Assembly: GCA_004322015.1 (NCBI GenBank)
Contig: SCQT01000170.1
Location: 1 to 64,000, forward strand
Source: Chitinophagaceae bacterium
GTDB lineage: Bacteria > Bacteroidota > Bacteroidia > Chitinophagales > Chitinophagaceae
Direction of reading: 5' to 3'
DNA: 64,000 nt
Below the pieces are notes generated by a model. The model saw nothing but the letters and a program-made list of their open reading frames with translations. It was not told the DNA's origin and did no database searches. Shown one piece after another: positions 1 through 64,000 of the stretch (positions are counted from its first letter, which is position 1; each line of letters begins with the position of its first letter). A program made the translations under genes and the position numbers.

Positions 1-79
1 CCTTCGTAAGTTGTTATGAAATTTAACGGAGATATATTCATGTCCATCTTTTATAAATCATTTCGGCAAATATCTGACT

Positions 80-1357
80 TTATAGATTTAAAACTTGTGT
101 GTACAGGGTAGCTGCCGGCAAGGCAGGTTTTTGATGAAAGATGCTTCCGTCCGTGCAACGGGCCACCGTACTTCCCGGCCCGGCCTGATAAGTATCGCTT
201 TTCAGGAATTCTTCCCACATAGTCGCCAGAAAAACCAGGTGAACAGCCTGTCCGAGATATTCCTGGGTTATTTCCACTTCGGGCATGAGGGAAGTTTTTT
301 TCATGGCTCCGAACAGCGGGCTAAACGGCTCGCGGGGTTGAAAATCAATCGGCCCGTTTTTTACCTGGAGGATCACATTATCATGAAACCTGCCATCCAA
401 AGGCTTAAACGCTTCATAAGCCTGTTTGGCACGATCATCCCCATTATTAAAATATACGAAGGTGCGCCACATGACAATGCCACCATAAGGCTTCAGTGCA
501 TCTGCAATAGTGTTCGCACCATCGGCATAGGTGCGCCCATAAGTCAGTGGGCCCGGTTGTCCTTCACTATTCGCTTTGACCAAGAAACCACCAAAATCAG
601 GGATCATATCATAAATTCCTTTCACTTTCTCCTTCCACCATTCTTTTACCTGGGGATCCAAAGGATCCGATGTTTTCAAGCCTCCGATGATAGTAGGCGA
701 CGCGAAATTGGCAGACAGATAGACCCTGATACCATAAGGGCGTAACACACCGGCAATAGCCTGCACTCTCTTCAGGTATTCTTGCTTCAATACCTGAGGC
801 GAAGCATTGACGTTATTCAGCACGGCGCCATTAATGCCTATGGAAGCATCGGCGCCGGCATATTCCCGCCACAAGCGTTTATCCTCGGCAGTTACATCCA
901 GTGAATCATTGCCATTCCAGAATATAGACCGGCCTGCATACCCGCGTTCGATCGTTCCATTCAGATTATCCCAGTGGTCCAATATGCGCCTTTCATAAGA
1001 TGGATTGCTCACTGCTGTTTTAATGACTTCACCGGTTTGCTGGTGGCGCAACAAGGCATATACGCCATATAAGATACCCAGATCAGTATTCGCCTGTACG
1101 CCATCGGGGCCTAGCCTATATCCGTCACCTTTAATGGCAGAGTCATGCACTACCTTCAGAAAGACGGACGCGTTGGGTTTTCCCTCCCAGCCGTGATGAA
1201 GTTCCTCTTTTGCAATATCGAGGGTAGCTGAATTCCCGGAGCAGATCACCCTGACCGGGGCAGTGCTCCTGCCATGCAACCAAAGCCGGTGCCCATTCTC
1301 TGCCCTTAAGCAAATGGTGGTGAGCATTAATATAAAGATGTTGATGACGACTTTCAT
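80..1357 (-). pseudogene. GH67 alpha-glucuronidase, 3'-truncated
   Basis: Would release (4-O-methyl)glucuronic acid from the non-reducing end of xylo-oligosaccharides in the periplasm. It begins with a signal peptide (hydrophobic residues 3-17), followed by the GH67 N-terminal domain and the start of the barrel. Candidate catalytic residues are visible: E265 in LVKANSEGQ, D338 in GPIDFQ and E366 in ITQEYLG; the D-to-E spacing of 28 matches the family. The family is normally about 650-720 residues. Here similarity stops near residue 408 (DGSIFHQK) and the frame ends after an unrelated tail of about 15 residues, so the C-terminal helical domain that completes the active-site region and dimer is missing. 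Last gene of the xylan locus, after GH30 on the same strand. Probably inactive; whether the break is an insertion or a deletion cannot be decided at the window edge. Confidence 0.85.
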
Positions 1358-1398
1358 TGGATTATTATATATATCATTGTTGTTTGGTTAGCGAGAGA

Positions 1399-1500
1399 TT
1401 CAACCCTTTCAGGTTGGAACCTACTGGTAACTTTCATCCGTGAGCACAGCCCACGACTAATCAGATTGATGCCTTTCAGACATCCACAATCCTGGTTGAA
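1399..1500. repeat. 102-bp palindromic intergenic element
   Basis: Bounded by the inverted ends TTCAACC (1399-1405) and GGTTGAA (1494-1500). Inside are three short dyads: CAACC/GGTTG (1401-1416), CGTG/CACG (1439-1455) and GATG/CATC (1468-1484). It lies 42 bp upstream of the GH67 start. The TTCAACCC-type ends and the words around CCTTTCAG resemble small interspersed repeats that I associate with Bacteroidota spacers; that family assignment is from memory. Confidence 0.55.
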
Positions 1501-1607
1501 CCATTCACTAAACGGACTTAATTCATTTGTGAACATTTTTACTAAATTGATCTATGTTATTGGATCTTTTTTTCATTTTCTCATATTATTTTTCTTAACA
1601 GTAATCT

Positions 1608-2822
1608 TTAATCAGATACCAAAGTAGTTATGCTTGAACCGGGTATAGCCGCACCAAAACTATTTCCTGAAACAGATACGTCGCCTGATGCCAGGTTGGA
1701 CGAACCGGTAGTCGTATAACTTGTAAAGCCTGAAACAGTTACCCCGGTTAGATTAAACGGCTGATAAACCTCCGATGAATTTTGATTAATCACGACCACT
1801 ACTATTTTGGAACCTTGCTTATAAGCGGTAGCATAAATACCGGTAGAAGGGTTCTCTGTACAGGATATTTTTGTATAACCCGGACGGACGTACCTCGCAT
1901 ATTGCGCCATCACATAACCCAATTTCTGGATATTACCATTTTCGTCTATCGGACCATAGCTTCTTCTGATGTACCACCAGACATAAGCGCTCCATCCCAC
2001 GTTCATGCAGTCATTGATCTCTTTGGCGGCAGCCATCGCATTTGCCCAGTCATTGCCGCTGACATTCGAGTTGATATAATGTTCTGTCATCCAGACCTGC
2101 TTATCCACAGATAAAACATAAGGTTTTGCGCCGTAAATATGTCCGCAAATAAAACAGGTTTTTGTCTTTGCTTCTGCGTTGCTTAAATAATCATCAATAA
2201 ATGTTTGATCCATATTAAAAGGCTCCGGCGCCATGATAGGAGCGCCACAACTATCTCCTTCGTTTGCTACGAAGTTCGCCACTTCGGAAGCCGTCATGTG
2301 CATGGATTCGTAGGTCGCCGTAATATTAGGTTCGTTGGTCGGGCTAATAGCAGCCAATCCGCCCACTGCCGAATTAAAAGACCGTAAATAAGCAGCATAT
2401 TCTGAATAAGAAGTTGTTTTAATAGCCCCGTGGATAGTACTGTCATTTGTTTTCATCCAGGCAGGTGCCGACCATACCGAGGCAATAGCTGCACCGCCGT
2501 AAGCCTTACACATATCAATAGTTGCCTTTGCCTGGGCAAACTCCGTACTATCCACGGGGACGCACACACGAACAATGCTTAGACCGATACCCGTCGTGGG
2601 TGAAAAAGCTGCAGTCCTTTCCGCAGCAGTTAAATCACCCGTCCAATCCACGATATCTGCTCCGCCAAATCCGAAAATAGTTTGTTGGGTGGTACCCGCA
2701 TCAATAGTGGCTGCCGCTACCGTATCAAACTGAGGAGTGGCAGGAGGCTTAGGATGCGTTTCCTTCTTTTGGCAGCTAAATAAGAACATGGCTATCAGAC
2801 TAATTAAAAAAAGTCTTTTCAT
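1608..2822 (-). CDS. GH30 subfamily 8 glucuronoxylanase, lipoprotein
   Basis: Endo-xylanase that cuts the xylan chain at sites set by a glucuronic acid side group. The protein is close in pattern to Bacillus XynC: the acid/base Glu sits in SPTNEPN, the nucleophile Glu in WMTEHY, and the segment WWYIRRSYGPIDENG carries the arginines known to bind the uronic acid. A C-terminal beta-sandwich side domain follows. I set the start at 2822 because it gives a lipoprotein signal (MKRLFLISL, then lipobox LFSC), whereas the longer open frame to 2984 runs through a structured repeat. Length of about 404 residues fits the family. It lies between GH115 and GH67, both glucuronidases, which supports a glucuronoxylan role. 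Likely exported and membrane-anchored, possibly on the cell surface. Confidence 0.92.
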   Translation of the reverse strand: MKRLFLISLIAMFLFSCQKKETHPKPPATPQFDTVAAATIDAGTTQQTIFGFGGADIVDWTGDLTAAERTAAFSPTTGIGLSIVRVCVPVDSTEFAQAKATIDMCKAYGGAAIASVWSAPAWMKTNDSTIHGAIKTTSYSEYAAYLRSFNSAVGGLAAISPTNEPNITATYESMHMTASEVANFVANEGDSCGAPIMAPEPFNMDQTFIDDYLSNAEAKTKTCFICGHIYGAKPYVLSVDKQVWMTEHYINSNVSGNDWANAMAAAKEINDCMNVGWSAYVWWYIRRSYGPIDENGNIQKLGYVMAQYARYVRPGYTKISCTENPSTGIYATAYKQGSKIVVVVINQNSSEVYQPFNLTGVTVSGFTSYTTTGSSNLASGDVSVSGNSFGAAIPGSSITTLVSD

Positions 2823-3249
2823 ACGCAATTGCACGAGCAACCTTATTACCTTAGTAGCTATTAGTGTTACAGAATAAAACCTTATTAGCTTATTAAGAAC
2901 ATACAGCAAATAAGCTAATAAGGTCGAACAATTATAGGTACGATCTCTACCAAGGTTAATATGTTTGAACGTATTATAAGTCATTTTTAATTTTAAAATA
3001 TATTTTCATTGTATAAAAGTGAATGACCATTCTTATTTCTATAGACTTAACATTTTTTGATAAAAAATTTCAAAAAACAAATATCAAAATCCAAATAAAA
3101 TCTAGATTATAAACTTCAATAACCCAAACTTCTATAGAGTAGCAACTGTTTGAAATTGAAAATTTGAAAATTATTTGGAATTTGTTTTTTGTGATTTGTC
3201 ATTGGAGATTTAAGATTTAAGTTCCCCCTTCTCCCGGTTAAGATATCTG
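2823..3249. other. Intergenic region between GH30 and GH115
   Basis: The part nearest GH30 (2841-2960) is a nested inverted-repeat element, listed separately. The rest (2961-3249) is very AT-rich, with near-repeats of the type GAAAATTTGAAAATT, and shows no credible gene. No clear promoter box was found. Confidence 0.6.
2841..2960 (-). repeat. Nested inverted-repeat element, copy A (5' of GH30)
   Basis: Inner stem: CCTTATTAGCTTATT (2880-2894) pairs perfectly with AATAAGCTAATAAGG (2909-2923), with a 14-nt loop. Outer stem: ATTACCTTAGTAG (2845-2857) pairs with CTACCAAGGTTAAT (2947-2960), with one bulge. The element ends 18 bp before the GH30 start codon. Same layout as copies at 6316-6430 and 18712-18857. 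Relative to those, the inner stem has G-C here where they have C-G, so pairing is kept. Confidence 0.75.
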
Positions 3250-6222
3250 TCACTGTTTATAATAACTTTGCGGCGGTCCCAAATAACTCTGTTTCACTCC
3301 GCCCAGATCCACTACAATTTTCTGTAACACCACACCCGGATCTACCCTCCAGAATTTCAAGATATGCTCTCCTGGCTTCTCAATGTGGAATTCAGTGGTC
3401 TGAATATTGATGTTGTCGCTCACATGCTTTGCCCATGTGGTATCTGAATCATCAGCTGTCATATTCACGATCTGAGGCGGGTCGCTATCAAAAGAAACCG
3501 CGTAGCGTAAACCATGAGGCGAGTTCTCAATATTCAGCGTAGGTGAAAGATACACGTCCACTTTGACCATACCTGTATCCAATAAATACATATCATATTC
3601 CAAATGGGCATCATCTCCTCCAGGCGTTTGGGAAGCAGCCGTTACCGGAAAAGCAGTTACGGCAGATAACGTTCTCCCTAATCCCGGAATGGTTACCCAG
3701 TGAATAGAACTCCCGTTAACTGCTTTAGTATAATGCGGCGCCTCTATAGAAACATATCCGTTGCTTTCTATGAAGGTCCCTGCCCCCGGCCCCCCCCCAC
3801 CCCCCCGAAGGGGGGGGATAGAAGGATTATTGATGAGAGCTGTTACCTGCACCGGCCTGTCAGACGGGCCTGTAATAGTGATCAGGGAACTATCCTTTCC
3901 ATGCGGTGCCTGATTCCAGTTCACGCTGACCCAGATACGTTTTTGCAGATTGATTGTCCCTTCAGGTTCAGAAATTTTAATCCAGCTCTTATTAGCTTTT
4001 ATTTGGTAATCAAAAGGCATTGATCCCCGGTTAAAAATATCCATATAATATTTCTGTTGGTTATATGGATCAAAGTCAGGTAATTCTGCCTTGACTTTTT
4101 TATGGACCCAATCCGGCCATGTCATATCGGAACCCTCTATTGCCACTCCCATATCAGCCTTATCAGGCATGTGAATACGTACCACCTGCGGCATCACATC
4201 CCAGGGTGGTTCCTGCCAATAGGTATATCCAATATGCGTTTGATCCATCATGTGATCCCACTTGCCATTTTCCATTACTTTGTTATAAAAATGGGAAAGA
4301 GCGTGATCTTCTTTAAACATGGCTACGGCGCTGTCTGCCATCACATTGGTCATAGCTCTGCCCTGCTTTGCATACAGCCTGTTTTTAGCAACTGTTACGT
4401 ACAGGTCATTCAGATTAGCACAGGCTGCGGTTGGATAAAGCACTAACTGAAAAAAGGCAGGCTTAAAAGAAGTGGGCAATTCTTTATATATTCTTTCAGC
4501 TTCTTCCCATAGTGCATTATAATCACCGGTCACCCTTTCCGCTTCCCGATAATGGTCTAAACTATAAGTATCGGGGGATAACAATTCCGGCTTACGGCGG
4601 CTATTGTATTGTGTATATTCCTCCAGAATATGCGCGATTTCATCCGCATACTTATTTCCAAATTGTTCCGCGGCCCAATTTTTCGTATAACTCGCGAGAT
4701 CCTTAACCGTCCACGTATTGGCATTCCACGCATAATCTATGAAAAAGGAGATTGGAAATTCCATTGGCTTGATATCTCCCACGTTCACTACCCAGATTTG
4801 CCTGGCATGGTAGGCATAAGCCAAATGCATTTGCTCAAAAGTGCGGGAAATCTGATTGGTGTTCAGCCATTTATAGTTACGCGGACCGCCTACATAATCA
4901 TAATGATAATAGATGCCAAAGCCCCCCCGGCGCGTGCTGTCTTTCAGCGCAGGGAGCCTCCTGATGTTGCCCCAGTTATCATCGGAATAAAGCAGCGTGA
5001 CATCATCCGGAACCCGCATGCCTTCATCATAATAAGTCTGCACTTCCTTGTACAAAGCCCAATCCTGCGGGGTTTCGGATGCAGGCTTACCCGTAACTTC
5101 CGCGATGATCTTTCGTTGCTCTTTAACGATCTTTTCCAATAAAGCAATATTCGTCCCTTCGGTCATCGGCTCATCACCATTGCCTCTCATGCCAATGGTT
5201 ACAATAGTCTGACGATGGTCCATATTTTCAATGCCTTGTCTCCAGAAATATTGTAATTCCTTCGCATTGGTTTGATAGTCCCACGGACCCTTCGCGGTAC
5301 GGCGCCAGTGTTCTGTAGCCTGGTTCATAGGCTCCTGATGGGAGGTTCCCATTACAATACCATACTCATTAGCCAATACAGGGTTCAACGTATCATCATT
5401 ATTAAATGCACTTCCCCACATGGCAGGCCATAAATAATTGGCGCGCAGGCGCAACAATAATTCAAACACATGTACATAAAACTTATGATTAAATCCACCA
5501 GCCCCTGATGAGCCTGCCGAACCATATTTTTCATGCACCCATCCCGAAAGTGCAGGCGCTTCATCATTGATAAAGAATCCGCGGTATTTGACAGCAGGGG
5601 GGCCATAGAAATAAGTTCCTGCCTTCACATATACGTCTTTCTTCTTCTTAACGGGTACATCTGCCCACCAGTACCAGGGTGAAACACCCATTTCTTTTGA
5701 TAAAGCAAATACGCCATACGCAGTTCCCTGCCGGTCGCTGCCCACTATTACCAGCGCTTTGTCCACTCCTTTGAACGGATGATCCACTACCTGCAGTTTA
5801 TAGGCCTCCCATTTCCCGGAAAGGTCATTCGTATCTAATTTTCCCTCCTCAACTAACTTTTTTATGAATGAAGATTTTTCAATGGACCCAATAATGATCA
5901 TATTTTTTCCTTCCACATGATTTAATAGAACAGGTTTTTTACCTGTCACATTGATAATATCCTGTTGAAGCAATTCCGCAGCTTTATTGGCTATAAAAAA
6001 ATCATGAGGATCTACGCAAATAGATGCTGATTGCTTTAAATTCACCACGGGAAAGGAACCTTCCGCCTCTTTCTCTGTGACAAAGTCCTGAGCCTGAACA
6101 CTTGCATAGCAAAAGCACATACTGACAACGAAAACAAGAATCCACCATTGTTTTATCCGACACTCACAAAACCTGATCGTGTCTATTTTCACAAGACCAT
6201 TTATAATTTTTTGAAAAGTCAT
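3250..6222 (-). CDS. GH115 xylan alpha-1,2-glucuronidase
   Basis: Removes (4-O-methyl)-glucuronic acid from internal and terminal xylose units of glucuronoxylan. 990 residues, as usual for the family: an N-terminal signal segment (hydrophobic about residues 26-44, cleavage after SVQA), an N-terminal domain with the GSDRQGTAYG stretch, a TIM barrel (KYRGFFINDEAPAL, MWGSAFNNDD, GMRGNGDEPM, YSDDNWGNIR), a helical region, and C-terminal beta domains. Around residues 800-815 (DNA 3773-3819) a glycine/proline insert encoded by a GC-rich palindrome interrupts the link to the last domain; see the repeat entry. A run of nine C and neighbouring C/G runs makes that spot slippage-prone. Downstream of SusD1, upstream of GH30. 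The n-region before the hydrophobic core is long, so a later start is possible but no better ATG is seen. Confidence 0.93.
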   Translation of the reverse strand: MTFQKIINGLVKIDTIRFCECRIKQWWILVFVVSMCFCYASVQAQDFVTEKEAEGSFPVVNLKQSASICVDPHDFFIANKAAELLQQDIINVTGKKPVLLNHVEGKNMIIIGSIEKSSFIKKLVEEGKLDTNDLSGKWEAYKLQVVDHPFKGVDKALVIVGSDRQGTAYGVFALSKEMGVSPWYWWADVPVKKKKDVYVKAGTYFYGPPAVKYRGFFINDEAPALSGWVHEKYGSAGSSGAGGFNHKFYVHVFELLLRLRANYLWPAMWGSAFNNDDTLNPVLANEYGIVMGTSHQEPMNQATEHWRRTAKGPWDYQTNAKELQYFWRQGIENMDHRQTIVTIGMRGNGDEPMTEGTNIALLEKIVKEQRKIIAEVTGKPASETPQDWALYKEVQTYYDEGMRVPDDVTLLYSDDNWGNIRRLPALKDSTRRGGFGIYYHYDYVGGPRNYKWLNTNQISRTFEQMHLAYAYHARQIWVVNVGDIKPMEFPISFFIDYAWNANTWTVKDLASYTKNWAAEQFGNKYADEIAHILEEYTQYNSRRKPELLSPDTYSLDHYREAERVTGDYNALWEEAERIYKELPTSFKPAFFQLVLYPTAACANLNDLYVTVAKNRLYAKQGRAMTNVMADSAVAMFKEDHALSHFYNKVMENGKWDHMMDQTHIGYTYWQEPPWDVMPQVVRIHMPDKADMGVAIEGSDMTWPDWVHKKVKAELPDFDPYNQQKYYMDIFNRGSMPFDYQIKANKSWIKISEPEGTINLQKRIWVSVNWNQAPHGKDSSLITITGPSDRPVQVTALINNPSIPPLRGGGGGPGAGTFIESNGYVSIEAPHYTKAVNGSSIHWVTIPGLGRTLSAVTAFPVTAASQTPGGDDAHLEYDMYLLDTGMVKVDVYLSPTLNIENSPHGLRYAVSFDSDPPQIVNMTADDSDTTWAKHVSDNINIQTTEFHIEKPGEHILKFWRVDPGVVLQKIVVDLGGVKQSYLGPPQSYYKQ
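3773..3819 (-). repeat. GC-rich coding palindromic element, copy 1 (in GH115)
   Basis: On the coding strand it reads ATCCCCCCCCTTCGGGGGGG, then a G-rich stretch, then GGGGGCAGGGACCTT. It translates as PPLRGGGGG followed by PGAGTF. The same order (C-run, short loop, G-run, GGGGGCAGGG, RCCTT) occurs at 29179-29222 and, shortened, at 31897-31931, always in the same frame. It looks inserted between two domains of the enzyme. Confidence 0.75.
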
Positions 6223-6315
6223 TTGAATTCACCGTTTGTTTAATAATTATCTGCAGTTAAGCCACACGAAAATAAATCAAGAGCAAAAATGATTTATTTG
6301 GCCTTAACCTTTGTG

Positions 6316-6430
6316 ACCTCGTAGAAATAATGCCACCCCATCATTTTGAAGACCTCATTACCTTATCCACAAGGTATTCTTAATAAGGTAATAAGGTCGT
6401 TTTACATGTATTTTATAGATCTACCAAGGT
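6316..6430 (-). repeat. Nested inverted-repeat element, copy B (5' of GH115)
   Basis: Inner stem: GACCTCATTACCTTAT (6351-6366) pairs with ATAAGGTAATAAGGTC (6383-6398), with one mismatch. The outer stem is weaker: ACCTCGTAG (6316-6324) against CTACCAAGGT (6421-6430). The linker contains TTTATAGAT, matching the TTATAG in copies A and C. It lies between SusD1 and GH115, ending about 95 bp before the GH115 start. Confidence 0.65.
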
Positions 6431-6460
6431 AATTCTGAAATTTCAGAAAATTATTTATGC

Positions 6461-8443
6461 CTATTGATATCCCGGATTCTGATACGCCGCCAATTGTGTA
6501 CTGGTTCCCTGCATAGCATTAATCTGACCATTCGGAATAGGGCGTATATAATCCTGTGGCGTAATGGTCCGCGTGACGGTTTGCGGCGTATGGTCCCCAT
6601 AGCTGCTCCCGCATATTTGGTAACTACCGGCGATCTGCGCCCACTCCTGAGTCCGTATTAAATCGAGCCAGCGATCTCCTTGTCCGTAATATTCACGTGA
6701 AAGTTCGGATAAAATATAAGGAATGGTAATCGTGGTTGGAGTGGCAGCCATCATAGCGGCACTATTGTCCGCCACTATAGCGGAATCCCCGTTTTGGGAA
6801 TAATCCCATCTGCCGGCGCGTGCACGGATCACATTGATCAAATCATAGGCAGTCTGACCGGCATTGGTCGTAATACTACCCACTGTAGCGCCTTCTACGG
6901 CTGCTTCGGCAGCAATAAAGTAAAGCCGCGAGAAATAAGCGATCACAAAGGGACGGGTGCTGGCAGCATTATATTCTCCCAATCCACCTGCATTATCGGT
7001 ACGGTAAGGACCCAGCTTCCATAACCCCGGATATACGATCCGGCTGATGCCATTGGGATCTATTACCCAACTTGAATTTCCCGGTAAGGTGCCTGCCCCC
7101 ACATTGCTCTGGCCCGCACTACTCTCATAGGTAATATTCGGGTTGGGTTCATTCAGGAAAGTTAGTACAGGATCATTCGGGCTTATCGGTAAATTATTTG
7201 CATTATACAGCGTCGGAACACTGGTCAGTCCTGTGCCGTTTAGATTCCAGTTGCCCCGGTAAACGGTTGTAAAAGTACCGTCGTAACGCGAATCATTGGT
7301 TTTGTCTGCAAAAGTATTTTTAATTGCTCCGATCGTAGGCGCCATTCTTACCCACGGGCGTCCTAAGGGTTGATAAGTTGCCCGAAGGACGGAACTTACT
7401 TTAGTCCACGTGGTATTGGAAGAACTACTTCTTATGTTTGGATAATTCCAGGTCATCATCCATCCGGCAAAGTTATCCTCACCGCCGCCACCGCCATAGG
7501 AAAGACTAGAACCATTATAATATTCGTTTGACTGTGTGTGATCTGCATACAGCAGCTCTTCTTTGTTGCGGTCGTTTACCGCATTATGCAGATCGTAGTA
7601 GGTAGGCATTAAGCCATAAGGGCCTGGATTATCAATAGCGTGTGTTGCCACGTCATAAGCCTGCTGAAAATACCATTGAGCATTATGTCCATCCGGATCT
7701 GTTCGTGGTAATGTCACGGCCGGATAAGTGGGAATATTATTAGGGTTTTGGAGCCACCAGGCATAAGTCAGATAGGCTTCTGCCAGGTAAAGTTCTGCCA
7801 CCACCTGGGTTACTGTTCCAGTTGCACGTGGATTCACAGGCAATTCATTTACTGCGCTGTCCAGGTCCGGAAAGATGCACTTGGTATAGACTTCCGGTAC
7901 CGTATTGCGGGTAGAAAGCGCTACAGGATGCGTGTTGAACTTTAGTACACCGGCGCCCAGATCCAATGGAACTCCTCCGAACGTTTGCACTAACTGAAAG
8001 TAATAAAACGCACGGAAAAACCTGGCTTCCGCCACTAAGGATGGCGCCACTCCCGCTGCGGAACCATTTTCAATCACTCCGCTCGAGGTGTTAATGGCTC
8101 CCCAAGCACTATTCCATAATACATCGGAACGGCTGGTTGTAGAACTAATATCTCCCTGCCCTGAAAGGTCCATAACCTTAAAATTTTGGTCTGCGCTTTG
8201 ACCGTAGGTTACTTCGTCGGTACCGGTTTCACCGGTATTGTAATAATAAGCATTCCCGTATATGTTACGCAGATTGGCATACAAGGAGGTTATTCCACCA
8301 GTCACGCCTGCCTCCGTTGTAAAAAATTGAGGAGTAAAAGTACTACGCGGTGTTTCCTCCAATAGCTTGGAGCATGCCGTGAGGAGCAGCATCAGCAGAA
8401 TGACAGCTCCACTTGTATAAGTTTTTCTATGTATCTTTTTCAT
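6461..8443 (-). CDS. SusD/RagB-family nutrient-binding lipoprotein (SusD1)
   Basis: Cell-surface glycan-binding lid of the SusCD importer. 660 residues, long for the family. It starts with a lipoprotein signal (LLMLLLTACSKLLEE), followed by the helical SusD N-terminal domain (ARFFRAFYYFQLVQTFGGVP) and a C-terminal region ending in the usual ELSREYYGQGDRWLDLIRT and NPGYQ tail. The extra length lies in a loop region of about residues 300-480. Its start is 10 bp after the SusC1 stop, so the two are co-transcribed. The neighbours GH115, GH30 and GH67 suggest decorated xylo-oligosaccharides as ligand (inference). Confidence 0.94.
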   Translation of the reverse strand: MKKIHRKTYTSGAVILLMLLLTACSKLLEETPRSTFTPQFFTTEAGVTGGITSLYANLRNIYGNAYYYNTGETGTDEVTYGQSADQNFKVMDLSGQGDISSTTSRSDVLWNSAWGAINTSSGVIENGSAAGVAPSLVAEARFFRAFYYFQLVQTFGGVPLDLGAGVLKFNTHPVALSTRNTVPEVYTKCIFPDLDSAVNELPVNPRATGTVTQVVAELYLAEAYLTYAWWLQNPNNIPTYPAVTLPRTDPDGHNAQWYFQQAYDVATHAIDNPGPYGLMPTYYDLHNAVNDRNKEELLYADHTQSNEYYNGSSLSYGGGGGEDNFAGWMMTWNYPNIRSSSSNTTWTKVSSVLRATYQPLGRPWVRMAPTIGAIKNTFADKTNDSRYDGTFTTVYRGNWNLNGTGLTSVPTLYNANNLPISPNDPVLTFLNEPNPNITYESSAGQSNVGAGTLPGNSSWVIDPNGISRIVYPGLWKLGPYRTDNAGGLGEYNAASTRPFVIAYFSRLYFIAAEAAVEGATVGSITTNAGQTAYDLINVIRARAGRWDYSQNGDSAIVADNSAAMMAATPTTITIPYILSELSREYYGQGDRWLDLIRTQEWAQIAGSYQICGSSYGDHTPQTVTRTITPQDYIRPIPNGQINAMQGTSTQLAAYQNPGYQ

Positions 8444-8453
8444 GATCAGAGTT

Positions 8454-11400
8454 TTAGAAGGTCAAATTAAGCCCAAGGAGATAGTTGCGCGTTTCCGGCG
8501 TGTTCGTGCCAACCACCAAAATACGATGCTGGTAGGAGGTCACTGCCTGGTTTTGATTCCCATACGAATTGGTTTGAGGATCCAACCCCGATTGCCGGTA
8601 GTACGGGGAGAAAAACACAAACGGATTCTCTACCGTAAGGTAAAGCCTGAGCCTGGTAATACCTGAATTTGAATTTCTCAACCAACTCAGGTGGGTAAAG
8701 TCATATCCCAGAGTCAACGTTTGTATTTTCAGGTATGAGCTGTTAAAGTAACCCAGGGTACTTCCATACTTCGGATTGTCGCCGGACATAATACCTCCCG
8801 GCTTGGGATACAGGGCCATAGTATCCGTAGGTGTCCAGTAATTTATTTTCACGTTATTCCGCCGTCCGTCATCTAAGTTAAGGTAACCACCCGATGAATA
8901 CAACGTGCTGATAAGGATACCGCCGTTTTGAAAAAGCCCGACCGCCGTAAAGTCAAATCCCTTATAGGTTACGGTGGTGTTGAAGCCTCCCTGAAATACA
9001 GGGTCTAAATTGATGATCTGCTCGTCCGATGGTCCAATGGCCCTGGTAGCCAAACCATTCTCATAAGTGCCGGTATATTTAACCCGGATCATACCGGGAT
9101 TTCCTCCCGGCTCCTCGATGGGCAGATTGGGATCTCCGGCCTGCCAAAGCCCGATTTTCTGATAATCATACACCGCATTGAGAGGATGGCCCACAAACCA
9201 ATCATTGCCTATATTCTCAGTCTGGCCGGAAGCAAGCGATACCAGCTTATTGCGGTTAGCATACGCATTTACACCCGCTGTCCAGGTCCAGCCATTATCG
9301 TCATTCAGAATAGTACCATTGACGGTCACTTCCAATCCTTTGTTCTGGGTATTCCCGACATTTGCCGTATAGCTGCTTACCCCTGACGTGGGCGGCAGAG
9401 ATACGCTCTGCAGCAGATCCTTCGTCTTCGTGACATAGTACTCTATGGTACCGGAAAGGCGATCATGCAGCAGGGCAAAGTCCAGGCCATAGTTCCATGT
9501 CGTGGACCATTCCCACCCTAAATCAGGATTGGGAAGCGTGGATACATAATATCCCACCGCATAATCCGTTGGGCCAAAGTTATAAGGAGATGATGCTAGT
9601 TGACCCAGAGTGGAATAAGGCGCTACCGCCTGGTTGGCGGTTTGCCCATAGCCCACCCGCAGCTTCAATTCATTGATCTGGGGGACACCTTTCATAAAGG
9701 ATTCGTTCGCGATATTCCATCCGGCAGATATAGCCGGAGAGGTATGCCACTGATGACCTGGCGCCAGTATGGAGGAGCCATCAGCGCGTAGAACAGCCGT
9801 CAGCATATACCGGTTTGAATATTCATAGATTAAACGCCCCATCCACGACTCCAAGCCGTTTTGCGAATAGCTCTGGTAAGCAGGGTTAATAGTAATGGTA
9901 CCAAGCGTCTGCCCTAAGTTATAGAATTGCATCTGATCGTCTGGAATATCATTTGCCGACACATCCGAACCGGTATAGCTGTCTTTCTCAGCAGAATACA
10001 TGGCAGTTAGATTCAGATGACTCTTCCCAAAGCTATGATCGTAAGTTAATAGATTCTCCACAGTCCAACTGGAAGTGACGGTATGGATGATAGTGGCCAC
10101 GGAAGGAGTTGTAGCCACGGTACTCATGACACCTGTCCCTGTATAGCTGTCATTGTCCGTAGTGCTGTAATTCAAACCTACATTGATCCGGTAGGATAAA
10201 CCCGGAATCCCCGGAATGTCAAACACTCCGTATAATGAGTTATAAGTTCCCAAGGTCTTGATGGGGTTTAGCCATACATTTTTTAAGCTATCTACAATAT
10301 ATCTTGTTTCATTCACAGCGACATCCTGCGACATCTGTATGGATTGTTTTAAGGTGCCATCGGCATTGTAGGGGCTGGCGAGCGGTGACATACTCAGGAT
10401 ATTATATAATCCCACCTGGGAGCCTTGTGAAGTACTATAGTCTGTATTGCTGGTGAAGCCCACGCGGACATACTTACCTATCCCCTGATTAATAGTAGCA
10501 TTCAACGAATACCGTTTGAACTGTTGCGTAGGGACCAACGATTTATCATTATAAAAACCTAAACCAAAGTGGTAGTTGCCGTTCGTCATACCGCCCGAAA
10601 TGTCTAAATTCTGGTTGGTGACCGGAGCAGAGGGCAGGTAAAACAACTTTTGCCAATTAGTATTAATAGAATCGGATTCATCTGCGCCATTGGGAAATTT
10701 ATTGCCGGCAGCCTTTTTAAGCGCAATAAATTCAGGGCCGTTCATCATCGGGAAAGGGGCAAAAAGCTTTTGTATGCCATAATAGCTATTATAGCTTATT
10801 TGTGGTTTTTGTCCAATGGTTCCTGTGTTAGTGGTGATCAATATCACCCCGTTGGCGCCTCGTGAACCGTAAATAGCGGTTGCGGAAGCGTCCTTCAAGA
10901 TGCTGATGCTCTTGATGTCCACGGGATTGATATCACTCAGGGAACCCGGAAAAGGGATACCATTCAGCACGATCAGCGGAGCATTGCTAGCGGTGAGCGA
11001 TCGTTGTCCGCGTATCAGGATTTGCTGGGTGCCTCCGGGCTGGGTGGAAGTTTGCGATATCTGCACGCCTGCCAAACGGCCTTGCAGGGCATCCGTGATA
11101 TTAGAAGACGGCACTTCATTGACCTTAGCCCCACTGATGGAAGCCACCGAACCGGTAATAGCTTCCTGTCTCTGTGAGCCATAGCCTATCACCACCAACT
11201 GGTTCAAAGCATTGGTTAACTGAGTTAAATGGATGTTAAATACACGACTTCCGGCTCCCACTGTTACCTGTTGTGTTTGATAACCGATGCTTGAAATCGT
11301 CAGCGTGCTATTCTCAGGTACCTCCAGTTGGAAATGCCCGTTGGCATCCGTGGTGGTACCTATGGTCGTTCCCGTTACCTGGATAGTCACTCCCGGCATG

Positions 11401-11615
11401 GGGTGACCCTGCGCATCCACTACCCTGCCTCTTATATGCACGTTGGCAGCGGAAGTTATTTTATTATTTAGGCGCACCGTAGAGGTTGAAGCTACCGCCA
11501 GCCCTGGTGCCCATAATCCGGCTATCAGAAAAACAGAGAGGATAAATACACTCTGTCGTATCCTGTAGTACAGCATCCACGCAGGTGCTTTCAGGAAGGT
11601 AATTTTATTTTTCAT
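8454..11615 (-). CDS. SusC/RagA TonB-dependent outer-membrane transporter (SusC1)
   Basis: Outer-membrane barrel that imports oligosaccharides with SusD1, powered by TonB. 1053 residues: a signal segment (about 20-43), a carboxypeptidase-regulatory-like domain (RGRVVDAQGHPMPGVTI, about 60-130), a TonB-box-like stretch LVVIGYGSQ, a plug with LIVLNGIPFPGSL, and the beta-barrel ending in the aromatic TPETRNYLLGLNLTF. No STN domain, so signalling through an anti-sigma factor is unlikely. First gene of the run SusC1-SusD1-GH115-GH30-GH67; a hairpin at 11684-11709 lies in its leader. Confidence 0.95.
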   Translation of the reverse strand: MKNKITFLKAPAWMLYYRIRQSVFILSVFLIAGLWAPGLAVASTSTVRLNNKITSAANVHIRGRVVDAQGHPMPGVTIQVTGTTIGTTTDANGHFQLEVPENSTLTISSIGYQTQQVTVGAGSRVFNIHLTQLTNALNQLVVIGYGSQRQEAITGSVASISGAKVNEVPSSNITDALQGRLAGVQISQTSTQPGGTQQILIRGQRSLTASNAPLIVLNGIPFPGSLSDINPVDIKSISILKDASATAIYGSRGANGVILITTNTGTIGQKPQISYNSYYGIQKLFAPFPMMNGPEFIALKKAAGNKFPNGADESDSINTNWQKLFYLPSAPVTNQNLDISGGMTNGNYHFGLGFYNDKSLVPTQQFKRYSLNATINQGIGKYVRVGFTSNTDYSTSQGSQVGLYNILSMSPLASPYNADGTLKQSIQMSQDVAVNETRYIVDSLKNVWLNPIKTLGTYNSLYGVFDIPGIPGLSYRINVGLNYSTTDNDSYTGTGVMSTVATTPSVATIIHTVTSSWTVENLLTYDHSFGKSHLNLTAMYSAEKDSYTGSDVSANDIPDDQMQFYNLGQTLGTITINPAYQSYSQNGLESWMGRLIYEYSNRYMLTAVLRADGSSILAPGHQWHTSPAISAGWNIANESFMKGVPQINELKLRVGYGQTANQAVAPYSTLGQLASSPYNFGPTDYAVGYYVSTLPNPDLGWEWSTTWNYGLDFALLHDRLSGTIEYYVTKTKDLLQSVSLPPTSGVSSYTANVGNTQNKGLEVTVNGTILNDDNGWTWTAGVNAYANRNKLVSLASGQTENIGNDWFVGHPLNAVYDYQKIGLWQAGDPNLPIEEPGGNPGMIRVKYTGTYENGLATRAIGPSDEQIINLDPVFQGGFNTTVTYKGFDFTAVGLFQNGGILISTLYSSGGYLNLDDGRRNNVKINYWTPTDTMALYPKPGGIMSGDNPKYGSTLGYFNSSYLKIQTLTLGYDFTHLSWLRNSNSGITRLRLYLTVENPFVFFSPYYRQSGLDPQTNSYGNQNQAVTSYQHRILVVGTNTPETRNYLLGLNLTF

Positions 11616-11683
11616 AACTTTGCGATTGTAGGTTTATTGATATTCTGTGTTCTCCAAATGCAGGATGGTCATGCAAACCACCC

Positions 11684-11709
11684 ACGGTCTCTACTCTTAT
11701 AGAGACCGT
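11684..11709. repeat. 10-bp perfect hairpin 5' of SusC1
   Basis: ACGGTCTCTA (11684-11693), loop CTCTTA, TAGAGACCGT (11700-11709), then TTTTT on the plus strand. On the plus strand this has terminator form, but no plus-strand gene precedes it. On the minus strand it would sit in the SusC1 leader, about 70 bp before the start. Role unclear. Confidence 0.6.
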
Positions 11710-11851
11710 TTTTTACATGTTAGCTGCTGTTGATATTTTTAAGTATAATCATAATATTCAGTTTAAGAAATCATACTTTGAAAAATTTCCCACGAAGACA
11801 CTAAGTGCATTGAGAAAAGCCTTTATAAACTTTGTCTTTGCGGCATACTTG

Positions 11852-14041
11852 CTATTCCACCCTGCACATTACCGATACCGGTTTAGCTGCTCCCAATTGC
11901 TCGCTTCTCTGTGTGGGTACAGCGCCGCTGATATAGATCTCATGTTTGCCCTTATCTATTACCGATCCTCCATTCTCATTAATAACAGCCATCATCTGAG
12001 GAGTAACCTGAAAACTTACTATTTTTGATTCGCCCGGTTGAAGCCTGACCCTTTTAAAAGCTTTCAACGCAAACAAAGGAGCATCCTCTCTCCCCGATTT
12101 GTCCGATATATATAGTTGAGCTACTTCCTCTCCGCTATATTTCCCTTTATTGGTAATCCTGGCCGACACCTGAAATGCCTGATCTTTCTTCAGAACAGAA
12201 GAAGTTATTTTCATATCTGAAAAAGCAAAACTTGCATAACTAAGCCCAAAACCGAAAGGATATAATGGAGTGCCGGTCATGTAACGATAGGTACGCCCTT
12301 TCATACTGTAATCATCAAACGGGGGCAACTGGCTGTAGGACATGGGAAAAGTAACCGGTAATCTTCCGGAGGGAGATTCCTTTCCAAACAGGATATCTGC
12401 CACCGCGGCTCCGCCTTCTTCACCTGGGTACCATGCCAGCAAAACTGCATCAGCCAGACTGTCCACAGGTGCCAGGTTCATCGGGCTGCCACCCGTGATC
12501 ACAGCAATGATAGGCTTCTTATTATGTTCTCTTAATTTCCGTAAAAATTCAATTTGGTTTTCAGGTAGATTATAATTCATCCGGTCGCCATAAGTAGCGG
12601 ACTGGATGGATTCCCCCTCTTCGCCTTCGATCTCGCCATCGATTCCTAATACTACGATAGTTACATCGGATGCATGCGCATCTCCCGTAGTCCAGTCTTC
12701 GAGATTCAGGTTGGCATGGTTTAACTGCGTACCCGGTTTATACTGAACCTGGCTGCCCCGAGCCACATCGTTCGCAATCCCCTCCAGGATAGTTACGAAA
12801 TTATTGTTCACTCCATAGTAATTTCCTATCAGAGCATCTATGCTGGTGGCATTGGGACCAGTAACAAAATACTTTGACAGATCATTTTTCAGCGGAAGCA
12901 CTCCGTCATTTTTCAGCAGCACAATAGATTCCGATGCAGCACGTTTTGCAAGAGCCCGATGCTGAGGACTATTCACCACACTATATGGTATGAAATTATA
13001 GGGGTTGTCCTTTTTAGGATCGAACATTCCAAGCCTGAAGCGAATGCGCAATAACACAGCCAAAGAACTGTCCAATTCCCTTTCTGTTATAAGCCCTTTC
13101 TGCAAAGCATCGGTAAGGTTCAGGTAAGTGTCTCCGCAATTGAGGTTCACACCTCTTTTCAATGCAACTGCTGCTGCATTCAGGGCATCCCCTTCAAAAT
13201 GATGTCCTTCATAAATATCACCGACAGCATCACAGTCCGATACGATGTACCCGTTAAATCCCCATTGCTTTCTTAACACATCATCCAGTAAATAAGTATT
13301 GGCACAACAGGGCTGCCCATTCACCGCATTATAGGCACACATCACGCCAATTACTCCCGCATTCACTGCCGCATGAAAAGCCGGCAGGTAAGTAGCATAC
13401 AAATCATGCATTGAAACCTTTGCATCGAATTCATGTCTTAATTTCTCCGGGCCACTGTATGCTGCAAAATGCTTGGCACAGGCACCTACTTTTAAATATT
13501 TAGGATTATTCCCCTGCATACCTTCAATAAAGGAAGTGGCCATCTGAGACGTGAGATAAGGATCCTCCCCGTAAGTTTCCTGCCCTCTTCCCCAGCGCGG
13601 ATCGCGAAAGATGTTGATATTAGGGCTCCAGAATATAAGTCCTCCATACTGCAGGTGGTACCCTTCCGCTGCTGCAGCATTATACATGGCTCTGGCCTCA
13701 TCCGAGATCGCATCACCCACCTGTTTTATCAGTGCAGGATCAAAAGTTGCTCCCAGTCCTATCGCCTGAGGGAAAACCGTAGCTACACCCGAGCGCGCCA
13801 CCCCGTGCAATGCCTCGCTCCACCAGTTATAAGCCGATATATGCAAAGAAGGAACAGACGGAGTGCTGTTCATCATTTGCAGAACTTTTTCCTGCGTAGT
13901 CATTTGGGAGATCAGATTATTTACGCGAATATTTAAAGGCAGGGAGGGATTGAGATAGTTAGTCCTGTTTTGGCAAAATGTCATTTCAACACTTAATAGA
14001 CAAAGGAATAATGTAGGATAAAGGTATCTTTTCATGTCCAT
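11852..14041 (-). CDS. GH3 beta-xylosidase/beta-glucosidase
   Basis: Releases terminal sugar from the non-reducing end of oligosaccharides; by context, xylose from xylo-oligomers (inference). 729 residues with a signal peptide (FLCLLSVEMTFC), the GH3 N-terminal barrel (LLKQMT-like start, then GHHFEG), nucleophile Asp in YIVSDCDAVGD, the GH3 C-terminal alpha/beta domain (IVLLKNDGVLPL, GIDGEIEGEEGES), and a C-terminal fibronectin-III-like domain (SGEEVAQLYISD). The SDCDA nucleophile context is the one usual in GH3 xylosidases. It is divergent from lacI; a promoter and LacI-type operator lie 28-67 bp upstream, so it is likely repressed by that regulator. Confidence 0.9.
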   Translation of the reverse strand: MDMKRYLYPTLFLCLLSVEMTFCQNRTNYLNPSLPLNIRVNNLISQMTTQEKVLQMMNSTPSVPSLHISAYNWWSEALHGVARSGVATVFPQAIGLGATFDPALIKQVGDAISDEARAMYNAAAAEGYHLQYGGLIFWSPNINIFRDPRWGRGQETYGEDPYLTSQMATSFIEGMQGNNPKYLKVGACAKHFAAYSGPEKLRHEFDAKVSMHDLYATYLPAFHAAVNAGVIGVMCAYNAVNGQPCCANTYLLDDVLRKQWGFNGYIVSDCDAVGDIYEGHHFEGDALNAAAVALKRGVNLNCGDTYLNLTDALQKGLITERELDSSLAVLLRIRFRLGMFDPKKDNPYNFIPYSVVNSPQHRALAKRAASESIVLLKNDGVLPLKNDLSKYFVTGPNATSIDALIGNYYGVNNNFVTILEGIANDVARGSQVQYKPGTQLNHANLNLEDWTTGDAHASDVTIVVLGIDGEIEGEEGESIQSATYGDRMNYNLPENQIEFLRKLREHNKKPIIAVITGGSPMNLAPVDSLADAVLLAWYPGEEGGAAVADILFGKESPSGRLPVTFPMSYSQLPPFDDYSMKGRTYRYMTGTPLYPFGFGLSYASFAFSDMKITSSVLKKDQAFQVSARITNKGKYSGEEVAQLYISDKSGREDAPLFALKAFKRVRLQPGESKIVSFQVTPQMMAVINENGGSVIDKGKHEIYISGAVPTQRSEQLGAAKPVSVMCRVE

Positions 14042-14068
14042 TTTAATTAGCAGAATTCTTTGGCGGGA

Positions 14069-14108
14069 TAAATGTAAAAAGATTCTTTCATAATTGCAAC
14101 CGATTGCA
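14069..14108 (-). promoter_or_regulatory. GH3 promoter with overlapping LacI-type operator
   Basis: On the minus strand: -33 TTG (14097-14099), 20-nt spacer, -7 TACATTTA (14069-14076), close to the Bacteroidota pattern TTG-N19/20-TAnnTTTG. The palindrome TGCAACCGATTGCA (14095-14108) has arms TGCAA/TTGCA around a central CG, the standard LacI/GalR operator form. It covers the -33 element, a repressor position, and lies 214 bp from the lacI start. Confidence 0.72.
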
Positions 14109-14287
14109 TTAATAATTATTCACTTTAACTTTACCTTAACGCTTTAAACCCCGCTTATAAACATGGGTTAGCGACATTCTATATAGATAATGTAATTTAT
14201 TAGTTATATAAGTTGTTGTATAACAGGTATTTATTGATATATGCTAACTTCACATCGTTAAACTATTTTAAATATAATTTTATAACA

Positions 14288-14295
14288 TACCTTTG
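14288..14295 (+). promoter_or_regulatory. -7 box of the lacI promoter
   Basis: TACCTTTG, an exact match to TAnnTTTG, 26 bp before the lacI ATG. No good -33 TTG was found at the right distance. Confidence 0.5.
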
Positions 14296-14321
14296 CAAAC
14301 TATTAAACCGATTTCATAAAA

Positions 14322-15344
14322 ATGGCTAAAGATGTTACCATTTATGACATCGCTCAGAAACTGAAGGTGTCGCCAGCTACTGTAAGCCGAGCACTAAACG
14401 ATAATCCTCTGGTGAGTAAATTCACCCGGAAGAAAGTACAGAATGCAGCTGTGAAGATGGGATTTCGCATGAATACTTTTGCGAGTAATCTCCGCACTCA
14501 AAAAACCCGCACGATCGGTGTGATCATGCATGAGCTCAGAAGTAATTTCATGACATCGGTCTTATCAGGAATTGAAAAAGTAACTAATAAGGCAGGATAT
14601 GATCTGATCATCGCCCACTCTGCAGAAAGCTATCAAAAAGAGGTGTCCAACGTACATAATTTATATCAAAGGCGCGTGGATGGCTTAATTGCTTCTTTAG
14701 CTTTTGACACACCCGATCTGGATCATTATTTGCCTTACAGAAAAAAAGAAATCCCTGTTATTTTTTACGACCGGGTTGATGAACAAGCTGACTTTCCCAA
14801 GGTCATTATTAATAATTTCCAGGCCGGTTTTGAAGCCACCAAACATTTAATTGATGAAGGATGCACCCGCATTGTGCTGGTAACTGCAAGCCTGCAACGA
14901 AATGTATATGCTCAAAGGCATAACGGATATCTGACTGCTTTAAGCCAGGCACAAATTCCTTATAAAAAAAATTATGTAATGGTGAAGGATTTATATGAAC
15001 AAAGTGCTATAGATGCTGCTAATGCAGTCTTAAAAATGAAACCATTGCCTGACGGAGCCTTTATCACTCATGATTTTTCGGCTGCCGTGTTCATGCAAGC
15101 CTTAAAAAGAGAAGGCATACGGATCCCGGAAGATATTGCCATTGTTGGTTTTAATAATGATGCGATCTGCACCTTGATGGAGCCTCAGCTTTCTACCATT
15201 AATTATTCCGGTCATAAGATCGGCGAGGCAGCAGCTAATCATTTGGTCAATCATTTAGAAGGTATCGCTTCTCTGAGTGGTACAGATACTGTTATAATTA
15301 AGTCTGAATTGGTCGTCCGCGGATCTTCTTTAAGAAAAAAATAA
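14322..15344 (+). CDS. LacI-family transcriptional regulator
   Basis: DNA-binding, ligand-sensing regulator of sugar genes. 340 residues: an N-terminal helix-turn-helix (TIYDIAQKLKVSPATVSRAL, about residues 6-25), a hinge helix region (NTFASNLRTQKTRTIGVI), and a periplasmic-binding-protein-like effector domain (VDGLIAS, VIFYDRV, VIINNFQAG, AIVGFNNDAICTLMEPQLST). It is divergent from the GH3 gene whose promoter carries a LacI-type operator, and the next gene begins 2 bp after its stop, so it forms an operon with the SDR gene. The effector is probably a xylan- or uronate-derived sugar (inference). Confidence 0.93.
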   Translation: MAKDVTIYDIAQKLKVSPATVSRALNDNPLVSKFTRKKVQNAAVKMGFRMNTFASNLRTQKTRTIGVIMHELRSNFMTSVLSGIEKVTNKAGYDLIIAHSAESYQKEVSNVHNLYQRRVDGLIASLAFDTPDLDHYLPYRKKEIPVIFYDRVDEQADFPKVIINNFQAGFEATKHLIDEGCTRIVLVTASLQRNVYAQRHNGYLTALSQAQIPYKKNYVMVKDLYEQSAIDAANAVLKMKPLPDGAFITHDFSAAVFMQALKREGIRIPEDIAIVGFNNDAICTLMEPQLSTINYSGHKIGEAAANHLVNHLEGIASLSGTDTVIIKSELVVRGSSLRKK

Positions 15345-15346
15345 AA

Positions 15347-16093
15347 ATGAGTAATAATAATAAAACAGCTATTGTTACCGGAGGCGCATCGGGGTTGGGA
15401 TTGTCCATCACGAAAAGATTCATCTCAGGTGGCATCAGAACCATTATCATAGGCCGCAACAAAAAGAAATTATTGGAGGCAAAAGAATTAATGGGAGATC
15501 TATGTATCCCTCATCAGTTTGATCTTACACATCTGGCCGATATCCCCACCCTTGTGCAGAAGATAAAGAAAGATACGGAAACAATAGATATACTGATCAA
15601 TAATGCGGGCATTCATTTAAAGAAACATTTGCTGGAAGTTACTGATGAAGAGTTCCAACGGGTGATATTGACCAACCTGAATGCGGTATTCAGCATCAGC
15701 AGGGAAGCAGGCAGGATTATGAAAAAACAAAAATCAGGCAATATTATTCATATCAGTTCTATGGCTGCACAATATGGAATACCCCAGGTGATTGCCTACA
15801 CCGCAGCCAAATCAGGCATCGAAGGCATGACGCGCGCCATGGCGGTTGAATTATCACCTTACGGAATCAGAGTCAATTGCATTGCCCCGGGTTTCATTAC
15901 CACGGACATGTCCAATGGTGCCATGAACAATGACCCTCAAAGAAAACAAAAAGCCTTATCCCGCACTCCTATGGGAAAGTTTGGCTCACCGGAGGATGTG
16001 GCAGATGCTGCTTACTTTTTGGTATCCGATGCGGCAAAATATATTACCGGAGTCGTACTTCCTGTGGATGGAGGAAATTCTATAGGGTTTTAA
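15347..16093 (+). CDS. SDR-family NAD(P)-dependent oxidoreductase
   Basis: Cytosolic short-chain dehydrogenase. 248 residues with the cofactor motif TGGASGLG (about 10-17), NNAG (about 85-88), catalytic Ser in IHISSMAA, YTAAK as the Tyr-Lys pair, and the C-terminal GVVLPVDGG. It resembles gluconate-5-dehydrogenase/KduD and FabG types; the substrate cannot be read from sequence. Two bp after lacI, so co-transcribed and likely induced with the locus. Since the locus liberates glucuronic acid, a role in uronate or aldonate reduction is a reasonable guess, nothing more. Confidence 0.85.
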   Translation: MSNNNKTAIVTGGASGLGLSITKRFISGGIRTIIIGRNKKKLLEAKELMGDLCIPHQFDLTHLADIPTLVQKIKKDTETIDILINNAGIHLKKHLLEVTDEEFQRVILTNLNAVFSISREAGRIMKKQKSGNIIHISSMAAQYGIPQVIAYTAAKSGIEGMTRAMAVELSPYGIRVNCIAPGFITTDMSNGAMNNDPQRKQKALSRTPMGKFGSPEDVADAAYFLVSDAAKYITGVVLPVDGGNSIGF

Positions 16094-16409
16094 TCCATCC
16101 GCTGTCCGATAGCTGGAAACTTTTCACTCCAAGCCGCCAGGTAAAAACCTTCGCGACTCCACGTCTTTGCATGAGAATGCCGGTAACATAATTAGATGTT
16201 CCACTAACTAAACAACATTGAATGAGGAATGATAAATTACTCATCATAATAGATACTATGTTCGATGATGCTGTTTTATTACATATCCCCTCCCCACAAG
16301 CTAAAGATATGAAGGCAGCAGGCTTCTCCCGGTCTTCTCCCGATATAGTTGCGATATAGTTGCTGTCAAACCCCGCGAATGTTATCCGTACTGCGGTTCC
16401 CTTCTGATC
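16094..16409. other. Convergent intergenic region, no clear gene
   Basis: Lies between the 3' ends of the SDR gene (plus) and the second GH3 (minus). It holds two small tandem duplications, CTTCTCCCGGT/CTTCTCCCGAT and GATATAGTTGC twice (about 16323-16363). It also holds a 45-codon plus-strand frame (16222-16359) with no recognisable family. No convincing terminator was found. Confidence 0.5.
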
Positions 16410-18650
16410 TTATCGAACAGTAACAATAACTGATCCGCGAATATCACGCGAGGAAGCTCCTGCCATAAGCTGATATTTACCCGGAAGTACCACCCATTGT
16501 TTTTTCCCGGTGTCATAATAAGCCAGATCATGCACATCAACCGGAATATGAATCTCTTTTTGTTCCCCCGGTTTCAACCCGACTTTTACAAAAGCCTTCA
16601 ACTCTTTATCCGGCATCATCACTTTGGGATCAACCGCATGAACATAAAGCTGAACCGTTTCTTTCCCTGCATACGTACCCGCATTTTTCAGATCCAGCGA
16701 AACGATTATCTTTCCATCCGATCGGTACAGAGGGTGATCAGTATGTACATTTGAATAATCAAATTTAGTGTAAGACAACCCGTATCCGAATGGAAAAAGC
16801 GGTTCGATCTTTTTGGTATCATACCACCGGTAGCCCACCAGGATACCTTCCTTATAATCAGCCAATCCATTCTCCCCCGGAAAAGTACCATTGACAATAG
16901 CTGGTACCTCACTCATTGACTTCGGAAATGTAAAAGGCAATCTCCCCGACGGATCCACTGTACCAAAGAGGACATCCGCCATGGCATGCCCGCCTTCAGA
17001 ACCGTTATAACCCGACCAAAGCATCGCTTTACTTTCCCTAACCGCCCGGCTCAGGTCCACCGGCGCACCGGAAATGATAACGACTACCGTATGGGGATTT
17101 GCCTCCGTAATGGCTTTGATGAGTTCATTTTCACCAAAAGGAAGATCCATAGAGGTCCTGTCAGTTCCTTCCGTTTCATAAGTGCGGGTATTGCCTGCAA
17201 AAATAATGGCAGCATCTGAAGATTTGGCTATTTCAACAGCCTGATCAATCATTTTCCAGTCGGGTGTATTCACCGGCACTTTCTCCCCTTCTTCGTTTCG
17301 TTGATAAGCTTCCTGATATCCCTGAGCAAAATGAATGGCTACTTTTCCTGCCAGTTTATCTTCCAATCCCCTGAGAGGAGTGATTTCATATTGTGCTTTC
17401 ACCCCTGCGCCAAAGCCCAGATGAGCCTGCTTCTTAGTGGCGTTGTCACCAATAACTGCCAAGGATTTTATCTTCGAAACATGAAGCGGCAATAAATGAT
17501 CCTGATTTTTCAGAAGCACAATAGATTCAGACGCCACATGATAGGCTGTCAAATGGTGTGATGCCGTATTGATAGAGCCTTCCTTTCGATCCTTATCTCC
17601 AATCATGTGATTCTTACACATCACATAAAGGATATGACGAATCTTTTCGTTAATAACCTGTTCACTTACTTTATCTGCCTTCACCGAATCCAACAAAGGT
17701 TGAGCAAAATAATATTTATTGAAATCTGAACCGCTGCCCATCTCTACATCCAGACCGTTATTGGCTGCTTCCACTGTGCTGTGTACCCCGCCCCAGTCAG
17801 AAATCACCATTCCTTTGAACCCCCATTCTTTCCTGAGTATTTGTTGCAGCAGATAAGGATTGGCCGAACAGAATTTCCCCCTCACTTTATTGTAGGCCGC
17901 CATCGCTCCCCGAACATGGGCTTTTTCAACGGCGGCTTTAAATGTGGGCAGGTAAATTTCCTGTAAGGCACGTTCATTTACATTCACATCTAAGCTTTCC
18001 CTGTCTGTTTCCTGATTATTCAGCGCATAATGTTTCACGCAGGCTGCCACATCCTGACTTTGAACGCCTTCTATATAAGAAACAGCCATAGCGGCGTTGA
18101 GCACCGGATCTTCAGATAAATATTCAAAGGTGCGTCCGTTGAAAGGAATACGGTCAATATCCACAGCAGGTCCCAACAACATATCTTTTCCACGTGCACG
18201 GGCTTCCTGCCCAAGGGTTCTACCATACTTCCTGGCTAAACTTGTATCCCAGGTGGCAGCCAGCGCGCTGCCGGTAGGCATGAAGGTGGCAGAATCAGTG
18301 GTCAGACCTAATGGTGCCCAGGAATCATTGTGTAATTCTTCCCTCACTCCAAACGGACCATCTGTATAATGGAATTCAGGAATACCCAGTCGCTTCACAC
18401 CGGCGGAGGTAAAAAATCCATTGCCGTGGATCATATCTATTTTCTCTCGAAGCGTCATCCTGGAGATAAGGTTATTTATTTCAGTATCCAGACGGAAATC
18501 CACCTTACTCGTATGCTGAGTTTGTGCATTACAATAAGTAAAGGCTTCAAGGATTACCATTAATGGAACTAAAGTTTTAAAATAAAAAAATCTTTTCTTT
18601 CTCTGCCCTGATCTTATTCTTCCTCTGATGATAGCGTTAAATATGTTCAT
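16410..18650 (-). CDS. GH3 beta-glucosidase/xylosidase family enzyme
   Basis: Exo-acting glycosidase of the periplasm. 746 residues: signal segment (LVPLMVILEAFTYCNAQ), GH3 barrel (LISRMTLREKIDMIHG), nucleophile Asp in GMVISDWGGVHS, C-terminal alpha/beta domain (SIVLLKNQDHLLPL, GNTRTYETEGTDRTSMDLP), and FnIII-like domain (AGKETVQLYVH). The SDWGGVHS context resembles GH3 enzymes annotated as beta-glucosidase and differs from the neighbour's SDCDA, so the two GH3 proteins probably have different substrates. Downstream of the clan-A lipoprotein gene on the same strand; nested-repeat element C lies in the gap before it. The n-region is long (about 26 residues) and a later start is possible. Confidence 0.88.
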   Translation of the reverse strand: MNIFNAIIRGRIRSGQRKKRFFYFKTLVPLMVILEAFTYCNAQTQHTSKVDFRLDTEINNLISRMTLREKIDMIHGNGFFTSAGVKRLGIPEFHYTDGPFGVREELHNDSWAPLGLTTDSATFMPTGSALAATWDTSLARKYGRTLGQEARARGKDMLLGPAVDIDRIPFNGRTFEYLSEDPVLNAAMAVSYIEGVQSQDVAACVKHYALNNQETDRESLDVNVNERALQEIYLPTFKAAVEKAHVRGAMAAYNKVRGKFCSANPYLLQQILRKEWGFKGMVISDWGGVHSTVEAANNGLDVEMGSGSDFNKYYFAQPLLDSVKADKVSEQVINEKIRHILYVMCKNHMIGDKDRKEGSINTASHHLTAYHVASESIVLLKNQDHLLPLHVSKIKSLAVIGDNATKKQAHLGFGAGVKAQYEITPLRGLEDKLAGKVAIHFAQGYQEAYQRNEEGEKVPVNTPDWKMIDQAVEIAKSSDAAIIFAGNTRTYETEGTDRTSMDLPFGENELIKAITEANPHTVVVIISGAPVDLSRAVRESKAMLWSGYNGSEGGHAMADVLFGTVDPSGRLPFTFPKSMSEVPAIVNGTFPGENGLADYKEGILVGYRWYDTKKIEPLFPFGYGLSYTKFDYSNVHTDHPLYRSDGKIIVSLDLKNAGTYAGKETVQLYVHAVDPKVMMPDKELKAFVKVGLKPGEQKEIHIPVDVHDLAYYDTGKKQWVVLPGKYQLMAGASSRDIRGSVIVTVR

Positions 18651-18711
18651 AATATTGATGATTTTTGAATGCCAACGATTAAAGATCCCTAACGACTATG
18701 TTGTAATATTG

Positions 18712-18857
18712 GACCTTATTGACCTTAATAGAACTATTCTCACATTTCATTTCTACCTTATTACCTTACCATAAGAGTCTTAATATAAGAGTTTCAAATA
18801 AGGTAATAAGGTTTTGACTTTAAAATTATAGTTCGATTCTACTAAGGTAATAAGGTC
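18712..18857 (-). repeat. Nested inverted-repeat element, copy C (5' of GH3)
   Basis: Inner stem: CCTTATTACCTTA (18756-18768) pairs perfectly with TAAGGTAATAAGG (18799-18811). Outer stem: GACCTTATTGACCTTAATAG (from 18712) pairs with the arm ending CTAAGGTAATAAGGTC (to 18857), with small bulges. The linker holds TTATAG and CGATTCTAC as in copy A. It ends 61 bp before the GH3 start. Confidence 0.75.
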
Positions 18858-18928
18858 GGGCATTATCTAATTGCTAATCATTTTTTCATTTTACTCTTTC
18901 TACTAAGCGTTTGGATAAATTTTATATT

Positions 18929-20689
18929 CTAATTTCTCGCTACTACCAAATACACAACTCCATAAGGCGGTACAGTTATTTTAATCCCGCTTTTCGTTGA
19001 GGCGCTATATGCAGCCACTGTTGCATAATTCAACGGACCACCTGAAACACCTGCAGGCCCCTGACCGTTGACATATACTTTTCTTGAAAAGTTTCCGTTA
19101 TCGCTTCCCCCGGTGAGTGTGTACCAGCAATAATTACTACCCGTTGCATAATGCTGCAGTGTAATACCTACCTGATGCGTATTAGCGCTTTTGTTGATTA
19201 TAATTATACCGGCGCCGTCAGTGCCGAAAGATGAAGCATAGCAAAGTATATCATTACTTTCACCCACTGAAGAAGAAACCATCCTGTCACCAAAACATTT
19301 TTGGAAATAATACATGTAATAAAACGCCGGGCGCGGATTCCACAAGGGAGCACCGCCCGGTTCATCGCCTATATTGAACATGCCCATATCATTCCCATTA
19401 CTCCAGCCATTTGCCAGATCCCAGCGGCTGGCTTCACCAAACTTATTCTTGATCAGCTCACCTAAAGTAATGGCAGCATGAACACCTGCAATATAAGACA
19501 CATCCTGCATAGAGCCGGTTGCCTGAATATTCCATTCAGTCAGTGCAACAGGTTTTGATGCTACACCATACTGTGAAAACTGCTGGTTGAGATAGTTCAT
19601 GGCATCAGCCGGAACAGTATTTCCGGTAGCTAAGACATCCTGTACTCCTGAATTCGTTTGATAAGGGGTAAAATAATCGTGTACTATAAAAAAGTCAGCA
19701 TTACTTCCCGCCGTGGTCAGCACCTCCTGATTCCATGTTTTGTTAGTCTGGTCTGCCCACGAAGGAGGCGGGGCATCCAATAGTTGGGCACCAATATAAA
19801 TGGTGGCGCCGGCCTCTTTAGCAGCCACCCGCATGGAATCTGCAAATACCAAAAATTGTTGTCCATAAAGATTACCGGTAATAATGGCAGGCTGCCCGTC
19901 CTGATTTTGGAAAGGATCAATCTGATAACCCGCTTCCCAACTGCCACCATCTTCATTACCGATTTCCCAATATTTAGTCCTTCCCTGATCATAACGAACC
20001 CAGTCAGCAGCGAGATGAGCAGCGGTTTGCACAGGGTGTGGGCCGGTACCATAACGGGCATATCCATAGTTGATTGTAAGAATACCGGTACTGTTCGTCT
20101 GCTGTAACAAGGCATAGTAATTATTCAATGCCAAAGTCCAGCTTTGGGTATTGCCGCCATACCAATAACCTGCCGAGGTCTTTTTTCCGCTGATATATAA
20201 GCTGTCCGGCACATCGGATGGCGGCGCTGAGGACTGGTTCCAGAAATACACATCGCTGATACTTCCTCCCGGGCCACGGATAATATTGGGTGAAAGATCC
20301 GTAATGTATTTCATTAACACCGGCTGGGTAACCAGTTGCCCAATCCAGAGGTTTGCATTATTGCCAAACACTTCAGGCGATACTTTTGTAATGACATGAT
20401 TCATATCCACGGTGATATTTACATCTGCAGCACCTGAGAAAGCGGTTGTGTCCTTTACATTCGCAGGCGGAGTATATGATTTTGGTTGCCAGTTATTTAA
20501 AAAAAATCCCATTGTGGCAGCAACCGGAGCATTCACCGGATTATAATTAGTATCAACGGGTACCGAAACAGAGGTGTCAGGCGGATTAGGCACTTCTGGC
20601 AGCTTTACTGGCTGTGACTTTTTGCAGGAAAAGAGTGTAATCCCAATTATTTCAAACCAGAATAAAATAATAACTTTTGCAACCTTCAT
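18929..20689 (-). CDS. Clan GH-A lipoprotein glycosidase, GH51/GH39-like
   Basis: Probable exo-glycosidase, perhaps an alpha-L-arabinofuranosidase acting on xylan side groups. 586 residues: lipoprotein signal (LFSCKK), a linker rich in Pro/Val, then a TIM barrel with acid/base Glu in YWEIGNEDGG and nucleophile Glu in ALTEWNI, both typical of clan GH-A. A short beta-sandwich ends the protein (YGVVYLVV). GNE and TEW contexts are closest to GH51/GH39 enzymes, but the family is not certain. It follows the glycan-binding lipoprotein gene and precedes GH3, so it belongs to the SusC2 group. A long inverted repeat (20852-20915) lies in its 5' gap. Confidence 0.72.
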   Translation of the reverse strand: MKVAKVIILFWFEIIGITLFSCKKSQPVKLPEVPNPPDTSVSVPVDTNYNPVNAPVAATMGFFLNNWQPKSYTPPANVKDTTAFSGAADVNITVDMNHVITKVSPEVFGNNANLWIGQLVTQPVLMKYITDLSPNIIRGPGGSISDVYFWNQSSAPPSDVPDSLYISGKKTSAGYWYGGNTQSWTLALNNYYALLQQTNSTGILTINYGYARYGTGPHPVQTAAHLAADWVRYDQGRTKYWEIGNEDGGSWEAGYQIDPFQNQDGQPAIITGNLYGQQFLVFADSMRVAAKEAGATIYIGAQLLDAPPPSWADQTNKTWNQEVLTTAGSNADFFIVHDYFTPYQTNSGVQDVLATGNTVPADAMNYLNQQFSQYGVASKPVALTEWNIQATGSMQDVSYIAGVHAAITLGELIKNKFGEASRWDLANGWSNGNDMGMFNIGDEPGGAPLWNPRPAFYYMYYFQKCFGDRMVSSSVGESNDILCYASSFGTDGAGIIIINKSANTHQVGITLQHYATGSNYCWYTLTGGSDNGNFSRKVYVNGQGPAGVSGGPLNYATVAAYSASTKSGIKITVPPYGVVYLVVARN

Positions 20690-20851
20690 TTTACAGAATT
20701 ATTTCTTCTATCTCCATGTAATTATTTCTTGAAAGGACACAAAAAAGATATGAATTCCTGAATACTTCAGGGAATTTTTTTATTACCAAACATCCTTTTT
20801 AAAGAAACAATAATTGCCTTTCCAGTGAATTGATTTATGTTTCTTTCAAAT

Positions 20852-20915
20852 AACCATTAAGAAGTTAAGGTAATTAAGATTTTCTTTTATCGCATCTCTT
20901 AACTTCTTAATGGTT
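20852..20915. repeat. 18-bp perfect inverted repeat, 28-nt loop
   Basis: AACCATTAAGAAGTTAAG (20852-20869) and CTTAACTTCTTAATGGTT (20898-20915). It lies between the glycan-binding lipoprotein and the clan-A enzyme. No T-run follows on the minus strand, so it is not a classic terminator; it could be an mRNA-end or processing structure. Confidence 0.75.
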
Positions 20916-20949
20916 TTCTAATCGTCCGGAACAAAGTAAGAATGAATTG

Positions 20950-22164
20950 TCAGTTTGTCTTAACCACCCGTACATTATCAAAAGCCGCATCAAAATTTAC
21001 CACGGGGGTTGTTCCATTATTATACAACATGATCTGTACAGTGGCGCCGGGGTTCCCGCCCGTCAGGGCACTCACATTACTGGCAGGCTTGCCGCTGCCA
21101 TCTACAAAGCTACTCAGTGGTATCGTAACAGTGACCCATCCGTTCGTCATAAACATGCCGTTAGAAGTTTGTTTCCAGGGAGCATAAGTGGCCAGATTAT
21201 TAAAATTCCCATTGATAGCAATCTCTAATGAACCGGCTGTCCAGGGATTCTTCACAAACATCTGGAACTTTAGGGCATAATTTGCGGGAGGGTCCGCAAT
21301 ATTTACACCCTCCCAGGCAGATGAAGCGATCATAACAGCCCTGTTATTGGCATACCAAGCTCCGTCATTGGCTCCGATTTCTGAAGACGGGTCTATCTCA
21401 ATATAATTTCCCCAGCCACCGGGAAATTTGGAAGCATCACTACCCATGATACCTCCCCAATATTGCCACCCGAAAGTAGGGCTGCCCCATTCAAAATCGG
21501 CAATCATGCCATAAGTATTATTAAAAGGTGCTTTGCCGGTACCGCCTTCCGTGATAACAGCTGCGGAATCTGCATCGCCTGGCGTAATTCCATCAGGGAC
21601 AACCACCTGAAAAGAAGCGCCGGCAGTATCCGCATTCAACACATTGGTCACTGTATGATCTCCCGGAAATTGAACTGACTGTATGGTATATAAATAGCTT
21701 CCCGATAGGGTAATAGTATCTCCTCCGTGAGCAAATTCATCGCTGATGCTGCTGATCACAGGAGGGGGGGGTACTACTGAAAATTTATATACGATTTCTC
21801 CATGCGTAGTGATCACTTTAATGGTATTGGCCACGTCGGAAGAAAGGCTGGAAAAAAGGATACCCGAGGGCACTGTGATCACGATGGTGGCATTTGTGTT
21901 CAAAGCGGTATTGACAGAAGCGGAATATCCATCGAACAGTACCCCCTGCAGTCCATTGAAATTGTAACCCTTGATGACCACAATTTGTCCCGGAGTGACC
22001 TGGGTGAGCGTGCTGTCGTTCGGAGCCGGAGAGATAGCTCTCAACCCTGTAACTACCGGTCCGCTGATATTTTCCTTTTTACAGGCATTCTGGAAAATGA
22101 GGACCATCAGTAACACAGGCAGCCACCGGCTGATTTTTCTAAAATAATTTATATTGACTGGCAT
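20950..22164 (-). CDS. Surface glycan-binding lipoprotein with IPT/TIG domains
   Basis: Binds glycan at the cell surface and presents it to SusCD2 (SusE/F-like role). About 404 residues from the chosen start, which gives a lipoprotein signal (RWLPVLLMVLIFQNACKK). Two Ig-like TIG/IPT domains follow (GLRAISPAPNDS and PPPPVISSISDEFAHGG), then a C-terminal carbohydrate-binding beta domain rich in Trp (FEWGSPTFGWQYWGG, YAPWKQTSNGMFMTNGW). The layout matches the SGBP usually found after SusD. The run of eight G (antisense) encodes the PPPP linker between the two TIG domains and is a possible slippage site. No enzyme motif is seen. Confidence 0.88.
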   Translation of the reverse strand: MPVNINYFRKISRWLPVLLMVLIFQNACKKENISGPVVTGLRAISPAPNDSTLTQVTPGQIVVIKGYNFNGLQGVLFDGYSASVNTALNTNATIVITVPSGILFSSLSSDVANTIKVITTHGEIVYKFSVVPPPPVISSISDEFAHGGDTITLSGSYLYTIQSVQFPGDHTVTNVLNADTAGASFQVVVPDGITPGDADSAAVITEGGTGKAPFNNTYGMIADFEWGSPTFGWQYWGGIMGSDASKFPGGWGNYIEIDPSSEIGANDGAWYANNRAVMIASSAWEGVNIADPPANYALKFQMFVKNPWTAGSLEIAINGNFNNLATYAPWKQTSNGMFMTNGWVTVTIPLSSFVDGSGKPASNVSALTGGNPGATVQIMLYNNGTTPVVNFDAAFDNVRVVKTN

Positions 22165-22236
22165 ATTAGTAGTTTTTAAAATTAACATCTGAGACCATAT
22201 ATCTCTCTATTGACGATTCACGATTCATCATTTCTC

Positions 22237-23865
22237 TTAATAATTCGGCAATTTGCTGAAATCAAATGATGCCGGCGTTTCAGCCAGGCTCGGCGCATTG
22301 ATCATTTCCGCCTCGGGGAAAGGAAGATACACCGTTTGTTGCGTGAACGGATAATAAGCGCTGCTATAGGTGGTAGCGTATTGCCGCGGGTTATAGGTCC
22401 CTGATGAATACTGAATTGTATAGCTTCCCTTATCCTGCTGCGCTACATAAGCCATGGCACCCTGAGGATCAAAATAATACCATCTCAGAATATCATTCCA
22501 TTCAATACCTTCCATGATAAATTCTGCTCTTGTCTCATTAAATATATCCATGAACGTGATAGAGTTTTTAGGGACTAACCCTGCCCTTGCTCTTACCATA
22601 TTAAAATATTTCAAAGCTTCGGGATCAGAGGTGGAGGCATTATTCCCCAAAATAGCTTCTGAATAGATCAGATATACTTCTGCCAAACGCAACATATAGG
22701 TATTGATATATTCAGTCATAAAGCCGCCCGTCCCGCCATTGTCAGCAGGTGAACCAATCACATATTTTTTGATATTGGAAATACCGGTTACGGTATAACT
22801 TAAACCTCCGGTCTTTTGTTCCAATTGAGGATAATGATCGCCGTCAAACATGCAGGTAGCTTTACGGCGTATGGAATCATCCGGGTGGGCTATAAAATAT
22901 TTCACGACATCTGCACTTACTCCCTGTGCAGCGCCCCATCCGTCACCGGTTTTTGTAATGTTCGGATCATACGCCACATAAGCCTGAAAAGAATTATTCA
23001 CTCCCCATGGGCTGCTGGTCGGCATCCATTCCAGGGAAAAGAGGCTCTCGGGATTGTTGTGAGAGCTATTGTTGCTTGCGCTGGTAAAGAGATCAGGATA
23101 ACTCGGATCAAGAGATAAGCCGCTGTTGTGCACCACATCTGCAGCCAGCACTTTGGCACTATCCAGATCATTCTGATCGCGGCTGCCCGCTGATTTACCC
23201 AATCCCGCCTTATAAAGATACATTTTTGCCAACATACCCTCGGCAGAATACTTAGTAAGCCTGCCTGGATTATACGGTGTAGCAGGCATATCCTCCACTG
23301 CCATTCTGAAATCCCGTATAATGAATTGCCATACATCTTCTATAGTATTTCTGTGTACACTGTCATTCAGTTGTGCTACATTATTATAAATGATAGGTAC
23401 CGCTCCCCAGTTGCATACCAGATAAAAATAAGCCAGTCCTCTCATAAAATGACATTCACCCAACGCTTCATTTTTAACTGCGGCAGAAACATCTCCCTTA
23501 CTGTTCTCAATATTTTGCATGGTAATATTACTCTGGGAAATAATTTTATAAAAAGACTTATAACCGGGGAGCAAAATAGATTGATCCGTTGCAGACACAT
23601 CAAATTCATAATAAGCTGTCCGGTCATTGGACAACAAGTTACCACCACGGGCTTCTTCAAAAGCCATAAACGCTTTATCGTTATAATCAAACCAAACGAT
23701 ATTATACAATGGTGCAGTGGCTGCCATTACTTCTTCATCTGTTTTATAGAAATTCCCTGATGTCACCTGGTCTATCGGCGGCCTGTTCAGGAAACTTTTG
23801 CTGCAGCTTTGCAACAATATCATAGCAGGAAGAAGGATGGACGAATATTTTAGTATATTTTTCAT
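22237..23865 (-). CDS. SusD/RagB-family nutrient-binding lipoprotein (SusD2)
   Basis: Surface binding partner of SusC2. 542 residues, the usual size: lipoprotein signal (SILLPAMILLQSCSKSFLNRPP), N-terminal helical SusD domain (GECHFMRGLAYFYLVCNWGAVP) and C-terminal region with YMLRLAEVYLIYSEAI and ETRAEFIMEGIEWNDILRW. Starts 21 bp after the SusC2 stop and is followed by the glycan-binding lipoprotein, the canonical order. It shares little obvious sequence with SusD1, so the two importers probably take different products. Confidence 0.95.
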   Translation of the reverse strand: MKNILKYSSILLPAMILLQSCSKSFLNRPPIDQVTSGNFYKTDEEVMAATAPLYNIVWFDYNDKAFMAFEEARGGNLLSNDRTAYYEFDVSATDQSILLPGYKSFYKIISQSNITMQNIENSKGDVSAAVKNEALGECHFMRGLAYFYLVCNWGAVPIIYNNVAQLNDSVHRNTIEDVWQFIIRDFRMAVEDMPATPYNPGRLTKYSAEGMLAKMYLYKAGLGKSAGSRDQNDLDSAKVLAADVVHNSGLSLDPSYPDLFTSASNNSSHNNPESLFSLEWMPTSSPWGVNNSFQAYVAYDPNITKTGDGWGAAQGVSADVVKYFIAHPDDSIRRKATCMFDGDHYPQLEQKTGGLSYTVTGISNIKKYVIGSPADNGGTGGFMTEYINTYMLRLAEVYLIYSEAILGNNASTSDPEALKYFNMVRARAGLVPKNSITFMDIFNETRAEFIMEGIEWNDILRWYYFDPQGAMAYVAQQDKGSYTIQYSSGTYNPRQYATTYSSAYYPFTQQTVYLPFPEAEMINAPSLAETPASFDFSKLPNY

Positions 23866-23886
23866 AACTTAAAATTTTAAAGTCTT

Positions 23887-26800
23887 TTAAAAATCGGCAC
23901 CCAGGCTGAATGAATACATCCTGGTGGAAGGGTACCTGCCGGTATCAATCCCGACCATGAGCGTTCCGCCATAATTGACCATTCCCACTTCGGGATCATA
24001 CCCCTTGTAGCCGGTGATCGTCAGCAGGTTCTGTACACTCAGTGCAGCTCTCAGTCCTGTCATGGCAAGATGAGAAACCCATTTTTGAGGGAAATTATAG
24101 CTGAACGTTACATTTTTCACACGCAGATAAGATCCATCCTCTACAAACCATTGGCTCATCCGTGCATTTCCATTCGGATCACCCGGAGCCAAACGAGGAA
24201 TCTGATGCCCCGGATTTGTCAATACTACTGCTGAACTATCACTTAAACTATAACTGCTTGGGATAGCCACATTGATCGCCGACTCATAATAATTTCCGTA
24301 AGTGCCTGTGTTACCCGGGATTTCATTGGTGTATCTCGGATAATTGACAATGTCATTCCCAACCGAGCCTTGCATAAAAATGTTCAGGTTGAAATTTTTA
24401 TAGGAAAAAGAATTGTTAAATCCGAAAGTGAATTTTGGCCAGGGATTACCGATGATCGTCCGGTCATTCTGATTGATAATACCGTCGCCATTAATATCTT
24501 TAAACTTAATATCACCGGGCCAGGTTCCTTGTGGGCTTACGGTCATCACGCCATTGGAAGTTTGAATGGCATGCGCGGTAATGTCTTTATAGTTCTGAAA
24601 CAATCCCTGTGCAATATATCCGGTGATCATGCTGGCAGGCTCTCCTACCTCCGAAACAAATTGCACCTGCGTGGCGCTCCAATCAGGATTAATGGTATTC
24701 ATCAAAGAGGTGATCTTATTCCTGTTTAAGGAGAAAGTAAGTCCGGTATTCCATTCCAAACCATGGTTATCAATATTAACTGTATTGACGGTGAGATCAA
24801 TGCCCTTATTTTGCATGCTGCCCGCATTCACCGTAGGCCATTGTATGTAACCTGCCGAATAAGAAATATCTCCTCCGAGGGCAAATGGATAAGTATTTAC
24901 TGTGATCAGGTTAGTGCTTTTCTTAACATAGGCATCGGCAATCACCTCAAGCCGGCTGTTGAACATGTGCAAATCAAATCCCAGATCCGTTGTTTTATCA
25001 GTTTCCCATTTCAAATTAGGATTAGGAATTTTCTGCGAAAGGAATCCGGTTCCCCAGGGTGTAGGAACGGTTTGCAGCGCGGCATATACGCCGCCTGCTC
25101 CACCTGCATTTCCCGATTCACCGATCTCAAATCTTAATTTCAAGTCATTAATGGCAGACAAACCCTTCATGAAATCTTCCTGTGAAATTCTCCATGCGAC
25201 CGAGAGAGAAGGAAAATATCCCCATCGGTTATTAGCACCGAAATTGGAATTACCATCGGCCCGGTAAGTAGCCTGCAAAATATATTTATTATTATAGACA
25301 TAGTTCAATCTGCCAAAATAAGATTCCTGTGATCCGGCAGATTTAGAACTGTTATTTTGTACGTTTGAAATATTGGTGGCATCACCGCCCGACAGTTCCT
25401 GCACCTCATTGGTAACAAAATTTTGCCTCCATCCGTATAAAGATTCATAAGTCCATGCCTGCGCTTCGTGCGATGCCATCAGGGTAATATCATTTTTCTC
25501 CTGATTAAAATGGTATTGTATCCGGTTATTCACGCTCCACCAGTAATTATTGGTAGCCGTACGCGAAGCGGTAGCAGCAGTTTGCGGGACTATATACCCT
25601 CCCGCCGTGTAGCCCGGATGAAAAGTATAATAGTTGAAATATTCCACATTGGTATTAAAATCATTATGAATAGTAAGGCCTTTAACCGGAGTTATATCCG
25701 CATAGACTCCACCCATAAATTCCAGCCTTTTATTATAATCATTGTCAATGGTCGCCAGCATAACAGGGTTGGTGTACTGGAATTGAGTATTGGAAGGCCC
25801 GCCCCACGTTCCATCGGGATTCTTTACGGGAATAGAAGGGTTTTGCTGGAGCGCTAACTGAATAATACCGGCATTAGTTGTATTTACTTTTTCAGTTGTA
25901 TATCCCACATTTAGGTTAGCGCCCATTTTCAACCATTTTCTGGTCTGATTGTCCACATTCAAACGCGTGGAATAGCGCTTGAATCCGGAACCGGGTGCAA
26001 TCCCTTCCTGATTAAAATATTCACCGGAAAGATAAAAGGTAGTCTGTTGAGTTCCTCCGCTTAATGAGAATTGATCCTTTTGTAAAAGGGTTCTGCGATA
26101 CAAAGCATTCTGCCAATCTGTACCGGGTCCTAAAATGGAAGGATCGGCAAAAGAAGGATCCGTGGCAGTGCCGCCCGCTGCCGCCATTTCATTTCTGAAT
26201 TTGGCATATTGCGGAAGATCCATCACGGCTATATGCTTAGGTTTATCCTGCAACGCAATCGTACTGCTGACGGAAATTTTAGTGGAACCTGCAGTTCCTC
26301 TTTTTGTAGTGATAAGTACTACACCGTTGGCGCCGGCTGCTCCATAAATAGCCGTGGCAGAAGGTCCTTCCAGAATATTAATCGAGGCAATGTCGCTTGG
26401 ATTGATAGTGGATAATTCGTTCGAAAACCCCGGCGGGTGATTATACGGATCATCCGATACACCGGAGGGCCTGATCTGTACACCATCAATAACATACAAG
26501 GGTTGCGCGCTTTGCGTTAATGTTCCCAATCCACGAATGATCAACGATGGCGCCGCACCGGGCTGACCACTGCTGGAGCTGACGTATACACCCGCAGCCC
26601 TGCCCTGCAATGCCTGATCAAAAGTGGTATTGATCGTTCTATCTAATTGTTTAGCAGTCACGGTTACCTGGGCACTGCTCAGATCGCTCTTTTTCATTTC
26701 ACCGTACCCAATTACCACTACCTGATCCAACTGACTAAAGTTCTGCTTAAGCCTGATATGTACCGGCTCACCGTTACTGACTATGTAATTCAATTTGTTG

Positions 26801-27096
26801 TAGCCGATGTAAGAAATCGCCAGTGTATCACCCCTGCCGGCGGTTAAGGTAAATCGTCCGGATTCATCTGTAACTGTACCTGCAAGAGAACCTTTTACCC
26901 CAACTGAAACTCCCACCAGGGGTTCTCCATTATTGGCATCCGTTATTCTGCCTGATACCTTTTCGCTTTGGGCATCGGCGAAAAAGATACCCAAAAGCAT
27001 CATGACTGTTGTCAGATAAAGCCATTTCGGGACAATACGGATTTTTGGAAAAGAAAGGTTGCCCCCGCCTTCCTGTTTCGTGTACTGCTGTCTCAT
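23887..27096 (-). CDS. SusC/RagA TonB-dependent outer-membrane transporter (SusC2)
   Basis: Outer-membrane importer, 1069 residues. Signal segment (WLYLTTVMMLLGIFFADAQ, about 26-44), carboxypeptidase-regulatory-like domain (VSGRITDANNGEPLVGVSV), TonB-box-like LDQVVVIGYGEMKKSDL, plug (PLYVIDGVQI, GAAGANGVVLITTKRG), and barrel with terminal SFSLGADF. No STN domain. The gene follows GH31 after a 174-bp spacer of simple AT repeats. Confidence 0.95.
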   Translation of the reverse strand: MRQQYTKQEGGGNLSFPKIRIVPKWLYLTTVMMLLGIFFADAQSEKVSGRITDANNGEPLVGVSVGVKGSLAGTVTDESGRFTLTAGRGDTLAISYIGYNKLNYIVSNGEPVHIRLKQNFSQLDQVVVIGYGEMKKSDLSSAQVTVTAKQLDRTINTTFDQALQGRAAGVYVSSSSGQPGAAPSLIIRGLGTLTQSAQPLYVIDGVQIRPSGVSDDPYNHPPGFSNELSTINPSDIASINILEGPSATAIYGAAGANGVVLITTKRGTAGSTKISVSSTIALQDKPKHIAVMDLPQYAKFRNEMAAAGGTATDPSFADPSILGPGTDWQNALYRRTLLQKDQFSLSGGTQQTTFYLSGEYFNQEGIAPGSGFKRYSTRLNVDNQTRKWLKMGANLNVGYTTEKVNTTNAGIIQLALQQNPSIPVKNPDGTWGGPSNTQFQYTNPVMLATIDNDYNKRLEFMGGVYADITPVKGLTIHNDFNTNVEYFNYYTFHPGYTAGGYIVPQTAATASRTATNNYWWSVNNRIQYHFNQEKNDITLMASHEAQAWTYESLYGWRQNFVTNEVQELSGGDATNISNVQNNSSKSAGSQESYFGRLNYVYNNKYILQATYRADGNSNFGANNRWGYFPSLSVAWRISQEDFMKGLSAINDLKLRFEIGESGNAGGAGGVYAALQTVPTPWGTGFLSQKIPNPNLKWETDKTTDLGFDLHMFNSRLEVIADAYVKKSTNLITVNTYPFALGGDISYSAGYIQWPTVNAGSMQNKGIDLTVNTVNIDNHGLEWNTGLTFSLNRNKITSLMNTINPDWSATQVQFVSEVGEPASMITGYIAQGLFQNYKDITAHAIQTSNGVMTVSPQGTWPGDIKFKDINGDGIINQNDRTIIGNPWPKFTFGFNNSFSYKNFNLNIFMQGSVGNDIVNYPRYTNEIPGNTGTYGNYYESAINVAIPSSYSLSDSSAVVLTNPGHQIPRLAPGDPNGNARMSQWFVEDGSYLRVKNVTFSYNFPQKWVSHLAMTGLRAALSVQNLLTITGYKGYDPEVGMVNYGGTLMVGIDTGRYPSTRMYSFSLGADF

Positions 27097-27129
27097 ATTA
27101 AAGCGGTTTTAGTAGTTAGAAAGTTATGA

Positions 27130-27215
27130 TTGGCTTTTATGGTTAAATTGTTCTATGGTTACATTGTTTTATGGTTTTATGGTTCTATAGTTTTATAGTT
27201 TTACAGTTTTATGAT
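27130..27215. repeat. Simple repeat of TTCTATGGTT/TTTTATGGTT units
   Basis: About eight degenerate 9-12-bp units built on TATGGTT and TATAGTT between GH31 and SusC2. Low-complexity spacer; no gene and no promoter box seen. Confidence 0.6.
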
Positions 27216-27270
27216 CCTGAAAATCCTGGATGGTTGCATGGTTATATCGTTTCGTGATTCGATCATCCAC

Positions 27271-30192
27271 TTATTTCATTTTTACGGTTATACCCTCTCC
27301 ATTATAATGTATTATCTTATCTGCTGAGGCATTAAAATCCAATGCTTTCGGCTTATCCGGACTGACCCACTTTATTCTGAATATCCTGTCTGGCAGCATA
27401 CCTTTAAAGAAACCATGCCTTTTTCCAATGGTGAGTGTATGATCTTTTTCTTTGTATGAAAATGGAATAACAGCGTAGGCACCTTTCTCATAATCATAGC
27501 TTACCCCATCATCTTCATACAAATCAAATTGTCCGTTTTCACCGGTATAAACATATAGGGTAATGGTATCGGCAGATTTTTGCATGGCATATTGCAAATC
27601 GGGGCCAAAAGGAATGATAGCGCCTGCTTTAACGAATACAGGCATTCTGCTGAACGGCGCATCGGCATTGATCCATTGCCCCCCCCCGAAATCTTTTCCG
27701 TCATATAAGTTGTACCAATTTGTTCCGATGGGTAAATACACAGAACGTGTTCTTGCTTTATACGTATATACAGGACTGATCAGCAGATCAGGACCAAACA
27801 AGTATTCATCCGTCATATTTTTTGCTACACTGTCCGCAGGAAAATCCATAGCCAGCCCGCGCATGATGGTGTAATTATCCAGATAAACTTCCCCGGCAAG
27901 CGAATAGATATAAGGTAATAACCTATACCGAAGCTTATCGTAATATAAAATGCTTTCATACGCGGGGCTACCCGGAGGCGCTACATTAAAAGGTTCACGA
28001 TACGGCGCCTGTCCATGCGCGCGGAACAAAGGACAAAAAGCGCCAAACTGATACCAGCGTGTCATTTGTTCCCGCCATTCTTCTAAATTCTGTTTGTCCG
28101 GATGAAGAAAACGTGTTTCGGTAGCAAAGCCTCCGATATCCATAGTCCAGTAAGGAATACCCGACATGGAAAAACTGATGCCGGCTGCAATCTGGTTTTT
28201 CATATCACGCCAGGTAGCGCCAATATCACCGCTCCAGGTAGAAGCCGCATATCGCTGGCTGCCGGCAAAAGCGGAACGCGTTAAAATAAATACCCGTTGA
28301 TCGGGCTTTACGCTGCGTTGTCCTTTATAAAATGTCTTATCATTTTCTAACGGATAGGCATTAAAATATTCCGTAGAAGGACCTAAAGCGGTCGGATCCA
28401 TTAATTGTTTTCTCTTTTTTAAGGTAGAATTGGATAAAATATCCGGCTCACTGGCATCTAACCACCAGGCATCTACACCCAAACTGAATAAATTTTGATT
28501 CACCAAATTCCAAAATGCTTCCCTTGCGTTTTTATTAAAAGCGTCATAAAAAGTAGAAACATATCCCACCCAGTCCTTCGTGCTGTCTTCCACATTCTGC
28601 TTATACAGCCAGTTTTTATCCCAAAATTCTTTAAATGGTTTTGAGCTGGCGTAAAACTTCGGCCAGACAGAAATCATAAAATGAACATGGTACCGGTTAT
28701 GCAAAGAATCTATCATCGCCTTCGGATCGGGATAGCGCACCGGATCAAACTGCTGACTTCCCCATTGATTTTTTTTCCAGTAAAACCAGTCTTGTACAAT
28801 ATTATCTAGAGGGATATGCAACTGCCGGAATTTCTCCACAATATTTAAAATCTCCTTTTGCGAATCATAATGTTCGCGGCTTTGCCAGAAGCCATAAGCC
28901 CACTTCGGCAGGATAGGCGCTTTCCCTGTAAGTGTCCGGTAACCGCTGATCACACTATCCGTGTTTCTTCCTGCAATAAAATAATAATCAATATCCGGGC
29001 CCATTTCAGAGCTAAAGGAAATTATATTTTTTACTAATACTGACCCGGGCTTTTTCCATTTTAATGAAAGAAAAGACTGTTCTCCGTCAGGAATCCATTG
29101 TACCTTGATAGCATATTTTTTATCTTTTTCCATGGGAATATCCAACACTGTTTCGGCAGGATTCCAACTTTGACGCCAGGCCCCTGCCCCCAGCCTCCCT
29201 TTTATCCCCCCAGAGGGGGGATAAAATAATGTATTATTTATCCGAACTTTTATGTAACCTCCCCAATACAAATCAAAATGATGTACACCCGAATAGGGCG
29301 AAGAGATATAGCCCCTCCATTCCACAGAAGAAGGGGGGGTCAAAGAAAATCCTTTAGGAAAACCAGATAGAGCTGACAAACAAGCGTAGTCAATCTTTTT
29401 TTCATTCCTTGTAACGGGATCTGTTTCATTCTTCAGATTAGAAGAATAAACAGCCGTTAATCCTCCCGGAACACCCTTCTCATTATATAAATGAAGAGAA
29501 TCCAACGGTAAATATGGTTTCGGACTACCAAAACGTGTGATAGAATTATTGTCCCATAAAATGCCATAACTGCCGTCAGCCATAGCCGGATAGCCGGGGG
29601 AAACGATAAAAGGCACAAGTGCCTCCGAATTGTGCTGGGCCATCAGGATGTCCTTTCCCTGCAGGTTGGTAAAACCTAACTGATTTTCGCCTAATCCGTA
29701 AAGCGCATCATGATGCACATTCCCCAATTCCTGCCTGACAGCATAAGTATGAACATCCTCCACTATTTCGGGAGAGAAAGATTGTCCTCCGCCGGTTTTT
29801 TCTTTTAATATAATCTTACCATCCGCATTCAAATATTGGATTTGTCCATCAGCCAAAGAAACGGACACTTTCAGGAAAGAGGTACTCAATATAATATGAG
29901 AACCTTCCACCGACACACTCCAGGGTACAGAATGGAATACTTTCTTCAAAACCATCAGGCTGGGCTTACCGGAAAAAGAATCTGCCGGGCTGGCAGTCAC
30001 CCTGACAATATGTGAATTAATTACCTGAAGGCGAAGAAGATGCGTAGAATTTTCATGGCTTTTGAAAGTGAGTAGAATACCATCTGGAATTTTCTTCCAT
30101 TGAGCATTTTGTGCTATCACCTGATCTGATAAAAATGCCAGGCTAAAAACTATTAATATTACCCTGAAACAGTGTAAATAATTTCGCTTCAT
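27271..30192 (-). CDS. GH31 alpha-xylosidase-like glycosidase with PA14 insert
   Basis: Releases alpha-linked terminal xylose or glucose. 973 residues: signal peptide (VILIVFSLAFLSDQVIAQ), N-terminal GH31 beta domain (YGLGENQLGFTNL), a PA14-type domain inserted at about residues 230-390 (WRGYISSPYSGVHHFDLYW), the catalytic barrel with nucleophile Asp in WWLDASEPD, GDIGATW and WTMDIGGF, and a C-terminal DUF5110-like part (YVYTGENGQFDLYEDDG). The WLDASEPD context and the PA14 position are as in characterised alpha-xylosidases. Within the PA14 domain (DNA 29179-29222) lies a GC-rich coding palindrome like that in GH115. First gene of the SusC2 group; a TACATTTG box is 32 bp upstream. Confidence 0.9.
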   Translation of the reverse strand: MKRNYLHCFRVILIVFSLAFLSDQVIAQNAQWKKIPDGILLTFKSHENSTHLLRLQVINSHIVRVTASPADSFSGKPSLMVLKKVFHSVPWSVSVEGSHIILSTSFLKVSVSLADGQIQYLNADGKIILKEKTGGGQSFSPEIVEDVHTYAVRQELGNVHHDALYGLGENQLGFTNLQGKDILMAQHNSEALVPFIVSPGYPAMADGSYGILWDNNSITRFGSPKPYLPLDSLHLYNEKGVPGGLTAVYSSNLKNETDPVTRNEKKIDYACLSALSGFPKGFSLTPPSSVEWRGYISSPYSGVHHFDLYWGGYIKVRINNTLFYPPSGGIKGRLGAGAWRQSWNPAETVLDIPMEKDKKYAIKVQWIPDGEQSFLSLKWKKPGSVLVKNIISFSSEMGPDIDYYFIAGRNTDSVISGYRTLTGKAPILPKWAYGFWQSREHYDSQKEILNIVEKFRQLHIPLDNIVQDWFYWKKNQWGSQQFDPVRYPDPKAMIDSLHNRYHVHFMISVWPKFYASSKPFKEFWDKNWLYKQNVEDSTKDWVGYVSTFYDAFNKNAREAFWNLVNQNLFSLGVDAWWLDASEPDILSNSTLKKRKQLMDPTALGPSTEYFNAYPLENDKTFYKGQRSVKPDQRVFILTRSAFAGSQRYAASTWSGDIGATWRDMKNQIAAGISFSMSGIPYWTMDIGGFATETRFLHPDKQNLEEWREQMTRWYQFGAFCPLFRAHGQAPYREPFNVAPPGSPAYESILYYDKLRYRLLPYIYSLAGEVYLDNYTIMRGLAMDFPADSVAKNMTDEYLFGPDLLISPVYTYKARTRSVYLPIGTNWYNLYDGKDFGGGQWINADAPFSRMPVFVKAGAIIPFGPDLQYAMQKSADTITLYVYTGENGQFDLYEDDGVSYDYEKGAYAVIPFSYKEKDHTLTIGKRHGFFKGMLPDRIFRIKWVSPDKPKALDFNASADKIIHYNGEGITVKMK
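29179..29222 (-). repeat. GC-rich coding palindromic element, copy 2 (in GH31)
   Basis: On the coding strand: ATCCCCCCTCTGGGGGGAT, then AAAAGGGAGGCT, then GGGGGCAGGGGCCTG, encoding PPSGGIKGRLGAGAW. It has the same internal order and reading frame as copy 1 and lies inside the PA14 insert. Confidence 0.72.
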
Positions 30193-30223
30193 CAGCTTGA
30201 TTTGATTAAAATATAATTCACTT

Positions 30224-30231
30224 CAAATGTA
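30224..30231 (-). promoter_or_regulatory. -7 box of the GH31-SusC2 transcript
   Basis: TACATTTG on the minus strand, an exact TAnnTTTG match, 32 bp before the GH31 start. No clear -33 element, as expected for an activator-dependent PUL promoter (inference). Confidence 0.5.
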
Positions 30232-30362
30232 AAGCATGATGAGAGTGCCCGTGGTACCGTTTTGTTGCGAATGAGGGTTAATTTTGTAAAGTGTCAGGGT
30301 CTAAAATGATAAGGAAATGGGTATGATTTGTAAAGGGAAGTACATCTTTGAAAAAAATGGTT

Positions 30363-30599
30363 ATGGAAACATTGACAATAGGTGAATTTAAAGCCCATTT
30401 TTCCGAGGTATTGAAAAAAGTGCAGGAAGGGAAAGAAGTCGCCATTTCCTATGGGAAAAAAAAGGAAATCGTAGCCAGGCTGGTTCCAAAAGCGACCGCT
30501 AAAAAAACCGCCAGGAAATTAGGAATGTGGGATAAAAAAGGAAGAGTGATATTTCATTCCGATTTTAAAATGACTGAAGAAGAAATGCTCGGCCTATGA
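30363..30599 (+). CDS. Phd/YefM-family antitoxin
   Basis: DNA-binding antitoxin that would neutralise a PIN-domain toxin. About 78 residues; METLTIGEFKAHFSEVLKKV is the standard family start, and the KKKEIVARLVP strand follows, then a toxin-binding tail. I chose 30363 by family alignment; 30357 (ATG) and 30348 (TTG) are in-frame alternatives. Its stop overlaps the start of the vapC remnant (ATGA), the usual coupling. Since the toxin partner is truncated, the antitoxin is now effectively alone. It lies between two large minus-strand genes of the xylan locus. Confidence 0.85.
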   Translation: METLTIGEFKAHFSEVLKKVQEGKEVAISYGKKKEIVARLVPKATAKKTARKLGMWDKKGRVIFHSDFKMTEEEMLGL

Positions 30600-30865
30600 A
30601 TTATTTACTGGATTCTCATTATTTGCTTTGGGCTATTGCCGATTCTAAAAAAATATCGGGAAAGATAAAAGATATCATTGTTCAACCTGAGAATAAAATT
30701 ATCGTCAGTGCATTAAGTTTCTGGGAAATATCATTGAAAACAGCATTAAAAGAAATATACATCCGAAGGATTAAAAGTGATCGGATGAATTTGTATCAAA
30801 GCCCTGCTCATTTCCTTTCTTTTCTTTCACATATTCTGAAGGCAGCATGGCAAACGCTTCCTTAA
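30596..30865 (+). pseudogene. vapC PIN-domain toxin, 3'-truncated
   Basis: The first 55 or so residues match a VapC RNase toxin: MNYLLDSHYLLWAIAD carries the first active-site Asp, and VSALSFWEISLKTAL carries the conserved Glu. Family proteins are about 125-130 residues and need further acidic residues in the second half. Here the similarity stops near 30765 and the frame continues antisense into the 3' end of the HTCS gene, giving a nonsense tail. The toxin is therefore almost surely dead. The truncation point coincides with the HTCS end, marking a recombination junction. Confidence 0.8.
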
Positions 30866-33800
30866 AATATTTGGTGAAATATTTCGGGTTATTAAATCCG
30901 GTTTCATACGCGGCCTGAGAGACATTCATTCCTCTTTCCAATAAGCCGGCTGCCCGTTTCAACCGGACGATGCGGATAAATTCTACCGGAGTTTTACCCG
31001 TAATCGAAACCATTTTCTTATACAAGGTAACACGGCTCACATATAATGACCGGCTGAGTTCTTCGACGGAAAAATCCGGATTGGAAATATTTTTTTCAAC
31101 AATAGCTTTGGCATCCTCAATAAATTTTTCATCAAGGGAAGGAAACTGAGTTTCAGAAGGGCTGATATTCACCTTAGGAGCCTCCGCCTTATGCTGGTGC
31201 TTCTTTTCGGCTAACAGATTACGGATACGCGCCAACAATATTTCAAAATTAAATGGCTTTACGATATAATCATTGACGCCCGCTCTGTAACCTTCTATAC
31301 GTTGCTCTTCCGAGCCGCGGGCAGTCAGTAAAATAACCGGTATCTGCGCAGTTCTGGAATCGTTCTTTAATCTTTTGGACAGATCAATGCCATTCATTTC
31401 GGGCATCATAATATCGCTCACGATCAGGTCGGGCTTTTGGGAGAGCGCTGTCTCCCATCCTGATTTTCCATCGGAGGCTTCTGTCACGTTAAAATAAACG
31501 GATAAATTATCTTTTAAATAAAAACGAAAATCCTCATTGTCTTCTATCAGCAAAAGGGTATATTTTTTCCGGTGAGTTTTTAAAGTCGGCTCCTGCCTTA
31601 TTCCTGCAGTGAGAGGAACGGAAACTGCTTCTTTCTTTTCTTCTTTTAAACCGGCGCCGGTGGCAGAAGTCTCCACAGGAAGCAATATCGTGAAGCAACT
31701 TCCTTTTCCCGGTTCGCTTTCCACGCTGATGGTCCCTTGATGCAATCTGACGAATTCTTTAGTAATCGCTAACCCGATCCCGCTACCCGGATTCACTACA
31801 GCAGGCGGCATGTCATGCTGAAAGAACCGCTCAAAGATCTTTTCCTGCTTTTCAGGAGGAATGCCGATGCCGGTATCTTCTACTTTGATACGGAGAAAGG
31901 TCCCTCCTTGGTCTCCCCCAATTAGGGGGGAAAAGATATCCAATGATACAGTGATGGTTCCATTTTCCGGAGTGAATTTAAAAGCATTGGAAAGCAGGTT
32001 GAAAAGGATACGTTCCAGTTTATCGCTGTCAAAATGAGTAACGAGAGTTTCAAGGAAAGTCTCGATAGTAAAATGTATATTCTTTTTATCAGCTACATCC
32101 GTAAAGGAATAAACTATTTCTTTAATGAATCGTATCATATCGCCTTTAACAGGGGTCAGTTTTATCTCCTGTACTTCGAGCTTCCTGAAATCAAGGAGCT
32201 GGTTTACCAGATGCAATAAGCGTCTCGCATTCCGGTGAATGAGCTGGAGTTGTTTTTTCAGATTTCCATCTTCAGTTTGATTCAGCATACGCTGGAGCGG
32301 TGTTAAGATGAGCGTGAGCGGTGTCCTGAATTCATGGCTTATATTGGTAAAAAAACGGATTTTCATCATATCCAACTCATGCATTCGCTGCGCTTCGTGT
32401 TGCTGGTGTTCTATCTGGAAATTCATCCTTGCCCTGTACAAAAGAATGTTACGGGCAATGTATAACATCCCAATAACCACTAATGCATAAATAATATATG
32501 CCCAGATCGTTTTCCAGAAAGGCGGCAATACAATTACCTGAATAGTAGCTTCCTGATTTCCCCGGATACCGTCATTGTTGGATGCCTTTACCCTGAAAAC
32601 ATATTTACCCGGATCCAAGTTGGTATAAGTAGCTTTATGAGTATTCCCATTCGAATAAATCCAGCCGGTATTGAATCCGTCCAATTTATAAGCATATCTC
32701 CCTTGTCCGTTGCCGGCTTGGTTGTTATCCGGATGATCATATCCCAACGCAGCAAATACGATAGAAAAATCATTAGCTCCGTAAGGCAAGGTGATAGATT
32801 TTGTTTCGGTTATGGAACGGGTCAGGATAATATGCTTTTTTATTTTTTCACCTATGGAAATGCTTTTATTAAAAATCTGCAGATCGGTGAATACTATAGG
32901 AGGAACATATTTATTAATGATGATCTGGGAAGGGTCGAACAAGTTGAATCCATTGGCTCCCCCAAAGATGAGATATCCGTCTTTTGTTTTCAGCGCAGAT
33001 TTATCATTAAATTCTCTCCCCTGCAATCCATCCGATTCATTATAGTTAAAAAAAGAAAACTTATTTCCATGAGGACCTATTGTCGCAGTCATGCAGGATA
33101 AACCATTAGGAGTTCCCAACCAAAGGCGGTGTTCATTATCCTCCAATAGGGTAAGAATAGTATTATCAGGCAACCCGTCCTGAATATATAAGGAATGAAA
33201 TTTTTTAGTGGCTGCATCAAAATAATCTAATCCCTCACGCGTACCGACCCATATCCATCCCCGGCTGTCCTGAAAGATCGTGTTGATATTATCATTACTG
33301 AGGCTGTTAGGGTCCCCGGAAATATGATTATAATAAGTCACTTTCCCTGTGTGAAGGTCTATTACCTCAATACCCCCCGCCGTTCCAACCCAGAGATTTC
33401 CCGATCTGTCTTCAGTGATTACAGACACATACGACAACTGAGTGGAACCATCCCGTTTGCCCAGTGCATGAATAAACTTTTTAGTTCTTCTGTCAAATTT
33501 ATCCAGTCCTCCGCCAAGAGTTGCAATCCACAGATCACTGTTTGTGTCCTCAAAAATATCCCATACGCTGTTATTGCTCAGGCTGCTGGTATCACCTTCA
33601 ATATGATAATAATGTGTAAAGGTTTTCCCGTCAAAGCAGTCCAGTCCACCCAGGTAAGTACCTATCCAGAGCTTGTTTTCGTCATCCAGATACAAGCCTA
33701 CTACTACATTATTACACAGACTATTCGAATTGCTTTTTTCATGTAAATACTGCTTGTAGGTGTTATTCTTCCGGTCAAAATAAATTAACCCGCCGCCGTT

Positions 33801-34967
33801 CGTTCCGATCCATAAATTACCATTTTTATCTTCCACAAAACGGTTCACGTCCTCGTAAGGCAGGCTGCGAATATTGCCAGGATCATGGCTGTACAAAGGG
33901 AAACGATCGAATATCTCATTGTAATAACTGATCCCTTTTTTGTAAGTGCCTACCCAAATAATTCCCGAATTATCTTTATATAAAGCGTACACACTGTTCT
34001 GCGAAAGGCTGTTCGGATCTTCAGGATTATGCATCAGATAACGAACCGAAAAATCTTTTTTATTGATCAGGTTAATGCCTCCGTGATCTGTTCCCACCCA
34101 TATTATTCCTTTCTTATCCTGGACAACTCCATAAACCACATTATTATTCAAACTGATTTTACCAGCATCTTTTGCAAAATGTACAAGCTGATGCGACACA
34201 GAACTGAAATAATATAAACCTGAAGTGGTTCCCGGAGCATATATCCATAAATCATTCTGCCGGTCAATAAATATATTATATCCCAGGCTATCCACCTTCA
34301 CGAGTTTAAATAAGGTGTCGGTACGATACATTATACGCCGATCACTCGCATCTAATTCCTCTATTATCCCATTATTATGTATGACCCACAAATGACCGGA
34401 TGAGTCAAATCCCGCATCCGTTATATGATTATCTGATAGGGAATTAGCAGTCTTCCCCCCTATATGGACAATTTTTTCAGAATGAGCATCATAACGGTAT
34501 AGACCGATCCCTGCATAAATAAACCAGTAATTTCCATCCTGATCTTCTATCACAGCATGCACTGTTCCCTGTGGCAGATGCAATGATCGTAAATACGCAT
34601 CTTCATTTCTGTCAAAGGCCTCCGTAGCGGGATCGTAAATATCGCTGCCGTTACGGGTGTTGATCCATAACTTGTTATCCGGTAATTGGAAAATGCCTTC
34701 TATGTAATTGTCGCTCAGGGAGGTGGAATCCTTCGTATCGTGGCGGAATATCTTAAAAGAATATCCATCGTATCTGTTCAAACCCGACATGGTGCCAAAC
34801 CATAGAAATCCTTCGTTGTCTTTCAGAATACAATTAACCTGATTGTGCGAAAGCCCGTCATTAGCATCCAGATGCGTAAATTGTAATTGTCCCGGCTGGG
34901 AAAATCCTTTCTGGCAGGCAGGCAGCAGGAAGAAAAGAAGTAAAATATGTCTATAGACGACGTGCAT
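30771..34967 (-). CDS. Hybrid two-component system regulator (HTCS)
   Basis: One-protein sensor, kinase and transcription factor that turns on polysaccharide loci when a periplasmic oligosaccharide binds. 1398 residues: signal peptide (ILLLFFLLPACQKGFSQ), two seven-bladed propellers of Reg_prop repeats (LWIGTNGGGL, IWVGTYKKGI and others, about 30-700), a Y_Y_Y domain (YAYKLDGFNTGW), one membrane helix (TIWAYIIYALVVIGMLYIA), HisKA with His in FFTNISHEFRTPL, HATPase (NAFKFTPENG, DTGIGIP), a receiver with Asp in VSDIMMPEMNG, and an AraC-type helix-turn-helix. A GC-rich coding palindrome (31897-31931) sits inside the HATPase domain between two strands. It lies just upstream of GH31 on the same strand and probably controls the locus. 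Confidence 0.95.
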   Translation of the reverse strand: MHVVYRHILLLFFLLPACQKGFSQPGQLQFTHLDANDGLSHNQVNCILKDNEGFLWFGTMSGLNRYDGYSFKIFRHDTKDSTSLSDNYIEGIFQLPDNKLWINTRNGSDIYDPATEAFDRNEDAYLRSLHLPQGTVHAVIEDQDGNYWFIYAGIGLYRYDAHSEKIVHIGGKTANSLSDNHITDAGFDSSGHLWVIHNNGIIEELDASDRRIMYRTDTLFKLVKVDSLGYNIFIDRQNDLWIYAPGTTSGLYYFSSVSHQLVHFAKDAGKISLNNNVVYGVVQDKKGIIWVGTDHGGINLINKKDFSVRYLMHNPEDPNSLSQNSVYALYKDNSGIIWVGTYKKGISYYNEIFDRFPLYSHDPGNIRSLPYEDVNRFVEDKNGNLWIGTNGGGLIYFDRKNNTYKQYLHEKSNSNSLCNNVVVGLYLDDENKLWIGTYLGGLDCFDGKTFTHYYHIEGDTSSLSNNSVWDIFEDTNSDLWIATLGGGLDKFDRRTKKFIHALGKRDGSTQLSYVSVITEDRSGNLWVGTAGGIEVIDLHTGKVTYYNHISGDPNSLSNDNINTIFQDSRGWIWVGTREGLDYFDAATKKFHSLYIQDGLPDNTILTLLEDNEHRLWLGTPNGLSCMTATIGPHGNKFSFFNYNESDGLQGREFNDKSALKTKDGYLIFGGANGFNLFDPSQIIINKYVPPIVFTDLQIFNKSISIGEKIKKHIILTRSITETKSITLPYGANDFSIVFAALGYDHPDNNQAGNGQGRYAYKLDGFNTGWIYSNGNTHKATYTNLDPGKYVFRVKASNNDGIRGNQEATIQVIVLPPFWKTIWAYIIYALVVIGMLYIARNILLYRARMNFQIEHQQHEAQRMHELDMMKIRFFTNISHEFRTPLTLILTPLQRMLNQTEDGNLKKQLQLIHRNARRLLHLVNQLLDFRKLEVQEIKLTPVKGDMIRFIKEIVYSFTDVADKKNIHFTIETFLETLVTHFDSDKLERILFNLLSNAFKFTPENGTITVSLDIFSPLIGGDQGGTFLRIKVEDTGIGIPPEKQEKIFERFFQHDMPPAVVNPGSGIGLAITKEFVRLHQGTISVESEPGKGSCFTILLPVETSATGAGLKEEKKEAVSVPLTAGIRQEPTLKTHRKKYTLLLIEDNEDFRFYLKDNLSVYFNVTEASDGKSGWETALSQKPDLIVSDIMMPEMNGIDLSKRLKNDSRTAQIPVILLTARGSEEQRIEGYRAGVNDYIVKPFNFEILLARIRNLLAEKKHQHKAEAPKVNISPSETQFPSLDEKFIEDAKAIVEKNISNPDFSVEELSRSLYVSRVTLYKKMVSITGKTPVEFIRIVRLKRAAGLLERGMNVSQAAYETGFNNPKYFTKYFKEAFAMLPSEYVKEKKGNEQGFDTNSSDHF
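31897..31931 (-). repeat. GC-rich coding palindromic element, copy 3 (in HTCS)
   Basis: On the coding strand: TTCCCCCCTAATTGGGGGAG, then ACCAAGGAGGGACCTTT, encoding FSPLIGGDQGGTF. It is shorter than copies 1 and 2, lacking the GGGGGCA part, but in the same frame. It falls in a loop of the kinase ATP-binding domain. Confidence 0.65.
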
Positions 34968-35332
34968 TTAAAGCTTTTGCAAGCAACAGCCACATTAATT
35001 TGCATTAAATGTACGACAAAGGTTCGAATAGGAAGGCCCAATGTTAATCATAGTTTATTACTAACATCTTATTCCTCTCAATTTCCACTTTTACTACCTG
35101 AATGTTAAAAAAGCATAACCTGTTTTACATTTTCTAAATTTACTAAGAAGATATAAGACAGGCTATAGCAAGGGCCTGTTTCTTTTATTTCAAATGAAAT
35201 ATATTTTGAATATTTTTTAATTTATTAAATATCATATTACAGAATATCTAAAATATGTAGCTCTAACTAAGTTATAATTTGACAATTTCTAAAATTAGAT
35301 AGTTTTGCACCACACCAAAACTTACTTTCGTC
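34968..35332. other. Divergent intergenic region, HTCS/pckA
   Basis: Contains the pckA promoter (separate entry), a short ACAGGC/GCCTGT hairpin at 35158-35179 followed by TTCTTTT, and on the minus strand a degenerate AACCTTTG box at 35017-35024 that may serve the HTCS gene. No small gene is apparent. Confidence 0.5.
35278..35307 (+). promoter_or_regulatory. pckA promoter
   Basis: -33 TTTG (35278-35281), 18-nt spacer, -7 TAGTTTTG (35300-35307); both match the Bacteroidota sigma-A pattern. The pckA ATG is 25 bp downstream. Confidence 0.7.
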
Positions 35333-36940
35333 ATGCAAGAGGTACTTCGTAATCCCCCTTCATCTTTCCTGAAAAAAGCCGGTATCCAGGTATCACACCT
35401 TAAACAGATTCATTATCAAACACCTCCCGATATATTAATTGGGCAGACATTACATACTTCCGAAGGAGATCTATCTGATTCCGGTGCGCTGGTAATCCGT
35501 ACGGGAAAATTTACCGGCCGTTCACCCAAAGATCGCTTTATCGTCAAAGACGATATCACTTCAGAGGTTATTGACTGGAATGAGATCAATCAACCCATTT
35601 CTCCCGAATACTTCCATAAATTGTACAAACGCATTACCCGTTATTTTAAGCATAAGAAACTATGGATAAGGGACAGTTATGTATGTGCCGACTCCCGTTA
35701 CCGGATGAATTTGCGGGTCATTACTGAAAAACCCTGGGCCAGCTTGTTCTGCTACAATATGTTCCTTCGCCCTAAGGAGTCCGAATTGGATCATTTTAGG
35801 CCTGCATGGGCCATCCTGCATGCTCCCGGATGCTTGGCCGATCCTGCCACAGACGGAACAAGGCAGGAAAATTTTGTGATCATTAATTTCACTAAAAGGG
35901 TAGTTTTAATAGGCGGTACGGCCTATACGGGTGAAATAAAAAAAGGGATTTTTTCAGTGCTCAATTTTTTACTTCCGCATACGCAACAGGTACTCAGCAT
36001 GCATTGTTCAGCCAACGTGGGAGAAGGAGGTGACACTGCTTTATTTTTCGGCCTGAGCGGTACAGGTAAAACTACTTTAAGCACCGATCCTCATCGCAAG
36101 CTGATCGGTGATGACGAACATGGCTGGAGCGATGACAGCGTCTTTAATATTGAGGGCGGATGTTACGCAAAATGCATTGACCTGTGCAGGGAAAAAGAGC
36201 CGCAGATCTACGATGCGATCAGGCGGGGCGCACTGGTAGAAAATACCTGTTTCAAAAATGATTCCAACGAAATAGATTTCAGCAATAAAAGCATTACAGA
36301 AAATACGAGGGTCAGCTATCCGGTTTATTTTCTGAAAAATATCATGAAACCTTCCATAGGTGACATTCCGAAAAATATTTTCTTTCTGACATGCGATGCT
36401 TACGGCGTATTGCCTCCTATTGCCAAGCTTACCCCTGCCCAGGCGCTGTATCAGTTCATATCAGGATATACCGCCAAGATCGCAGGTACCGAAGCGGGTA
36501 TTGACGAACCTAAAGCTACTTTCAGCGCTTGTTATGGCGCGCCATTTTTACCCTTAAATCCTGCAGAATATGCCCGCATGTTAGGCGCAAAAATAAAAGC
36601 CCATCATGTCAAATGCTGGCTGATCAATACCGGATGGACAGGCGGATCTTATGGAACCGGCTCAAGGATAAAGATTTCTTTCACACGAGCTGCTATACAC
36701 GCCGCACTTAACGGAGATCTTGAAAAAGTGAACTATGAGAAGGACTCTGTCTTCGGATTGTCCATTCCCACTCACTGTCCTCATATTCCAAGTGAATTAT
36801 TACAGCCGCGAAATACCTGGACAGACAAAGATCAATATGACAGGCAGGCACACAAACTGGCAGAAATGTTTGCCGAAAACTTTGAGAAATACAGAGGTCC
36901 GGAAGATAAAGAGGTGCTGGAAGTTGCGTCGTACTTTTGA
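35333..36940 (+). CDS. pckA: ATP-dependent phosphoenolpyruvate carboxykinase
   Basis: Converts oxaloacetate plus ATP to phosphoenolpyruvate, CO2 and ADP; the first step of gluconeogenesis, in the cytosol. 535 residues, the family length. Motifs: FTGRSPKDRF (substrate arginine), the P-loop FGLSGTGKTTLS, DDEHGWSD (metal site), FNIEGGCYAKC, and the C-terminal NTGWTGGSYGTGSRI. A clear promoter lies upstream and it is separate in direction from the PUL. Ordinary core-metabolism gene with nothing missing. Confidence 0.97.
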   Translation: MQEVLRNPPSSFLKKAGIQVSHLKQIHYQTPPDILIGQTLHTSEGDLSDSGALVIRTGKFTGRSPKDRFIVKDDITSEVIDWNEINQPISPEYFHKLYKRITRYFKHKKLWIRDSYVCADSRYRMNLRVITEKPWASLFCYNMFLRPKESELDHFRPAWAILHAPGCLADPATDGTRQENFVIINFTKRVVLIGGTAYTGEIKKGIFSVLNFLLPHTQQVLSMHCSANVGEGGDTALFFGLSGTGKTTLSTDPHRKLIGDDEHGWSDDSVFNIEGGCYAKCIDLCREKEPQIYDAIRRGALVENTCFKNDSNEIDFSNKSITENTRVSYPVYFLKNIMKPSIGDIPKNIFFLTCDAYGVLPPIAKLTPAQALYQFISGYTAKIAGTEAGIDEPKATFSACYGAPFLPLNPAEYARMLGAKIKAHHVKCWLINTGWTGGSYGTGSRIKISFTRAAIHAALNGDLEKVNYEKDSVFGLSIPTHCPHIPSELLQPRNTWTDKDQYDRQAHKLAEMFAENFEKYRGPEDKEVLEVASYF

Positions 36941-37071
36941 ATTATTTTCATTTCCGGCATGAAATGGAAGCTAAAAAAGATAGATCTACCATTTCTTCTT
37001 TATCAAAAAGCAAAGGAAGCCCTAAACAGGAAAAAATAAACAATAATAATATTCAAAGTACCAAACTTCTT

Positions 37072-37079
37072 TACCTTTG
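37072..37079 (+). promoter_or_regulatory. -7 box just before folD
   Basis: TACCTTTG, only 4 nt before the folD ATG at 37084. If used, transcription would begin at or near the start codon, giving a nearly leaderless mRNA. It also argues against the upstream in-frame start at 36937. Confidence 0.55.
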
Positions 37080-37083
37080 CGCC

Positions 37084-37971
37084 ATGCAAATACTTGACGG
37101 TAAGCTGGTTTCAAAATCTGTTAAGGATCAATTGGCCGGATCTGTAAATCTTTTAAAAGAAAGAGGAAGAAAAATCCCGCATCTGGCGGCTATTTTAGTA
37201 GGTAACAATGGAGCGAGTGAAACCTATGTTGCGGGGAAGATCAAAGATTGCGAGGAAGTGGGTTTTAATTCTACCTTGTTACGGCTTGATGAAACGATTT
37301 CAGAAAAAAGCCTGATTGAACATATCGGATTCTTAAATGATGATCCTGAAATTGACGGCATTCTAGTACAGCTGCCGCTGCCATCCCATATTAAGGAAGC
37401 ACATATTATCAGCAATATAGATCCGGAAAAAGATGTGGACGGATTTCACCCTGTAAGTATGGGTAAAATGGTAAACGGCCTGCCCACCTTCATTCCTGCC
37501 ACTCCATACGGTATCATGCTGATGCTGGAACATTATAATATTGAAACTTCCGGGAAATATGCCGTAGTGATAGGCCGGAGTCATATTGTAGGCACCCCTA
37601 TGAGCATTTTACTTAGCCGTAACACCCCTTTTGGAAATTGCACTGTCACCCAGTGCCATTCTAAAACACGCGACCTTGCCTCATTTTGCAAACGGGCTGA
37701 TATCTTGGTGGCCGCTATGGGGAAACCGGAGTTTATTACTGCGGATATGGTCAAAGAAGGTGCAGTGGTTATTGATGTGGGGATCACCCGTATTGCTGAC
37801 GCAGGTAAAAAAAGCGGCTACCGGCTGGCTGGCGATGTGAAATATGATGAAGTGGCCCCGAAATGCAGTTATATCACTCCCGTTCCCGGTGGTGTGGGAC
37901 CCATGACCAGAGCCGCGCTGCTGAAAAATACTTATAATGCATCCGTGGCGCTAAAGCCGGTGATGAATTAA
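37084..37971 (+). CDS. folD: Methylenetetrahydrofolate dehydrogenase/cyclohydrolase
   Basis: Interconverts 5,10-methylene-, methenyl- and 10-formyl-tetrahydrofolate, supplying one-carbon units. 295 residues from ATG 37084, the family length; the frame is open to 36937, inside pckA, but the extra 49 residues are low-complexity and unlike FolD. Motifs: YVAGKIKDCEEVG (catalytic Lys), DGILVQLPLPSHI, DVDGFHP, VIGRSHIVGTPM and the terminal TPVPGGVGPMTRA. It ends 6 bp before the convergent tolC-like gene. Confidence 0.97.
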   Translation: MQILDGKLVSKSVKDQLAGSVNLLKERGRKIPHLAAILVGNNGASETYVAGKIKDCEEVGFNSTLLRLDETISEKSLIEHIGFLNDDPEIDGILVQLPLPSHIKEAHIISNIDPEKDVDGFHPVSMGKMVNGLPTFIPATPYGIMLMLEHYNIETSGKYAVVIGRSHIVGTPMSILLSRNTPFGNCTVTQCHSKTRDLASFCKRADILVAAMGKPEFITADMVKEGAVVIDVGITRIADAGKKSGYRLAGDVKYDEVAPKCSYITPVPGGVGPMTRAALLKNTYNASVALKPVMN

Positions 37972-37977
37972 ACTGAA

Positions 37978-39318
37978 TTATAGTGATCCTGTTGCTTTTT
38001 CATAAGCAACCTGAGCAATCAAATATTCATAGACCGCTTCAATATAGATCTGCTCCGCTTTATCTAATGACTTTTCTGTTTCCAGCAAATCGCTGTACCG
38101 GAATACGCCGATTGTAAATTGCTGCCGTTGATTTTTATAAATGGTCTGTGAAAGGGAATAATTTTCTTTTGCATTCTGCATATTCTCCTTTGCATTCTGT
38201 AAGTCATCACTTGCTTTTCGAATTTGAAACTGAATGGCAGATTTTTCCTGTTGTAATTCAAGTTCCAGTTGATCTTGTCTTAATTCATATTCTGTCATCT
38301 CATTCTTATTGATAAAATTGGACGTAATGGGAATGCTGAATTGTAATCCAAGGTAGCTGTGAGGTGCCCACCATTTGGACTCATTGTAATGAAAATCCTG
38401 ATTTTGATAGATACCGGCATAATAACCTGTAAAGGAAACGGATGGGAGGGCATTCTGACGCACCTTTTTCAATTGCAATTTATTCTCCTGCCGTTGCAAC
38501 TCAAGTTGTTTGATCTCTGTTCTGTTTTGGAATACACTTTCCGGCTGTAATGCCTCTGAGTCAAACCTGATAGTCTCTATGCTATCTGATAAAGTTAAGA
38601 TGTCTTCTTCAGGAATATTGATCTGATATTTCAAATAATCCATAGCTAAGCTATCATTTTGGGACATCATGGCAGTCTTCACTTTGGCATTTTTATAATC
38701 CAGTTTGGCACGGAGATAATCGTTCTCTATTAAAGTACCCATCCTATATTTACCTGCGGCCAGTTCTTCATATTCTTTAAAACGCGCTTCCTCGTTCTCA
38801 GCAATTCGAAATTGCAATCTCTTGAGCAGCACGTCTAAATATGCAAGGGAAATCTTATTTTTTATATCCATCTCATCACCGCGGATTTTCTCTTTTTGCA
38901 AAGCCAGATTTGTTACTGCAATTTTCACATTAGTATTGATCCCGGGTTTAAAAAGGGGCTGGACTAAGGATAATCCGAAGACGGTCATATTTTTAGCGCC
39001 TAAAGTCAATAAACCCGGTTCGCCAAATCCAACGAAACCTTTAGGAATATATGTCGGCTGTATTTGCGTGGTATATTGAATATCACCTGCTGCCTGCACT
39101 TCAGGTATCCATCCTTTTTTGCTTTTTGAAAGGTCGTTTTCAGCTATCGGAATATTATACTGAAATACTTTCCTGTCAAAACGGTTTTTCAAACCAAGCT
39201 CCATAGCCTGTTTCAGGCTAAGCGTGAAGGCCTGATTGGTTTGTGCGCAGGTTAAGACAGGAAGCCCGACTGTCAGTAGTAAAATAATCTTTTTCATAAT
39301 ATTCTTTTTATGATTCAT
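37978..39318 (-). CDS. TolC-family outer-membrane efflux protein
   Basis: Outer-membrane channel of a tripartite drug pump. About 446 residues from the chosen start (39318; MKKII at 39297 is an alternative giving a neater signal peptide ending LTCAQ). Two TolC repeats with long coiled coils (about 150-230 and 340-410) and the typical SLKQAMELGLKN start. Last gene of the efflux operon tetR-emrA-emrB-(small gene)-tolC. Its start overlaps the end of the 44-residue frame at 39308-39442, suggesting coupled translation. Cargo unknown. Confidence 0.92.
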   Translation of the reverse strand: MNHKKNIMKKIILLLTVGLPVLTCAQTNQAFTLSLKQAMELGLKNRFDRKVFQYNIPIAENDLSKSKKGWIPEVQAAGDIQYTTQIQPTYIPKGFVGFGEPGLLTLGAKNMTVFGLSLVQPLFKPGINTNVKIAVTNLALQKEKIRGDEMDIKNKISLAYLDVLLKRLQFRIAENEEARFKEYEELAAGKYRMGTLIENDYLRAKLDYKNAKVKTAMMSQNDSLAMDYLKYQINIPEEDILTLSDSIETIRFDSEALQPESVFQNRTEIKQLELQRQENKLQLKKVRQNALPSVSFTGYYAGIYQNQDFHYNESKWWAPHSYLGLQFSIPITSNFINKNEMTEYELRQDQLELELQQEKSAIQFQIRKASDDLQNAKENMQNAKENYSLSQTIYKNQRQQFTIGVFRYSDLLETEKSLDKAEQIYIEAVYEYLIAQVAYEKATGSL

Positions 39319-39442
39319 CGGAATCATTCCAAAAAATCCTATTCAACGGATAAAATGGGATAAAGACGAGGATAATCAGTCCAGCCAGCACTAAACCCAT
39401 GCCGGTAATGACCATTTTTATTATTGTCCACATCTCTTGCAT
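39308..39442 (-). CDS. Small 44-residue membrane protein in efflux operon
   Basis: Short frame (MQEMWTIIKMVITG start) with one membrane helix built on GLVLAGLIILVFIPF and a charged tail ending NDSDES. It fills the gap between emrB and tolC: its ATG is 2 bp after the emrB stop and its stop overlaps the tolC start region, the spacing of a translated operon gene. I do not recognise a family. It could be a small pump accessory subunit; equally it might be a chance frame, though the exact fit and the membrane profile make that less likely. Confidence 0.6.
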   Translation of the reverse strand: MQEMWTIIKMVITGMGLVLAGLIILVFIPFYPLNRIFWNDSDES

Positions 39443-39444
39443 TT

Positions 39445-41016
39445 TTAGGTACTCTTTTTTTCCACTGATTTTTCACGTTGATCTCTTGTCAATAAAATCA
39501 ATGGAATACAAATTAAAATAGCTATACTCATCAGAAGATAGCCATGATCATAGCTCACTAATACCTGTTGTTGACGGAGCATGTTTTCCAACATTTCGTA
39601 CGCTGCTTTCAATGCATCATCTGTTGCATATCCTGCAGAAATAAAAAATTGCCGTAACGCCTGTAATCTTTCCATGCTTATGGGATTGTATTCGGTGATA
39701 TACGCTGACATAGCCACAGCGGCATGTGCATTCTGATGATCCAAAAAAATATTCAATGCGGCAATTCCAATAGCGGTACCTAATCGTTTAAGCATATTCG
39801 ACAACCCGGTTCCCTGCGCCAGATCAGCTCCGCGTAATCCGCCGACAGAAAGCGACATCACCGGCAGCATAAAAGCTGTGGCGCCACTTCCACCCAAAAT
39901 CAGGGGTAAGATATAAGAGTTGGCGGGGGTATCAGGAGTTGAGAATGAAAGTATAAACAAATACGCTGACATCAACAGTAATCCTGTTATCATAACCACT
40001 TTCGGATTGATCCCCGATTCGAGTATTTTTCGTGAAAGTACAATTCCGATGGTGGCAGAGGCAGCAAAATACATCAGGAACAATCCTGTTTGCAGCGGAG
40101 TCCATCCTAAAGAAACCCTCACAAACAAGGGAAATATAAACATGGCCCCGGCCATTACTCCTCCACTGACAAACATCAAAAAATTACCGAGAGATAAATT
40201 GAAATTATTCAATAACCTGATGTTGACTGCCGCATAATCAATGCTTAATTCTCTAAAGACGAATGCAATTGTTCCAAGTATGGCAATAACGGATAAGACG
40301 AGAATAGTAGTGCTGCTGAACCAGTCCTGTATGCCGCCTTCTTCCAGCACATATTGCAGGGAACCAACGGCAACTGACAGAAAAATAATTCCCCACCAAT
40401 CAATACGTGCAGGTTTTATACTTCCTTCTAAATCGGATACATAAAGAAGAGAGAGAAATGCCGCTACTGTTCCCACGGGAAGATTCACAAAAAATATCCA
40501 ATGCCAGGAAAGCTTTTCCACAATTAATCCGCCTAACACAGGGCCTATCACCGGACCCACGATGACGCCTATTCCAAAAATAGCGTTGGCTGTATTGATT
40601 TTTTCAGGAGGATACGCATCTATCACTATGCTTTGCGCCGTTGATAACAAACCTCCCCCGCCTGCTCCCTGCAGAAATCTCCATAGCACAATTTCCCCAA
40701 GCGAGGTGGACATACCACACATTAAAGAACAAGACGTAAATAAAATTACCGAACCTGTAAAATAGGCTTTACGGCCAAACAGGTTAGAGAGCATACCAGA
40801 TAAAGGAATAATAATAACATTAGCAATACTATAAGCTGTAGTTACCCAGGCTATTTCTGTGCGGGTAGCCCCTACGCTACCGCTGATTTCCGGCAATGCC
40901 ACATTGACAATGGTAGCATCTATCATCTCTATCAACGCGCAACTGATAGCCGTTATGATCAGTATCCACCTTTCGGCCCCTTCCGAAGAAGGCGATGTCT
41001 TAATTACCGCTTCCAT
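39445..41016 (-). CDS. EmrB/QacA-type MFS drug transporter (14 TMS)
   Basis: Inner-membrane proton-driven exporter. 523 residues with about 14 membrane helices. Motifs: IDATIVNVALP (helix 1, motif D1), WVTTAYSIANVIIIPLSGML, GRKAYFTGS (motif A) and GPVIGPVLGGLIV (motif C of antiporters). The start overlaps the end of the adaptor gene by 17 bp, so the two are co-translated. Works with the HlyD-type adaptor and the TolC-type channel. By similarity it expels hydrophobic toxic compounds; substrate not predictable. Confidence 0.94.
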   Translation of the reverse strand: MEAVIKTSPSSEGAERWILIITAISCALIEMIDATIVNVALPEISGSVGATRTEIAWVTTAYSIANVIIIPLSGMLSNLFGRKAYFTGSVILFTSCSLMCGMSTSLGEIVLWRFLQGAGGGGLLSTAQSIVIDAYPPEKINTANAIFGIGVIVGPVIGPVLGGLIVEKLSWHWIFFVNLPVGTVAAFLSLLYVSDLEGSIKPARIDWWGIIFLSVAVGSLQYVLEEGGIQDWFSSTTILVLSVIAILGTIAFVFRELSIDYAAVNIRLLNNFNLSLGNFLMFVSGGVMAGAMFIFPLFVRVSLGWTPLQTGLFLMYFAASATIGIVLSRKILESGINPKVVMITGLLLMSAYLFILSFSTPDTPANSYILPLILGGSGATAFMLPVMSLSVGGLRGADLAQGTGLSNMLKRLGTAIGIAALNIFLDHQNAHAAVAMSAYITEYNPISMERLQALRQFFISAGYATDDALKAAYEMLENMLRQQQVLVSYDHGYLLMSIAILICIPLILLTRDQREKSVEKKST

Positions 41017-42115
41017 TAGTTTTTACTTTTACAAAAGCGCTGAGCCCCGGAAATAATGTGAAATCAATCCGTCCGTCTGGTTTGTTTTTTACCTCAGAAA
41101 AAGATGTAATCTGTATCCGCGCAGGAAACCGTTGCGTCACTTTAATGAAATTGCCCGTAGCATTATCGGGTGGGATGAGAGAAAATGCATCTCCTGTAGC
41201 ACCTCCGAGGGATTGTACCTTACCTTTTAATTCTAATCCGGGGTAAGCATCTACACGGATGTTTACAGATTGCCCGGGTTTTATTTTACGCAACTGTGTC
41301 TCTTTAAAATTAGCAGTTATCCAAAGATGTTGTTCGTCAACCACCGTACATAATGATTGACCTGCCAGCACGTATTGGCTTTCGTCAACAGACCGTTTGG
41401 TTACAATGCCGGTACAAGGCGCTAAAACAAAAGCATGACTCAATTCTTCTTCCGCTAACTGCAAAGCCGCCTCCCTTTCCTCTACCAATGCCATAGCGGC
41501 GGTTATCTGATGATGAGCTGCTTCCGCTTGTGATTTTAATCCGGTTGAAGTCAGCGAAGCAGCCCGTTGCTGATGAACGGATTGGCTGTACGAGGCACGG
41601 GCCTGTTCTAAGGTTGCTTTGTCCCCATCATATTGCACTTGTGTGATGGCATTTATTTTCAATAATTCCTCATCACGACTAAAATCATTTTGTGCTTTTG
41701 TCAACTGCGCATTTGCTGAGGCTATTGCATCCTTTCCTGATAGGGCCGTTTGTAAAGAGGCATCAGCGTGTTGCAGATTTGACAGGGATTGAATGTCCGA
41801 TATGCTTAATCCCGCTCTGGCATTTTGAAGGGCCGCCCTGGCCTGCATGACGCGGGCAACGAGAGAAGCGGTATCAAAAACAAAGAGAGTATCTCCTTTC
41901 TCTACACGCTGATTATCGCGGAAACAGATCTTATTTAAATAAGCAGTTACGCCCCCTCTTACAGAATATATATTTCCTTTTATCTGCGCATCATCTGTCG
42001 TCTCATAAGCGGCATTACGGATCCAATAAAATACTCCGGCTCCTGCCGAAGCCATCAGGATGATTACAACCACAAACAGGGCTTTTCGATTTCCTTTTGA
42101 TGTTTTGTTTTCCAT
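41000..42115 (-). CDS. EmrA/HlyD-family membrane fusion protein
   Basis: Periplasmic adaptor linking the MFS pump to the outer-membrane channel. 371 residues: one N-terminal membrane helix (LFVVVIILMASAGAGVFYWI), lipoyl-like half (YETTDDAQIKG ... YSVRGGVTAYL), a long coiled-coil hairpin (about 90-215), the second lipoyl half (APCTGIVTKRSV) and a beta-barrel (DEQHLWITANFKE). First structural gene of the pump; two TetR-type operators lie 34-115 bp upstream. Confidence 0.94.
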   Translation of the reverse strand: MENKTSKGNRKALFVVVIILMASAGAGVFYWIRNAAYETTDDAQIKGNIYSVRGGVTAYLNKICFRDNQRVEKGDTLFVFDTASLVARVMQARAALQNARAGLSISDIQSLSNLQHADASLQTALSGKDAIASANAQLTKAQNDFSRDEELLKINAITQVQYDGDKATLEQARASYSQSVHQQRAASLTSTGLKSQAEAAHHQITAAMALVEEREAALQLAEEELSHAFVLAPCTGIVTKRSVDESQYVLAGQSLCTVVDEQHLWITANFKETQLRKIKPGQSVNIRVDAYPGLELKGKVQSLGGATGDAFSLIPPDNATGNFIKVTQRFPARIQITSFSEVKNKPDGRIDFTLFPGLSAFVKVKTNGSGN

Positions 42116-42149
42116 GGGTAATTAGTTTTACAAAGTTTATTACTTTAAA

Positions 42150-42163
42150 ACCGACCATTCGGT
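42150..42163. promoter_or_regulatory. TetR-type operator O2
   Basis: ACCGACCATTCGGT, 35 bp before the emrA-like start. Same 14-bp semi-palindrome (pattern ACCnAnC..T.GGT) as the copies at 42217-42230 and 42859-42872. Confidence 0.72.
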
Positions 42164-42216
42164 ATTTATACTAATCTTTTCTTAGCTTCTTTTTCGTTCA
42201 AATCAGTCGTATATAA

Positions 42217-42230
42217 ACCAACCGTTTGGT
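42217..42230. promoter_or_regulatory. TetR-type operator O1
   Basis: ACCAACCGTTTGGT followed by AT, in the tetR-emrA gap. It differs by one base from the copy at tetR. Confidence 0.72.
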
Positions 42231-42249
42231 ATCTTCAGTTACAAAAAAA

Positions 42250-42855
42250 TTAAACTTTCAATAATTCATATAAGCTGCCATATAAAGCCATCATATCCCT
42301 GATAGCACCTCCCACCCTGTTTCTGAGTATATTATTCATTCCGGCACCGTCATTGACATAGATAAATAATTTGGCTATGTCTTTATCGGCAAGGTCTGTT
42401 TTTATCTCGCCTTTCTTTTTAGCTATCCCGATTATTTCCGTCCACGCCTTCATTTCTTTGGTCTGCATTTCTAAAATCCTGGTCTTCAACACAGGCGACA
42501 GGTACATAGCATCAAAGAGAAGCTGAAAATAATTGAATGCTTCTCCCGATTCCTTAGCCTTCCTTAATTGCTGAAGAAAGCCTGTCTGATTCTGCAGGTT
42601 ACTTACCAGGTCAGAATAAAATGACTTCAGGGATTCATGTGAACATTTTGCATAATCAATATCTGTCAACTTCATAAAATAAGTATTGACCACTTCCTGG
42701 AATACTTCTTCCTTACTTTTAAAATAGTGATAGAAGGCTCCTTTTGACATGCCTGAACTCTTCACAATATCATTCATGGTCACTGCCTTGAAACTCCTTT
42801 GCATAAACAAGACAAAGGCTGTTTCTAAGATATATTCTCTGCTGTCTGTTGCCAT
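42250..42855 (-). CDS. TetR/AcrR-family transcriptional repressor
   Basis: 201 residues. N-terminal helix-turn-helix (MNDIVKSSGMSKGAFYHYFK, about 27-46) is the classic TetR DNA-binding module; the rest is an all-helical ligand domain. It sits directly upstream of the efflux genes on the same strand, and a shared 14-bp operator occurs once at its own start and twice before emrA. It therefore most likely represses both itself and the pump until a toxic ligand binds. The ligand is unknown. Confidence 0.94.
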   Translation of the reverse strand: MATDSREYILETAFVLFMQRSFKAVTMNDIVKSSGMSKGAFYHYFKSKEEVFQEVVNTYFMKLTDIDYAKCSHESLKSFYSDLVSNLQNQTGFLQQLRKAKESGEAFNYFQLLFDAMYLSPVLKTRILEMQTKEMKAWTEIIGIAKKKGEIKTDLADKDIAKLFIYVNDGAGMNNILRNRVGGAIRDMMALYGSLYELLKV

Positions 42856-42858
42856 AAA

Positions 42859-42872
42859 ACCGACCGTTTGGT
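42859..42872. promoter_or_regulatory. TetR-type operator O3 (autoregulation)
   Basis: ACCGACCGTTTGGT, 4 bp before the tetR start codon and just downstream of its -7 box, so it covers the transcription start. Confidence 0.75.
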
Positions 42873-42875
42873 ATG

Positions 42876-42906
42876 CAAAGATATACCGGTCTTTGAAACA
42901 AACAAA
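42876..42906 (-). promoter_or_regulatory. tetR promoter
   Basis: On the minus strand: TTTG (42903-42906), 19-nt spacer, TATCTTTG (42876-42883). Good match to the Bacteroidota pattern; the O3 operator follows at once. Confidence 0.7.
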
Positions 42907-43048
42907 TTTTTTTTATGAATAATCAGGCAGTATCATCATAACCTGAAAAACCGGTATGCTATCTCCTGCTTTCCTGCACAACAGCAGATTGTCATAATCT
43001 TATAAATCTTTCCCATAATTCTGTAACATTCAGGCTATTGCTTCATCT

Positions 43049-43056
43049 TAATTTTG
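43049..43056 (+). promoter_or_regulatory. -7 box of the copper island
   Basis: TAATTTTG, exact TAnnTTTG match, 18 bp before the copA ATG at 43074. Confidence 0.5.
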
Positions 43057-43073
43057 CATTCAAATTATATTCA

Positions 43074-45557
43074 ATGAAAGAGATCTATCCTATTGAAGGC
43101 ATGAGCTGCAAAGGCTGCAAGACATTAGTAGAAAAAGCGCTTAGTGAAGTAAACAGTGTGGGAAAAGCATCCGTTAATCTGTCAAAGGCAGAAGTAGTCA
43201 TAGAATCAGACAGAAAAATTCCCTTCGAAAATTTAGAAGTTGCCTTAAAAGGCTCACATTATACTATTTTACCCCCGGGAAAAGCTTCACACCATCATAC
43301 ACATCAACACAAACAAGTGGAAGAAGGTAATGGAATATTCTATTGTCCTATGCATTGTGAAGGTGATAAGACATACGATAAACCAGGAAGCTGCCCGATA
43401 TGCGGAATGGATCTGATTGAACAACCCTCCGTCAAAAAAATAATTCAATATACCTGTCCCATGCATCCGGAAATTATCCGCAATGAACCGGGTAGCTGTC
43501 CTATATGCGGAATGGACCTGGTCCCAATGGCTACGAATACAGCAGAAGAAGATTCAACATATAAAACACTATTGAAAAAATTTAAAATCGCGGTGGCCTT
43601 TACTCTTCCCATCTTTATCATAGGCATGTCTGAGATGATCCCAAACAATCCTTTATATACGATAATGGGTTTAAAATACTGGAACTGGGTAGAATTAATT
43701 TTATCTGTTCCGGTGGTTTTTTATGCAACCCGGATGTTTTTTGAAAGAGCCTGGAAGTCAGTCATTACCTGGCACCTGAATATGTTTACCCTTATTGGTA
43801 TAGGTTCCGGTGTGGCATGGTTTTTCAGCGTAGCCGCAGTTTTTTTCCCCGATATATTTCCGGATACATTCAAAACGCATCATGGGACGGTTTATGTTTA
43901 TTTTGAGGCAGCCACAGTTATTCTCACCTTGGTTTTATTAGGACAGCTTATGGAAGCCCGTGCCCATGGAAAAACCAATTCGGCCATCAAGGCCTTATTA
44001 AAATTAGCCCCGAATACGGCCACTAAGGTTTTAGATGATAAAGAACAACTGGTGTCAATAAATGAAATTCATCCGGGAAATTTGCTGCGGGTAAAGCCGG
44101 GTGAGAAAATACCCGTGGATGGCAGTATTAAAGAAGGCGAATCTTATATTGACGAATCTATGATAACGGGTGAACCTTCACCGGTCACTAAAAAGGCAGG
44201 CGATCCGGTAAAAGCAGGCACCATCAACGGAAATAAAACTTTTGTGATGAAAGCAGAAAAGGTGGGAGCAGAGACTTTACTTTCTCAAATCATTGAAATG
44301 GTGAATGCTGCCAGCCGCTCCAAAGCACCTGTACAAAAATTAGCAGATAAGATCTCAGGGTATTTTGTACCGATTGTCGTATTGATTGCCGCCATCACAT
44401 TCATTGTTTGGTCCGCTTTCGGCCCGGCTCCTTCACAGGTGTACGCCCTGGTAAATGCTATTGCCGTATTAATCATCGCCTGCCCCTGCGCATTAGGACT
44501 GGCAACTCCTATGGCGGTCATGGTAGGTGTAGGTAAAGGAGCCAGGTCGGGCGTGTTAATTAAAAATGCGGAAGCATTGGAAAAGATGAATGAGGTAAAT
44601 GTGGTGGTTATAGATAAAACCGGTACGGCTACAGAAGGAAAGCCATCGGTGGAAAAAATAATACCATTGCAGCCTGCTTATTCAGAAAAGGATATTTTAC
44701 AAAGAATCGTTTCTCTCAACAGCAGCAGTGAACATCCTTTAGCCCTGGCCACTCTGGAATATGGTAAAAAGAAAGATATACAATCCCTATCCGTTACTCA
44801 TTTTGAAGCAATCAGTGGAAAAGGAGTTACCGGCATTTTAGATAATAAAAAGCTGGCGTTAGGTAACGGCAAACTCATGGAGCAGGAAAAAGTTCATATA
44901 CCCGATGATATGGAGAAACAGGTAAGTCAGGAACAACAACAAGGCAAAACAATTTCCTATCTCGCTGAAGGGACTAATATTTTAGGATTTCTGGTCATTT
45001 CCGATAAAATAAAAGAAGGAGCCGAAGAGGCTATTCATCAACTACAACAGGAAGGATTAGAGGTTTGGATGTTTACAGGTGATCATCAGCATACAGCGAA
45101 AGCAGTCAGTGAGCAACTTGGGTTAAATGGCTATAAAGCCGGTATGCTGCCGGAAGATAAGTTAATTGAAATAAAAAAATTTCAGGCAGCCGGTAAAAAG
45201 GTAGCGATGGCAGGTGACGGCATCAATGATGCACCGGCTCTTTCTCAGGCAGATACCGGCATTGCGATGGGAACGGGAACTGATGTAGCCATTGAGAGCG
45301 CAAGCATCACCTTGATAAACGGAGATTTGAAAGGCATTGTCAAAGCCAGGTTGTTAAGCAAAAAAACAATGAAAAACATCCGGCAGAATCTCTGGTTCGC
45401 TTTAGGATATAACATCCTGGGAATACCCATTGCAGCAGGCGTTTTATATCCGTTGTCAGGACTGTTGCTTTCACCTATGATCGCCGCCTTAGCCATGAGT
45501 TTCAGCTCTGTATCGGTTATTAGCAATTCTTTAAGATTAAGGAATGCGCGTATTTGA
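43074..45557 (+). CDS. copA: Copper-exporting P1B-type ATPase
   Basis: Pumps Cu(I) out of the cytosol using ATP. About 827 residues from ATG 43074, chosen because the -7 box at 43049 lies inside the longer frame. Order: an HMA domain with GMSCKGC, a His-rich linker, two heavy-metal-binding finger domains (YCPMHCEG...CPICGMDL and TCPMHPE...CPICGMDLV), then eight membrane helices. Cu(I)-type signatures are present: CPC in [13 protein letters not shown] in LGYNILG and MxxSS in AMSFSS. The phosphorylation loop reads DKTGTATEG where most have [19 protein letters not shown] and SEHPLA complete the set. It is followed with overlap by a Cys/His-rich exported protein and then by a multicopper oxidase. 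Confidence 0.95.
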
Positions 45558-45955
45558 TCCAAAAGAATATCTTTGCCATATTGAAGAACACGGTTATCAT
45601 ATTGTTTTTTTCTTTGGCAGGCATCCTCTTCGCGCCGAAAGCAGCCAGAGCCTGTTGTTGCGGGCATCATGCCATGAAGGAAATGGGATGCAAAAAGCAG
45701 ACTGTTATCTGCCGAAGTACAAACAACTCTTGTTGTAATATTCATGATACTGCTACGGCTCAGTATCCACAACATCATCCCCATGGCGGACAAGGGGCAT
45801 GCAATTGTTCTTCCAGTAATGTGAACGGAAACGTGACGAAAATCAGCCATCATCTTCCATTTGCCGGATTAAAAGAAGTATCCCTGTCTCCTTGTATCAT
45901 TTCATCTCTTTCTTCAGGATATTTTTCTTTATGGCGTCCCCCCAAGATAGCCTGA
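45554..45955 (+). CDS. Exported Cys/His-rich protein, putative copper binder
   Basis: 133 residues starting with TTG that overlaps the copA stop (TTGA), a common coupling. A clear export signal ([21 protein letters not shown]) is followed by clusters [19 protein letters not shown] and [13 protein letters not shown]: about ten Cys and several His in 60 residues, a metal-binding composition. The C-terminal part (from about 90) is ordinary. I do not recognise a family. By position between a Cu(I) pump and a multicopper oxidase it may carry copper in the periplasm or outer membrane (inference). Confidence 0.7.
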
Positions 45956-46088
45956 TCAATTCCCTGCTGAGCTATCAGTGTATCCATCATTAAGATATGG
46001 ATGATAAGTTCATTAAGTTTTCCTGTTTATTTATACAAAAACAGGCCGCAAACCGTTTCATTATCATAGTCAAAAAGTCAGGTAATCC

Positions 46089-48665
46089 ATGCATAATAAG
46101 CATATCAAATATATCATTGTATCGGCTATTATTTCCTTCTCAGTACAATCATCTTTTGGTCAATCCTTCAATCCTGGGAATAATAAAACCTACACTCCAT
46201 TCACTGCTTTCGCAGCACCGGTCGCAGATACCACGCCATTACACGCTCCTGCGGGAGGACCGATTTCTAATTTGGAGAAGGATATAATTACAAAATCCAT
46301 CAAAGGCGCCAATGAGGGGATCCACTTTCCTGTGGGAACACCCGCTATTAAAACAGTACGCTATGATCTGTCTATTACGGATACTATCGTGGACTATACC
46401 GGGAAAAAACGGCAAGCCATCGCTGTAAATGGAAGTATCCCCGCGCCCACTTTAGTTTTTACAGTGGGAGACACTGCATTGATATATGTCCATAACGAGG
46501 CTGAAGAACCAACTGCCATTCACTGGCATGGTGTATTTCTTCCCAACAGGATGGATGGAGTTGCCTGGCTTACGCAATTGCCCGTTCCGCCACACACTAC
46601 TTATATTTACAAATTTCCTGTATCACAATCCGGTACTTATTGGTACCATAGTCATTATGACCTGCAGGAACAGGTAGGTCTTTATGGCGCTTTGATTTTT
46701 AATAAAAGAACTGAACCGGATATTCCGACAATACCTATAGTATTAAGTGATTGGAGCAATACGAAGCCTAAAGAGATTAACCGCATGCTGCATACGGAAA
46801 GTGATTGGTTTGCCATTAAAAAACATTCCACACAAAGTTATTGGGAGGCATTGAAAGCAGGGAAATTAGGAGTAAAATTTGTCAATGAATGGAAACGAAT
46901 GAAGGCAATGGATGTAAGTGATGTATATTATCAAAAATTCTTACTGAATGGAAAAACATCCGAACAGTTTAAACGATTCAAAGCGGGGGATAGTGTCAGA
47001 TTACGCATTGTCAATGGCGAATCCTCCACTTATTTCTGGATTACCTACAGCATCGGCAAAATGACGGTGATAGCAAATGATGGAAACGATGTAAGGCCTG
47101 TACAGGTAAGCCGTTTTATTATAGCACCATCAGAGACGTATGACGTTATTGTAACTATACCGGAAAACATGCAATATGAGTTACTGGCTACTTCCGAGGA
47201 TAGAAGCGGTTATGCATCCTTATGGCTTGGCAACGGTATGAAAATGCCTGCACCCAAATTACCCAAACTAAATTATTTCTCCGGGATGAAAATGATGAAT
47301 GAAATGATGAAAATGAACGGCGATATGAAACCGATGGGAATGGATATGACTTTGCAGGAAATGGATATGAATGAAGTGATGTATCCGGAACTGAATCTCC
47401 CTTTTGAAACCCATGAACATCATCATGGACAAATGAATATGAATGATATGGACAACATGCCCATGCCGATGGAAGACAGCACCAAACGATCCAACCATTC
47501 TGAACAATCCAATCATCATAACCATTCATCTATTTATTCCTGTCCCATGCATCCCGAGGTTATTTTCGATAAACCGGGAAAGTGCCCGAAATGCGGAATG
47601 ACTTTAGTAAACAAAGAGGAAATGGACAATATGCAAATGACTTCTTCGGGAAACAATGCTATTACCACATTAAATTATGGAATGTTGGAATCTCTGGAGA
47701 AGACCACACTTCCGGCAGGTCCATGGAAAACCCTGCATTTTACATTGGAAGGGAATATGAACCGTTATGTGTGGACTATCAACAACAAAACTGTTTCAGA
47801 AAGTGATAAAATCTTAATTAAGCGCGGAGAAAACCTGCGTATTATTTTACATAACAACTCCATGATGCGCCATCCGATGCATTTGCATGGGCATGATTTC
47901 CGCCTGCTTAATCATTACGGAGAATATTCTCCCATGAAGAATGTAGTGGACATTTTACCTATGGAAACAGATACGCTGGAATTCCACGCTTCGGAAAGCG
48001 GAGATTGGTTTTTTCATTGTCACATTTTGTATCACATGATGAGCGGTATGGGCCGTATATTCAGTTACGAGGATAGTCCACCGAATCCTGAAATACCGAA
48101 TCCCAGAATGGCTTATCACATGCTGAAAATGGATGACCGTATGTTTTTTCTGACTGCCGAAAATGATTTTGCCACAAATGGAAACGACGGTTCGTTATTA
48201 TATGGCAATACACGCTGGGCATTCCAGGGTGAATGGCGATTGGGATATAATGCCACTTCCGGCTATGAAGTGGAAACCCATTTTGGCAGGTACTTAGGGA
48301 AAATGCAGTGGCTGTTTCCCTATATTGGTTTTGACTGGCGCTATAGAAAACACCACACTTTTGAAAAAACTCTTTTTGGGCAAACTGATACTAAAGATGA
48401 CCGGAAGGTTTTGCATGTTGGGGTTGAATATACCCTTCCCTGGCTGATCATTGCTGACGCCAGCGTGGATAATACGGGAAAGTTCAGAATACAACTAAGC
48501 CGGGATGATATTCCCTTAACTCCGAGGCTAAGAGCTTCGTTTATGGTGAATACGGACAGGGAGTATATGTACGGCGCTCGTTATATTCTAACGAAGAACT
48601 TAGCTTTATCAGGGCATTACGACAGTGATATGGGCTGGGGAGTGGGAGTTAGGGTGACGTATTAG
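46089..48665 (+). CDS. Multicopper oxidase (CopA/PcoA type) fused to CopB-like barrel
   Basis: 858 residues. Signal peptide (YIIVSAIISFSVQSSFGQ), three cupredoxin domains with the copper ligands HWHG, YWYHSHY, HPMHLHGHD and HCHILYHM, a Met/His-rich stretch (MKMMNEMMKMNGDMKPMGMD and on, about 398-475), a heavy-metal-binding finger (YSCPMHPEVIFDKPGKCPKC), and a C-terminal part of about 190 residues with alternating strands (WAFQGEWRLGYN, HVGVEYTLPWL) like the CopB outer-membrane barrel. It would oxidise Cu(I) to Cu(II) outside the cytosol. Follows the copA and Cys/His-rich genes, forming a copper-resistance island. Confidence 0.92.
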   Translation: MHNKHIKYIIVSAIISFSVQSSFGQSFNPGNNKTYTPFTAFAAPVADTTPLHAPAGGPISNLEKDIITKSIKGANEGIHFPVGTPAIKTVRYDLSITDTIVDYTGKKRQAIAVNGSIPAPTLVFTVGDTALIYVHNEAEEPTAIHWHGVFLPNRMDGVAWLTQLPVPPHTTYIYKFPVSQSGTYWYHSHYDLQEQVGLYGALIFNKRTEPDIPTIPIVLSDWSNTKPKEINRMLHTESDWFAIKKHSTQSYWEALKAGKLGVKFVNEWKRMKAMDVSDVYYQKFLLNGKTSEQFKRFKAGDSVRLRIVNGESSTYFWITYSIGKMTVIANDGNDVRPVQVSRFIIAPSETYDVIVTIPENMQYELLATSEDRSGYASLWLGNGMKMPAPKLPKLNYFSGMKMMNEMMKMNGDMKPMGMDMTLQEMDMNEVMYPELNLPFETHEHHHGQMNMNDMDNMPMPMEDSTKRSNHSEQSNHHNHSSIYSCPMHPEVIFDKPGKCPKCGMTLVNKEEMDNMQMTSSGNNAITTLNYGMLESLEKTTLPAGPWKTLHFTLEGNMNRYVWTINNKTVSESDKILIKRGENLRIILHNNSMMRHPMHLHGHDFRLLNHYGEYSPMKNVVDILPMETDTLEFHASESGDWFFHCHILYHMMSGMGRIFSYEDSPPNPEIPNPRMAYHMLKMDDRMFFLTAENDFATNGNDGSLLYGNTRWAFQGEWRLGYNATSGYEVETHFGRYLGKMQWLFPYIGFDWRYRKHHTFEKTLFGQTDTKDDRKVLHVGVEYTLPWLIIADASVDNTGKFRIQLSRDDIPLTPRLRASFMVNTDREYMYGARYILTKNLALSGHYDSDMGWGVGVRVTY

Positions 48666-48683
48666 AGGTCACTTTTCTATTCT

Positions 48684-49160
48684 CTACATCAATGCCCTGA
48701 CAAACCACCAGGCCAGCAATACGCACCAGATCAATCTGATGCCGATGCTCATCAGGAAACCGATGAATGAACCGACGGCTGCTTTCAGAGCCCGATCACT
48801 TTCTTTCGGGGCAGCCAACATTTCCCCGATAAAAGCGCCTGCCAACGGGCCAATAATAATTCCCCAGGGTCCGATAAAAAATCCGGCAATAATACCTATG
48901 GCTGCACCCCGCTGACCGGCTTTGGTCCCGCCGAATCTCTTAGTCGCCCAAACCGGCATAAAATAATCCAGCAGCATAATAAGGATAGTTATGGCGGCCG
49001 TCATGGTCAGCAACCTGCCGCTGACATGCGCATATTTTGAAAAATGCAATAGTAACAATCCCAACCAGGCAACGGGCGGCCCGGGTAATAACGGCAAAAT
49101 GCACCCGGCAATGCCGGCGAGCATTGCTAAAACGCCCAGGATAAGAAAGAAGATACTCAT
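48684..49160 (-). CDS. DUF456-family membrane protein
   Basis: 158 residues, four or five membrane helices, glycine-rich loops. GCILPLLPGPPVAWLGLLLL near the N-terminus and GAAIGIIAGFFIGPWGIIIG in the middle are typical of DUF456. Function unknown in the family. Convergent with the multicopper oxidase and alone on its strand. Confidence 0.88.
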   Translation of the reverse strand: MSIFFLILGVLAMLAGIAGCILPLLPGPPVAWLGLLLLHFSKYAHVSGRLLTMTAAITILIMLLDYFMPVWATKRFGGTKAGQRGAAIGIIAGFFIGPWGIIIGPLAGAFIGEMLAAPKESDRALKAAVGSFIGFLMSIGIRLIWCVLLAWWFVRALM

Positions 49161-49261
49161 ATATCAACGAATTGATAGTTCAAATTAATCAAAATTGTGG
49201 TTTCAATGAAACTATCATATTTAACTTACCCAAATTATGCAATAAACCATCGTGTAATAAC

Positions 49262-49294
49262 AAAAAAAACCCGCAGTCCTTCCGAACCGCGGGT
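49262..49294 (-). terminator. Rho-independent terminator of the leu operon
   Basis: On the minus strand: ACCCGCGGT, loop, ACTGCGGGT, then a run of eight T. It starts 24 bp after the leuA stop. Confidence 0.85.
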
Positions 49295-49318
49295 ACAACT
49301 AATGAATCGCCTCAAGAT

Positions 49319-50830
49319 TCAAAGTATCTTATTTAATGCATCTATATAAGCATGAATGGATGCATTCACAATATCCGTACTGTAACCAAAACCGTAACAG
49401 GATTTACCTTCATGTACGACACGCATATTCACTTTACTTACATCATCGCTTCCCCCATGCATGGCCTGGATATTAAATTCTTCTAACTTAATGGAGTTCC
49501 CTATAATTTTATGAATAGCTTCTATTGCCGCATTTACAGGACCGTTCCCCGATGCGCTGGCTTCTTTTTCTTCACCATTAATTTTTAACCTCACCGTAGC
49601 CATTGGGCGTAAAGGATCCCCGCAAACTACCTGAAGTAACTCTATTTTGATGCCTTTATCGTTTACATGTCCGCTGCTTTTATCATCTCCCATTAATATT
49701 TCCAAATCGTGATCATTCACTTCTTTAATCCGGTCCGCCATCTCCAGAAACTTAGTATAAACCTGATCCAAATTTAATTTATCTGCCTGATAGCCCAATC
49801 TCTCAAGCCGGTGCCTTAGCGCATGGCGTCCGCTACGCGCTGTCAGAATAATGGAGTGAGACGGAATCCCTATGTCTTCCGGATTCATGATTTGATAATT
49901 CTCTCTATTTTTAAGCACCCCATCCTGATGAATCCCCGAACTATGGGCAAAGGCATTCCTTCCCACGATTGCTTTGTTCGCCTGCACGGGCATACGCATG
50001 CGTTGAGCCACAAGCTTGCTTAAATTATAAAATCTTTTAGCATCAATATTCGTATTCAACCCGATAGTCTGAGCATGTACTTTCATAGTCATTACTACCT
50101 CTTCAATAGAAGTATTTCCTGCCCGTTCTCCAATGCCATTGATGGTTCCTTCTATCTGTCTTGCTCCCGCACGCAATCCTGCTATGGAATTAGCTGTGGC
50201 AAGTCCCAGATCATTATGACAATGCACGGAGATAATGGCTTTATCAATATTGGATACATGATTTACCAGATAACTGATCTTTTCGGCATACTGCTCAGGC
50301 AGGCAGTAACCGTTTGTATCCGGTATATTGACCACCGTTGCTCCGGCAGCGATCACGGCTTCAATCATTTTTGACAGGTATTCATTATCCGCCCTTCCCG
50401 CATCTTCTGCATAAAATTCAATATCCTCCACAAATTTCTTTGCATATTTTACCGCATCCACCGCCCTTGCCAATACATCTTCCCTTGTACTGTTGAATTT
50501 ATGTCGGATATGAATGTCTGAAGAACCAATGCCGGTATGGATACGTTTACGTTTCGCATATTGCAATGCCTCGGCGGCAGCATCAATATCTTTGTGATTT
50601 GCACGGGTAAGCGCACAAATCACCGGCTCGCTGACTGCTTTGGATATTTCCACGACACTTTTAAAATCACCCGGACTGGAAATGGGGAATCCCGCCTCGA
50701 TAATATCCACCCTTAACGCTTCAAGCTCTTTAGCTATCTCGATCTTTTCCACGGTCGTGAGCTGGCAACCGGGTACTTGTTCGCCATCACGAAGCGTAGT
50801 GTCAAAAACATAGACTCGGTTCTTATCCAT
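49319..50830 (-). CDS. leuA: 2-isopropylmalate synthase
   Basis: First committed step of leucine synthesis: acetyl-CoA plus 2-oxoisovalerate gives 2-isopropylmalate. 503 residues from ATG 50830 ([18 protein letters not shown], the family start; the upstream ATG at 50872 adds 14 residues unlike the family). HMGL-like barrel with [27 protein letters not shown] and GIGERAGN; C-terminal leucine-binding LeuA dimer domain (from about 385) with GNGPVNA, so feedback inhibition is likely. Last gene of the operon leuC-leuD-leuB-methyltransferase-leuA, followed by a terminator. Confidence 0.96.
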
Positions 50831-50897
50831 AATAACTCCTTTTAAATTGAAAATTGGATGTTGAATATTCATTATTCTTCATTCTTCATCCATAATT

Positions 50898-51659
50898 TTA
50901 TCTTCGTTCTTTTGTGGCCCAAAACCTCAATCGCTTATAATCTGCTATCCAAAAATCCTCTTGATACAAATCCTTTTTTAATTTATCCTGAACCTCATTC
51001 AGAATCTTTACTTTTTCAGTATCTTGAATTCCTCTAAAAAAAGCACTGCCAAACATTTCCAGCCAGTCCACAATCCCTTTTTCCAAACTTTGTAAAATGG
51101 TAGGCCGGTCATAACCTTCCATCAATCGTATTTCAAATCCATGTTGTTCTAACTTATCCGCATATTCTGCCACCGATGGAAAATACCAGTTTGATATATC
51201 CGCCTGATTTGTAAAGCCATGTTCTCTTAACGTGTTTTTTAACGTCGTTCTTATCTTTTCTACATTTCCTCTGGCGCCCAATTCCGCCACGAATCTTCCC
51301 CCTTGTTTTAAATGAGTATAAACATTTTGCAACACAGCATCCTGGTCTTTTATCCAATGCAATACCGCATTAGAAAAAACAGCATCAAATTTTTCATTCA
51401 ACTCAAAACGGCAAGCATCCGCACAAATAAACCTTATATCGGAAAATTTCTCCTTCGCTTTCCCTATCATGCTTTCCGAAGCATCAATTCCCGTCACCTC
51501 ACAACCCATCAAAAATAGCTGATGCGTCAAATCTCCTGTTCCGCAACCCATATCTAGGATTTTTTCTCCTGCTTTCGGATTCAAAATTTCAATCAATCCT
51601 CTTCCATACCTCGAAACAAATTCATGTTCATGATCATATAAGGTAGCATTCCATTCCAT
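50898..51659 (-). CDS. Class I SAM-dependent methyltransferase
   Basis: 253 residues. SAM-binding motif I in ILDMGCGTGDLTHQL, motif II GIDASESMI, then FDAVFSNAVLHWIKD. Overall resembles trans-aconitate 2-methyltransferase-like enzymes, but the substrate is not determined by this. It sits between leuB and leuA on the same strand, with about 67-80-bp gaps, so it is probably transcribed with the leucine genes. A link to the pathway (for instance repair of a by-product acid such as aconitate or isopropylmaleate) is speculation. Confidence 0.88.
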   Translation of the reverse strand: MEWNATLYDHEHEFVSRYGRGLIEILNPKAGEKILDMGCGTGDLTHQLFLMGCEVTGIDASESMIGKAKEKFSDIRFICADACRFELNEKFDAVFSNAVLHWIKDQDAVLQNVYTHLKQGGRFVAELGARGNVEKIRTTLKNTLREHGFTNQADISNWYFPSVAEYADKLEQHGFEIRLMEGYDRPTILQSLEKGIVDWLEMFGSAFFRGIQDTEKVKILNEVQDKLKKDLYQEDFWIADYKRLRFWATKERR

Positions 51660-51740
51660 TTTTTACAAACTGTTGAAAATTAAAATTAAATCGCAAACAA
51701 TTAAGCCATGAAATAATCAAACAGTGAAACAATTAAACAT

Positions 51741-52817
51741 TCAAACATTCAAACATTCAATCACCTTCTCTCCCATCCCATCCGTACCCAGCACAAATCT
51801 GTTTTCAATATGCTTATCTGCGATATCCATTGTACGATATCCTTGTTTCAATACTTTTTCCACTGACTTTATGATCCTTTCCGATATTTCTTTGAAACCA
51901 AAAGTAATATCCACTAATAAAGCTGCAGATAAAATACTCGCCAACGGATTCGCAATTCCCTTCCCTGCTATATCATGTGCGGCGCCATGGATCGGTTCGT
52001 AGAAGCCAATATGATCCCCCACGGATGCAGATGCGAGCATACCCATAGACCCTGAGATTTGTGACGCCTCGTCGGTCAGAATATCTCCGAATAAATTTCC
52101 CGTCAATACCACATCAAATCGCCTGGGGTCCTTGATCAGTTGCATGGCTGCATTATCAATGAACATATATTCCGTTTCCACTTCCGGAAAATCTTTTGCC
52201 ACTTCCTGCACTGTTTTTCTCCATAGTCTTGATGCCTCCAGCACATTCGCTTTATCCACCGAACATAATTTTTTTCTTCTGGTCATGGCTGCCTGGAAAG
52301 CTTTACGTGCAATTCTTTCCACTTCATACTGATGATAGATCATTAAATCAGACGCCCAGCTTCCGTCATCTCCCCTCTTCTTTTCCCCGAAATATACATC
52401 ACCGGTTAACTCTCTGAAAAATAAAATGTCCGCACCACTTAATATTTCAGGCTTGATGCTCGATGCGCTCAATAATTCATCAAATACTTTGACAGGGCGG
52501 AGATTAGCATACAAGCCCAGTTCTTTCCTTATTTTTAATAAACCCTGTTCCGGCCTCACTTTCAGTGTAGGATCATTATCGTACTTTGCATGTCCAATAG
52601 CTCCGAATAATATTGCATCACTATTTTTTGCTTTTGCTAACGTCTCATCCGGCAAGGGGCTCCCCGTTGCTTCTATGGCTGCATGCCCCATTAATGCTTC
52701 TTCAAACTGAAAATGATGCCCGCTATTCTCAGCGATCACTTCTAAAACTCTTTTTCCCCACTTTGTCACCTCCGAACCTATACCATCACCCGGAATAACT
52801 AGAATCTTTTTGTTCAT
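51741..52817 (-). CDS. leuB: 3-isopropylmalate dehydrogenase
   Basis: Oxidises and decarboxylates 3-isopropylmalate to 2-oxoisocaproate with NAD. 358 residues from ATG 52817 (MNKKILVIPGDGIGSEV, the standard start). Motifs: LRPEQGLLKIRKEL-like substrate region (RPEQGLLKIRKELGLYANLR), the metal-binding MFIDNAAMQLI and VLTGNLFGDILTDEASQ, and GSMGMLASAS. Spaced 54 bp after leuD with a small perfect hairpin between. Confidence 0.96.
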   Translation of the reverse strand: MNKKILVIPGDGIGSEVTKWGKRVLEVIAENSGHHFQFEEALMGHAAIEATGSPLPDETLAKAKNSDAILFGAIGHAKYDNDPTLKVRPEQGLLKIRKELGLYANLRPVKVFDELLSASSIKPEILSGADILFFRELTGDVYFGEKKRGDDGSWASDLMIYHQYEVERIARKAFQAAMTRRKKLCSVDKANVLEASRLWRKTVQEVAKDFPEVETEYMFIDNAAMQLIKDPRRFDVVLTGNLFGDILTDEASQISGSMGMLASASVGDHIGFYEPIHGAAHDIAGKGIANPLASILSAALLVDITFGFKEISERIIKSVEKVLKQGYRTMDIADKHIENRFVLGTDGMGEKVIECLNV

Positions 52818-52832
52818 TTGGCTCAATTTTTT

Positions 52833-52854
52833 GAAACGCATAGCCATGCGTTTC
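52833..52854. repeat. 9-bp perfect hairpin between leuD and leuB
   Basis: GAAACGCAT, loop AGCC, ATGCGTTTC. Lies 16 bp before the leuB ATG on the minus strand. Without a T-run it is not a terminator; possible mRNA stability element. Confidence 0.6.
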
Positions 52855-52871
52855 TTCGTTGGTAATGGTCA

Positions 52872-53465
52872 TTAATGGTTTATGGTTTCATATTCTTCAA
52901 TCTTATTTTTCAGGCTCAACAGATAATCTATATCATCATACCCATTTATCAGACATTCCTTTTTATAAGGATTGATCTCAAACTGCTCTGATTGTCCGCT
53001 TGATAAAATTTTAATTGTCTGTTCAAGCAGATCCACTTCCACTTCTATCTTTGGATTTTTTTGCACTTCATCAAAAATCTGTTCTAAAAACTTATCACTT
53101 ACTGTTACCGGCAGAATAAAATTATTCAGGGCATTATTTTTAAATATATCGGCGAAAAAACTGCTGACCACCACGCGAAATCCGTAATCCGCTAAAGCCC
53201 ACGCCGCATGCTCCCGGGAAGACCCACAACCGAAATTCTTTTCTGCCACCAATATTTCGCCCTTGTACAAGGGATTATTTAAAACGAAATCCTTCCTTGG
53301 CTTATTTTCATCATTATTTTCATAACGCCAATCACGGAAAAGATTTTTACCAAATCCCTCCCTTGTGGTAGCTTTCAGAAAACGCGCAGGAATAATTTGA
53401 TCCGTATCTATATTTTCAATAGACAATGGAACAACCGTAGATATTATTTTTTGAAATGTTTGCAT
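52872..53465 (-). CDS. leuD: 3-isopropylmalate dehydratase, small subunit
   Basis: Forms isopropylmalate isomerase with LeuC. 197 residues, family length. [13 protein letters not shown] near the N-terminus and [20 protein letters not shown] are diagnostic. Downstream of leuC with a 61-bp gap that holds a long palindrome. Confidence 0.96.
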
Positions 53466-53502
53466 TATGTTTTAATTTATAATGTTTTAATTCATTCTAT
53501 CC

Positions 53503-53530
53503 GTAGAGACGCACGGCCGTGCGTCTCTAC
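53503..53530. repeat. 28-bp perfect palindrome at leuC 3' end
   Basis: Self-complementary with arm GTAGAGACGCACGG (53503-53516) and its exact complement up to 53530. The leuC stop codon TAG (53527-53529) lies inside it. Sequences of this type (TAGAGACGC...GCGTCTCTA) are widespread intergenic repeats in several bacterial phyla, as I recall. Confidence 0.85.
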
Positions 53531-54924
53531 AGGTATTCGCGTACGTCGGTTATTTTTCCCGTAATGGCGGCAGCCGCCGCCGTTAAAGGGCTTGCCAAAA
53601 ATGTCCTGGCGCCTGGTCCCTGCCTTCCTTCAAAATTCCGGTTGGATGTGGAGATACAATATTTACCCGCAGGGATTTTATCTTCATTCATCCCCAGGCA
53701 GGCAGAGCAACCCGGGCCCCTCAACTGAAATCCCGCCGCTTCAAAAATAGTATCAATACCTTCTTCCCGGGCTTGTTTTTCCACCTGTTTTGATCCGGGA
53801 ATCACCCAAACCTGGACATTATCCGCCTTTTTTCTTCCTTTTACAAACGAAGCCACCATGCGCAAATCTTCTATGCGGGCATTGGTACAGCTACCGAAAA
53901 ACACATAGTCCACCGGCTTACCCAACAAAGGAATGCCGTCTTCCAATGCCATATAATCCAACGCTTTTTTGAAAGATTTCCTGTCATGTTCGTCAATGTC
54001 TCCCAACGAAGGAATTCGTTTGGTTATACCCATCCCCATTCCTGGGTTAGTGCCATAGGTTATCATCGGCTCAATATCGGCCGCATCAAATTGTAATACC
54101 TTATCAAATACTGCATCCGGATCCGAATGGAGCGTTTTCCAATAAGCCAAAGCCTTATCCCAATCATCTCCCTGCGGTGCGAACTTTCTCCCCTTGATAT
54201 AATCAAAGGTTATTTCATCCGGAGCAATAAGCCCGCCTCTTGCGCCCATTTCTATGCTCATGTTACAAATGGTCATCCTGGCTTCCATGCTCAGATTGCG
54301 AATGGTTTCACCGGCATATTCCACAAAATAACCGGTACCTCCTGATGCAGTGATTTTAGAAATGATATATAAAATAATATCTTTGGAAACAACTCCCTTT
54401 TTCAATTTCCCGTTAATTTCAATTTTCATTTTCTTCGGCTTGTACTGCAGGATGCACTGGGTAGCCAGCACCTGCTCTACCTGTGAAGTTCCTATGCCGA
54501 AACCGATGGTTCCAAAAGCACCATGCGTGGAAGTATGACTGTCACCACATACAATCGTCATACCCGGTAAAGTAATCCCCAATTCGGGCCCTATTATATG
54601 CACAATGCCATTAAAAGGATGCCCCATTCCATACAGTTCTATCCCGTATTCCTTACAGTTTTTTGTCAACATTTCCACTTGTCTGCGGCTTAATTCTTCT
54701 TTGATAGGTAAATGTTGATTTAAGGTAGGAATATTATGGTCTGCCGTAGCGTGTGTCCGCTTAGTATTAAATACCGGGATATTTCTCTTGCGTAAACCAT
54801 CAAATGCCTGCGGACTGGTCACTTCATGAATAAAGTGAGCATCAATGTAAAACGCATCCGGATAACCCGGCTTCGAATACACCACATGGCTGTCCCAAAT
54901 CTTATCTATAAGTGTCTGTCCCAT
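53527..54924 (-). CDS. leuC: 3-isopropylmalate dehydratase, large subunit
   Basis: Isomerises 2- to 3-isopropylmalate; carries a 4Fe-4S cluster. 465 residues. Iron-sulfur Cys residues in [15 protein letters not shown] and [30 protein letters not shown] and [13 protein letters not shown] are typical. First gene of the leu operon. The palindrome 53503-53530 supplies its stop codon; the preceding DVREYL is a normal LeuC end, so little or nothing is lost. Confidence 0.97.
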
Positions 54925-54977
54925 AATTTATCTTCTAAAGTCTGAAATCGTTAATCATCATTCTAAAATCAGCCGTT

Positions 54978-54985
54978 CAAAGGTA
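54978..54985 (-). promoter_or_regulatory. -7 box of the leu operon
   Basis: TACCTTTG on the minus strand, 54 bp before leuC. No leader peptide rich in Leu, T-box or attenuator structure was recognised. Confidence 0.5.
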
Positions 54986-55097
54986 TTTTTATATTACTGC
55001 ATAAATTTACCTATTTTTACAATTATTACGATATCCAAAGAAATACATATTTATATAAATAAGTGTATATCAATAATTTGAATAAATAATAACTTCG

Positions 55098-56642
55098 ATG
55101 GCCAATCATACAGATGACTCCCTTTTTTCCCTGATAAAATCTCTTTCTAAAGCAGAAAAAAGGCAATTCCGGCTCCTGACCGGACAAAAAAACGATACTT
55201 TGTTTGTTCAACTTTTTGATATATTGGATAAATCGAAAAGCTATCATGAAAGTGACATTCTGGAAAATATCCCCGGGATAAAGAAAAAACAGCTTTCGAA
55301 CCTGAAGGCTCATTTGTATTATCATTTATTGGACACTCTGAGAATGCTGGACCGGCAAAAAGATATTCGCATTGTATTAAGAGATCAGGTGGATTATGCA
55401 CAGGTTTTATATAATAAAGGATTATATAAGCAAAGCCTTCGCATGTTGGCTAAAGCCAAATTACAAGCGGCCGAGCATCAGGAAATAGAATTAAAGATGC
55501 AAATATTAGAATTCGAAAAGCTGATTGAGGCAAGGCATATTACAAGGAGTATAGAAAACCGTGCCGAACAACTGAGCAATGAATCCCGCCTGTGTATCCA
55601 GCAACTTAGCAACCTGAGTAAATTATCCAATCTTGCTTTGAATCTCTATGGCATGTATCTGAAATTAGGGCATGCCCGTAATGAGAAAGAAGCGATGATG
55701 GTGAAAGGTTTCTTTGAGAACAATCTTCCTGAAACAAATATGAAGAATATGACTTTTTATGAAAAGGTGAATCTGTACCAGGCATATTCATGGTATTCCT
55801 ATATCCTTCAGGATTTTTTGATGTTTTATCGTTATACGCAAAAATGGGTAGATCTGTTTCATGAATACCCGTTGCAAAAGCAGAGCGATCCTGCCTTATA
55901 TATCAAGGCTTTGAATAATTTACTGAATGCTCATTTTTTCAACATGAATGAAGAGAAATTCAGTAATGATCTCCGCGAATTAGAATTATTCTGGAAAACC
56001 AATGAAGGCCATTTTAATGAAAATACAAAAACACTTGCTTTCGTTCATACTTATACCGCTAAAATCAATAAGCACTTCCTGGAAGGCACCTTCACGGAGG
56101 GGCTACAGATTGTACCGGAAGCGATGGATCAGATCAGGATACATCAGTTACAATTGGATAAACACAGAGTATTGGTATTTTATTATAAAATTGCCTGTCT
56201 ATATTTTGGAAGCGGAGATAATGAGAAAGCGATTGAATATCTGAATAAGATCATCAATCTGAAAGTTGGGAATTTACGGGCTGACATACAATGTTTCGCG
56301 CGCATTTTGCATCTGATAGCACATTATGAACTCAAAAACTATTCACTGACAGAATACCTGTTGAAATCAGTATATCATTTTATCGCCAAGCACAGAGATA
56401 TGAGTTTAGTGATGGAAGAAATATTGAAATTCCTAAGAAACTCAAATCATCTGAGTGCACGCGACATCCGGCCGGCATTCCTTCATTTAAAAGAGCATCT
56501 GGAGATAATAGCTAAAAACCCTTACGAGCGGCGTTCGTTTCTTTATCTGGATATTATTTCCTGGCTGGAAAGTAAAATCAGCAGACGGCCGGTACAGGAT
56601 GTGATACGAGAAAAATTCCTGAAGAAAATACCAAGGATATAG
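55098..56642 (+). CDS. Conserved helical-repeat (TPR-like) protein
   Basis: 514 residues, no signal peptide or membrane helix, so cytosolic. Nearly all-helical; several 34-residue-like units can be suspected (YAQVLYNKGLYKQSLRMLAKA, KIACLYFGSGDNEKAIEYLNK). The N-terminal SLFSLIKSLSKAEKRQFRLL recurs in Bacteroidota hypothetical proteins as I recall it. Function unknown; probably a scaffold. Divergent from leuC, and TAACTTCG abuts its ATG, a weak -7-like box that would imply a leaderless message. Confidence 0.8.
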   Translation: MANHTDDSLFSLIKSLSKAEKRQFRLLTGQKNDTLFVQLFDILDKSKSYHESDILENIPGIKKKQLSNLKAHLYYHLLDTLRMLDRQKDIRIVLRDQVDYAQVLYNKGLYKQSLRMLAKAKLQAAEHQEIELKMQILEFEKLIEARHITRSIENRAEQLSNESRLCIQQLSNLSKLSNLALNLYGMYLKLGHARNEKEAMMVKGFFENNLPETNMKNMTFYEKVNLYQAYSWYSYILQDFLMFYRYTQKWVDLFHEYPLQKQSDPALYIKALNNLLNAHFFNMNEEKFSNDLRELELFWKTNEGHFNENTKTLAFVHTYTAKINKHFLEGTFTEGLQIVPEAMDQIRIHQLQLDKHRVLVFYYKIACLYFGSGDNEKAIEYLNKIINLKVGNLRADIQCFARILHLIAHYELKNYSLTEYLLKSVYHFIAKHRDMSLVMEEILKFLRNSNHLSARDIRPAFLHLKEHLEIIAKNPYERRSFLYLDIISWLESKISRRPVQDVIREKFLKKIPRI

Positions 56643-56646
56643 TTAT

Positions 56647-56670
56647 TGTTTAGGGTTTAGGGTTTAGTTT
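56647..56670. repeat. Short TTTAGGG tandem repeat
   Basis: Three units of TTTAGGG/TTTAGTT right after the helical-repeat gene. Looks like a telomere unit but is only a short microsatellite in a bacterial spacer. Confidence 0.6.
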
Positions 56671-56716
56671 GTGACAGACAAAAATTAATTCCTGATTTTA
56701 ATCCCTCTTGTCTTAT

Positions 56717-57640
56717 TTATTCGTCCTGCTTAATTTGCTCCTTCTCTAAAATATTTTTACGGAAATTAACGGGACCGGGAAATGGCGGCCGCTTTGAAGT
56801 GCTGTGAAATACTTTAGAAATATGCATCCAGTAACCATGTTCCCACCTGAATCCTTCATAAGTGCCATCAGGGACCAGGGTATATTTTTCTTCCGGTTTG
56901 CCTACTAAGGAAGTCAAATGGTCAAAGATGATAATGTTTTTGTCAGGATCATAATTCAGTCCCAGGTTTCCATTCCGCTTATATATCAGGATAAACCGGT
57001 TCTTAATATCGCCCGGAGCATTGGTATTTTTAAAATTAAATACGGGCGCCCCAAAAACCGGCTCGTCATCTTTAAAGGTCAGCACATCCAATAATTTTTC
57101 ATTACTGCGAAAATTATAGCCATGCCACCCGAATAAAGTATAATAAGTGATCCCTTTGCTTTTGGTGGTGACTATATTATAATACAAGGCCCCTATCCAT
57201 GCTTTGTTGCTGGTGATGGTATCGAAATCCCGGGTGTATTCCGAATTGTCAAACAAAGGAAATAACTTTAATTCACCGTTTTTAGTCCTCATTTGAAGCG
57301 CTCCGTAAAAACGATAAGACATCTCATCATTAGGTGTGAACGCCCAGGTAAAAATCCGGAAAGAGCTGTCTTTAGGATAGATAATGGACACTTCCTTCAG
57401 GGAATCAAACGGATAATTGAAGGAATAAGGCACTTTTAAAGTTTCCACAAGATGTGGAATAAACTCCACGCAGGACTTGTAACGTTCGCTCGCGTCGAAA
57501 TTATTTACCATTCCATGAGCAAATATTTTCAGGGAATCGCTTCTCTTTTGCAGCAAATCCAGGTTGGCAGCAGATTGGCCATAGGCAAACACTGAACCAC
57601 AAAGCAATAAAATGAAAATTATGGCGGTTTTCAATATCAT
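56717..57640 (-). CDS. Exported protein of unknown function
   Basis: About 307 residues from ATG 57640, which gives a compact signal peptide (MILKTAIIFILLLCGSVFAYGQ). The frame opens 8 residues earlier at 57664. The rest is beta-rich with Tyr/Phe/Trp (IFTWAFTPNDEMSYRFYGAL, YYTLFGWHGYNFRSNEK, GFRWEHGYWMHIS). I do not recognise a domain. It lies 3' of a glycosyltransferase gene on the same strand, with a 73-bp gap. Confidence 0.72.
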   Translation of the reverse strand: MILKTAIIFILLLCGSVFAYGQSAANLDLLQKRSDSLKIFAHGMVNNFDASERYKSCVEFIPHLVETLKVPYSFNYPFDSLKEVSIIYPKDSSFRIFTWAFTPNDEMSYRFYGALQMRTKNGELKLFPLFDNSEYTRDFDTITSNKAWIGALYYNIVTTKSKGITYYTLFGWHGYNFRSNEKLLDVLTFKDDEPVFGAPVFNFKNTNAPGDIKNRFILIYKRNGNLGLNYDPDKNIIIFDHLTSLVGKPEEKYTLVPDGTYEGFRWEHGYWMHISKVFHSTSKRPPFPGPVNFRKNILEKEQIKQDE

Positions 57641-57713
57641 TTTTATTTTCTCAGAAAATAACAACTCAAGATAACAGAAAAAATTGTTTCAGCCTGTAAT
57701 ATTTATGTTAAAG

Positions 57714-58847
57714 TTATGATCCCGACAAAAGTCCTGCTTTTAGAATGCCTTCGGCCATTACTTTCCAGGAGTACTTTTTCTTTTCCTCTTTGATATAGGG
57801 TGCGAAATGGTCTTCTCCCAAATGATAAAACTCCAGGATAGCTCCAGCCAAAGACACCTTGTCTGATAAGCAAAGGATTCCGGTTTTGCCATTTTCTATG
57901 GTATCCGGAAGTCCACCCACGTTAGTTGCGATCATGGGCCGTTCAAAATGATAAGCAATGGGTGCAATACCGCTTTGTGTGGCATCCCGGTAAGGTAATA
58001 CCACCGCATCCGCAGCACAGAAATAATATTTTACCTGTTCATCGGGAATATACAGGGTATGTAAAAAAATACATGACTGCAATTTATTCTTCTCAATCAA
58101 CTCTTTATATATATTTTCATTTTCATAAAATTCTCCGGCAATGACCAATTTGATCCGCTCCCGTTGAATATCCGGATCCGTCATGGCTTCCAAGAGAAGG
58201 TCCAATCCTTTATATTTACGGATCAGGCCGAAGAATAATAATAACTTATCATTTGCAGGAAGTTTCAGATGTTCCCTCGATTCAGACTTTGGCACCCTCT
58301 CTCCAAACTGGTCATATAAAGGATGTGGAATCAGAGTCACCGGTTTAAGTGTAATTTTCCGTAAATCATCCCACACAATTTTACTCATTACTACAAAAGC
58401 ATCGCAGGATTTTATTAAATAATTAGTCAGTTCTTTATCTCCCGGACGTTTTTCATGAGGAATGATATTGTCTGCAATACAAACAATCTGCGAATGATGA
58501 TTTTTCTTGATTTGCCGGAGTATGCTCCCGAGTGCAGGGGCCAGAAAGGGTATCCAGAAACGGGTGATAACCAGGTCGGGGTTTAATTTTTTTATTTCTC
58601 TACCGGTTTTTAGCCAATTAACCGGATTGACAGCATTTATTTTTATGTGAATATCCAATCCTTCAGGAGCGGGGGAATCCGAATACTGCGTCTTACCCGG
58701 GAATAAAAAAGAAGGATACTGTAGGGAAAAGGAATACAGGATCACGCGGTGCCCCATTTTCTGCAATTCAACAGCCAGCCGCTCATTAAAGGCTGCGATC
58801 CCTCCCCTCAGAGGATGTGCCGGGCCGATGATGATGATAAAGGACAT
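57714..58847 (-). CDS. GT4-family glycosyltransferase
   Basis: Transfers a sugar from a nucleotide donor in cell-envelope glycan synthesis. 377 residues with a GT-B fold: N-terminal GPAHPLRGGIAAFNERLA, C-terminal LLLFFGLIRKYKGLDLLLEA, and the donor-site region LPYRDATQSGIAPIAYHFE with GGLPDTIENGKTGI. No membrane helix. Acceptor and donor unknown. Grouped with a GT2 enzyme upstream. Confidence 0.92.
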   Translation of the reverse strand: MSFIIIIGPAHPLRGGIAAFNERLAVELQKMGHRVILYSFSLQYPSFLFPGKTQYSDSPAPEGLDIHIKINAVNPVNWLKTGREIKKLNPDLVITRFWIPFLAPALGSILRQIKKNHHSQIVCIADNIIPHEKRPGDKELTNYLIKSCDAFVVMSKIVWDDLRKITLKPVTLIPHPLYDQFGERVPKSESREHLKLPANDKLLLFFGLIRKYKGLDLLLEAMTDPDIQRERIKLVIAGEFYENENIYKELIEKNKLQSCIFLHTLYIPDEQVKYYFCAADAVVLPYRDATQSGIAPIAYHFERPMIATNVGGLPDTIENGKTGILCLSDKVSLAGAILEFYHLGEDHFAPYIKEEKKKYSWKVMAEGILKAGLLSGS

Positions 58848-58854
58848 GAATGAT

Positions 58855-58950
58855 TATTTGTTTCGGGTTTGGGGCTTCAGGTTTTGGGTTTTGAGTTTGG
58901 GGGTTTCACCATTGCCGACTGCAGACTGCCAACTGCTTACTGCTTACTGC
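58855..58950. repeat. Low-complexity spacer, degenerate GT-rich and ACTGC repeats
   Basis: Runs of GGGTTT/TTTGGG variants followed by GACTGC/AACTGC/TACTGC units (about 58915-58950) between the two glycosyltransferase genes. No gene is visible. Confidence 0.6.
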
Positions 58951-58952
58951 TA

Positions 58953-59891
58953 TCAGAATCCTGATCTTTTTTCTACTAAGTAATGGTTACGTTCCGAGGC
59001 ATTGCGGGTTAAAAGTTCAGCAAGGAATCCTGTCAAAAATAATTGGGTTCCTACAAAAATAGAAACCAAACCCAGATAAAAAATGGGCCTATCCGTCATT
59101 TTATATACCTGGAAGAAAAACTTGGCTATGCCCAAATATATCCATATACAAAATCCGATAAAAAAGACAATGATGCCTAATGTACCAAAAAAATGCATGG
59201 GTCTTTTACTGTATTTCCCCACAAACATAATAGAGGCAAGGTCGAGACCGCCGGTGAGCAGTCTGCCCACACCGAATTTGGAAGTGCCGTATTTGCGCGG
59301 ATAGTGTTGTACAATCTTTTCTCCTATTTTTCTGAACCCGGACCATTTGGCAATAACCGGTATATACCGGTGCATTTCGCCATATACTTCAATGGACTTT
59401 ACTACATTCTTACGATAAGCTTTTAGTCCGCAATTAAAATCATGCAGTTTAATTTTAGTAACCTTTTTTGTGAACCAGTTAAAAAATTTAGAAGGAATGG
59501 TTTTACCTATCGGATCATGACGTTTCTTTTTCCATCCGCTCACCATATCAAAACCATCCTGCAATATCATTTTATACAATCCGGGTATTTCATCAGGACT
59601 ATCCTGTAAATCAGCGTCCATTGTAATTACAACGTCCCCGCTGCTCATCTTAAATCCTTCGTTAAGCGCCGCAGACTTTCCATAATTACGCTGAAATCTT
59701 ATCCCTTTAAAACAACTGTTCTGCAAAGATTTTTCTTCAATGAATTTCCATGAGCCGTCCGTACTGCCGTCATCCACTAAGATCACTTCATAGGAAAAAT
59801 GATTTGCCTGCATTACTTTCATGATCCAGGCACACAATTCAGGGAGCGACTCGCTTTCATTGAATAATGGTATAACAACTGAAATATCCAT
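58953..59891 (-). CDS. GT2-family glycosyltransferase (DPM1/ArnC-like)
   Basis: Membrane-bound enzyme probably making polyprenyl-phosphate sugar. 312 residues: GT-A domain with SVVIPLFNESESLPEL, VDDGSTDGSW and the metal motif in MDADLQDSPDEIPGL, then QRNYGKSAALNEGF; two C-terminal membrane helices (about 232-255 and 265-290). Similar to undecaprenyl-phosphate glucosyl or aminoarabinosyl transferases; the donor is not known. Confidence 0.93.
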   Translation of the reverse strand: MDISVVIPLFNESESLPELCAWIMKVMQANHFSYEVILVDDGSTDGSWKFIEEKSLQNSCFKGIRFQRNYGKSAALNEGFKMSSGDVVITMDADLQDSPDEIPGLYKMILQDGFDMVSGWKKKRHDPIGKTIPSKFFNWFTKKVTKIKLHDFNCGLKAYRKNVVKSIEVYGEMHRYIPVIAKWSGFRKIGEKIVQHYPRKYGTSKFGVGRLLTGGLDLASIMFVGKYSKRPMHFFGTLGIIVFFIGFCIWIYLGIAKFFFQVYKMTDRPIFYLGLVSIFVGTQLFLTGFLAELLTRNASERNHYLVEKRSGF

Positions 59892-59900
59892 GCAGAAAAA

Positions 59901-60419
59901 TTAGCTCATTGAATTTTGTGGTTGGGGATTTTTCCTGGCAATGGCAGCGCCGATCAGGGAAGCAATGACGCCGAAAATCAATTCAATAACAATAGTTCCA
60001 CCTATCAAACTGACTGTAAAGAATTTTTTACCAATAGCCATTCCAGCATTAATCTGATCATTACTCAACCCTTTTTTTACCATCGCCTGACGGGAAACTT
60101 CCATCATTTGATCCTTGTAAGATGGTACAAAAACAGAAAAAAGTATCAGAAATACTACATATATCGCGATGGCGGCACAAGCTGTTTTAAAACCCACGGC
60201 AAATAAGTTCCCATACGTTATGTTTCCATTGAGCGCCTTTGAATGATTCACCTGAGCTATAATGATCAGCACAAGGAATACTAAAGTCGGTATCCATCCC
60301 AATACCTTGTTTGTGTATAAAGTAAAGACATAATACAACACAAAAAGGACAATCAAAATGAGGCCTGTAATGACCCCGTAATTCAGATAGGTCTTTGGTT
60401 CTTTAATCTCGTTTTCCAT
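59901..60419 (-). CDS. DUF4199-family membrane protein
   Basis: 172 residues from ATG 60419 (the frame opens 7 codons earlier). Four membrane helices, with a short loop of KALNGNITYGNLFAVGFKT between helices 2 and 3, typical of DUF4199. Unknown function. Nine bp upstream of the GT2 gene, so probably in its operon. Confidence 0.87.
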   Translation of the reverse strand: MENEIKEPKTYLNYGVITGLILIVLFVLYYVFTLYTNKVLGWIPTLVFLVLIIIAQVNHSKALNGNITYGNLFAVGFKTACAAIAIYVVFLILFSVFVPSYKDQMMEVSRQAMVKKGLSNDQINAGMAIGKKFFTVSLIGGTIVIELIFGVIASLIGAAIARKNPQPQNSMS

Positions 60420-60448
60420 AATCGTAGATTTTAATAACAAATAAAGGA

Positions 60449-61720
60449 TTAAATTGAAAGAGCGGTATAAAAACTTTTTTTATTCACAATACCCCATGGC
60501 TTTCCCCTCAGTTTATTTTTTATAAAAGGCGAATTTTCAGATTTGGAACGGATATCCTTTTTTTCAAAGGTCCAGATTTCATCCGGATCGAACAAAGTCA
60601 GATCAGCTTCTGCACCTTCTTTAATTTCCGGTATGGGTAAACCGAATATCTTCCTTGGATTCACCGCCAGCAACTGCACCTTTTGACCGGCAGTCAGATC
60701 ATCCAACGCATTCCCCAAAACACCAAAACAACTTTCCAGTCCAATCATGCCTTCGCCGGCATATTCGAATTCTTTTTCCTTACTATCCCTGTCCTGCGGA
60801 AAATGATGGGTGGCAATACAATCAATAATCCCTTCTTTCAGCGCTTTTCTCAAAGCTAAAATATCTTTTTCTTCCCGTAATGGAGGATTCACTTTATAGA
60901 CACTATCATATTGCTGCAGATTTTCATCGCTCAGCATCAAATGATAAGGGGTCACAGAGCATGTGACGTGCAGTCCTGCTGATTTCGCCTCTTCAATTAA
61001 ATCTACTGATTTTTTTAATGAAACACCCGTGAAATGCAGCCTGGATTCCGTGTATTTCAGCAACTTTAAATCCCGTTCCACCAATATTTCTTCGGCAATA
61101 GCAGGCTTTCCGGGCATACCTAACCTGGTGGACCAAATCCCTTCATGCATCAACCCGTGATGTGAAATACCGGTATCGTCCGGTATCTGGATGATAATAC
61201 CGTTAAATGCTTTCACATATTGTAATGCTTTCAAAAGCAGTCCCGAAGATTGTAACGGCAGGATCCCATCGCTAAAGGCAATAGCGCCGCTTTGTTTCAT
61301 ATCATACATTTCGGCTAAGGCTTTGCCTCCGAGTTCCCTGCTGACGGCGCCAATTGGAAAAATATTGACCGGCAGATACTGGGATTTACGAATGACATAT
61401 TCTATCTCTGCCTTGGATTCCAACGGCGGACACGTATTGGGGATGACCATTATTCCTGTAAAGCCTCCGGCGACGGCAGATTTGGAGCCACTTTCCAAAT
61501 CTTCTTTATATTCAGACCCCGGATCACAAAAGTGAGAGAATACGTCCATCCAGCCTGGGGAAACATGAATATTTTCTTTGAAGAAAGTATGCTCTGCATC
61601 CGTATTGATTTCCTCTGCGATCTTCCGGATAATACCCTCTTCAACCAGTAAATCCCTGACCTGACCATCTAAAGCCTGTCCGGGTGCAATAATGCGGACT
61701 TTTTTAAGTAAAATGCGCAT
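60449..61720 (-). CDS. Dihydroorotase-like protein, probably non-catalytic
   Basis: 423 residues from ATG 61720 (MRILLKKVRIIAPG; the frame opens 17 codons upstream). Amidohydrolase fold with the class I dihydroorotase layout, but the metal site is degraded. The DxHxHxR motif reads DVFSHFC, the SHCED histidine is replaced in IIIQIPDD, TPHHL reads TPYHL, and the ATDHAPH aspartate reads ATHHFPQ. Such proteins (PyrC' type) are known as structural partners of aspartate transcarbamoylase in some bacteria; here that role is inferred. A true PyrC should exist elsewhere in the genome. It is the first gene of a run with the DUF4199 and GT2 genes; TACTTTTG lies 59 bp upstream. Confidence 0.85.
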   Translation of the reverse strand: MRILLKKVRIIAPGQALDGQVRDLLVEEGIIRKIAEEINTDAEHTFFKENIHVSPGWMDVFSHFCDPGSEYKEDLESGSKSAVAGGFTGIMVIPNTCPPLESKAEIEYVIRKSQYLPVNIFPIGAVSRELGGKALAEMYDMKQSGAIAFSDGILPLQSSGLLLKALQYVKAFNGIIIQIPDDTGISHHGLMHEGIWSTRLGMPGKPAIAEEILVERDLKLLKYTESRLHFTGVSLKKSVDLIEEAKSAGLHVTCSVTPYHLMLSDENLQQYDSVYKVNPPLREEKDILALRKALKEGIIDCIATHHFPQDRDSKEKEFEYAGEGMIGLESCFGVLGNALDDLTAGQKVQLLAVNPRKIFGLPIPEIKEGAEADLTLFDPDEIWTFEKKDIRSKSENSPFIKNKLRGKPWGIVNKKSFYTALSI

Positions 61721-61778
61721 GAAAGATGCGAAATTTATAGGCGTAATTATATATTGTCTGCCAACCGGCAAAACGTGA

Positions 61779-61786
61779 CAAAAGTA
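61779..61786 (-). promoter_or_regulatory. -7 box upstream of the dihydroorotase-like gene
   Basis: TACTTTTG on the minus strand, exact TAnnTTTG pattern, 59 bp before the ATG. No clear -33. Confidence 0.5.
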
Positions 61787-61868
61787 ATATAAAAGTTGAA
61801 ATGATACCTAAAACGGGGAAAGCAGAAAGGATTGACCGTTTCCGATTTTTTTTAAACTATGAATTGCT

Positions 61869-61876
61869 TACTTTTG
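61869..61876 (+). promoter_or_regulatory. -7 box of tRNA-Pro
   Basis: TACTTTTG, 56 bp before the tRNA. A T-run stands about 18 bp upstream in the -33 region. Confidence 0.5.
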
Positions 61877-61922
61877 CATCCTCATTGACTGATAAGTAAT
61901 AAGTGGAAGATCGGGGATACCT

Positions 61923-63518
61923 TTAATTTTTCGGGATGTGGCGCAGCCCGGTAGCGCACTTGCATGGGGTGCAAGGGGTCGCTGGTTCGAATCCAGTCAT
62001 CCCGACCCGACCGGACAAATTGGAAAGGGTTCTATTTGTCCGGTCTTTTTTAGCCGATAACTCCTTATTAATCTTATAGATATACATGGCGATTTCGTTT
62101 ACTCTGTTGGTTCGAAGTCGCTTTCCGTCAAATCTTAGTTTTTCAGGGTACATCGAACCAATAATTTTCCTTTTTTCCTCGACATCCCCCTCAATGTAGC
62201 GCCAGTCAAGCCTTAGCAAGGATTCAATTCCTTTATTCAATAAAGATTCAAGACTATCCTTAGTTTCCATATTACCCGACAATTTGACTTCCAATTTTTC
62301 CAGTTTTGCAGTATAGTCTGTCTTCATTGCACGAAAGTCTTCTACCTCAATTTTTCTTGTTGACAATAACTCGCGCGCATAAGAAAGCCGGTTGTCCAGT
62401 TCTTTGATTTCTTTCATGATTTGGCGTCTGGTCTCACTTTTATCAACAGTTATACTGTTGTAACTCGTAATAAGGCAGTTTTCGTAAAACGCCAACATTT
62501 CCTCTTTCGGGCTGTATTTCCCCAGTTCGGCAATTAGTTCTTTATTGACCTCTTCAGCCCGAAACCTTTGCTTACATCCCCCGAAACAATGATAATATGC
62601 GTAGTACTGGTTACGTCCTTTAGATTTACTGCCGGTTAGTATTTTGCCGCATACGTGGCAAATTAAAAAACCTCTTAACGGCAGTTCAGGCAGTGTGATG
62701 GATTTTGGCCTGTAATGCCTGCCACGCCCATCAAGTATATCCTGGACATCGTAAAAGAGAGGTTCCGGAATAATTCCTTCATGCTGGCCTTTCACAAAAC
62801 GGCTTTCCTCATCCTTATACTTTGGAATGAAAATCTTCCCGCAATAAACAACGTTTCGAATGGCTGTATGGAATCGTGACTTACTGCATATCAGACCCTT
62901 TTTTCTTGCTTGCCGCCATACATCATCCGTGTTATGTTGCCCTGTCTTCAACGTTTCAAATACCCAGCGCATGATACCCACTTCCGGCTCTTTAGGGGCT
63001 ATGTATTTCCTGCCGTCTTCCGTAGTTTTGTTTTCATAACCGATTGGAGCAAGTCCCATATACCGCCCCTCTTTTCTTGCTCTCCGCATTCCGAAAAAAA
63101 CATTCAATGCCCGGCGGTCATTCTCTACTTCCGGAGCCGCCAGATAAAAGGCAAGCATCATCTTGTTTTCAGGAATGCTCAGATCCAGCGGCTGTTCAAT
63201 AGCCTGAGGCTCCACCCCGCATTTCCGGAGAATATTGATCATCTGATAGGCATCTCCTGCATTTCGGCTGAACCTGTCCCATTTCGTAAAAAGCATCAGA
63301 TCGGATTTACCTTTATGTTTTTTCAGCTCGTGCAAATATTTTTTCCATTGTGGCCGATTGAATGTCTTGGCCGAATGATCTTCATAGATGACTTTTCTGA
63401 CCTGAATAGCATGCAGGTTACAATATTTGCGTAACATCTCTTCCTGGTTTCTCTGCGAATAACCTTTGTCTGCCTGTTCATCGGTACTTACCCGGATGTA
63501 TAAATCTGCTATTTCCAT
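61923..63518 (-). CDS. Large serine recombinase (integrase)
   Basis: Integrates and excises a mobile element by Ser-linked strand exchange. About 531 residues from ATG 63518 (MEIADLYIRVSTDEQADKG; a TTG at 63542 overlapping the upstream stop is the alternative). Order: resolvase catalytic domain with nucleophile Ser in RVSTDEQ, Recombinase domain (about 155-260), zinc ribbon CHVCGKIL...CFGGC, coiled coil (about 345-425). The last 35 or so residues (from about GRVGMTGFEPATP) are simply the antisense of the tRNA-Pro terminator and tRNA, so the natural C-terminus was created by integration at this tRNA. Marks the end of a genomic island that extends past the window. Confidence 0.93.
   Translation of the reverse strand: MEIADLYIRVSTDEQADKGYSQRNQEEMLRKYCNLHAIQVRKVIYEDHSAKTFNRPQWKKYLHELKKHKGKSDLMLFTKWDRFSRNAGDAYQMINILRKCGVEPQAIEQPLDLSIPENKMMLAFYLAAPEVENDRRALNVFFGMRRARKEGRYMGLAPIGYENKTTEDGRKYIAPKEPEVGIMRWVFETLKTGQHNTDDVWRQARKKGLICSKSRFHTAIRNVVYCGKIFIPKYKDEESRFVKGQHEGIIPEPLFYDVQDILDGRGRHYRPKSITLPELPLRGFLICHVCGKILTGSKSKGRNQYYAYYHCFGGCKQRFRAEEVNKELIAELGKYSPKEEMLAFYENCLITSYNSITVDKSETRRQIMKEIKELDNRLSYARELLSTRKIEVEDFRAMKTDYTAKLEKLEVKLSGNMETKDSLESLLNKGIESLLRLDWRYIEGDVEEKRKIIGSMYPEKLRFDGKRLRTNRVNEIAMYIYKINKELSAKKDRTNRTLSNLSGRVGMTGFEPATPCTPCKCATGLRHIPKN
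61932..62005 (+). tRNA. tRNA-Pro(GGG)
   Basis: Acceptor CGGGATG pairs with CATCCCG (7 of 7), then discriminator A. The D arm GCGC...GCGC encloses AGCCCGGTA. The anticodon stem CTTGC/GCAAG encloses loop ATGGGGT, anticodon GGG. The T arm has the TTCGAAT loop. No CCA is encoded. Its 3' part is the likely attachment site of the island carrying the recombinase that overlaps it on the other strand. Confidence 0.96.
62009..62051 (+). terminator. Rho-independent terminator after tRNA-Pro
   Basis: GACCGGACAAAT (62009-62020) pairs perfectly with ATTTGTCCGGTC (62034-62045), then six T. It lies within the 3' coding end of the recombinase on the opposite strand. Confidence 0.88.
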
Positions 63519-63538
63519 GACTGATACATTTATGATTT

Positions 63539-63739
63539 TCAATTGACCGATTCAGTATGGGAATCCCCAAAATCCTTTGCTGTGGCTCCTCTCAAGTGTT
63601 GCTCGACGGTCATACGAGCTAACATACGAAGAAATTTCAAAACTTCCTCCGTTTCCTCTAAAGAAATATCCACTCCCTTATTTTTCAATTTTTCCCAAGC
63701 CTGTTTTGGAGTAATTGGCTTTACTTCACGATAATCCAT
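63539..63739 (-). CDS. Small protein upstream of the recombinase
   Basis: 66 residues from ATG 63739 (ATG 63751 adds four). Helical: ITPKQAWEKLKNKGVDISLE and VLKFLRMLARMTVEQHL. Small proteins with this pattern often precede such recombinases in Bacteroidota, as I recall. Its stop overlaps the possible TTG start of the recombinase. No known function; perhaps a regulator or directionality factor (inference). Confidence 0.7.
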   Translation of the reverse strand: MDYREVKPITPKQAWEKLKNKGVDISLEETEEVLKFLRMLARMTVEQHLRGATAKDFGDSHTESVN

Positions 63740-63772
63740 CTCACATCTCACCTTTAAAATTCAAAAAGCAAT

Positions 63773-63780
63773 ACATTTGT
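63773..63780 (+). promoter_or_regulatory. -7 box of the right-end gene
   Basis: TACATTTG, 45 bp before the ATG at 63826, exact TAnnTTTG match. Confidence 0.5.
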
Positions 63781-63825
63781 AACAATAGTGCTTTAATTTC
63801 TAACAAACCTTCAAATCTTGTCTAA

Positions 63826-64000
63826 ATGAAGCGTCTATTTTTAGCAGCCCTTCAAACGAATAATCAATCGGCATTGAAAGAGATTTCCAAGCTGATTGCT
63901 CATGTAGTCAGGGATAACATGGAGGATTTTCACTTACAGCATTTATCGGATAACCAAATGAAGGAACTGAATCCGCTGATTAGAAATGGTATATATGATG
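63826..64000 (+). CDS. Hypothetical protein, 3' end beyond window
   Basis: 58 codons are visible, starting MKRLFLAALQ and continuing with helical stretches (ALKEISKLIAHVV, NQMKELNPLIRNGIYD). Soluble, no signal peptide. Divergent from the recombinase cluster, with a good -7 box, so probably a cargo or maintenance gene of the island. Family not recognised. Confidence 0.65.
   Translation, partial: MKRLFLAALQTNNQSALKEISKLIAHVVRDNMEDFHLQHLSDNQMKELNPLIRNGIYD

Follow-up and report, generated by a model that had tools for sequence, protein, structure and literature searches.

Integrases whose own gene is split by integration are known as the SSV-type suicidal integrases, tyrosine recombinases that a review places exclusively in archaea and whose two halves are described as inactive (PMC8371274). 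In mycobacteriophage BPs, attP lies in the coding sequence of the repressor, and integration removes a 33-residue C-terminal piece (PMC4557955). Integrase gene splitting and attP inside a coding gene are thus both known already, separately. Islander-type genomic islands adjoin an intact tRNA gene, have the integrase gene at the tRNA end and carry a piece of the tRNA at the other end; in 2014, tyrosine integrases were the only ones known to target tRNA genes (PMC4383910). In serine integrases, the motif bound by the zinc domain is closer to the centre in attB than it is in attP, by 5 bp (Rutherford et al., PMC3783163).

We analyzed a 64,000-nt stretch (the window) of contig C156 from a Chitinophagaceae bacterium (genome G000). 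As in the SSV-type systems, the att site was found inside the integrase gene, which integration appears to split. In contrast to them, the enzyme is a serine recombinase by Pfam, not a tyrosine recombinase with Phage_integr_3, its hosts are Bacteroidota and not archaea, and about 23 C-terminal residues are lost while a host-coded tail is gained. The domain order, the short shared core and the 5-bp motif shift between attP and attB are those of large serine integrases such as A118/LI, TP901-1, phiC31, and Bxb1; unlike in these, many kinds of tRNA are targeted, attP is inside the recombinase gene and conservation of attB is confined to its tRNA half. The gene split in BPs is the repressor, whereas in the present element it is the recombinase, with a tRNA supplying the replacement end. 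The element adjoins an intact tRNA and has its integrase gene at the tRNA end as Islander islands do, but the integrase is not a tyrosine enzyme by Pfam, and none of the far junctions examined held a tRNA 3' fragment. Among the open-licence literature, gene-splitting integration has so far been described only for archaeal tyrosine enzymes. The locus would extend gene-cutting integrases beyond archaeal tyrosine enzymes to serine enzymes of bacteria, and would add the serine recombinase family to those that target tRNA genes.

The recombinase frame crosses an intact tRNA-Pro gene

A sequence-only reading of this DNA had taken the locus for the edge of a genomic island, with a large serine recombinase integrated at a tRNA gene; this was borne out. 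A genome of the same genus (G001) has an element-free counterpart of the site. Pfam identified Resolvase, Recombinase and Zn_ribbon_recom domains, and the N-terminus contains YIRVST with the RVS serine motif of the Resolvase catalytic domain. The protein was homologous to the A118 (4kis) and TP901-1 (3bvp) integrases in the catalytic domain and in the zinc-ribbon/coiled-coil region, and the AlphaFold2 model of a relative (L078) contained long helices at 339-386 and 392-416. Taken together, a Resolvase domain with the serine motif, a Recombinase domain, a zinc ribbon and a coiled coil make up the domain set of a large serine recombinase. The ATG at 63518 is the more likely start, giving 531 aa.

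The stop-free frame runs through the tRNA terminator and the entire tRNA in antisense and ends in SGRVGMTGFEPATPCTPCKCATGLRHIPKN (also written LSGRVGMTGFEPATPCTPCKCATGLRHIPKN) and a stop codon. The same reading had described this overlap and an intact tRNA on the other strand; the former recurred in 69 of 79 relatives, and ARAGORN and Rfam both recovered the tRNA, whose 3' half is the conserved half of attB. The window ends inside the element, and contig C156 stops at 67385, still inside it.

Table 1 Coordinates of the features of the element and its target (window positions unless a contig or locus is named).
Feature	Position	Strand	Remarks
tRNA-Pro(GGG), intact integration target	61931-62008	+	ARAGORN; Rfam RF00005 61932-62005, 60.4 bits
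Serine recombinase frame	63542-61923	-	539 aa from TTG start
Element-encoded recombinase body, ATG to core valine codon	62004..63518	-	~505 codons, like relatives
Host-encoded replacement tail, tRNA antisense	61923..62003	-	GMTGFEPATPCTPCKCATGLRHIPKN, then stop
T-loop motif, proposed zinc-ribbon-domain site of attB	61984..61991	+	GGTTCGAA
CGAC, site of the crossover	62003..62006	+	sole sequence common to tRNA end, attL and far end
tRNA intrinsic terminator brought by element, inside recombinase frame	62009..62051	+	GACCGGACAAAT..ATTTGTCCGGTC + T6
Small ORF directly upstream of recombinase	63539..63751	-	ITPKQAWEKLKNKGVDISLEETEEVLKFLRMLARMTVEQHL; conserved in most relatives
Second serine recombinase ORF, catalytic domain only	L005:4423-4806 = C156:64422-64805	-	just past window end
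C-5 cytosine DNA methylase in element	L005:5173-6093 = C156:65172-66092		
Far end of the G000 element	G000:C249:1-117		

The arrangement recurs across Bacteroidota

One scan of species genomes yielded 79 recombinase loci, 56-65% identical, from many Bacteroidota. In 69 of them the frame enters a tRNA gene in antisense and in a single common phase, which makes the read-through more than a coincidence. In the shared phase the T-arm gives the peptide GFEP, GLEP, GFKP or a close variant. The same T-arm peptide was encoded at five further loci, with an intact tRNA not detected. The targets comprised tRNAs for Pro (all anticodons), Arg, Lys, Leu, Met, Val, and Gln, to which more distant relatives added Asn. 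Distant relatives (25-29% identity) were also located at tRNAs, some of them in another phase. The recombinase body up to the core was 504-507 aa in nearly all relatives. The stop codon was provided by the tRNA or by sequence past it, 35 to about 390 nt from the tRNA edge. This tRNA-antisense, split-recombinase arrangement is widespread, occurring in dozens of Bacteroidota species, and antisense tRNA would explain the GFEPATP-like ends of these recombinases.

In four loci (L042, L098, L104, and L120) the recombinase frame reads a tRNA T-arm, but the tRNA that follows is broken; about 0.4 kb further along, L042 and L098 have an intact copy of the same kind of tRNA. Ten IMG/VR contigs (L248-L257) encode recombinases of or near this tRNA-targeting family. 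The frames of several continue into tRNA-like sequence, and part of the family may therefore consist of prophages.

Crossover at the 3' terminus of the tRNA

Near-identical recombinase 3' ends located at different targets part exactly at the tRNA 3' end (L043/L089; L079/L087/L102). In G001 the same tRNA lies element-free beside dihydroorotase, its neighbour in G000 as well, and its sequence departs from that of G000 right after CCCGAC. Together, these observations indicate that the host supplies the whole tRNA. The exchange falls within the last base pair and discriminator region of the tRNA, which is CGAC in the Pro types. A crossover in the T-loop was also considered and ruled out, as genes sharing a recombinase end differ from the tRNA terminus onward.

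The spacing around this core follows the rule for serine integrases. The distance from TTCGAA to the GAC core was 12 nt in the tRNA (attB) vs 17 nt in the attP arm (C249:92-117, and other far ends), a shift of exactly 5 bp, and attP and attB share only CGAC. This suggests that the zinc ribbon of the recombinase reads the T-loop. Nearly all tRNAs have this T-loop, so such recognition may explain the breadth of targets, and these recombinases may serve as reusable tools that place DNA at tRNA genes and leave the genes unharmed.

The sequence-only reading had further predicted that the tRNA 3' end would be duplicated as an att repeat at the far end. This found no support: the junctions share only about CGAC, and a search of the whole genome for the tRNA 3' end with up to 2 mismatches returned tRNA-Pro genes only. 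The junction itself lacks the 20-mer repeat that had been predicted, TTCGAATCCAGTCATCCCGA, although a copy does occur about 155 bp beyond it, in a 173-bp tandem repeat of the host on contig C249. A shared sequence as short as CGAC is expected for a serine crossover at the tRNA 3' terminus, so the missing long repeat does not speak against an island.

Integration at this position displaces the terminator of the tRNA, which the element replaces. A strong hairpin was found in the first 52 nt of the element at 55 of 55 loci (mean -20.8 kcal/mol, vs -5.5 elsewhere in the gene), accompanied by a T-run in 95% of them. The last codons of the recombinase body thus double as tRNA terminator, and this hairpin should stop tRNA transcription from entering the recombinase gene antisense.

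The far end of the element continues the recombinase gene

To locate the other end of the element, we searched G000 with a profile of the conserved tail described below. One strong site was found, at the edge of a contig (C249:55-117, E 5e-6). The far end there reads GTGGTTCGAAAATTGTCCACTCAGGACGAC, followed by host sequence TGAAAAATAAGC with a hairpin. The other tRNA-Pro genes of G000 have native flanks and the genome holds a single recombinase of this family, so we assigned C249 to this island by elimination; C249:1 would join C156:67385 across the contig gap as the element's other end. The predicted joined gene ends in ...NLSGRV followed across the junction by VLSGQFSNHFEEDLKLLVKLQELSCY and a stop codon, and the attP predicted for the circular element is GGTTCGAAAATTGTCCACTCAGGACGACCCGACCGGACAAAT, with the frame open. 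Synteny with G001 was considered as support for C249 and rejected, as G000 lacks the LamG-like flank of G001, and the gene that comes next on C249, RpoD, does not neighbour tRNA-Pro in G001. Three tandem 173-bp host repeats lie beside the far junction (L222, on C249, 103-648), each containing the 3' end of tRNA-Pro together with the same hairpin-bearing flank. A search of PLSDB for circular or plasmid copies of the element gave no match, and a search of annotated phages gave distant matches only; neither a circular form nor a read across the junction was observed.

Far ends of the same kind were found in other genomes. In Emticicia, the junction of a tandem pair holds a reconstituted attP with an open frame, and the same left arm, with a hairpin and T-run after it, closes an element of 36 kb; a 12-kb Chitinophaga element has the same kind of end. 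The hairpin and T-run past most far ends look like the displaced tRNA terminator. The far-end arm pattern AAGTTCGAAAWTTGTACAGGNAGGRCGAC occurred in 16 of 30 genomes, and a reversed-pattern control gave 0 in all. With the exception of the frameshifted L179, the far-end arms are in the recombinase frame across the core, encoding V(V/A)LPVQ(F/I)SNLF(I/L)xDL(K/R)RLA or a close variant. Most of these tails stop at codon 24, giving a conserved tail of 23 residues and a stop (V.LPVQFSNLFI.DLKRLA..). In the AlphaFold2 model the tail is a low-confidence helix; tail peptides were omitted from the model alignment, as co-alignment with full proteins appeared to misplace them.

Both ends lie on a single contig in 19 elements, and in every one of these the tail shares the strand of the recombinase and is on its 5' side; a twentieth (L072) was left out of this count because its tail sits on another contig. 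Uninterrupted genes with such tails also exist (L078, 532 aa; L018, 530 aa). The constant placement of the tail and these whole genes therefore identify the integrated gene as a split gene. Judging from these comparisons, attP lies within the recombinase gene and integration splits it, which carries the recombinase's own conserved 3' end to the opposite edge of the island. The C-terminus does depend on the integration site, as the sequence-only reading had stated, but that reading missed this second, conserved end.

Proposed mechanism and alternatives

We propose that the element integrates by a serine-recombinase crossover at the tRNA 3' terminus, with attP inside the recombinase gene, some 23 codons ahead of the stop, a reading to which we give a probability of roughly 0.8. 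In a circle or a tandem copy the recombinase gene would be whole, with the conserved tail. Integration would park the tail codons at the element's far end and fuse the body to the antisense strand of the tRNA, so that the integrated gene would yield a protein with an arbitrary host-coded ending. As the integrated tail is preceded by host DNA, full-length recombinase would be made from circles or tandem copies. The integrated recombinase keeps all catalytic and DNA-binding domains and hence may be active.

The conserved far end might instead be a DNA site only, an attP arm with accessory binding and no coding role. Its first 27 nt, the attP arm, are indeed almost invariant at every codon position. 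Past the att arm, however, in tail codons 10-20, the difference between elements was 0.33/0.27/0.59 by codon position, with the third position highest in 11 of 11 codons, and after the tail stop it rose to 0.68/0.69/0.69, conservation ending at the stop. The excess at third positions and the loss of conservation at the stop therefore point to conservation of a protein end and not of a DNA site alone, and the tail appears to be under protein-level selection; we regard a purely non-coding site as very improbable. The same conservation up to the stop weighs against an ordinary tRNA island whose attP lies next to the recombinase by chance, with a functionless overlap and variable C-terminus, as does the continuation of the recombinase frame by the tail across attP in natural contiguous genes. 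Integrated forms do tolerate tails of very unlike length and sequence, as such an island would, and we consider it unlikely.

What the tail does is a separate question, and its role could be other than setting direction. It may be a degradation tag on the circle form only, so that integration would remove the tag and stabilise the enzyme, for which attP in the BPs repressor gene is a precedent (PMC4557955). Several tails end in LAA, MAA or IAA and resemble ssrA tags, but many others end in IAI, IAV, LNS, LAYF or KITEY, and the strongest conservation is internal (SN.F..DL), not in the final residues; a degradation tag thus seems improbable to us. More probably than any other role, the tail may act as a latch, favouring attP x attB or blocking attL x attR, so that its loss would fix the integrated state; the small protein encoded upstream would then be the candidate excision factor. 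This role for the tail is tentative, at somewhat below even odds. The fuller proposal, of a self-splitting family of bacterial serine recombinases in which the C-terminal swap sets direction, is a little more doubtful still. In it, the circle form would integrate by means of an enzyme that bears the conserved tail, and the chromosomal form, ending in an arbitrary tRNA antisense peptide, would be latched and would excise only with the small upstream protein. The split gene nonetheless offers a natural experiment on directionality, in which the same enzyme is supplied with and without its tail.

Small upstream ORF and other cargo

The small upstream ORF has the consensus PEKA.EML...G..VT.EQA..IL.FLRKLANI.V..YL, and searches of Pfam and NCBIfam gave no match to it. 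Its product may be a partner of the recombinase or a directionality factor. The last helix of this product bears a weak resemblance to the tail (column-shuffle p 0.02-0.03; hhalign P 0.0025), which would fit the small protein as a partner taking the tail's place. The element also carries the second recombinase ORF and the methylase gene listed in Table 1; in L063 and L069, comparable catalytic-domain-like ORFs lie ahead of the recombinase.

An array of 2-4 kb cassettes was observed in Flavobacterium sp. HBTb2-11-1 (L231, G096:C12:350000-369999). Within the part of the array read, a recombinase gene was not found. Each cassette is bounded by the same hairpin end and a tail-coding end, with boundaries near 359197, 362110, 365632, and 368555, and the cargo includes an HxlR-type regulator, enoyl-CoA hydratase, dehydrogenase, and AraC-type genes. 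Many similar tail sites were present on another contig (G089:C23), and the units at both loci look like cassettes moved in trans.
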